IMG/VR virus record: IMGVR_UViG_3300030104_006983
Coordinates: 1 to 28,723 of that record
DNA length: 28,723 bases
Source: a virus
Reading direction: 5' to 3' (one strand)
This document shows, piece by piece, positions 1 to 28,723 of the stretch. The notes under the pieces were generated by a model that was given only the letters and a program-made list of their open reading frames with translations, was not told where the DNA came from and made no database searches. Numbering within the stretch: the stretch's first letter is position 1; each line of letters opens with the position of its first letter. The position numbers and the translations under genes were made by a program.

Positions 1-25
1 GAGAATCGAATTCTTTTAAATCAAA
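1..25. repeat. Imperfect terminal direct repeat, left copy
   Basis: Bases 1-18 are identical to 28699-28716. Extended to 25 bases, the two copies differ only at positions 19-20 (AA here, TT at the right end). Both copies keep the endolysin frame and change two residues conservatively (FDLKEFDS versus FEIKEFDS). This looks like the overlap of a circular or circularly permuted genome, with a variant or read-end error in one copy. Confidence 0.7.
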
Positions 26-34
26 ATACTTCAA
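1..34 (-). CDS. M15 endolysin, N-terminal fragment (continues at the right end)
   Basis: The first 11 codons of the cell-wall peptidase whose body lies at the other end of the window. Reading from TTG at 34-32 gives MKYFDLKEFDS, which then runs off the left edge. The right-end fragment enters with FEIKEFDSPDSPGSGKK in the same phase, so joining the ends gives an intact protein of about 117 residues. The opening motif (EFDSPD.PGSGK) is typical of phage M15 D-Ala-D-Ala carboxypeptidase-like endolysins. The TTG overlaps the TGA of the upstream membrane-protein gene (TTGA), which suggests translational coupling. No in-frame ATG or GTG exists between the upstream stop and this TTG, so the start is well constrained though unusual. 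Confidence 0.75.
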   Translation of the reverse strand, partial: MKYFDLKEFDS

Positions 35-195
35 ACTGACTTTTTTTTTCCAATTCTTGAAAATTTAACAATCGTATAAGTTATCGCAAGGATAAGTGAA
101 ACGAAAGTTAATATTTCGTTACAATCTGTTAAATTTAAAGCAATCGCGGAACTATTTGCGACCGCTACCTGAACTGAATCTTGCATTGACTTCAT
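31..195 (-). CDS. Small single-span membrane protein next to endolysin
   Basis: A 54-residue protein from ATG at 195. It has a polar N-terminus, one hydrophobic helix at about residues 28-45 (ILTFVSLILAITYTIVKF) and a basic tail (SRIGKKKSV). The tail predicts an N-out/C-in topology by the positive-inside rule. Its TGA overlaps the TTG start of the endolysin, so it sits in the lysis cassette as a second candidate holin, antiholin or spanin-like subunit beside the 65-residue protein at 28164-28358. No family is recognised. The size, membrane span and coupling are seen directly; the lysis role is inferred from position. Confidence 0.6.
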   Translation of the reverse strand: MKSMQDSVQVAVANSSAIALNLTDCNEILTFVSLILAITYTIVKFSRIGKKKSV

Positions 196-269
196 TGCTT
201 GTTTTTTTTATTTTCTGCAAGTATGATTTCAACTTCTTCAAATTCTTGCTTTTTGTTTTATAATTTTTT

Positions 270-845
270 TTACTCGCTTCCATTCAAGAAACTTTTTAAG
301 GTTATTTTGTCGTTGCATTGCGCTCTACAAGATTCAAGATTCATCCCTCCGTAATACGCATTTTGGTCAGGTCTAACATCTGAACCGGTGTTTTGATTGT
401 ATTCGGGTACTAGAGTATTATTGTTGCAAATCCACTCAATCATTCGTTCCATATAGTATTCACCCGTATTAATCACTTCGCTTCTCAAACTCTGCGCTTC
501 TTCCGTAGTCATCGCAGAACCCGTTTCGCTGGATTTCGCGTAAATATTACCGTTCTCTACTTTAAATCTCAAAAATGGTATTGCGTGGTAAAGTGCGAAG
601 TTCGGTAGCATTTCTCCGATGTAATCATTTAATAAAGTTGCGTAAGGTTCATTTCCCGCCGCGTTAACCGTTCCCGCAGTTATTAAAGATTTCAATTTGT
701 CATTTAATTTTGTACCAAGTTTAGTTTCCACATACAATTTTTGCGCTTGCTTTACAAATGGTAAAAGCAATTGAACATCTACGTTTAAAGATATTGCGGT
801 AGAATCCTTGAGTTTCTCTTCTGATATAAACAATACGTATCCCAT
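270..845 (-). CDS. Head-tail connector/adaptor protein (DUF6712-like)
   Basis: A 191-residue protein starting with ATG, 3 nt after the portal stop. The pattern LFISEEKLKDSTAIS...VDVQLLLPFVKQAQ...LGTKL...L..DYI...L..FALYHAIPFLRFKVEN...INTGEYYMERMIEWICNN matches my recollection of DUF6712-type proteins. These occur next to portal and capsid genes in Bacteroidota phages and are thought to be gp6-like head-tail adaptors. It is mostly helical, with conserved aromatic positions in the middle. It is the last clear structural gene before the lysis genes. The family assignment is from memory; the adaptor role rests on family plus neighbourhood. Confidence 0.6.
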   Translation of the reverse strand: MGYVLFISEEKLKDSTAISLNVDVQLLLPFVKQAQKLYVETKLGTKLNDKLKSLITAGTVNAAGNEPYATLLNDYIGEMLPNFALYHAIPFLRFKVENGNIYAKSSETGSAMTTEEAQSLRSEVINTGEYYMERMIEWICNNNTLVPEYNQNTGSDVRPDQNAYYGGMNLESCRAQCNDKITLKSFLNGSE

Positions 846-848
846 AAA

Positions 849-2762
849 TTAGTCGTTTTCCGGATAATATCCGTGGTTTTCCATTCTTTGCGGTGCTATC
901 GCCACAAGTTTATCATTTCGTTTCGCAGTAAATCCTTCTGAAACCGCTTTTGTATAACCGATTACTTGAGAATCTTCAATCGGTTGTTTTGCATTTCTCA
1001 AGGAAGTTTTGAAAATCTTCCGCAAGAAAAAATGTCTACATTGCGGCCCTCCCTTGTATAAGAAAATCGAATAAGGTTCTCCATCGTGTCCGAATCCCGG
1101 ATTGACTTCGTTTGAATCAACTCCAACATCTTCCATTCTCCCTTTTACTTTCATTCTTTGTTTCATTACCAAATCTTCTTTTCTGAAGAGTTTATTTGCC
1201 GCTACCATCATTTGACAAAATTCTCTACTTGTTCCGGATTTATTTACAAGAAAATTATCTGTTGCATAAACATACCGAACTTTGTAATAATCATTGAAAG
1301 AACGATTCACTCCATCTTGAGAACTTTTCTTGTTTGGAGAATTTTCCGGAACTTCTGCAAGTTGAATTTTTTCGTTTGCAATTTTATTCAATTCCTCTTC
1401 GAAATCAAAATGAAGATGTTCTCCGTCTACAATTTCTTCGTCAATCTCCGTCCAATCTTCCGGAATATCTTCTCCCGTTTTTTCAATCCACTCTTTCAAT
1501 TCAATATTTTCCGCCTTCAAATGATTGCATTTTTTTTCTTTCTTCAAATCCACATCAACTCTTTCTTCCAGCGGAGGCAATCCAAGTTCCTCACGAATTT
1601 CGTCTTGTGTCATCACCGCCATCAAATCTTGATTTGTAAATCTTGTTGTTATTGGTTTCAATTGCACAAAAGAAATCGGAACATCCATTTCGTTAATTGC
1701 GAAAATCTTTTGCAAAGTTTTCAAGATGTGTTCTTGATAAGGTTTAACAACCGTATTTAGGTAATAATTTGCCGCAGAATTAAGTTCGTCCGCATTATTT
1801 CCGAGTCCGGTATCAGATTTTATACCCATCAAAACCGGAGATGTGCATCGATGGCCGGTAAGAATATTTTGAACCAATAATTCTTGTAATGCAAGATATT
1901 GTTTGTCTGCGTCAGACATTGAAATCGGAGTTATTTCCGGAGTTCGAGTTTTATCGTCTGAAAAAGTAAGTACAAATTTACCCGAGTTATGCGCTCCCGT
2001 AAATTTCTTTGCAAGAGATGATTCAATTTTCATTCTTTCCTCTTGCGTTGGTGTTCCGTTCGCGAAGGAAATAAAGTAAGAACCACTGAACCCACTCGAG
2101 ATATTCGACAAATGATATTCGGCAACACGTTGGTCAACGAGTGCCCAGTTATTCGCAGCCACGTAATCTGGTGTATGATACACCGACATCGCTGGAGAAT
2201 ATAACCCAGTATAAAGAATTTGATTTGCTTGCGTTCTATCTTTTGAACTGAAAGAAGGAACGTAATATGGTCTGTTTTTTCTTGTATTGCTCCAATCTCC
2301 GGAGATATAATAACCATCTACTCTTCCAAATTCGTTCGGTCTGCAAGCGCGAATTTTCTCAACCGGTATGTGAAAAATTTCACTGATTTGAGTTCGGTCA
2401 GCCGACCACACGATATTTAAAGCGAATGCGCCTTGAAGTTTAAAATCAAAAGAAATCTTTTTCACGACTTCCATTAAAGATTCGTTGGAATTTGCGTTTT
2501 GCATAAACTTTTTTAACTTCAAGATTTTGTCAAGATTTCCTTCTTCTTCATCATCGATTACCAAATCTTCTCCCGCAACCATTTCGCTTGTAGCGTTTAT
2601 GATTGCCGCTTGTGTGCTGGAGTTATAGTATAAGTCGATTAAAAATTGTGGGTAAAGATTGCGCCACTCTTCCGTTCCATACTCAATCCATTCTTTCGAT
2701 GCTTGTTCTGAAACAATCGGTGCGGTTGAGGCCGCAAGGTCTACTTTGAGAATATTTTCCAT
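849..2762 (-). CDS. Portal protein with extra C-terminal domain
   Basis: A 637-residue protein. Residues 1 to about 410 look like a phage portal: an N-terminal stretch with YYNSSTQAAIINATSEMVAG, a helical stem region, a middle section with LALQELLVQNILTGHRCTSPVLMGI and an acidic helical part ending in IREELGLPPLEE. The portal forms the dodecameric ring that connects head and tail and carries DNA. An acidic linker leads to a separate C-terminal domain (about residues 485-637) with SREFCQMMVAANKLFRKEDL, VNPGFGHDGEPYSIFLYKGG and CRHFFLRKIF. This domain resembles a module that I recall at the end of portals or as separate head proteins in Bacteroidota phages, possibly MuF-related. It lies 3 nt after the 167-residue virion protein. 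Confidence 0.75.
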   Translation of the reverse strand: MENILKVDLAASTAPIVSEQASKEWIEYGTEEWRNLYPQFLIDLYYNSSTQAAIINATSEMVAGEDLVIDDEEEGNLDKILKLKKFMQNANSNESLMEVVKKISFDFKLQGAFALNIVWSADRTQISEIFHIPVEKIRACRPNEFGRVDGYYISGDWSNTRKNRPYYVPSFSSKDRTQANQILYTGLYSPAMSVYHTPDYVAANNWALVDQRVAEYHLSNISSGFSGSYFISFANGTPTQEERMKIESSLAKKFTGAHNSGKFVLTFSDDKTRTPEITPISMSDADKQYLALQELLVQNILTGHRCTSPVLMGIKSDTGLGNNADELNSAANYYLNTVVKPYQEHILKTLQKIFAINEMDVPISFVQLKPITTRFTNQDLMAVMTQDEIREELGLPPLEERVDVDLKKEKKCNHLKAENIELKEWIEKTGEDIPEDWTEIDEEIVDGEHLHFDFEEELNKIANEKIQLAEVPENSPNKKSSQDGVNRSFNDYYKVRYVYATDNFLVNKSGTSREFCQMMVAANKLFRKEDLVMKQRMKVKGRMEDVGVDSNEVNPGFGHDGEPYSIFLYKGGPQCRHFFLRKIFKTSLRNAKQPIEDSQVIGYTKAVSEGFTAKRNDKLVAIAPQRMENHGYYPEND

Positions 2763-2764
2763 TT

Positions 2765-3268
2765 TTATTTTCCTTGATATATATAATTTGTTGAACTTGG
2801 TTGTTTATAAGATTTGTATTCAACTTCGGGTTTTCCGGCTTCTTCTGCACAATACATTTTTCCAATTGCAACCAATCCTTTCACTTCTCCCATTCCTGAA
2901 GGAAGAGGAGGTTCAATCGGAAATTCATCTCGCGGTGCCGTGCTTGAATCGAGAACCGCTGGACAATCACTCCAATAAACTTCGTAGAATTCATACTTCC
3001 AATATCCGGCAAGTTTCAAATCCAATTCTCCCGCATACATATCCGGAGTTGCAGAATAAGTAAAACCAAAAAAAGAATACCTCGCAATAAAATTTTGTGG
3101 ATTTGCATAACAATAAACTATGTCTCCACTCATATCATTCGTGAACTTGGTAAGATATTTAATACATCCGTTTGGAATTGTTGGAGGCAATAAAGAATCC
3201 GAAACAATTCGATTCGCTTCAGTATTTATTCTAACATCAAAATTTGCCTTGATTTGACTTTGTATCAT
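2765..3268 (-). CDS. Putative virion protein between tail tube and portal
   Basis: A 167-residue protein of unknown function, rich in aromatic residues and predicted to be mainly beta (YWKYEFYEVYWSDCP, PNGCIKYLTKFTNDMSGDIVYCY). No signal peptide or membrane helix. Bacteroidota phages often carry a protein of this size and pattern in the head/tail gene cluster, with text like KYL.KF.N...G....Y and GLWDY.VY, but I cannot name a domain. It follows a strong terminator and has the late leader motif directly before its ATG, so it probably starts a separate transcript that also carries portal and connector. Confidence 0.5.
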   Translation of the reverse strand: MIQSQIKANFDVRINTEANRIVSDSLLPPTIPNGCIKYLTKFTNDMSGDIVYCYANPQNFIARYSFFGFTYSATPDMYAGELDLKLAGYWKYEFYEVYWSDCPAVLDSSTAPRDEFPIEPPLPSGMGEVKGLVAIGKMYCAEEAGKPEVEYKSYKQPSSTNYIYQGK

Positions 3269-3286
3269 ACTATATAATAGAAATTT
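3269..3286 (-). promoter_or_regulatory. Late start-proximal motif AAATTTCTATTATATAG
   Basis: Directly upstream of the ATG at 3268 the minus strand reads AAATTTCTATTATATAGT. The same 16 bases AAATTTCTATTATATA stand directly before the tail-chaperone ATG at 15501, and a close relative stands before the ParB-like gene at 18587. It lies just after a strong terminator, where a new promoter would be expected. It may be a late promoter -10 element for the phage sigma-like factor, or a translation leader. Confidence 0.45.
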
Positions 3287-3304
3287 ACTTTTTTTATTTT
3301 ATTT

Positions 3305-3334
3305 AAAAAAAAAGAGTGGAAATTACTCCACTCT
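3305..3334 (-). terminator. Strong intrinsic terminator after tail tube gene
   Basis: On the minus strand an 8-bp perfect stem, AGAGTGGA / TCCACTCT, with a 6-nt loop is followed by nine T residues (3305-3313). It lies just downstream of the tail tube stop at 3360 and upstream of the gene starting at 3268. It should end or attenuate transcripts carrying capsid and tail tube. Confidence 0.9.
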
Positions 3335-3359
3335 TCTCTTCCTTATTATATAAAATTAT

Positions 3360-3959
3360 TTATACGTCTATGATAGGAATTTGCGCTCCCGAATCAGTAT
3401 TGTCAAATGGAGTATTTGTATAATCTAACAATATAGAAGCCGGATGATTTTCGATTCCATCGAATGTGAGGTCGTACCCATTTCTGTCACCCCACGCAGC
3501 ACCGGAAGCATCAGTTCCCGCATTCAATTGCATTCCATTTAACCCTCCAAGAACCACGATAACATTGTGGTCATTTGAAGGATAAGTTTGATTCAATTCA
3601 GCAAATATAACCGTTGTTGTTGCTCCAAGTAATCTCATCTCATTTTGCATCAAAGGAGTTATCCTATCAAGCAAAATTTGAATTGTTGGAGTATAGTAAA
3701 CCGTTCCATTTTCTCGTGAACCAACCAATGTGTCGGTGAAAGATGCAGTACCGCGAGGTAAAGCATATTTATAAAGGGATGTTGAACCCATATCCACGTC
3801 CGTTGTTTGTCCTCGAGATGCACTCGATGAATCCCAATCTTGAGTTACAATCGTTGTATCATAAACCGCAAAATAAACATTTTTAACCCCTCCCGCGATT
3901 CTATTGCAGTCGAGTTTCCTTCCTTTGGTAAGTAGCGTACACGCTTGTTCTTCAGCCAT
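3360..3959 (-). CDS. Major tail tube protein
   Basis: A 199-residue protein. The N-terminus CTLLTKGRKLDCNRIAGGVKNVYFAVYD, the middle LPRGTASFTDTLVGSRENGTVYYTPTIQILL and the ending GDRNGYDLTFDGIENHPASIL fit the Bacteroidota siphophage tail tube proteins I recall (LDC...GG...V.F, ATSSFTET..GS.ENG..FYTQTL). These polymerise into the hollow tube around the tape measure. It is expressed just after the major capsid gene (36-nt gap) and before a strong terminator, which fits the need for many copies. There is no enzymatic motif. The alternative would be another abundant virion protein. Confidence 0.65.
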   Translation of the reverse strand: MAEEQACTLLTKGRKLDCNRIAGGVKNVYFAVYDTTIVTQDWDSSSASRGQTTDVDMGSTSLYKYALPRGTASFTDTLVGSRENGTVYYTPTIQILLDRITPLMQNEMRLLGATTTVIFAELNQTYPSNDHNVIVVLGGLNGMQLNAGTDASGAAWGDRNGYDLTFDGIENHPASILLDYTNTPFDNTDSGAQIPIIDV

Positions 3960-3995
3960 AATATAGTATATTTATTTTGTTATTAATTCAATTTA

Positions 3996-4934
3996 TTACT
4001 TCAACCAAACGATATCTGCTCCGATTCCGTGTTGAACACCGGCAGAATACTTCGCTACCATTCTCACGTTATTGCTTCCATCAAGTTCGCTCATATCCAA
4101 GATACGGATTTCAGTTGCGTCACTTAACAAGTCAGTTCCGAAGAAAAGATTTGATTCTTCCGCAACAACAATTTGATTGTCTAAAACTCCGTTCGCTACG
4201 CAAACTCTTATTCCATTTACAACCGGAACGTAATCTCCTTGCATATTGTATGCGTTTAAGTATCCTAACTTCGAGATTGCCGCGATGTAAAGCATATAAG
4301 ATTTTTGATTCATATAAATTCTTAAATCTTCAGAACCTAAAACTCCACTTGGAATTGCTGCAATTGCAGTTTCAATGTTTGCGATGATATTCGATGCATC
4401 AAAAGGAGATGCGATACCCGCTGGAGTTATAACCGTTGCATCGTTTGCAAAAGTTCCAGTTCCCGCAGTTGTGAAACCTTCGAATTCTCCTCCAGTTGCA
4501 TTCGCTCCACCCCAAATTGAAGTTTCAGTTGCTTGTGCGATATGCTTCGCCATTAAAGAGATAACATACTCATTGAATGAAGGAACGTCTCCATTATTCC
4601 ACGCGCCCGCTCTCATTTGTAATGATTCCCAAGATTGTAAAAGATTTAATTTACACCATTCAAAGTTTATTTGTAAATTTTTAGGTTCTAAACTTCTGTC
4701 AACTAGCGCTAACGAACCCTCCTTTTTAAAATCACAAGTTGCGTCTCCAACCAATCTTTCCGCATTCATTACTTGAAGTGCAGTTTTAAACTTTACATTT
4801 TCAATTACCGTCATACAATCAAGTGAACTTGCTTGCATCAATGCTTTTGAAACGTAAAAACCAGCATCAGTTCCGCAAAAAGTACCTCCAACCACTGGTT
4901 GAGTGTCCTTGTCGAATTTTCTAATTTTTCCCAT
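3996..4934 (-). CDS. Major capsid protein (HK97-like fold expected)
   Basis: A 312-residue protein directly downstream of the protease and scaffold genes, the usual order for capsid modules. The text is typical of Bacteroidota phage capsids: LEPKNLQINFEWCKLNLLQSW near residue 80, then helix and spine-like regions, RIYMNQKSYMLYIAAI, and a C-terminal domain with GIRVCVANG, VVAEESNLFFGTDLLSD and VRMVAKYSAGVQHGIGADIVWL. No N-terminal delta domain is evident, which agrees with a separate scaffold gene. The A-rich leader before ATG (CTAAATTTAAAAAACAAAAA) should favour strong initiation in Bacteroidota. Confidence 0.75.
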   Translation of the reverse strand: MGKIRKFDKDTQPVVGGTFCGTDAGFYVSKALMQASSLDCMTVIENVKFKTALQVMNAERLVGDATCDFKKEGSLALVDRSLEPKNLQINFEWCKLNLLQSWESLQMRAGAWNNGDVPSFNEYVISLMAKHIAQATETSIWGGANATGGEFEGFTTAGTGTFANDATVITPAGIASPFDASNIIANIETAIAAIPSGVLGSEDLRIYMNQKSYMLYIAAISKLGYLNAYNMQGDYVPVVNGIRVCVANGVLDNQIVVAEESNLFFGTDLLSDATEIRILDMSELDGSNNVRMVAKYSAGVQHGIGADIVWLK

Positions 4935-4967
4935 TTTTTTTTGTTTTTTAAATTTAGTTTATTAATA

Positions 4968-5693
4968 TTAGTTATTTAGGTCAAAAAGAAATCTTTCTGA
5001 AGCATTCAATTTTGAGTATTCCGCTTTTGATAATTTCTTTGTTTTATTTTCTGAAGAGAATTTTTCTGCAACTAATGGTTTGTCTCCCGGAACTTTCGAA
5101 AGTTCTTTTTTCAATCTTTCGTTTTCCGCTTTTAACTCTTCCATTGAGAATTCCTTCACTTCAGTTGTTTTTATAGTTTTAGGATTTACAGATGGTTCAG
5201 AAACTTCTTCAGAAACTTCTTCAGACATTTCCTCTGCATCTCCATCTCCAAGTTGCGCTTTAATATCCGCAATTGCATCTTCAAGATTTTCAACCTTATC
5301 TTTCAACTCTTCGTAAGTTTTTGCCCAGTCAGTTTCTTCCGCTTCAGATTCGTAATCTTCTTTTTCCTCTTCATCTTCTTTCTTGTCTTCTTTTGCTTCA
5401 GACATTTCTTCCTCTTCAACAACTTCCTCCGTTTCCGTTTCCATTACTTCCGCCACGATTCCTTCTTCTTCCACGCGGAAACTCACACCATCTTGTGTTT
5501 TATATGTTCCAGCCGGTAGGAGAATCGTAGTTCCGTCTTCAACGAGAACTGATATATCTACTCCACTTTCAAGAGTATCGGCCGTAGACACAAGTATAGT
5601 CCCATCTTCCATCTTGCTTTGCCACTCTAATTTAACGGATTTACTTAATCCGAGTGCTTCTTTGATTTGTTCTTTCAAGTCCATTTTTGTCAT
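4968..5693 (-). CDS. Probable scaffolding protein
   Basis: A 241-residue, extremely acidic protein between the protease and the capsid gene. Residues 1-90 form a small beta-type domain (VKLEWQSKMEDGTILVSTADTLESG, LPAGTYKTQDGVSFRVEEEGIVAEV). Residues 90-200 are almost all Glu/Asp/Lys/Ser with short repeats (SEEVSEEVSEPS) and coiled-coil heptads (TYEELKDKVENLEDAIADIKAQL, MEELKAENERLKKELSKV). The C-terminus is basic to neutral (KTKKLSKAEYSKLNASERFLFDLNN), as expected for a capsid-binding tail. Position, charge and coiled coils support scaffolding. A Met at codon 4 is an alternative start. Confidence 0.65.
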   Translation of the reverse strand: MTKMDLKEQIKEALGLSKSVKLEWQSKMEDGTILVSTADTLESGVDISVLVEDGTTILLPAGTYKTQDGVSFRVEEEGIVAEVMETETEEVVEEEEMSEAKEDKKEDEEEKEDYESEAEETDWAKTYEELKDKVENLEDAIADIKAQLGDGDAEEMSEEVSEEVSEPSVNPKTIKTTEVKEFSMEELKAENERLKKELSKVPGDKPLVAEKFSSENKTKKLSKAEYSKLNASERFLFDLNN

Positions 5694-5717
5694 TGTTTTA
5701 ATATATAATAGTTAGTT

Positions 5718-6449
5718 TTACTTTTTATTTGATTTTGCTTCCTGAATGATTTCATTTAACGCAGAAAGAATCTCTTCATTTGTTGGATTTCTTTCAGACA
5801 TTTTTTCTAGTCGGTCGGTAAAGTATCCTTCAATACTTAAACCGCGAAGTTCTCCTTCCTTGATTTTAGACCACAAATCTTCATTGTCGATACGCATTTT
5901 TACGAACCACGTTCCGTTGGGTAAATCGAACCCGTAAAGTTTTGATTTATCTTGGTCTCCTTCTTTTATCCAACTTTCTACGGTCAAAACTCCTGAAACC
6001 CTATCTTGGTGTTGATACGTTGCTTTGTGATGATTGTTATTTTTCAAATACAATTCACTTGCTTGCCTAACCGTTTCCGGACTGAAATAAACGTAGTAAT
6101 CAGAATTTGTATTTGCATCGTATCGATATATCTGTTTGTTAGGAATAAGTGCTGGACTAACAAGCATTTTTTTCTCTTCATCAATCTTCGCAAAAGTCAA
6201 GTTGTTTTTTTCTTTTTTGAAATAAACAAAATCTTGCTCAATCGCCGGACTCGTCACTAAACTTATCGCGTCAATCGCTAAATCTTGAGAATCATCTTCA
6301 ATAACTAACTCAACTATTTTTGTATAGTTGGTTTCTTCTTCGTAATGATAATTCGGATTTGCGTCTTTACATTCTTCTAAAGAATCGTATTCGCAATCTC
6401 CGTTTTCACCATACTTCCACTTTCCTGAATCGCATTTTTTACAAGGCAT
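5718..6449 (-). CDS. Prohead protease, XkdF-like (peptidase S78_2 type)
   Basis: A 243-residue serine protease expected to mature the prohead by cutting scaffold and capsid proteins. Family signatures are LAIDAISLVTSPAIEQDFVYF (about 57-77), KMLVSPALIPNKQIYR (94-109), the histidine region HHKATYQHQDRVSG (140-153; His147 candidate catalytic), WFVKMRI and the serine region LRGLSIEGYF (201-210; Ser205 candidate nucleophile). The N-terminus carries an extra cysteine cluster, CKKC...C...C at 3, 6, 19 and 27, which looks like a small zinc ribbon. The neighbours, scaffold and capsid downstream, fit well. Confidence 0.8.
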   Translation of the reverse strand: MPCKKCDSGKWKYGENGDCEYDSLEECKDANPNYHYEEETNYTKIVELVIEDDSQDLAIDAISLVTSPAIEQDFVYFKKEKNNLTFAKIDEEKKMLVSPALIPNKQIYRYDANTNSDYYVYFSPETVRQASELYLKNNNHHKATYQHQDRVSGVLTVESWIKEGDQDKSKLYGFDLPNGTWFVKMRIDNEDLWSKIKEGELRGLSIEGYFTDRLEKMSERNPTNEEILSALNEIIQEAKSNKK

Positions 6450-6486
6450 ATTATATAATATTTAATTTTTAAATTTATTTGATTTG

Positions 6487-8424
6487 TTAGATTGTACTTC
6501 TGTTTCTTATATCTTGGAGTTGGTCTTGTGAATCCGTCATTTCATCGGTTACAACGAACGCTTTTACGGGGTCTGGTTCTGCGCCAACATTTCCTAACTC
6601 GAACGCTCCTCCCATCATTTCCGCCGCCGGTCCCGCCTCTTCAATAGATGGTGGTGCTGGAGAACTTGCAGATGGAGTTCCGCCTCCTCCGCCTCCTCCG
6701 CCTCCTCCGGATGCGCTTCCTTTTCGTATTGCTTGAATGTTTTTAAATCCAGCAACTATCGCGGCCGCCGCTGCTATTCCTCCAAGTGCCGGCCCTACGA
6801 ATGGGATTGGTGCTAGTGAAGCAAACGCACTCGTTGCTCCTTGGTAAGTCGAAATTGTTGCAGATGCAATCGCCGCCGCTTTTCCCGCTTTTGATTCTTT
6901 TCCGAGAATAGTTGCAAGATTGTCAAAACCTTGTTTCGCCAAATCCATTTTTTGTTTTGTGGTTATTTCATCCCACTTCAATTCTTTCTTTTGTAACGCT
7001 TCTTTTGCTCGTTGATATTTCTTGTCAATCTCCTCTTTCATCAATTCGAAATTCTCGTAATTTTTAATCTTTTCGAGTTCCGCATTGTATTCGATTTCAA
7101 TTTCTTTCAACGCACGCTCTTGCAAATCTTCAATTTCTGCAAGCATATTTTCGTTTTGTAATTCTTTCAACGCTGCATCTTCTTCCGCTTTTATTGCAAG
7201 ACGTTCTTTTTCCGCTTCTTCTCTTGCAAGTCTTGCCTCTTCTTCCTCTTGTGCAATTCTTTCTTTTTCATCTGCAAGCGCTTGAATTCTTTCAAGTTCT
7301 TCCGCTGCAAGTTCATTTTCAAGAGTATTCGTTTCTCTTTTTAGAGTTCGCATTTTCATTATTGAAGCGGTTTCCATATCAATCAACCTCGCTTTTTCAT
7401 CTGCAAGTGCTTTTTCATCCGCCGCAGTTGAATTCGACATATTTGTTTGTTCTTCTAAAATTCGAACCTTCTCCGCTTGATTTGCAAGTTGCTCGTTTAA
7501 CAATTCTTTTTCAAGTGCAACCGCATTTTTAAGTGCCGCAATTCTTTCTTCCTGACTTAATGTTTCGTCTTTCGCTAGCAATCGTGCCTCTGCAATTGAT
7601 TTATTTTTCTTTGCTTGATTTATAACAAAATCATTGTTTGCATCACGAAGTTTTTGAGTTGCTTGAGTTAATTCTCCCGCCGCTTTGGTTTCTTCTTTTA
7701 TCTCTTCAGTTATTCCGGAGAAATTTTCTTTCACATCTTTCAAGGTTTTTGAAATATCTTGCGAGAAAATATTTTTCAAGATTTTTCCGAATCCTGAAAT
7801 CCTATCTCTTATTACATCAATTGCCGCAGAAACTTTCGAGATTGCAACTTGAAGTTTATCCATTCCCTCTTTTGTTGAAGTAAAGTAGGAAACTAGAGAA
7901 CCGAACGCAACAAGAAGAAGTCCGATTCCGGTAGATGCAATTCCGGCCTTGATTGAAGCAAACAAAGTTTTTACTAACGGAATAACTCCTCCGATTGATT
8001 TCTTGATTCCATTCAAAGAAACTCCCATAACTTGGAAATTACCGATTGAACCTTGAATCGCCTTTTGACTTTGCTTTTGCGCGTCTGTATATTTTTTAAC
8101 TTCTTTTGTTGCATCCTTTTGTTGAAGTTTCAAATCTTTCAGCGCAGTTTTTTCACTTTTTATCGCTTGTTTTTGTTGCTCGATTTTTTTAGTTGTTCCG
8201 GTCAAAGAATCCTTCCAAGAACCTTTACCCATTTTTGCTTGTGCCTCTTCAAGTTTTCGAAGTTCTTTTTCCATTTCTACAAGAACTTTGTTTTGGATAT
8301 CCACTTGTTGATTTAATTCTTGAGAATTCTTTTCCGCTTGCGACATCGATGCACTCCAATCTTCAGTGTCTTTCGTCACTTGCTTGATATTGGATTTTAC
8401 CGTCATTACTATTTCGTCCGCCAT
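6487..8424 (-). CDS. Tail tape measure protein
   Basis: A 645-residue protein that sets tail length and sits inside the tube until DNA ejection. Residues 1-130 are coiled coil. Residues 140-185 hold a hydrophobic membrane-like segment (PLVKTLFASIKAGIASTGIGLLLVAFGSLVSYFTS). Residues 240-500 are a long charged coiled coil rich in Glu, Ala, Lys and Arg. A second hydrophobic Ala/Gly-rich part follows (AFASLAPIPFVGPALGGIAAAAAIVAGF), then a run of ten glycines and a Pro/Ser linker. At about 1.5 angstroms per residue the predicted tail is near 95 nm or less, shorter than many siphophages. It lies between the fibre-like gene and the protease rather than straight after the tail chaperone. Confidence 0.85.
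   Translation of the reverse strand: MADEIVMTVKSNIKQVTKDTEDWSASMSQAEKNSQELNQQVDIQNKVLVEMEKELRKLEEAQAKMGKGSWKDSLTGTTKKIEQQKQAIKSEKTALKDLKLQQKDATKEVKKYTDAQKQSQKAIQGSIGNFQVMGVSLNGIKKSIGGVIPLVKTLFASIKAGIASTGIGLLLVAFGSLVSYFTSTKEGMDKLQVAISKVSAAIDVIRDRISGFGKILKNIFSQDISKTLKDVKENFSGITEEIKEETKAAGELTQATQKLRDANNDFVINQAKKNKSIAEARLLAKDETLSQEERIAALKNAVALEKELLNEQLANQAEKVRILEEQTNMSNSTAADEKALADEKARLIDMETASIMKMRTLKRETNTLENELAAEELERIQALADEKERIAQEEEEARLAREEAEKERLAIKAEEDAALKELQNENMLAEIEDLQERALKEIEIEYNAELEKIKNYENFELMKEEIDKKYQRAKEALQKKELKWDEITTKQKMDLAKQGFDNLATILGKESKAGKAAAIASATISTYQGATSAFASLAPIPFVGPALGGIAAAAAIVAGFKNIQAIRKGSASGGGGGGGGGGTPSASSPAPPSIEEAGPAAEMMGGAFELGNVGAEPDPVKAFVVTDEMTDSQDQLQDIRNRSTI
6681..6707. repeat. 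9-bp tandem repeat encoding the polyglycine run
   Basis: Three exact copies of CGCCTCCTC in tandem encode most of a ten-glycine stretch near the end of the tape measure protein. Being GC-rich in an AT-rich genome and repetitive, it is a likely place for length variation between isolates. It probably forms a flexible linker. Confidence 0.8.
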
Positions 8425-8427
8425 TTT

Positions 8428-9348
8428 TTATAAATTTACGTTGGTTTGTAATTGTGTTATTTTTAAATCTGCAACCCATTCAATCGTTGACCTTGTATCT
8501 CCCGTTGCGTTTATTCCGAGATATTTTTTCCCATCTGTTCCAATTGCGATTACGGGTTCTGCAACCCATCTCAATCCGCCCGAATTTAAAACTTCGGAAG
8601 TTCTACTTTGAATCGGAGTTCCTCCTTCTCCTGAAGTTTTTTTCATCGTTACTCCGTTGGATTTAAAGGTCATAAAATCTCCGCGATTTCCAGCCGGTTC
8701 AATTGCAACTCCGAGAATATCAATCTCAAACATCAAAACCGCATTTTCCGGTATTGGATAATAAGAATCCGAAACATTGTTCAAATTCAATCCGGTTGTT
8801 AATGGGATTTTTTCTCCCGGAGGAGTTTTTCCTCCATATAAACAAAAAGTCAATTGTCTTTCTCCAAGAATATCAGTTGAAGTGAATGCTCCGGTTTCTT
8901 CATCGATTCCATTTTGCCCGCTATTTCCTCCGATTGTTATTGAATTATCTGCAAGAGAATTTCCAAGAGTTCCAAGTAAAAGAGAATTTGAAATTTTGTT
9001 TTCAATTTGATTTCTGTTTCCGATTATATTTACCGAGATATTTTTTCCAATCATCAAGTTATTTTGTCCGGAAATTGTTGAGTTATTAACTCCGGTTCTT
9101 ATTTCATTGTTTGCTCCTTTTACTGAAATATTTGATTGTGGAACGATTTCGATTTCTCTTTGTGGAATGAATGCGCGACAAACTTGATTTGCTTCATCCC
9201 ATAAATACCCGTAGGCCTTGCACATCGATTCATCACTCCAAACATTCCCTCCATCAACATCCGTAAAATAAACAACTCCGTCCTCGATATAATCTGGAAT
9301 AGTTTTTTGATTCGGTGCAAATGGAAATTCTGTATTTCTTCTAGCCAT
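8428..9348 (-). CDS. Putative tail fibre/receptor-binding protein with YadA-like head repeats
   Basis: A 306-residue protein. Residues 65-140 show short repeats around Asn, Ser, Ile and Gly (NSTISGQNNLMIG, ISVNIIGNRNQIENKISNSLLLGTLGNSLADNSITIGG). They resemble the left-handed beta-roll repeats of trimeric autotransporter (YadA/Hia) heads, also found in phage fibres. The C-terminal half (about 165-306) is a beta-rich domain with RSTIEWVADLKI at its end, a plausible receptor-binding tip. The N-terminal 60 residues may dock to the tail tip. It lies between the large tail-tip protein and the tape measure, with 2-3 nt gaps. The fibre role is inferred from repeats and position. Confidence 0.55.
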   Translation of the reverse strand: MARRNTEFPFAPNQKTIPDYIEDGVVYFTDVDGGNVWSDESMCKAYGYLWDEANQVCRAFIPQREIEIVPQSNISVKGANNEIRTGVNNSTISGQNNLMIGKNISVNIIGNRNQIENKISNSLLLGTLGNSLADNSITIGGNSGQNGIDEETGAFTSTDILGERQLTFCLYGGKTPPGEKIPLTTGLNLNNVSDSYYPIPENAVLMFEIDILGVAIEPAGNRGDFMTFKSNGVTMKKTSGEGGTPIQSRTSEVLNSGGLRWVAEPVIAIGTDGKKYLGINATGDTRSTIEWVADLKITQLQTNVNL

Positions 9349-9350
9349 AT

Positions 9351-12077
9351 TTAAGGTATTAAAACGAGTTCAACTTTTGCAAGTTGGCCGGGGTTATAGT
9401 TAATTTTATTTACTCGATACGCACGATTCTTAATCATCACAATATCTGAAAAAGAAAATTGGTTAATGTCTGCGGAATTCAATTTGATTCTAACCGTTAC
9501 AATTCTTGTATCCGGATTGTATAAATCGAAATAATACGCGGCAAAATATTTATTGAAAAGATTTAAAACCGTAGGGTTATTTGCTCCAATTAATTGACAA
9601 GTTCCGAAATTCAAATCATTTGAAGTTGGAGTAATTGGAAAATCTGAAAATCCTGAAAACTGCAAATAAGTGGTCGCGTTCTCGGATGATTCTCCGTTTG
9701 CAGATGGAATGTAAAAAGTTCCTGAACTCATTGTTACTCTTCCGTTATCGTATAAGATTCTCGGTTTATTATCAAATCCCTCCGTAGTTCCATCATCTTT
9801 CAGTTTATAAATCGAAGGACACCATAAATCCGGAACGAGGCCATCAAAAGGTTTATTCAAGGTTGCCGCGAATGGAGTTGCTTTTACTTTTGCTTCTCCA
9901 ACCAAAAGAGTTAAATCAGATGCGTCAAAAACTAAACTTCCGTATTCAAATCCTCCAAACGCATTCTTATAATTTTGTGCGGTATAATCATTCGTATCAT
10001 TAACATATAAAAAGTCCGTCTGTTTTTTTAATTTATTTAATGGTTTTAAATTGAATTTTTCGTCATCAATTTTATCTGTCCAATCCTTTGTGATTCCTCT
10101 ACTTTTCAAATCAAGATTTCCTCCTCCTTCTCCAATTCGAGGAAAAATTGTATCGTATTTTTCAATTATAATATTTTTGTTATTTGTTGGGTCTGCAACC
10201 GTCAAAAGATTAAACATCGTCAAGATTCCCTTCAAGAAATCCCATTGCTTCAGTTGCCCTCTTTTCGTCATTAACAAAGAACTTCCAACTATATTCTGCG
10301 TAATTGCGGTAATATCAGTTTTAACCGCAACAGATGAACCGGTCAATAATCTAACCGTCTGCGGGTCTCCCGGATTCAAAGTTATCCATCTTTGCTCCAT
10401 TGTATCTCCAGCCATCAGTAAGAATCCTCCGGTCATTGAAAAAGTTCCGTTTGAATTTGCTCCCGCAGTGAATGTGCTGGAGATTTTATCCGCTGCAGTA
10501 TAACCGCCATTTTTAACCATTTCGACAAGAATATCAACCGCAGTTCCTCCCGTATTTTCCCATCTCAATTCGTAGTTATTGTAATTTACTTGCGTGAAAT
10601 TATTTGTTGAAATATATTGATTCGTTGTGGTATTGTAATCCGCTGGAAGAATCGAGAAACTTGACCACGAGAAATATCCACAAAGAGGAATATTTGTATA
10701 CGCAGAATTTAACGCGATAACATTAGGCCCTCCGCAACTTGATTGTCGGTATTTGCAAAGTCCAACTTGCAAGTTAATCAGCGGAGAAAGTCCCGGTCCC
10801 CAGTTAAAATCCATAAACAAGTTTTGAAAATCTGCGGAATCAAAGAAAGTAGAAGTCCAAGTAAATCCAGCGCCTTCAAAGATTCGATTGATTAGATACT
10901 TTATTTGAATCCAAGGTCTAAACATTTGTCCAAGAGAAGAGAATTCCGGCATCCCATCCGCCGGCCCTGGTGCCGGTGGTGCTCCCGGGTTGCTAGCGAT
11001 TGTTGCGTTATGCGTCCAATCACAAAAAGGATATTTCAAAACTACGGTTGAAGTTTGCCCGGGAACTCCCGCAAATGTTCCCGCCGGTAATGGATTAAGC
11101 AAAGTCAATCCGGGGGTATTATCCCACGAAGATTTAATTGTTGATTTTACGTATGCGTGATTTAATTCATCGAGATTAATATCATAAAACTTTTTATTTT
11201 TCAATACATCTTTTATTTGAATCGTTTCAGAATATAAGTTTACCGTATAGATTAAATCTTGTCCTTTGAAATCAACATTCAGCATTCGAAGAAATCCTTG
11301 AAAAATAGTTGCTCCATCTTCTTGTAAAACTATTGGAGTTTTTCGATAAGGATTGAAGTCGATACTATTTGTTTGAATCGTTGCGGTTATGTCAAAAATA
11401 TTTCGGAATATTTTGTTGTTTCTTTTAGTTCCCGGAAGTTTGAAACTCTTGGAATATGATTGAGTTTTCTCCGCTGCATTTTGAAAATTATCAACCGAAA
11501 GAGTTAGTGGAATTTGCTTTTCATCAAATAAATCTACTATCACTTGCCCATCTGAAAGAGTCGGTGCAACGTAATTTTGAACCCTCCAATTTGTTGTTAT
11601 ACTCGCATCTCCCGCGCCACTTGAAACCGCAAATGTGGTTACTGAATTCGGAGGATAAAATCCCCACTCAAGATTTGTTCCCGCCGGTTGCGCTGGAAAA
11701 GTATAAGTTTGAGAAAGAGAAGTTCCGTCATAAAGAGAAATAGTTATCGGGTCGCAAGCAACTACGGTTTCAAATTTTGCAACATAAAATTGTGAAGGAC
11801 TTAACCCCGTCATTCGCATCATCCATCCGCCAGTTGGAAGTAAAGCCATTGTTGGAGGAGGAGTTGCGGTTGGATAATTTAACGCAGTTGAGGCCCATCG
11901 ATAAAAAAGAAAAGGAGATGTTATCGGAACGTAATATAAAACCGCCAGCGCTTCAGTTGCGAAAAGGGTTGCGACTGAAGTATTAAGTGCAGTAAATTCG
12001 TAGTCCGGAAGATAATCAATCGGAATTTGCGAAGCATCGTCAAAATTTTGCGGGTAAATATAGAGTTCTACTGACAT
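9351..12077 (-). CDS. Large tail-tip/baseplate hub-like protein
   Basis: A 908-residue protein, the largest in the window. The section VIVDLFDEKQIPLTLSVDNF...KTQSYSKSFKLPGTKRNNKIF (about 180-230), followed by DGATIFQGFLRML and YTVNLYSETIQIKDVLKNKKF, is characteristic of tail proteins I recall from Bacteroidota siphophages and probably forms the hub domain near the tube end. Beta-rich carbohydrate-binding-like segments follow in the middle. The C-terminus (RIVTVRIKLNSADINQFSFSDIVMIKNRAYRVNKINYN) is conserved in such proteins. No hydrolase motif is visible. It probably closes the tail tip and contacts the fibre encoded just downstream. Confidence 0.6.
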   Translation of the reverse strand: MSVELYIYPQNFDDASQIPIDYLPDYEFTALNTSVATLFATEALAVLYYVPITSPFLFYRWASTALNYPTATPPPTMALLPTGGWMMRMTGLSPSQFYVAKFETVVACDPITISLYDGTSLSQTYTFPAQPAGTNLEWGFYPPNSVTTFAVSSGAGDASITTNWRVQNYVAPTLSDGQVIVDLFDEKQIPLTLSVDNFQNAAEKTQSYSKSFKLPGTKRNNKIFRNIFDITATIQTNSIDFNPYRKTPIVLQEDGATIFQGFLRMLNVDFKGQDLIYTVNLYSETIQIKDVLKNKKFYDINLDELNHAYVKSTIKSSWDNTPGLTLLNPLPAGTFAGVPGQTSTVVLKYPFCDWTHNATIASNPGAPPAPGPADGMPEFSSLGQMFRPWIQIKYLINRIFEGAGFTWTSTFFDSADFQNLFMDFNWGPGLSPLINLQVGLCKYRQSSCGGPNVIALNSAYTNIPLCGYFSWSSFSILPADYNTTTNQYISTNNFTQVNYNNYELRWENTGGTAVDILVEMVKNGGYTAADKISSTFTAGANSNGTFSMTGGFLLMAGDTMEQRWITLNPGDPQTVRLLTGSSVAVKTDITAITQNIVGSSLLMTKRGQLKQWDFLKGILTMFNLLTVADPTNNKNIIIEKYDTIFPRIGEGGGNLDLKSRGITKDWTDKIDDEKFNLKPLNKLKKQTDFLYVNDTNDYTAQNYKNAFGGFEYGSLVFDASDLTLLVGEAKVKATPFAATLNKPFDGLVPDLWCPSIYKLKDDGTTEGFDNKPRILYDNGRVTMSSGTFYIPSANGESSENATTYLQFSGFSDFPITPTSNDLNFGTCQLIGANNPTVLNLFNKYFAAYYFDLYNPDTRIVTVRIKLNSADINQFSFSDIVMIKNRAYRVNKINYNPGQLAKVELVLIP

Positions 12078-12078
12078 A

Positions 12079-13545
12079 TTATATCGGTTGAGTATTTAAA
12101 GTAATTGATTCCTCGAATTCGAAAGAGTATTGAATGATTGAATCATTCTTTCTTGTTTTCTTTTTATAACTTGAAGTTAGCAATCTAACCGGAGTAATAT
12201 ATCTTTTGAAAATCCAATCTTTTCCATCATCTTCGCTTCTGAAATCCTCCCAAGGTTTGAGAATATAAATCTCCGGTGAATTGATTAAAATCTCGAACCA
12301 ATCCGAAACTTCATCATCAACAAAATCCGTATTGACTTTTATTTTCTTTTTTCCATTAACCGTATATGCTTTTTTTCCTCCCTTCCATCCATACGGATTC
12401 CATTGGTCGCGATTCCAACTTCCTTCCAATTCCGTCCAATCATTTCGTTTTGTTTTAATTGTTTCGCTGGATTTCATATTGAAAGTATAGTAATCCCATC
12501 CTCCAAGAGAATTCAACCAAGTGATTCGAACCGGTTCGTATTTTCTTCCTTGCGGACAATTAACAACAATTGTGTGCAATCTTGAAAGTGGAGTATCTTT
12601 TTTCCCTCCTCCGGCTTTTTCAACTAATTGGAAAGTATAGTGAGTCATACCAAGATTTAACCATCCCGCAAAAGTTGAGTTCCATTGCTTGAGATTTCCC
12701 GGAAATACTCCAAAGAAAAGAATCGATTCCCAACCATAAGCCGCTCCCGAATTTGTGGTTGTTGTTCCTCCGTTTGCATCTATATTATCAACATAAAAAT
12801 TTGCAGTTGTTCCGCCAACAAAATGTCCGGTAATTTGAATTGAAGTCACTTGTGGAGAAAGAGAATCGAAAATTTGATTGAAGAAAGAAATCACTCCGTA
12901 ATCTCCATCATTCGCGTATTGTATCATCGGTGCATCAGATAAAATTCCGTAATAACCGCCTCCAAGTGGTGCATAAAAAGTTTTGTAATCATACCCGAAA
13001 TCAACTCCCGTTCTGCGAAGAACAAAATCGTTTCGCAAATATCCATTCCAAACAAACATCGCACTCCCGGTTGCAGTTGTTGAAGGAATTGTTTGCGCTG
13101 GAAGATTTGCCGCCGCCGCTCCTTCAAGATTCACATTGAATGCAATATATTTCATACAATTTTCATTTTGAGAGTATTTGTCAATTATATGAATCGGAAA
13201 ATAGTAAATCAAATTCGCAACATTTCCTTTGTGCGTTACCGGTCTGAATGCGGATTGATATTTGTACGCTTCATATTGAGGCCCGGTATATGCTTCTGCA
13301 AATCTTTGAATATTAAAAACCCCAACTCCGGCTTGATTCGGAATTGTTTTGATTGTGCAAACTTGAGAACTTGCCGCTGGAAGAGATGCGAAATCTTGAT
13401 TCACAAAAACTCCTCCCACAAATTTAACATTCCAATACGGAGTAGGAACTCCGGTAACAATTGCATCATTTCGCAAGATATAAATCCAAGGAAAAGTTGC
13501 TGGTTCTAGGTCAAATAAAGGTTCTTGTTCGAATGTTGTAGCCAT
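12079..13545 (-). CDS. Distal tail protein, Bacteroidota siphophage type
   Basis: A 488-residue beta-rich protein ending 1 nt before the 908-residue tail-tip gene. The section VRITWLNSLGGWDYYTFNMKSSETIKTKRNDW (about 340-372) and the C-terminal WFEILINSPEIYILKPWEDF and RYITPVRLLTSSYKKKTRKNDSIIQYSFEFEES match a tail protein pattern I know from flavobacterial phages (ITWLN.LGG.D..TF). Tight packing with the hub-like gene suggests that both form the tail tip. The exact role (distal tail versus hub) cannot be decided from sequence alone. Confidence 0.55.
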   Translation of the reverse strand: MATTFEQEPLFDLEPATFPWIYILRNDAIVTGVPTPYWNVKFVGGVFVNQDFASLPAASSQVCTIKTIPNQAGVGVFNIQRFAEAYTGPQYEAYKYQSAFRPVTHKGNVANLIYYFPIHIIDKYSQNENCMKYIAFNVNLEGAAAANLPAQTIPSTTATGSAMFVWNGYLRNDFVLRRTGVDFGYDYKTFYAPLGGGYYGILSDAPMIQYANDGDYGVISFFNQIFDSLSPQVTSIQITGHFVGGTTANFYVDNIDANGGTTTTNSGAAYGWESILFFGVFPGNLKQWNSTFAGWLNLGMTHYTFQLVEKAGGGKKDTPLSRLHTIVVNCPQGRKYEPVRITWLNSLGGWDYYTFNMKSSETIKTKRNDWTELEGSWNRDQWNPYGWKGGKKAYTVNGKKKIKVNTDFVDDEVSDWFEILINSPEIYILKPWEDFRSEDDGKDWIFKRYITPVRLLTSSYKKKTRKNDSIIQYSFEFEESITLNTQPI

Positions 13546-13557
13546 ACTTTTTTTATT

Positions 13558-14121
13558 TTAAAATTTGAAATTTTTTCCACTCATTAAATCTCGCAAATCT
13601 TTTGACATCGCAACTTGAACTTGAGATTCAAATGTTTTCATTGCAAGTCCGAGTGGAGATTGAAAAAAGGAAATTCCCGGAATTCCTTCTCTTTTGATTT
13701 TCTTTCCTATTGCAAACGCTAAAGAAACGTGCGTGATATATCTTCCGGTTTTAGGGTCGCGCCCTTTCAATCCTCTTCTTTTTATCCATTTCACAAGAGG
13801 TTTAATTGGAATAACCGGAGTATTTTTTTTGAATCCTGAACCCGGAGATGAAAGATTGTTTCCTTGATAATCAGTAAAACTTCTTTTGACTTCATATCCT
13901 GAAACTCCCTTGTCAATAAATTTTCCATACATCGCCATCGTCCAAGACAAATCGTATCCGGTTTCTGTTCTTTTTACTTTATATTGAATCGAATTCTCTA
14001 AATTTCCGCCGCCCTTTGAAAAAGGTTTCGCATTGTTTAACCCCGCTTTTGAACGATTCATCACTTGTTTCCCTACTTTATTGAGAAGGGATTCGAGATT
14101 CTTTTGAAATGGGTTAGACAT
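13558..14121 (-). CDS. Tail completion protein, HK97 gp10-like
   Basis: A 187-residue basic protein. The central part AMYGKFIDKGVSGYEVKRS is the usual core of HK97 gp10-like neck/tail-completion proteins (Y..F.d.G...), preceded by an NLENSIQYKVKRTETGYDLSW strand region. The C-terminal half (PIKPLVKWIKRRGLKGRDPKTGRYITHVSLAFAIGKKIKREGIPG, residues 103-147) matches the extended Bacteroidota version. Such proteins sit between head and tail. The neighbour upstream is the tail-terminator-like protein, the usual partner. Confidence 0.6.
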   Translation of the reverse strand: MSNPFQKNLESLLNKVGKQVMNRSKAGLNNAKPFSKGGGNLENSIQYKVKRTETGYDLSWTMAMYGKFIDKGVSGYEVKRSFTDYQGNNLSSPGSGFKKNTPVIPIKPLVKWIKRRGLKGRDPKTGRYITHVSLAFAIGKKIKREGIPGISFFQSPLGLAMKTFESQVQVAMSKDLRDLMSGKNFKF

Positions 14122-14183
14122 TTATTGTTATTTTTGGTGGTATTAATTGAATTGTTATTCTTCCGATTTTAAATTTAAACATT

Positions 14184-14723
14184 TTATTCTCCTTCGCCTT
14201 GGTCAGTATATATCGGAATATTGCAAGTTTGAAAATCATTGATTACTTGAATTTCTAAATTGAAAACCCATCCCGTCAAAAGATTGTCAAATCTTTCAGT
14301 AAAAGGAGTTATAACAAAATCCCCTCCATCTGTAAAATAAGTCGGGTAATTTATATCATCAACCCCTTGTTCTGATTGCGCTACCGAGTGCCGAAATTGG
14401 CCAATAATATCCACGCAAGTTTGAAGAGTTCCCGAAAGAACTTCTTGTTCATTATTGAGAAACGCGGCCGATTGAATATTCTCTTCCGTCCAATCTTCTT
14501 TCTGCGAAACCAAATCCATCACGAAAATTTGAAAAGTATAATTCAATTGACTCAATCCAGCCGATACATTTACCGGATTTATATGCATCAAAGGAAAAAG
14601 TGTATTTTTGGACAAATCGATATCGAAAACATCTCCCGTTGTTGTGGTCGTTATATTCGCGTGATTTTTTCCAATATTCTTCAGCGTATTAATCGCGTTG
14701 TTATATGTTTTGTTTATTATCAT
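14184..14723 (-). CDS. Putative tail terminator protein
   Basis: A 179-residue protein. DIDLSKNTLFPLMHINPVN, YTFQIFVMDLV..KEDWTEEN and TPFTERFDNLLTGWVFNLEIQV give the pattern of small virion proteins upstream of gp10-like genes in Bacteroidota phages. The alpha/beta outline (helix, then strands with a FTIFLMDLV-type strand) agrees with the tail terminator fold that caps the tube. The start ATG overlaps the stop of the -1 frame of the tail chaperone by 4 nt. The assignment is from gene order and pattern recall, not from a catalytic motif. Confidence 0.45.
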   Translation of the reverse strand: MIINKTYNNAINTLKNIGKNHANITTTTTGDVFDIDLSKNTLFPLMHINPVNVSAGLSQLNYTFQIFVMDLVSQKEDWTEENIQSAAFLNNEQEVLSGTLQTCVDIIGQFRHSVAQSEQGVDDINYPTYFTDGGDFVITPFTERFDNLLTGWVFNLEIQVINDFQTCNIPIYTDQGEGE

Positions 14724-15501
14724 CTTGATTCATATTTTTTTGTTACTTTTTTACTTTCGTTCAAATCAACTTCATAACACATCCAAGTTAAACATTCGCG
14801 GAGATTGTGGCTTGTGATTTTTTTAATCTTTGTAATATCTCCATCAGTTAGTCGATATATTATTCCGAACCATCCCCACTTTTCTCCGAAATCATCTCCC
14901 GGACTCCTTTCATCGCCTCCCGACTCAGTTCCATCAAACACAATTGAATACTCCTGAAGAATTCCACTCCTAAAGTCCAAAAAAAAACCAGCGCACTTTG
15001 CACTTGTTCTCCAGTGAGATTCTTCATCAATTCTTTCCTGACTGCAATATTTCCGTTGTATTTTTCAATCGTGTATCCATTCTCTGTTTTCTCAACAATT
15101 GGCCGGTAAAGTATTGACATTATTTCCGGAAGAACATCCGATACATCCTCCTTCAAAAGAGTTTCGATGTCTGCGTATTCTCCGAGTGTAATATCATCCA
15201 AATTCGGGTGAAATCCGTATTCTTTTCCTTCGATTTCTATAATTCGAACAAGTTTAGTATCTGCAAGAGATTGCATTTCGGAAACCTTTTTCAATATCTT
15301 CGAAACATCTTCGAGAGATAATTCTCGGATAACTTTTTTCGGCATATCAGAAAGAACCGTCAAAGTTTCCAACGCATCTTCTGAATTTTTATCTGTTTTT
15401 ATTTTTATCAATTCCGCCCATCTTTCAAGATTGACATCACTCCACGAATTAATAAGATTATAACTTTTGATTTTACCTTCTTTCTGAATTTTTAGTTTCA
15501 T
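14720..15501 (-). CDS. Tail assembly chaperone GT fusion by -1 frameshift
   Basis: Predicted long product: 174 residues of the G frame, then a -1 shift on a run of nine T and 86 more residues, about 260 in total. The -1 frame opens exactly at the T run (first codon TTG at 14980) and has no ATG in front of it. Its conserved part, GEKWGWFGIIYRLTDGDITKIKKITSHNLRECLTWMCYEVDLNE, is what I recall downstream of tail chaperones in Bacteroidota phages. In lambda, G and GT hold the tape measure before tube assembly. Here the chaperone follows TerL and lies about 6 kb upstream of the tape measure. The late leader motif precedes the ATG. Confidence 0.65.
14860..15501 (-). CDS. Tail assembly chaperone G (unshifted product)
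   Basis: A 213-residue, mostly helical protein translated without frameshifting. Its recognisable core is LERWAELIKI near the start and KEYGFHPNLDDITLGEYADIETLL (about residues 94-117), followed by VLPEIMSILYRPIVEK. This text occurs widely in Bacteroidota siphophages near tail genes. After the slippery site it ends with WTLGVEFFRSIQ...SGDGSE, overlapping the -1 frame by about 120 nt. It is expected to be made in excess over the fusion and to be absent from the finished virion. Confidence 0.6.
   Translation of the reverse strand: MKLKIQKEGKIKSYNLINSWSDVNLERWAELIKIKTDKNSEDALETLTVLSDMPKKVIRELSLEDVSKILKKVSEMQSLADTKLVRIIEIEGKEYGFHPNLDDITLGEYADIETLLKEDVSDVLPEIMSILYRPIVEKTENGYTIEKYNGNIAVRKELMKNLTGEQVQSALVFFWTLGVEFFRSIQLCLMELSREAMKGVREMISEKSGDGSE
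14979..14987 (-). promoter_or_regulatory. Slippery T9 run, -1 ribosomal frameshift site
   Basis: On the minus strand the zero frame reads GTT TTT TTT TGG, which contains the perfect heptamer T TTT TTT in the right phase for tandem -1 slippage (Val-Phe-Phe). Slipping gives TTT TTG GAC and enters the 86-codon frame that encodes the conserved second half of the tail chaperone. Overlap, direction (-1) and protein family all agree. Confidence 0.7.
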
Positions 15502-15519
15502 AATATATAATAGAAATTT
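15502..15519 (-). promoter_or_regulatory. Late start-proximal motif AAATTTCTATTATATAT
   Basis: Directly before the tail-chaperone ATG the minus strand has AAATTTCTATTATATATT, identical over 16 bases to the motif before 3268 and similar to that before 18587. Related TATTATATA-type leaders precede 5693 and 6449. The 107-nt gap after TerL is a natural place for a late promoter or processing site. Confidence 0.45.
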
Positions 15520-15547
15520 GTTTACTTTATTTTTTTGATTATATTTG
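15517..15547 (+). promoter_or_regulatory. Consensus Bacteroidota promoter on the plus strand
   Basis: TTTG at 15517-15520, a spacer of exactly 19 nt, then TATATTTG at 15540-15547: a full match to the -33/-7 consensus of Bacteroidota housekeeping promoters. It points against all genes of the phage. A hairpin with a U-rich tail follows about 25 nt after the -7 element, so the expected product is a short RNA of about 50 nt. Confidence 0.5.
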
Positions 15548-15570
15548 CATCAGTTTTCGTTAGAAGTTTG

Positions 15571-15604
15571 AAGGAGGGTCGCGATTTATTTCCGCCCTCT
15601 TTCT
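15571..15604 (+). terminator. Hairpin after terL, possibly bidirectional terminator
   Basis: AAGGAGGGT at 15571-15579 pairs with GCCCTCTTT at 15594-15602 (9 bp with two G-U pairs, 14-nt loop). In plus direction it is followed by a T-rich tail (TTTCTT). In minus direction the stem GAGGGC/ACCCTC stands directly after the TerL stop but lacks a good T run. It could end both the plus-strand short RNA and terL transcripts. Confidence 0.5.
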
Positions 15605-15608
15605 TGCG

Positions 15609-16925
15609 TTATTGAACAAAATATTTTCCGTAATTCGCATCAATCTCGTAAAACATTCTCATTGCAAGCGCATCCGAGTAATCCGGACTCCTTCCGATTA
15701 TTGATTTTACCGAATCTTTTGGAATCATCTGCAACTTGTTATCCTTATCCGCGTCCTTCATTCTGACTTGTTCTAACTCTTCAATGATATCTTTTTTTAC
15801 ATCGATATCGTTGCACTCGATTCCGATTTGACTCTTGTTGATTAAATCCGCCAACTTGTAATAACATTGAGTTTTTAGATTTTGGTAATTTTCTCCTTTC
15901 AATGCTCTTGAATTATTGGAGAATCCTTTTGCTCGCAAGAAATCAACTGCGCCTCCTCCGACTCCATCTTCATCAATTATAATATTACGAAGAAGGACTT
16001 GATTCTTTTGCTGGATATCTCTAATTACTTCGACTACTTCATTTACAGAAGATTTAAGCAATGTTCTTATTTTTTTAATAGTCAGCCCTTCCCAGTATAA
16101 AACAACCGTCTTATCGCTTCCAAATCGCGCCACATCGCAACTTATATATTTTTCACCCGGCTTTCCTTTTTGTTCGAAGAGATTCAAGATTGCATCGTAG
16201 TCAATCAAAGAATCATTTGTTGCATCGTATTCCCAGTTGCCGAAAAGCAATCTTTGTTTTGATAATTCGTCAAGAGTCAAAAGTTGGGTTTTATAATGCT
16301 TCGAAATAAACTCGTTATCATCCACAAGAGATTGAATGAATTTTCGGTGGGGTTTCAATTTCCCTTCTTTTGCTGGTCTGTAATATTGATTATAAACCCA
16401 ATTTTTCGCGGGATTGCAAGTCATCAATATTTTCGGTTTGATATCATAAAAATCGAGTTTGAATCTTAATCTTGAAGCAACTATATTTTTCGCCTTTTCT
16501 GTTATCTGATTGCACTCATCAATAAAAGCGCCAGTCAATTCAAGAGAACCAAGAGAATCAAAGTTTCGGTCTGAAGGGTAAAGAAATAAATCTTTCAAAA
16601 GGATTTCTGATTTATTAAAGAAAGTTATCACATTTGAACTTGCGTTGAAATTATAATGAAGTCCGGCTTTGATTTTCCAAGATTCGCAAACTTCAAAAAA
16701 TGTGTTGAGTGTGGTTTTTTTTAAAGAATCCAACTTCGAACGTCCCATCAACCATCTTGTTTTCGGAAATTTCAAACACATCAAAACTAACCAACTGCAT
16801 CCAATCCAACTTTTCCCTCCTCCCGCTGCTCCTCCGAATAATACTTCCGTTGTTTTTTTATCGCATAAATACGCAAACGCTTGCTCTTGAGTTCTTGTGA
16901 AATTTGTATCAATATTCAACCCCAT
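15609..16925 (-). CDS. terL: Terminase large subunit
   Basis: A 438-residue packaging motor with ATPase and nuclease domains. The ATPase has Walker A GGAAGGGKS (31-39), Walker B AFIDE (133-137) and the coupling motif TCNP (169-172). The nuclease has the acidic residues D264 (SCDVARFG), D318 (IIIDEDGVGGG) and D418 (PDYSDALAM), typical of the RNase H-like terminase nuclease. It pumps DNA into the prohead through the portal and cuts the concatemer. Its ATG overlaps the terS end by 17 nt. The length is normal for the family. The circular permutation suggested by the window ends would fit headful packaging. Confidence 0.92.
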   Translation of the reverse strand: MGLNIDTNFTRTQEQAFAYLCDKKTTEVLFGGAAGGGKSWIGCSWLVLMCLKFPKTRWLMGRSKLDSLKKTTLNTFFEVCESWKIKAGLHYNFNASSNVITFFNKSEILLKDLFLYPSDRNFDSLGSLELTGAFIDECNQITEKAKNIVASRLRFKLDFYDIKPKILMTCNPAKNWVYNQYYRPAKEGKLKPHRKFIQSLVDDNEFISKHYKTQLLTLDELSKQRLLFGNWEYDATNDSLIDYDAILNLFEQKGKPGEKYISCDVARFGSDKTVVLYWEGLTIKKIRTLLKSSVNEVVEVIRDIQQKNQVLLRNIIIDEDGVGGGAVDFLRAKGFSNNSRALKGENYQNLKTQCYYKLADLINKSQIGIECNDIDVKKDIIEELEQVRMKDADKDNKLQMIPKDSVKSIIGRSPDYSDALAMRMFYEIDANYGKYFVQ

Positions 16926-17262
16926 TGATTTTCACGTTGATTTTAATTGGTTCGTCTCCCGAACTCAAATCCAATTCGCTTCTTTCAATATACCCGCGTT
17001 TCTTGCCTTTTGTTTTTAAAAAGAATATTGTTGCAGAAGTTGAACCATCGCCTATCTGTTTGTGCAATTGAGATTCTCCGAAATCAAGCGCAATGTTCTC
17101 GATTTCTTTTACCGCCTTCGCGAACTCTTCATCTTCCTTCAACCATTTATAATAAGTTGAACGCGGAACATCCGCAGAATTGCAAGCAACCGTTACCACA
17201 CCAAGAGATTTCTCCAGCGCATTCAATAAACTTTCCTTTTTTATGTGTCTACTTTTGTCCAT
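16909..17262 (-). CDS. terS: Terminase small subunit
   Basis: A 117-residue protein directly upstream of terL. Residues 10-60 form a helix-turn-helix (LGVVTVACNSADVPRSTYYKWLKEDEEFAKAV), the DNA-recognition part. Residues 60-90 are helical (LDFGESQLHKQIGDGSTSATIFFLKTKGKKRGYIERSEL), the usual oligomerisation and motor-contact region of phage TerS. It recognises the packaging site and delivers DNA to TerL. The degenerate tRNA lies just upstream, between this gene and the Mom-like gene. Confidence 0.85.
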   Translation of the reverse strand: MDKSRHIKKESLLNALEKSLGVVTVACNSADVPRSTYYKWLKEDEEFAKAVKEIENIALDFGESQLHKQIGDGSTSATIFFLKTKGKKRGYIERSELDLSSGDEPIKINVKINGVEY

Positions 17263-17280
17263 TTTCCTTCTTTAATTTTG

Positions 17281-17352
17281 AGCGGGTGGGTGGAATTGCA
17301 CCCCTTCTTTGACTTGGAATAGCCAACGCATTACTCTTTATGCTTCACCCGC
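17281..17352 (-). tRNA. Degenerate tRNA-Gly (anticodon TCC) or tRNA-like element
   Basis: The minus strand starts GCGGGTG and ends CACCCGC-T, a perfect 7-bp acceptor stem with the U discriminator usual for tRNA-Gly. GCAT/ATGC makes a 4-bp D stem, and TTGGC/GTCAA an anticodon stem around TATTCCAA, giving anticodon TCC followed by AA as in tRNA-Gly. Departures from normal: an 8-nt anticodon loop, a D loop without GG, and a T arm that only pairs well (GGGTG/CACCC) if it borrows one base from the acceptor stem. No CCA is encoded. The 5' end overlaps the last codons of the Mom-like gene. It may be a decaying tRNA, a non-standard functional one or a structural mimic. Confidence 0.55.
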
Positions 17353-18015
17353 AGTTTTTCTTCTTTGTTTTAATGTTATTTTTTCTCCCTTATACATTCC
17401 AGCGCCTAGTTTATCAATATCAGTAAAAGGAATATTTTCGCAATTCAATTTTGCCTTTTTATCTATTAAGTAAATATAACGATTTTGAAATCCTTTGAGT
17501 GCTTTTGCTCCTTGAAAATCATACTTTGAATCTCCTCTTTTCGCAACAACTTCTCCATTTGCAAGTTTATAAATCGTTCCGTTTTTATTTATTTGAGTCA
17601 ATTTGAATCCGCTTGCTCGATATATTGTTCCGTCTCCACATTGAGTTCCATCCGAATAACTCAAAATCCATTTTACTTGTGGTGCATTTTTTTTAATTAA
17701 TTTAATTGAAATCGCGATACATCTACTTTCGGAATATTTTGGAAGATAATCATCGAAGGCCATTCGATTCAATTCCAGCATTTCGTTCCACTTTTTATTG
17801 ATTCCAATATTTTCCGTATCAACTAAATTGATTACGTTCCTTTTATCCATCGGAGGCCCGTAAGACATAACTCCGTGCAATTTATTATCCAAAAAACATC
17901 CGAAGTGAAGATTTGAAAGATTCACAACTTTTCCGGAATAATGATATTTTTTTACAAATTCATTTGCAACATCCGATTTTATTATTTTGAGAATTATTTC
18001 TTTTGCTCTTCCCAT
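17338..18015 (-). CDS. Mom-like DNA modification protein (GNAT-type fold)
   Basis: A 225-residue protein. NEFVKKYHYSGKVVNLSNLHFGCFLDNKLHGVMSYGPP (18-55), ELNRMAFDDYLPKYSESRCIAISIKLIKK and WILSYSDGTQCGDGTIYRASGFKLTQ follow the pattern of phage proteins related to Mu Mom, which carry an acetyltransferase-like fold and alter adenines so that host restriction enzymes cannot cut. The stretch from HFGCFL to SYGPP would be the core beta sheet, and SYSDG..CGDGTIYRASGF is the family's later strand-loop-helix. It overlaps the ParB-like gene by 22 nt, a pairing I recall in other phages. The chemical activity cannot be read from sequence. The last five codons overlap the tRNA-like element. Confidence 0.6.
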   Translation of the reverse strand: MGRAKEIILKIIKSDVANEFVKKYHYSGKVVNLSNLHFGCFLDNKLHGVMSYGPPMDKRNVINLVDTENIGINKKWNEMLELNRMAFDDYLPKYSESRCIAISIKLIKKNAPQVKWILSYSDGTQCGDGTIYRASGFKLTQINKNGTIYKLANGEVVAKRGDSKYDFQGAKALKGFQNRYIYLIDKKAKLNCENIPFTDIDKLGAGMYKGEKITLKQRRKTAGEA

Positions 18016-18587
18016 TGACTAACGATTAAGTAAAGTGCGTTTCCGTTTGAATTCTCATTCCCAAAAGTTTCAACGTATTTGAATTCTTCCGTCTTTTTTA
18101 TTTCTGCAATTGCATCTTTAATTTTTTGAGATTGTTCATCTGCAAGATTTAAAGTCATTTGTTGGAATGGTTCTTTTTCTCCATCCGGTAAACTGAAAGA
18201 ATCTTCCGTTGCAATATCATCCAAATTCTTCCAAGTATCCAAACCCCACTCGTCTAATTGCGCCGAATTCCATTCATTCGCCAAAATATCCCACTCCCAT
18301 TCTCCGAATCCGATATTGTCTTTTACGATGAATTCTCTCTTTTGTTTTTCTGTCAATCCTTTTGCAACTCTGATTGTTATTTCTTTCAATCCAATTTCTT
18401 GACACGCTTTGAATCTCATATTTCCTCCAAGAATCACATTTTCTTCATCAACTATAATTGGTCGAAGTTCCAGCATTTCAGGAAATTCACGAATTGAATT
18501 GCACAATTTTTTAAATTTTATGTCTTTAATAAAACGAGGATTTCTTTCGTTTGATTTTATTGAGGTAATTTTTACTTTTTTATTCAT
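17994..18587 (-). CDS. ParB-like nuclease domain protein
   Basis: A 197-residue protein. Residues 1-100 form a ParB/Spo0J N-terminal-type domain: KITSIKSNERNPRFIKD, FKKLCNSIREFP, LRPIIVDEENVILGGNMRFKACQEIGLKEI and EKQKREFIVKDN, including the GGNMR loop, which is GGHRR in chromosomal ParB. There is no DNA-binding HTH after it. Instead there is a Trp-rich linker (GEWEWDILANEW...LDEWGLDTW) and a C-terminal domain (PFQQMTLNLADEQSQKIKDAIAE). Phage ParB-like proteins of this layout often sit beside DNA modification genes, and here the Mom-like gene follows directly. It may nick DNA, bind CTP or guide modification. Confidence 0.7.
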   Translation of the reverse strand: MNKKVKITSIKSNERNPRFIKDIKFKKLCNSIREFPEMLELRPIIVDEENVILGGNMRFKACQEIGLKEITIRVAKGLTEKQKREFIVKDNIGFGEWEWDILANEWNSAQLDEWGLDTWKNLDDIATEDSFSLPDGEKEPFQQMTLNLADEQSQKIKDAIAEIKKTEEFKYVETFGNENSNGNALYLIVSQWEEQKK

Positions 18588-18602
18588 ACTATAAAATAGA
18601 TT
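18588..18602 (-). promoter_or_regulatory. Late start-proximal motif AAATCTATTTTATAGT
   Basis: A variant of the motif found before the tail chaperone and the 167-residue virion protein stands directly before ATG at 18587 (AAATCTATTTTATAGT-ATG). It marks the point where the gene content changes from regulatory genes to modification and packaging genes. Confidence 0.35.
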
Positions 18603-18605
18603 TTT

Positions 18606-18827
18606 TTATTTTTTATTTTCTCCAACTATCAAATCCAATTCGAAGTGAAGATGTGCGATTGCTTTTCTGATATCTTGCAAAGGAGAATCGTGTTTTCTAT
18701 TTGCTCGCAACAAATAAGAAACCGCAGTTCCAATATTGTAAGACAATTCAAAATCTTCAACAACTTTTCTCGCTTCAATTTTGTGTTTTTTTCCGATATA
18801 ATATTCCGGTATTTTTTCTTCGTTCAT
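18606..18827 (-). CDS. DUF3310-like small protein
   Basis: A 73-residue protein. IPEYYIGKKHKIEARKVVEDFELSYNIGTAVSYLLRANRKHDSPLQDIRKAIAHLHFELDL (residues 6-66) matches the DUF3310 pattern of phages: P-x-YY near the start, I/E-A-x-x-V, FxLxYxxGxAVxYLxRxxxK and a final D-x-x-KAxxHLxxEL helix. DUF3310 proteins are small helical proteins often annotated as nucleotide kinase-like, but their activity is not established. The gene is followed by an 18-nt gap to the ParB-like gene. Confidence 0.7.
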   Translation of the reverse strand: MNEEKIPEYYIGKKHKIEARKVVEDFELSYNIGTAVSYLLRANRKHDSPLQDIRKAIAHLHFELDLIVGENKK

Positions 18828-18843
18828 TTTTATTTTTTTTGAT

Positions 18844-19269
18844 TTATAATTCTTCGTATCCTTTTATTTCTTCGTGGTATTTCAAGATTCCTCTCCAGCA
18901 AGTTTCCAAGCAACTCGAACAAGAAGTTCTTGAATCAAAACTTCCTCCGTAAATAATATTATATAATTCCACTAACCTTCGCGTGGTTTCTTTGTTTGGT
19001 GCTCTTCCGGATTTTATCAATGGGTATATTTCGCAAACTTCTTTTTTTATATCTTCCGGAATTTCTTTTGTCAATTTTTTTTCATCGAATCCAAAATCGT
19101 GCATTTTCCAGTAATATTTCGGACAATGCATCTGTGAAATCCGTGCTTTGATTTTCATAAAACATCCACAAATTTTACAATTTCCGAGTATTTTGGAATA
19201 ATAAACGCAATCTTTACAAACCTTGATTCGTTCTTCGTATATTTCTGAAGGCACAAAAAAATTACTCAT
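18844..19269 (-). CDS. Cysteine-rich zinc-binding protein
   Basis: A 141-residue protein. Residues 18-53 hold CKDCVYYSKILGNCKICGCFMKIKARISQMHCPKYYW, a series of Cys pairs likely to bind one or two zinc ions. The C-terminal half has a second cluster (TSCSSCLETCWRGI), preceded by a helical part EIYPLIKSGRAPNKETTRRLVELYNIIYG. Proteins with this N-terminal ribbon are common as hypothetical proteins in Bacteroidota phages. The start overlaps the end of the sigma-like gene by 8 nt, so the two may work together in transcription control, but this is only inference. Confidence 0.5.
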   Translation of the reverse strand: MSNFFVPSEIYEERIKVCKDCVYYSKILGNCKICGCFMKIKARISQMHCPKYYWKMHDFGFDEKKLTKEIPEDIKKEVCEIYPLIKSGRAPNKETTRRLVELYNIIYGGSFDSRTSCSSCLETCWRGILKYHEEIKGYEEL

Positions 19270-19840
19270 CGTGAATCTTTTCTTTTATATGATAACGAAC
19301 TTTCTGCAAAGTTGTAAAAATAGAATTTCTACTGATTCCCGTTTTGCTGGAGATTGAATCGATTGTATTTTTTTCGTTATAGTAAAGTTCAAACATTTTT
19401 TTATCATACCAATACATATCATCAAGAATCGAATCAATCTTTTCAAGTTTTTTCCAAGTCGAATTTTCTGCATCTTCTTCCATCGGGTCAGCCATATTGT
19501 AAACGGATGAATGATACGCATCTTGAATTTTATCATACGCAGAATAAGAAGTGGAAAAAGTCATTCCAACTAAATTCTTGTAATATTTTTTATACTTATA
19601 ATAAAAAGGACTCCTCGGAGATGTCAACGCTCTTTTCAAAACAACCGCTCCGTAACGAATGATTCCTTTTTCTCCGTCTTTTTCGTAAATTTCTTTAAGT
19701 GTTTTTTGATTCATCGTTAAAAAATATACCATCAGTTCTTGAACTGCGTCATCAATTGCCTCTTTATCTTTTGTTAGTCCGTAGCACATTTTCCGGAAGA
19801 AATCACTCAACTTCGAAATATGCTTGTGAATTTTATTCAT
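19262..19840 (-). CDS. Sigma-70-like RNA polymerase factor
   Basis: A 192-residue protein from ATG at 19840; an upstream TTG would add 7 residues but overlaps the previous gene more. The N-terminal half is helical and sigma region 2-like (DKEAIDDAVQELMVYFLTM). The C-terminal 55 residues look like sigma region 4: KKLEKIDSILDDMYWYDKKMFELYYNEKNTIDSISSKTGISRNSIFTTLQKVRYHIKEKI, with a helix-turn-helix (DSISSKTGISRNSIFTTLQKV). Such ECF-like factors in Bacteroidota phages are thought to redirect host polymerase to phage genes. The conserved late leader motif is a candidate target. The next gene overlaps by 8 nt. Confidence 0.65.
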   Translation of the reverse strand: MNKIHKHISKLSDFFRKMCYGLTKDKEAIDDAVQELMVYFLTMNQKTLKEIYEKDGEKGIIRYGAVVLKRALTSPRSPFYYKYKKYYKNLVGMTFSTSYSAYDKIQDAYHSSVYNMADPMEEDAENSTWKKLEKIDSILDDMYWYDKKMFELYYNEKNTIDSISSKTGISRNSIFTTLQKVRYHIKEKIHDE

Positions 19841-20189
19841 TTTTATACTCCATTTTATCAATTGAATCTACGGTTTGTTCAAGAATCTTTGTCAATAATA
19901 CTCGGTAAGAATTTATTTTTGCGCGATTTCTTGAATGTTCGCATCCAGCAAAAAAACCTTGAGTCATTACGGAGATATTAATTGGTAGAATCATTATCCA
20001 ATCAAACCAATTTTGCCTCGTTGCAGATTTTCCGTATGTGTTATGGTAATCGAAAATGATTTGAAGTATATCTTGATAATTTTTGTATTTTTCTTTTGTC
20101 GATACTTCTTCCGCGAATTCTTTTGAAAGATTAATAAATTTTGTAATCAAAATCTCGTGTTCTGCATTCGCGAAGATTAACTCTGACAT
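19833..20189 (-). CDS. Hypothetical protein
   Basis: A 118-residue protein without recognised family. It is largely helical (NAEHEILITKFINLSKEFAEEV, INSYRVLLTKILEQTVDSIDKMEYK) with an aromatic, hydrophobic centre (RQNWFDWIMILPINISVMTQGFFAGC) that could be a short membrane-contact segment or a buried core. It starts 21 nt after the end of the frameshifted ninG and overlaps the sigma-like gene by 8 nt. A weak TATCTTTA element lies 4 nt before its ATG, too close to be a convincing promoter. The function is unknown. Confidence 0.45.
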   Translation of the reverse strand: MSELIFANAEHEILITKFINLSKEFAEEVSTKEKYKNYQDILQIIFDYHNTYGKSATRQNWFDWIMILPINISVMTQGFFAGCEHSRNRAKINSYRVLLTKILEQTVDSIDKMEYKNE

Positions 20190-20210
20190 TTTGTAAAGAT
20201 AGAAAAAAAA

Positions 20211-20629
20211 TCAATTTATTCCCTTTTCTTCTTTCAAGTTATTAACAAGTCGCTTGTAATAAGTTATTTGCTCTAAATACTCGCCTCTACTCAATTTACA
20301 AATCCCTCTTGCATCCTTCTCAAGCCGCGCCGCAGTTCCTTCACCATACTTAATGTCTAACGCTACTGCGAATTTATATTGTTCACCATATTTGAAAATA
20401 TTGCATCCGGCACACTGGTTTTGACAATTTGTTTCCGAATATCTTGTGCAAAGGAATTTTCGGGAAAATGGCCGCAGTGCATTCCTTGTTTATAATGCTT
20501 TTTACATCCACAAGTAAAGCATTCAATGAATCCGGAAGAATCTGCGTTCCTTAATCTAATAAACAAACTGAACCAAGAATCAAGTTCTTTTTTCAATTTA
20601 GTCACCGACTTCTGCGATTTCTTTTTCAT
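20211..20629 (-). pseudogene. ninG: NinG/Rap recombination endonuclease, frameshifted
   Basis: Frame 1 from ATG at 20629 gives KLKKELDSWFSLFIRLRNADSSGFIECFTCGCKKHYKQGMHCGHF, then turns into unrelated text and stops at 20363. The continuation is in the -1 frame: FLCTRYSETNCQNQCAGCNIFKYGEQYKFAVALDIKYGEGTAARLEKDARG...EYLEQITYYKRLVNNLKEEKG, ending at 20211. Together this is a complete NinG (Rap) protein of about 139 residues with its CxxC, HCGH and CxxC zinc-type motifs. Rap cuts branched DNA in recombination. The total length is 419 nt, one short of a multiple of three. The break lies in TTTTCCCGAAAATTCC, rich in homopolymers, so a mutation or assembly error is likelier than programmed slippage. 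Confidence 0.8.
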
Positions 20630-21107
20630 AAACTTTTGTATAGGTTGAATCTTTTACGCTCCAACTTGAAACTTCGTTGTGCGAAACCCAACAATATTTC
20701 GCTTTTTTTCTTGATATCGGAACGATAAAAAAATAATGGGTTATTTTCTTTTTTGGATTGTTATGCGCTTTAAAATTAATACGGAGTTTGCTTGCAGATT
20801 TTCGAACTCCTTTTACATCCACAAGAAATTCTTCTCCCAAATCTCGGAGAATGATATCCGCTCCAACTACCGGATTTTCTACAACCAATGGTGCAACTTC
20901 AGTTTCAAAATCAGTTCCTTCAAAATAATGTCTTGCAATTAATTCCGAAAGAATTCCCAGCATTGAAATTTTATGTTCTCGTTCTCCTCTGAATTTTTCA
21001 GTTCCTTCTTTGTAAATATGCTTTGAATGGAAAGTTCTCAACTCCGCAAGTTCATCCGCTAAATCTACGAATATACTCGGGTAATTGATTTCTTTCCAAT
21101 TATTCAC
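20598..21107 (-). CDS. PD-(D/E)XK-type nuclease
   Basis: A 169-residue protein with GTG start at 21107. Residues 46-60 (HKISMLGILSELIARHYF) supply the N-terminal helix with a conserved Glu. PVVGADIIL provides the first acidic residue, and EEFLVDVKGVRKS the D-x-K core, in the order expected for the restriction-endonuclease-like fold. A mixed beta sheet with KITHYFFIVPI and KYCWVSH follows. Phage members act in recombination, DNA end processing or host DNA degradation. It overlaps the ninG start by 32 nt, which suggests a recombination role. Confidence 0.6.
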   Translation of the reverse strand: MNNWKEINYPSIFVDLADELAELRTFHSKHIYKEGTEKFRGEREHKISMLGILSELIARHYFEGTDFETEVAPLVVENPVVGADIILRDLGEEFLVDVKGVRKSASKLRINFKAHNNPKKKITHYFFIVPISRKKAKYCWVSHNEVSSWSVKDSTYTKVYEKEIAEVGD

Positions 21108-21255
21108 TCGATTTATAACTTTTTGTATTCCATTGTTTTTTTACGTAATAAACTTGTGCCGAATCGAATCCAAATTGCATCTTGAAACTGCTTGTTTTAT
21201 TCGGGTCATACATTTTTTCTTTTTTCTTTTCTTTCTTGATTTCCTTCTTCTTCAT
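21100..21255 (-). CDS. Small basic hypothetical protein
   Basis: A 51-residue frame from ATG at 21255. The first 14 residues are almost all Lys and Glu (MKKKEIKKEKKKEK). The rest has balanced composition (MYDPNKTSSFKMQFGFDSAQVYYVKKQWNTKSYKSSE), unlike random A-rich sequence. It overlaps the membrane peptide before it and, by 8 nt, the GTG start of the nuclease gene, the compact spacing seen elsewhere here. Translation may begin at the second Met (codon 15). The function is unknown. Confidence 0.45.
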   Translation of the reverse strand: MKKKEIKKEKKKEKMYDPNKTSSFKMQFGFDSAQVYYVKKQWNTKSYKSSE

Positions 21256-21328
21256 ATTTTGTAAATATTATTGCTTCAATTATACAAAGTAATAAAATAA
21301 AACCCCAAATTAGTAAAAAATACTCCAT
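21206..21328 (-). CDS. Small membrane protein
   Basis: A 40-residue frame from ATG at 21328, 2 nt after the stop of the small Cys-rich gene. Residues 3-23 form one hydrophobic helix (YFLLIWGFILLLCIIEAIIF), followed by a charged cytoplasmic-type tail (TKYEEEGNQERKEKRKNV). The structure is that of a single-pass inner-membrane peptide. Position among early replication genes suggests a host-takeover or membrane-anchoring role, but this is not shown by the sequence. Confidence 0.5.
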   Translation of the reverse strand: MEYFLLIWGFILLLCIIEAIIFTKYEEEGNQERKEKRKNV

Positions 21329-21330
21329 TT

Positions 21331-21438
21331 TTAAAAATGTTCTTTACATTCAGGACAAATTCTAATGTCCGCAATAATTCCTTTTACTTCAATATTGCAG
21401 CAAGTCAATTCAATTTCTTCTTCAGTTTCTTCTTTCAT
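21331..21438 (-). CDS. Small zinc-ribbon-like protein
   Basis: A 35-residue frame from ATG at 21438, 2 nt after the stop of the preceding gene, with an A-rich leader. The sequence has an acidic start, then ELTCCNIEV and ICPECKEHF: a CC pair and a CPEC...H knuckle, enough for one zinc site. Tiny single-knuckle proteins are common among phage early genes. Its close packing with genes on both sides supports real expression. Confidence 0.5.
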   Translation of the reverse strand: MKEETEEEIELTCCNIEVKGIIADIRICPECKEHF

Positions 21439-21440
21439 TT

Positions 21441-21809
21441 TTATTTTATAAGTTTAGTTTTTTCTTGATAAAATGGAACTTGATTCGGATTTTTTCCCAG
21501 CGTATGAACTTCGTAAAATGCGGAGTCAATCGTTTTTTTATGTGAATATACCCATTTGTAAAAAGTTCTGATGTTCAAAAATGGTTCATCTTTTCCAAAT
21601 CTCACTCCAATTCTGAACGCTTCTTTTATTTGATTGAAAGAAAGATTTCCGAATCTTTTTTCTTGAATTAAATCATTTGCAAAAATTTTACTCAAACTCG
21701 CGAGGGTTTTCGCATCTGTTCGATGTCCGATTTCAATCGATGTTAAAGTCAATAAATCAAGAACCTTTTCAGTTAATTCGTGTATATTTTCGTTTTTTAA
21801 TATTATCAT
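21441..21809 (-). CDS. Hypothetical replication-cluster protein
   Basis: A 122-residue protein from ATG at 21809, which overlaps the TGA of the initiator gene (ATGA); an ATG 8 codons upstream is possible. It is helical, with IGHRTDAKTLASLSKIFANDLI and FGNLSFNQIKEAFRIGVRFGKDEPFLNIRTFYKWVYSHKK (about 52-100). The latter resembles a motif (F..I..AF..GV......LNIRTFY.W) that I recall just after replication initiator genes in Bacteroidota phages. A helicase-loader-like or initiator-partner function would fit the place but is unproven. Confidence 0.5.
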   Translation of the reverse strand: MIILKNENIHELTEKVLDLLTLTSIEIGHRTDAKTLASLSKIFANDLIQEKRFGNLSFNQIKEAFRIGVRFGKDEPFLNIRTFYKWVYSHKKTIDSAFYEVHTLGKNPNQVPFYQEKTKLIK

Positions 21810-22465
21810 AACAATTTTTTTGCTTTTTCCCATTCTGAAAGTTGAGAATCTAACTTCGAGAATTTTGTTTTTATTTTAGGAGAAGCCCATTTTTTTTCGT
21901 TCTTCTCCCATCTTTGTAATCTTCTTTTTATATCAAAAGTTTTTTCCATTTCAAAACGCATCTTTTTTCCTGACTTGTTTTCCTCCGTCCAATATTGAAT
22001 GAAATCTCTGCAAAGTTGCGTTCCAAAATTTAAACTAAAAACTATTTTCTCAAATTTTTCTTTTCTTGTGGTTTTACTTTTGTTATTATTTGATATTATT
22101 GTTTTGTTCTTATTAATATAAGTGGATTTTCTTTGCTTCTTGTTGTCAAGAAACTTGATAACTTGGTCTTCATTTATTTTGTAATGTAATTTCGCTGGGA
22201 TTCCAATCTTCTTCGTTTCAATCAGTTTTTCCTTTAGAAGCGTTTTAATCGCATTACGTTGCTGGTATGGAGTTAGAGTTGTATCTTCTTCAATATTCTC
22301 TTGTGTATTAAAAAAATATCCTTCAGCGTTAAGTAAATTGTTATTCAAAAAGTATTCGTGCTTGGAAATCAAATCACTCAAAAGAATTGTTGATTTCAAA
22401 CCTAATTTTTTCGCAAGAATTTTGTTGCAAATAATGAATGCGCTGGAACTTAACAAATGTATCAT
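21806..22465 (-). CDS. Replication initiation protein, winged-helix type
   Basis: A 219-residue protein. Residues 10-100 resemble the winged helix of phage replication initiators and DnaD-like organisers: CNKILAKKLGLKSTILLSDLISKHEYF, EGYFFNTQENIEEDTTLTPYQQRNAIKTLLKEKLIETKKIGIPAKLHYKIN. The middle is Lys/Asn-rich and probably disordered. The C-terminus is basic and helical (MRFEMEKTFDIKRRLQRWEKNEKKWA), possibly contacting a helicase or DNA. It overlaps both neighbours by 4 nt (ATGA), so it is translationally coupled with the DnaA-like gene. No helicase or polymerase gene is recognised, so it probably recruits the host machinery. Confidence 0.65.
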   Translation of the reverse strand: MIHLLSSSAFIICNKILAKKLGLKSTILLSDLISKHEYFLNNNLLNAEGYFFNTQENIEEDTTLTPYQQRNAIKTLLKEKLIETKKIGIPAKLHYKINEDQVIKFLDNKKQRKSTYINKNKTIISNNNKSKTTRKEKFEKIVFSLNFGTQLCRDFIQYWTEENKSGKKMRFEMEKTFDIKRRLQRWEKNEKKWASPKIKTKFSKLDSQLSEWEKAKKLL

Positions 22466-22968
22466 TTTATTTCAATTCTGTATTTATATTCTTTGAGTGC
22501 AACTTTAATGTTTTCCAACTGATTACTAAAATCCATAAAAGAAGTAGCAATCAAGCATCCAACCGCTCCGGATTTTACTAAAATATAAACCTCCGCTTTT
22601 CTTGATTCTGAAACTCCATTTTTCTTCAAAAATCTTTTCATATAGTTTTTGTCCAAAAAAGTTTTTTTATGCGAATCAATTTGTCGGTATGCGTTGTGAA
22701 CTTTTTTATATAAATCCCGGTATTTTTTCCACATAAAATTTCCCGGATGCATCTTTTCGTAATGATATATTAATGTCCGATGTCGAAGCAAAACTTTTGC
22801 GATTACTGAATGTGAAATTCCCTCTTCTAGTCTTGCAATCATTGAAGCAACCATTCTCGCAACTTGGAGATTTTGTTTCCTTGATTTTAATCGAAGAGAA
22901 TCTTTTTTGAATCCAGCAATCGCAGTTGTTAAATCACATATTTCTTGAAAATTTTCTCGGTCTGTCAT
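22462..22968 (-). CDS. DnaA domain IV-like DNA-binding protein
   Basis: A 168-residue protein from ATG at 22968, 1 nt after the preceding stop; an upstream TTG is less likely. Residues 35-75 (QVARMVASMIARLEEGISHSVIAKVLLRHRTLIYHYEKMH) resemble the C-terminal DnaA-box-binding domain, with ARxVAxxxAR, a helix-turn-helix and RHRTLIYHYEK in place of RDHTTVLHAxRK. The AAA+ ATPase part of DnaA is absent. The remainder is basic and helical with a compact end domain (KAEVYILVKSGAVGCLIATSFMDF). It may bind the phage origin or host DnaA boxes. It is coupled to the initiator gene by a 4-nt overlap. Confidence 0.6.
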   Translation of the reverse strand: MTDRENFQEICDLTTAIAGFKKDSLRLKSRKQNLQVARMVASMIARLEEGISHSVIAKVLLRHRTLIYHYEKMHPGNFMWKKYRDLYKKVHNAYRQIDSHKKTFLDKNYMKRFLKKNGVSESRKAEVYILVKSGAVGCLIATSFMDFSNQLENIKVALKEYKYRIEIK

Positions 22969-22969
22969 T

Positions 22970-23347
22970 TTAGAATGGTAAATCCGTATCCTCTGAAGTA
23001 ACAAATTCAGGATTCGCAATTTTTGCAACCGATTCTTTCAAATCATTTTTTTGATTTTCCGGATGAACCTCCGCGTTTTTATTCGCAAACCAATAACCAT
23101 CGATGCTTGTGTAATATTTTCCTTTAAATTCTCGCGAATAAACATTGCAAGAAATATCGATTGTATCTCCTTCTTTGTATCGATTTAATGATTTGATTTT
23201 TTCTTCTCCAAACGCATTTACTAAAACTATCGGATTGTAATCATCTCCCGTATCAATCAAAACCGATTGTTTTTTCCATTCATTTCCCGCTTTTGATACT
23301 CCACTTTCAAGTGGTAAAATCTCTTTAATTTTTCCGTGAATTTCCAT
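22970..23347 (-). CDS. DUF3127 single-stranded DNA-binding-like protein
   Basis: A 125-residue protein. Residues 1-90 follow the DUF3127 pattern of Bacteroidota: IHGKIKEILPLESGVSKAGNEWKKQSVLIDT, IVLVNAFGEEKIKSLNRYKEGDTIDISCNVYSREFKGKYYTSIDGYWF. This family has an OB fold. The C-terminal third is flexible and ends TSEDTDLPF, an acidic tip with terminal Phe like that of bacterial SSB, which recruits partner proteins. It probably coats single-stranded DNA during phage replication. The DnaA-like gene follows 1 nt later. Confidence 0.75.
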   Translation of the reverse strand: MEIHGKIKEILPLESGVSKAGNEWKKQSVLIDTGDDYNPIVLVNAFGEEKIKSLNRYKEGDTIDISCNVYSREFKGKYYTSIDGYWFANKNAEVHPENQKNDLKESVAKIANPEFVTSEDTDLPF

Positions 23348-23349
23348 TT

Positions 23350-23580
23350 TTATTCTTTTATAATGTTATAATTTTCCGCACTTAATCTCACGCGGACTCC
23401 TTTTCTGTTTAGGATTACTCCGTAAAGTTTTCCTTCGATTAATGCTTCGTCAATCAATTCAAGGTCTCCTCCAATTGCAACCGTTCTTTGGATATTCGAT
23501 GCAAGAGAATCTTTGTCAATGATTTCTACAAGTTTTTTTTCTACTTTTTTTTCTGATTTTTTTTCTGATTTTTTTTTCAT
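23350..23580 (-). CDS. Hypothetical protein with Lys/Glu-rich start
   Basis: A 76-residue protein. Residues 1-18 consist of KKSEKK-type repeats. The remainder (VEIIDKDSLASNIQRTVAIGGDLELIDEALIEGKLYGVILNRKGVRVRLSAENYNIIKE) looks like a small alpha/beta domain. The leader ATTAACTTAATATTTTAAAA is the early-gene type shared with several neighbours. The stop is 2 nt before the DUF3127 gene, so the two are probably co-transcribed. The function is unknown. Confidence 0.45.
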   Translation of the reverse strand: MKKKSEKKSEKKVEKKLVEIIDKDSLASNIQRTVAIGGDLELIDEALIEGKLYGVILNRKGVRVRLSAENYNIIKE

Positions 23581-23610
23581 TTTTAAAATATTAAGTTAAT
23601 AAAAAGGAAT

Positions 23611-23679
23611 GGAGGAGGAATTGTAATCACACACAAAGTATAACCGCTGAGTTATTAAATTAAATTACTAACCTCCTCC
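23611..23679. repeat. Inverted repeat in the gap before the 76-residue gene
   Basis: GGAGGAGG at 23611-23618 and CCTCCTCC at 23672-23679 are exact inverted copies 53 nt apart, within a 104-nt gap. On the minus strand the second arm is followed by ATTCCTTTTTA, so it could act as an attenuator. The GC-rich arms stand out in AT-rich surroundings. One arm could also sequester or mimic a purine-rich ribosome site. Confidence 0.5.
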
Positions 23680-23684
23680 AAAAC

Positions 23685-24065
23685 CTATCTTTTGAATTCT
23701 TCAGATTCGTCCTCTGAAAATACACCGAGTTCGTAAAATCCGGTTAATTTGAGTGTCGCTCTACTCATTGCTCGTTTTTCGGCCATTTCCATAACATACC
23801 AAGAGTTGGTTGTTCCGGATTTGAAATCTCCTTTCAATGCAGAACCGAAAGTTTGAATTTCTACTTCGGCTTTTGATGCTTGTGCTTTTACCACACAAAA
23901 ATCTTTCTCGCATTTTATTACTTCGAAAGTCATTGAGATATCTTCCAGCGCGATGATTTTTTCGATACCGGAACGAGTAATGATGATATAATGTTGATGT
24001 TTAAATACATCGTCTTTTGTGAGATTGTATTTTTTATACTTTTCTCGTAAAATTTCTGTTTTCAT
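23685..24065 (-). CDS. Putative recombination (single-strand annealing-like) protein
   Basis: A 126-residue protein. YNLTKDDVFKHQHYIIITRSGIEKIIALEDI is followed by strands (MTFEVIKCEKDFCVVKAQASKAEVEIQTFGSALKG) and SWYVMEMAEKRAMSRATLKLTGFYELGVFSEDESEEF. A beta sheet followed by a helix A-E-x-R-A-x-x-R-A-x-L-K at the end is the general outline of Rad52/Erf/RecT-type annealing proteins (AETRAxxRALRxALG). This version is shorter than typical members. Proteins of this size and text occur near DUF3127 genes in Bacteroidota phages. The role is tentative. Confidence 0.45.
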   Translation of the reverse strand: MKTEILREKYKKYNLTKDDVFKHQHYIIITRSGIEKIIALEDISMTFEVIKCEKDFCVVKAQASKAEVEIQTFGSALKGDFKSGTTNSWYVMEMAEKRAMSRATLKLTGFYELGVFSEDESEEFKR

Positions 24066-24124
24066 TAGATTATTTTTAAGTTAATACTCTGCGAATATAA
24101 TAAAAGTTTTTAACATAAATCAGT

Positions 24125-24571
24125 TTATTTTGATTTAATATACTTTATTACTTGTTTTTTTATGTATTCGATTTGTCCAGCGTCAATCCAGTCAAGGAAA
24201 TTGAATGCATCCATACAAAGAGTGAAATCTTTTCCGAATTCATCTTTTCCTCGCAGATACAATTCGTTTTCTACGCATTGAAAAGTATTGATTTCGTGCA
24301 ATCTTTTGTGAATCTCCTTTTCTTCTTTTTCTTTTCTTTCGGCTTTTCTTCCATTCTCGAAACCTTTGTCATATAAATTTCCGAGAAGTTCTTTTTCTTT
24401 TCTTTTGTATGCATTCTCTTCAATTCTGTCAATATAATCTTCCGTAGAAAGAATTTCTTCTTCTTCTAATTCAGGAAATTCCATAAACTTTTCCTCGAGT
24501 TCTTCTCTTTCTTTGATTGGATTCATTTGTTCGTCCAAAATTTCTTCGACTTTTTGTAGTTTTTTTGACAT
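24125..24571 (-). CDS. Acidic coiled-coil hypothetical protein
   Basis: A 148-residue protein dominated by Glu and Lys with long helical stretches (KVEEILDEQMNPIKEREELEEKFMEFPELEEEEIL, YKRKEKELLGNLYDKGFENGRKAERKEKEEKEIHKRLHEIN). A more ordered end follows (VENELYLRGKDEFGKDFTLCMDAFNFLDWIDAGQIEYIKKQVIKYIKSK). No enzyme motif or membrane helix is seen. The leader ATTAATCTAAAATAATAAAA is of the early type. It could bind a host protein, but nothing in the sequence identifies one. Confidence 0.45.
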   Translation of the reverse strand: MSKKLQKVEEILDEQMNPIKEREELEEKFMEFPELEEEEILSTEDYIDRIEENAYKRKEKELLGNLYDKGFENGRKAERKEKEEKEIHKRLHEINTFQCVENELYLRGKDEFGKDFTLCMDAFNFLDWIDAGQIEYIKKQVIKYIKSK

Positions 24572-24578
24572 TTTTTTA

Positions 24579-24944
24579 TTATTTTAGATTAATAACTAGT
24601 GGTTTTTTATCATTTTCCAAATACATTTTCTTGTATTTTTTCAACTTGCCTCTTGTTTCTTTATTGATTGAATCCGCTTTTTTTCCGAAAATATTATACC
24701 AATACGAACCTTTTGGCTCAACTTTAAAATTATAACATTCGTCAAGATTTAATTCCGTTCGATTGCAGAATTCGTCAAGCGCTTTGTCAATTTGATTTTT
24801 TGTTCCGTAAATTCTTATTGCAGTAGAAATCTCTTCCACATCGTTATCAAAACAAAGTAGAGAAGAGTTCCAAGTTGATACATTTTGGTAGATTCCGTTC
24901 GGATGAAAGTAGAAATCTTGTGCGATTAATTTTTCGTTTTTCAT
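24579..24944 (-). CDS. Hypothetical protein
   Basis: A 121-residue alpha/beta-looking protein with no recognised family (DFYFHPNGIYQNVSTWNSSLLCFDNDVEEISTAIRIYGTKNQIDKALDEFCNRTELNLDECYNFKVEPKGSYWYNIFGKK, residues 11-90) and a basic C-terminus. The ATG overlaps the TGA of the upstream gene (24941-24944), so the pair is translationally coupled. It belongs to the run of small early genes. Confidence 0.45.
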   Translation of the reverse strand: MKNEKLIAQDFYFHPNGIYQNVSTWNSSLLCFDNDVEEISTAIRIYGTKNQIDKALDEFCNRTELNLDECYNFKVEPKGSYWYNIFGKKADSINKETRGKLKKYKKMYLENDKKPLVINLK

Positions 24945-25192
24945 ATCTTGAAGAAATTATCTTTTGCGATATAATATTGAGTTTTTATTTCAATAAATAA
25001 ATCACGCAAGGTTTCGAAATTGCACTCATTCAAAGTTGATTCTCTTCTTTCTTCATTCATATTTTGCAAGAGAATGCAAAGTTGTCCGGTACATTTGTTA
25101 AGAAAAAGTGGATTTTCTTTTAATACATCGAGGATTGAAACAATTGCTTCTTCTCGGTTTGTTGCTTCCAGCATTTTGTAAGAATTTTGCAT
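24941..25192 (-). CDS. Hypothetical helical protein
   Basis: An 83-residue, mainly helical protein (REEAIVSILDVLKENPLFLNKCTGQLCILLQNMNEERRESTLNECNFETLRDLFIEIKTQYYIAKDNFFKI) without recognised domain. The leader is ATTAACTTAAATTTTAAAA before ATG, nearly the same as before 23580 and 24065. It is coupled to the next gene by an ATGA overlap. A weak GC-rich hairpin (GGTTCGCGG...TTCGCGTTCC) lies about 45 nt upstream of the start, after the previous gene. Confidence 0.45.
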   Translation of the reverse strand: MQNSYKMLEATNREEAIVSILDVLKENPLFLNKCTGQLCILLQNMNEERRESTLNECNFETLRDLFIEIKTQYYIAKDNFFKI

Positions 25193-25267
25193 TTTTTTAA
25201 AATTTAAGTTAATAAAATAGTGTAAAAGGAACGCGAATTTCTCCGCGAACCTATGGTTTTAATTCGG

Positions 25268-25567
25268 TTAAAATTGAAGAATGATAAAAGATTCTTTTCC
25301 AAATCGAATAACTTGAGTATTCTCTTCAATGGATTCCATCGTTGGAAAATCTTCTTCGTCATAATCTTGGTGGAATCCTTCAAGATTTTCATACTCCGTA
25401 TATTCGCAGCAAATTGCAATCGGGTCAAATTCAATTGAGTCTCCCGTTGAATCTTCGTAATCTTCGAAGTATTCAAATAATGCAGTTAATCCGGAGTAAG
25501 AGAAATTGTCAGGTCGATTATTCTCGAACCATTGCCTAAATTGGTAAATTGAGATGGTAGTTTTCAT
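25268..25567 (-). CDS. Acidic conserved hypothetical phage protein
   Basis: A 99-residue, very acidic protein. KTTISIYQFRQWFENN, FSYSGLTALFEYFEDYEDSTGDSIEFDPIAICCEYTEYENLEGFHQDY and the final TQVIRFGKESFIILQF match a small protein that I recall in many phages and plasmids of Firmicutes and Bacteroidota (F.DAF......FSY..L..LF.YLE..E..TG..IE.DVIALCC.Y.EY). Its activity is unknown. Strong negative charge would suit DNA mimicry, which is only a guess. It has its own promoter of the phage early family at 25602-25636. Confidence 0.65.
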   Translation of the reverse strand: MKTTISIYQFRQWFENNRPDNFSYSGLTALFEYFEDYEDSTGDSIEFDPIAICCEYTEYENLEGFHQDYDEEDFPTMESIEENTQVIRFGKESFIILQF

Positions 25568-25601
25568 ATTGTTAGAATTTAGTTAATATTAGTTTTCGAT
25601 A

Positions 25602-25636
25602 CAAAAGTAATGTAAATTACTCAAAATCACGAACTT
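25602..25636 (-). promoter_or_regulatory. Early promoter D (AAGTTCGT-N19-TACTTTTG)
   Basis: On the minus strand AAGTTCGT (25636-25629) is followed by exactly 19 nt and TACTTTTG (25609-25602). The same box and spacing occur at three more sites. It drives the 99-residue acidic protein and probably the small genes after it. The -33 box overlaps the stop of the preceding gene. Confidence 0.75.
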
Positions 25637-25808
25637 AACTCGTTTTTTTATGAAATTCCTCGACTACTTCCATCGCTGCAAGTCTTCCTTCAAGGTCTTT
25701 TTTCATCTCTTCAAGTTTTTCATTTGTTAAGTTCCATTTATTTTGTAGAGGAAAAAAAAGCATTTCTTCCACAGATTTCAAACATTTTTTGATTTCAGAT
25801 TTCGTCAT
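25635..25808 (-). CDS. Small hypothetical protein
   Basis: A 57-residue helical protein from ATG at 25808; a TTG nine codons upstream is unlikely because it would begin inside the preceding stop region and skip the conserved leader. The sequence MTKSEIKKCLKSVEEMLFF, then KWNLTNEKLEEMKKDLEGRLAAMEVVEEFHKKTS, suggests two helices. The leader TAATTTAAAATTTTTAAAA is of the early type. The function is unknown. Confidence 0.5.
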   Translation of the reverse strand: MTKSEIKKCLKSVEEMLFFPLQNKWNLTNEKLEEMKKDLEGRLAAMEVVEEFHKKTS

Positions 25809-25827
25809 TTTTAAAAATTTTAAATTA

Positions 25828-26037
25828 TTACTCAATTATATTCTTTTTTGTTACTTGGAAGCAATCTTCTTTTCCTTTCAAATCTCTACCAAGTAAAAGT
25901 TTTCCCAGTCCTGAAACAAAGTAAATTGTTTCTCCGTTTATTTCTTCGATGAATTTTATAACATTAGTTTTTGTTATTTCTTCTCCAAAAATTCTAGTTT
26001 TGAAGGTTATCGATTGGTTGATTTTTAGATTTGTCAT
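25828..26037 (-). CDS. Small hypothetical protein
   Basis: A 69-residue protein, predicted mostly beta (KINQSITFKTRIFGEEITKTNVIKFIEEINGETIYFVSGLGKLLLGRDLKGKEDCFQVTKKNIIE), possibly an SH3- or OB-like barrel. No family is recognised. It is transcribed from promoter C at 26061-26095, which lies 23 nt before its ATG. It shares the first residues MTNLK with the protein at 26347-26631, but the rest is unrelated. Confidence 0.5.
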   Translation of the reverse strand: MTNLKINQSITFKTRIFGEEITKTNVIKFIEEINGETIYFVSGLGKLLLGRDLKGKEDCFQVTKKNIIE

Positions 26038-26060
26038 TTTTTTTATTATTTTGATTTAAT

Positions 26061-26095
26061 CAAATATAATGTTAAAAAACGAGTTCTACGAACTT
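26061..26095 (-). promoter_or_regulatory. Early promoter C (AAGTTCGT-N19-TATATTTG)
   Basis: AAGTTCGT at 26095-26088, a 19-nt spacer and TATATTTG at 26068-26061 on the minus strand. Downstream of the first box it shares GAACTCGTT-like text with promoter A (GGACTCGTT). It lies in the 78-nt gap between two early genes. Confidence 0.8.
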
Positions 26096-26115
26096 TTTGA
26101 TTGAATCTCCTTTTT

Positions 26116-26304
26116 TTATACTTTATGATTTAACCATTTATGATTGAAATTTACATTTACGCAACTCCACATATTTAATTTTTGAGATGCTTTTTCATTT
26201 GCCTCTTTTTCAGTTTTAAACTTTGCAGTTTTTCCACCTTTTCCCTTCATTGTATTTAAAGTTTCTTCATTCAATACAATCCACAAATTTGTATTTTTTT
26301 CCAT
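26116..26304 (-). CDS. Small hypothetical protein
   Basis: A 62-residue protein (TNLWIVLNEETLNTMKGKGGKTAKFKTEKEANEKASQKLNMWSCVNVNFNHKWLNH, residues 4-59). The order strand, basic loop, helix with A-N-E-K-A-S, strand resembles small SPOR-like or DUF-type proteins that place a sequence between strands, but no family is certain. It follows a strong hairpin after the preceding gene, so its expression may be attenuated. Confidence 0.45.
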   Translation of the reverse strand: MEKNTNLWIVLNEETLNTMKGKGGKTAKFKTEKEANEKASQKLNMWSCVNVNFNHKWLNHKV

Positions 26305-26321
26305 TGTTGTTTTCTTTAGAA

Positions 26322-26342
26322 GGAAGGGATTTTCACCCTTCC
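26322..26342 (-). terminator. Hairpin between two early genes (weak terminator/attenuator)
   Basis: GGAAGGG / CCCTTCC form a perfect 7-bp stem with a 7-nt loop in the 42-nt gap between the genes at 26347 and 26304. On the minus strand it is followed by only TTCT before purines. Partial termination or mRNA 3'-end protection is likelier than full termination. Confidence 0.55.
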
Positions 26343-26346
26343 GTTA

Positions 26347-26631
26347 TTATTTAGTTATTTCGCTCCAAGTTTCTTTTTCATCTTGAGTCAAAATTGATTC
26401 GTATTTTTTGGATGGAATTCCTTCGAATTCATTTATCAAATTTTCAAGTTCCAATTCTGAAAGATTGTAAAGTGAAGTATTTTCTCTTATTGGAGTGCGA
26501 GTTTCAATGTATGTGCTTCCTCCATCTCCATCGTTCCAAATTTTTACTCCTTCTTGATTCGTTGTGCATTCATATCCACATCCTCTTCGAGTTTCGAAAT
26601 ATCGAACTTTTGTTACTTTTAGATTTGTCAT
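26347..26631 (-). CDS. Hypothetical early protein with GDGG motif
   Basis: A 94-residue protein. KVTKVRYFETRRGCGYECTTNQEGVKIWNDGDGGSTYIETRTP (5-47) is a beta-type region with a distinct W-N-D-G-D-G-G-x-T-Y motif, which I recall in small proteins of Bacteroidota phages. A helix-rich end follows (YNLSELELENLINEFEGI). The function is unknown. It is the first gene after promoter B and may lead the early operon. The leader holds a possible 11-codon upstream frame (MQLPRKIKIAN, ATG near 26687) and a TTCCTAGGAA palindrome. Confidence 0.5.
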   Translation of the reverse strand: MTNLKVTKVRYFETRRGCGYECTTNQEGVKIWNDGDGGSTYIETRTPIRENTSLYNLSELELENLINEFEGIPSKKYESILTQDEKETWSEITK

Positions 26632-26707
26632 TTTTATTTAGTTTTCGTTAATCAATTTGCAATCTTTATTTTCCTAGGAAGTTGCATTTTTCCCGTTTTG
26701 ATTTATT

Positions 26708-26742
26708 CAAATGTAATGTGATTTTTTGAGTTTAACGAACTT
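26708..26742 (-). promoter_or_regulatory. Early promoter B (AAGTTCGT-N19-TACATTTG)
   Basis: AAGTTCGT at 26742-26735, a 19-nt spacer and TACATTTG at 26715-26708 on the minus strand. It lies about 40 nt after the terminator of the structured RNA and about 75 nt before the ATG of the first early gene. The segment GTTCGTTAAACTC aligns with GTTCGTTGGACTC in promoter A. Confidence 0.85.
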
Positions 26743-26781
26743 TTGGATAAAATTCGGTCATCTGCTAGAGATTTAATGATA

Positions 26782-26804
26782 CAAAAAAAGGAGAAAATTC
26801 TCCT
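26782..26804 (-). terminator. Strong intrinsic terminator of the structured RNA
   Basis: AGGAGAA / TTCTCCT stem (26789-26804) followed directly by seven T residues on the minus strand (26789-26783). It has no gene upstream within 600 nt other than the RNA unit that begins at promoter A, so its evident purpose is to end that RNA. Confidence 0.88.
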
Positions 26805-27280
26805 CTTTTGCTATTATTGTAGAGGTCGCTGAATGGAATAGTCTTTCTCTATTTCTTGTTGGAATTGCAATTCCTCACATTCGATTCGACTTTTTCAGGG
26901 TCTCAATCCCGGAGATGAAATCGCGAGTTTCCTCTCCCTTACTACTACATCTTTGTTTCTTTAAAAAAAAGTCGGGCGGTGCTACTGAACTCGCTCTCTT
27001 GCGGAAGTTGGCTTTACGCTGATTTTTCTTCGCATCTTCACCCCAACTTTTTTGTTTTTTAAAAAAAGGGTTTTGTTTCTTCGTTTATGAACCATCCCTT
27101 GGATGATTGGAAGATTCTTCTGTTTTTTATCTTCTCCCTTTTTTTTGAATCTTCAGAGTGATTCGGTCTCTAGTCCTTTCAAAGAGGAGGGATGTCACCC
27201 GGTAGAATTGCTTTCCCTTTAGTTTTCGAATAGAAGGTTGCGTTCTGAAAGTTTCGATTTCGTCTCTTTTCCTCCCTTTG
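26782..27280 (-). ncRNA. Predicted structured non-coding RNA, about 500 nt
   Basis: Between promoter A and a strong terminator there is no convincing gene, yet many paired segments exist. In transcript order: GAAGATTC/GAATCTTC (27147-27154 with 27110-27117, 8 bp); AATCATCC-AAG-GGATGGTT (27108-27090, 8 bp with a G-U pair that exists only in minus-strand RNA); AAGTTGG/CCAACTT (27049-27043 with 27011-27005); a perfect 9-bp long-range stem CGACTTTTT/AAAAAGTCG (26974-26966 with 26895-26887) enclosing a stem-loop at 26937-26911 (GGAGA.GAAA/TTTC.TCTCC) and GGG/CCC at 26910-26898; and the 14-base palindrome GGAATTGCAATTCC (26861-26874). I do not recognise tmRNA, RNase P or a group I/II intron. The size recalls large ornate phage RNAs such as GOLLD or ROOL, without claiming homology. 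Confidence 0.6.
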
Positions 27281-27286
27281 ATGGTA

Positions 27287-27321
27287 CAAATGTAAAGTGA
27301 ATAAACGAGTCCAACGAACTT
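27287..27321 (-). promoter_or_regulatory. Early promoter A (AAGTTCGT-N19-TACATTTG), drives the ncRNA
   Basis: AAGTTCGT at 27321-27314, a 19-nt spacer and TACATTTG at 27294-27287 on the minus strand, matching promoters B, C and D in box and spacing and the Bacteroidota -7 consensus TAnnTTTG. Transcription should begin about 27280 and meet no clear start codon context before the terminator near 26782. Confidence 0.85.
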
Positions 27322-27353
27322 TTTTCAAGAAATCGTCAAAATATTTTATTTTA

Positions 27354-27420
27354 AGTCCTACGAAGAGTTTTTACTCTTATATGGACTCTACTATTAGAAA
27401 TGATATAAAATGCAGTAGAG
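27354..27420 (-). promoter_or_regulatory. Two competing hairpins after the phosphoesterase gene
   Basis: Two stems share bases 27386-27387. One is CTCTACT/AGTAGAG (27420-27414 with 27392-27386). The other is AGTCC/GGACT (27387-27383 with 27358-27354) extended by AAGAGT-AAAA-ACTCTT (27378-27363). They lie directly after the stop at 27437 and before promoter A. No long T run follows, so they may be a 3'-end structure or a switch rather than a simple terminator. Confidence 0.5.
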
Positions 27421-27436
27421 GGTGGTTAAAATGCAT

Positions 27437-28186
27437 TTACAAGGGCATCAGAAGGTTAATCGGTATTTTTCCATTGTTGAGAATCACCGCACATCCGACC
27501 GCTGGTTTTTTCCCATATTTCGCGTAAGCCATCGCGTAAGAATCGTGGTCAATCCCACATCCAACTTGAACTCCGAATATTCTGAATTTTTGGCCAACAA
27601 AATTTTGAACATAACATTGCGTATGAAGATGGCCTTGAACCGTATTCATTAAATCAGCGCGGCACTTGGTGGATGCAGTTCCTCCTTCTCCGTGAACATA
27701 CTGAACGTCATCCTTGACATATCTTTCTACAAAATTCCAAGTCGGTACTTCAAGAACTTCTTTGTATTCTTTTATCCATTTTGAAGGGATTGCAGATGTT
27801 TGCGCTTTTCTCATTATCAAGCGGTCGTGGTTTCCGATGATAACGGTTGCAACCGGAAACGCTTCAAACCATCTTGAAATCCTTCCAATTGCAACCTCCA
27901 ATTCATCCGCGCCTCCCATTCCATCCGCACTCGATTCGTGATAACTCGTAAAATGGTTATCGATTACGTCACCGATGAAAACGACTTCATTACAATTCCA
28001 CTTTTTATATTGAACAATACACCAATCAAGATATTTTTCAAGGCAAAATGGTTCGTGTAAATCACCAATTACTAAAACGTTTCGAGTTTCTTTTTTTCGC
28101 ATCTCTTCGATTGCGATAATCTCGTGCGGTTTTAATCGGTATCGATTGTGAGAATCTGGCTTTTTATTTTTTAGATATGTCCGCAA
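27437..28186 (-). CDS. Calcineurin-like metallophosphoesterase
   Basis: A 249-residue protein with TTG start at 28186, overlapping the holin-like gene by 23 nt. ATG at codon 29 is an alternative, but the residues before it (HNRYRLKPHEIIAIEEM) look conserved. The metal-binding motifs are complete: GDLH (41-44), GDVIDNH (72-78), GNHD (118-121), HGEGG (165-169) and GHLH (185-188). This is the two-metal phosphoesterase fold. Phage members hydrolyse nucleic acid or nucleotide phosphodiesters; the substrate cannot be told here. It ends the lysis-side block, just before the hairpins and the RNA gene. Confidence 0.85.
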   Translation of the reverse strand: MRTYLKNKKPDSHNRYRLKPHEIIAIEEMRKKETRNVLVIGDLHEPFCLEKYLDWCIVQYKKWNCNEVVFIGDVIDNHFTSYHESSADGMGGADELEVAIGRISRWFEAFPVATVIIGNHDRLIMRKAQTSAIPSKWIKEYKEVLEVPTWNFVERYVKDDVQYVHGEGGTASTKCRADLMNTVQGHLHTQCYVQNFVGQKFRIFGVQVGCGIDHDSYAMAYAKYGKKPAVGCAVILNNGKIPINLLMPL

Positions 28187-28358
28187 TTCCTTGTCCTAAA
28201 ATTAAAGTTAAAATCGCGTAATACAAATCTTTTGCGCTCGCTTCATCTACTCCAAGATAAGTCACAAGTGCTGGAATAACCACACTTGAAATTGCGTACC
28301 AAAATTTCTTCGATTGCATCATTTTTCCGATTAAATACTTCTGTAAGAATTTTTTCAT
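28164..28358 (-). CDS. Holin-like membrane protein
   Basis: A 64-65 residue protein from ATG at 28358; a TTG 11 codons upstream lies inside the endolysin end and is unlikely. The sequence has a basic start (MKKFLQKYLIGKMMQSKKFW), a hydrophobic helix (YAISSVVIPALVTYLGV), a polar turn (DEASAKD) and a second helix (LYYAILTLILGQGIADISKK). Two helices joined by a short turn and a location directly after the endolysin fit a class II-like holin. The leader ATTAATTTAAAAATTTTAAAA is of the early type. Confidence 0.6.
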   Translation of the reverse strand: MKKFLQKYLIGKMMQSKKFWYAISSVVIPALVTYLGVDEASAKDLYYAILTLILGQGIADISKK

Positions 28359-28378
28359 TTTTAAAATTTTTAAATTAA

Positions 28379-28723
28379 TTAATAAGTCCAAATTACATTT
28401 TCGTCTTTTCTTATATCTCCGTCAACGTGAATGAAGGATTTTCCCAGTCCGAATCTATTGAATCCAACTTTCATCAAAGATTTTAAAATCAAGAATCTTT
28501 CGCGTGAACCTCGGTAACCAATATCGCAAGCAACTCCAATCAAATGACTCGAACCAACTCTTCCTCCAACTAATTCATTGTGCTTTTTTGTTCTGAAACC
28601 CGAATTGATATGAAAAGGAATTCCCGCCTCTTCTCGTGCAGAATCAATCTTTTTCAAAAATTCTTGATTCATTTTTTTTCCTGAACCCGGAGAATCCGGA
28701 GAATCGAATTCTTTTATTTCAAA
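28379..28723 (-). CDS. M15 peptidase endolysin, main part (start lies at window positions 34-1)
   Basis: A peptidoglycan-cleaving enzyme that frees progeny. From the internal Met at 28672 the 97 residues contain the M15 (VanY/D,D-carboxypeptidase, M15_3 type) zinc site: SSHLIGVACDI (His43, Asp50) and FIHVDG (His82), with the preceding SGFRTKKHNELVGG. The frame is open through the window edge (FEIKEFDSPDSPGSGKK), so Met 28672 is not the start; the true beginning is the fragment at 34-1. The joined protein is about 117 residues, normal for phage single-domain M15 enzymes. No signal peptide, so it needs a holin. The holin-like gene follows. Confidence 0.88.
   Translation of the reverse strand, partial: FEIKEFDSPDSPGSGKKMNQEFLKKIDSAREEAGIPFHINSGFRTKKHNELVGGRVGSSHLIGVACDIGYRGSRERFLILKSLMKVGFNRFGLGKSFIHVDGDIRKDENVIWTY
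28699..28723. repeat. Imperfect terminal direct repeat, right copy
   Basis: The same 25 bases as 1-25 except for two adjacent substitutions (TT instead of AA after the 18th base). Just before it lies a tandem 9-base repeat (CGGAGAATC twice, 28689-28706) that encodes the repeated SPDSP of the endolysin. Confidence 0.7.

Follow-up and report, generated by a model that had tools for sequence, protein, structure and literature searches.

The locus and its flanking signals

The window, meaning the whole stretch of 28,723 nt that was analysed (IMG/VR record IMGVR_UViG_3300030104_006983, positions 1 to 28,723), apparently stems from a small marine phage with a flavobacterial host. Its largest intergenic gap by far (26632-27436, 805 bp; the runner-up measures 185 bp) is bounded by a metallophosphoesterase gene (27437-28186) on one side and by a gene for 94 aa (26347-26631) on the other. 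The initial annotation of this DNA had reported a gap of about 800 bp without a usable start. The size was borne out, but a frame with an ATG start, 37 codons long, lies at 27095-26982; its counterpart in L003, the homologous contig described below, runs for 16 codons and then diverges, and because the frame is not kept there, sequence comparison suggests that it is probably not a gene.

The candidate RNA spans about 500 nt of the minus strand, from 27283 to 26782/26783. The Bacteroidota-type promoter that had been proposed ahead of it was recovered as TACATTTG (TAnnTTTG; 27294-27287), with an upstream element, AAAGTTCGTTGGACTCG, at about 27306-27322, both being kept in L003. The upstream element AAAGTTCGT accompanies the promoters at 27294 and 26715 and occurs also at 26068 and, less well preserved, at 25609. 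At the far end, the hairpin AGGAGAAUUUUCUCCU with its U-run (26806-26783), likewise kept in L003, forms the annotated intrinsic terminator, although its strength was overstated, since it reaches about -8 kcal/mol with three G-C pairs and is therefore modest. A second TACATTTG promoter (26715-26708), which also has an equivalent in L003, serves the next gene (26631-26347). An additional U-tract stem at 27052-26963 could give rise to a shorter RNA form of about 320 nt. No tRNA gene was found in the window.

Further features of the window were recorded alongside. The same 17 bases, GAGAATCGAATTCTTTT, stand near both contig ends (1-17 and 28699-28715), and a Mom-like DNA modification protein is encoded at 17338-18015 on the minus strand (phrog_1384, E 5.6e-45). 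An acidic 99-aa early protein (25268-25567, minus strand; phrog_9974, function unassigned) carries the motif RPNNFS...EFDPIALCCEY and is shared with six further phages that have a leader (L003, L006, L019, L142, L146 and L076) and with some leaderless ones.

Evidence for a structured RNA from the homologue

Among 2.9 million viral contigs of IMG/VR, which are often fragments and were searched with patterns that demand exact matches, a single homologue of the full RNA was found. This is L003, a 5.9-kb contig whose metallophosphoesterase shares 94% protein identity with that of the window in a scan with that protein. Nearly the whole 805 bp can be aligned at a DNA identity of 78-80%, and promoter, RNA, terminator and second promoter are all conserved. 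Codon-level conservation, which would speak against an RNA, was absent: substitutions are spread evenly over the three codon positions (41/37/35) and single-base gaps occur. The gene of about 500 letters thus probably yields RNA and not protein.

The evidence for structure is drawn from this comparison; the region of the window by itself does not fold with exceptional stability (z -1.42; 9 of 100 shuffles were equally stable). The alignment of window and L003 gave a consensus fold with z -5.31 on the minus strand, equalled by none of 200 column shuffles, and -3.35 on the reverse complement, and several helices are preserved in L003 through double changes. We regard the region 27283-26782 with high confidence as a real structured RNA. 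Compensatory changes and the matching architecture of L003 uphold the earlier proposal that a discrete non-coding RNA, structured and served by a promoter and terminator of its own, is encoded here; the RNA is a composite, not a monolithic one.

Searches for a known class were negative, in agreement with the initial annotation, which had recognised none. Neither the window nor any of 12 related loci reached the gathering score of an Rfam 15 covariance model, and relaxing the threshold to E<=5 gave only chance-level matches in the window. The region, the leader of L142 and the M3 region of L076 (the modules are defined below) had no related place by blastn among 50,697 phages, nor did an M3 region among plasmids. 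A CRISPR-repeat-like GGAUUGAGACC was noticed and set aside, a small hairpin accounting for the likeness.

Modules of the RNA and their recurrence in related phages

Sequence comparison indicates that the RNA is a modular composite whose 5' part corresponds to an early-transcript leader of related phages. This first module, M1, takes up the first 100-105 nt or so (27279-27180) and consists of a closing stem P1, an inner stem P2 and a hairpin P3 with the loop CGCAACC, followed by AACUAA, CAAUUCUA and GUGACA (27198-27193). It recurs in six phages, which brings the carriers to seven: the window, L003, L005, L006, L019, L142 and L146 (duplicate contigs being L005 = L139, L006 = L088 = L141 and L019 = L147). 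Across them three covarying helices surround the conserved rCGnAA, AACUAA, CAAUnYUA and GUGACA. P1 to P3 form pairs in nearly every carrier and, when the arms of these hand-aligned helices were permuted among the sequences, arrangements as good were met in 1/5040 (P1), 2/5040 (P2) and 24/5040 (P3) cases. All seven copies lie downstream of the metallophosphoesterase gene, a place where most relatives carry no insert. Six of the seven phages have a TAnnTTTG promoter there, L005 having the near-consensus TATCTTTA, and in the five phages in which the distance was measured P1 starts 6-11 nt past the promoter motif. Beyond the window and L003, M1 precedes a reading frame in the five other phages, where it would form the leader of an early mRNA. 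A pattern search of 84,980 genomes returned 17 matches, none of which showed the M1 architecture by eye and, apart from the copies already known, two other M1 patterns met with nothing above chance.

Two observations on the leaders of other phages may be added. An apparent H-type pseudoknot, seen by eye, follows M1 just before the first ATG in L005, L006, L019 and L146, with the pairs GAGG/CCUC or GAGU/ACUC plus a second stem. A different leader stands between early promoter and first gene in L060 (5850-6049) and L062 (5880-6077), where it has a strong terminator (about -12 kcal/mol) and is not followed by a second TAnnTTTG promoter ahead of the gene; in sequence it matches none of the other leaders.

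M1 is succeeded by M2 (27173-27147), comprising CUAGAGA and the hairpin GAAUC(ACUCUGAA)GAUUC, which is kept in L003; read by eye, the stem follows M1 in inverted form (GAUUC/GAAU) in L142 and L006. In the next domain (27145-27061) the helix AAAAAAAGGG/CCCUUUUUUU (27145-27136 with 27070-27061; GCAGGG/CCCUGC in L003) encloses the hairpin AAUCAUCC/GGAUGGUU at 27108-27090. This hairpin is compensated in L003 as AAUCAUUC/GAAUGAUU, through a G-U pair that is A-U in L003 and a double change from C-G to U-A, and hence supports the minus-strand transcript, as had been anticipated from its G-U pair. The central insert (27052-26963) is closed by the stem AAAAAGUUGGGGUG/CACCGCCCGACUUUUU, then a U-run, around an interior unrelated to that of L003. 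It is followed by the hairpins GGAGA/UCUCC (GGAAA/UUUCC in L003) and GGGAUUGAGACCC (26937-26897) and by a 3' domain (26896-26816) with the predicted helices GUCG/CGAC, GAAUG/CAUUC and GGAAU/AUUCC, the bases of which are invariant at 95% identity to L003. Patterns made from the 3' domain found L003 only in IMG/VR, apart from matches having just the pattern in common. The perfect 9-bp long-range stem emphasised in the initial annotation (26887-26895 with 26966-26974) is present in the window, yet L003 retains it only with bulges; in the competing stem, CGACUUUUU pairs upstream with AAAAAGUUGGG, and this alternative is compensated in L003 (GGUUCGA/UCGAACC). Of the stems that had been put forward, the comparison supports the hairpin at 27108-27090 and does not support the 9-bp stem.

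The central insert of L003 belongs to a second family, M3, with the core UAACCUAACC-n3-UUGGAAA and relatives in L076/L197, L194, L195, L198, L193 and L196. In a gap-free alignment of five sequences, 14 of 20 pairs show double changes and none of 500 shuffles was as good on every measure; the resulting model also finds L196 and L193. In L003 (as the insert), L076/L197, L195 and L198, M3 is found at the early promoter that follows a metallophosphoesterase-like gene, thereby heading early operons in three phages other than L003. Elsewhere it lies between terminase and structural genes (L193, L196) or upstream of small uncharacterised genes (L194). A weak, diverged second M3-like copy in tandem was seen in L193 (6226-6306, minus strand, 22 bits). 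The M3 model had no convincing match in the window and none in 397 Flavobacteriaceae genomes, a scan with strict filters and no known positive-control genome that weak copies could escape. As the aligned inserts of window and L003 share 49% identity against 73-95% for the other domains (73% for the leader), an exchange of the central domain is suggested, although stepwise loss and gain would produce the same pattern.

Candidate roles of the RNA

Certain phage RNAs offer points of comparison. The put RNA of phage HK022 works on the host RNA polymerase via the beta' zinc-binding domain, counteracting pauses and termination, and the GOLLD and ROOL RNAs are frequently encoded close to tRNA islands. 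GOLLD and ROOL are large structured non-coding phage RNAs, function unassigned (PMC12286853), and in this they resemble the present RNA, which differs by its lack of an Rfam match, by a window devoid of tRNA and by its composite build of about 500 nt on a leader module. The put RNA has about 70 nt in two stem-loops, putL lying just downstream of the early promoter PL (PMC9378689). Like putL and putR, M1 is a structured element with no coding role that would open an early phage transcript, and it too lies downstream of an early promoter. M1 nevertheless has about 100 nt in nested P1/P2/P3 helices, where put has two adjacent stem-loops, and belongs to a different host phylum. Phages with a leader show no clear excess of intrinsic terminators in their early regions (4/10, compared with 6/36 of the others, p 0.19), and the comparison is one of position, drawn together with the published description of put (PMC9378689). 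Flavobacterium phage 11b itself (L191, 7762-7930) has a promoter, a stretch of about 65 nt, a terminator, a second promoter and early genes behind its metallophosphoesterase gene; the stretch is much shorter and carries neither M1 nor M3 sequence.

The best explanation overall, held tentatively and with somewhat less than even confidence, is that a structured, non-coding RNA of about 500 nt is an early product of the phage, a cis-acting leader having turned into a free RNA. The RNA would be transcribed early from the TACATTTG promoter, and its 5' module would act in cis on the transcription complex, as HK022 put does on the host RNA polymerase, or shield the 5' end of the transcript. In the window and L003 this leader would have lost its reading frame and gained further domains and a terminator, setting the RNA free while the next gene uses its own promoter. 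Descent from a cis-acting leader is the part that we consider reasonably probable; a put-like mechanism, argued by analogy, is doubtful. The modules keep a fixed place where early transcripts begin and are followed by different genes, and therefore an effect on transcription or on the stability of the transcript is favoured over control of a single gene. Since the predicted transcript of the window and L003 ends without a gene, a free RNA is likely, and since several early genes of the window have promoters of their own, antitermination in cis is less needed.

That the RNA is a free, trans-acting early product, either a regulator or a decoy for some host machine or for a defence system, and only stabilised by its leader-like 5' part, is possible at a lower level of belief. 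The terminator, the separate promoter of the next gene in both phages and the stronger conservation of the 3' domain relative to the leader fit it, but in five phages M1 is not free-standing and a reading frame follows, and the longest antisense match to the phage's own genes (14 nt) lies within the range of shuffles (11-15). Rather unlikely is an attenuator or riboswitch-like leader in which a ligand or protein would set read-through into the early genes at the U-tract stem and the terminator at 26806. Two such U-tract stems do stand in tandem, in other phages the closing stem of M3 frequently runs into a U-run ahead of the first gene, and the strong conservation of the M3 core points to a putative binding site; against this, the downstream genes vary among phages and the window has a second promoter behind the terminator.

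A gene in decay, or untranslated filler whose stems arose by chance, would account for the unexceptional single-sequence fold and the 37-codon frame, and is nonetheless highly improbable in view of the compensated helices, the conserved blocks and the modules common to other phages. Scarcely credible is a packaging RNA of the phi29 pRNA type, which the small genome might invite, as the large terminase subunit encoded by the phage (15609-16925) is an ordinary one, the location is in the early region and Rfam returned no match. The initial annotation had named packaging and counter-defence among the conceivable roles, and nothing specific was found in favour of either. The preferred reading remains that of an early leader that became a free RNA.

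To our knowledge, little work exists on the takeover of early transcription by Bacteroidota phages. M1 and M3 represent two RNA element families absent from Rfam, which recur mainly at the first early promoter of distant relatives of Flavobacterium phage 11b, and the fact that two close relatives differ in the central domain suggests a division of the RNA into parts that act as separable units. As a speculative extension that we rate as improbable for now, flavobacterial phages may control the host RNA polymerase by means of RNA modules that need no protein, can replace one another and stand where early transcripts begin, an independent Bacteroidota counterpart of put in which some leaders would now be free-standing RNAs. 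The conserved cores of M1 and M3 invite a search for a possible binding partner.
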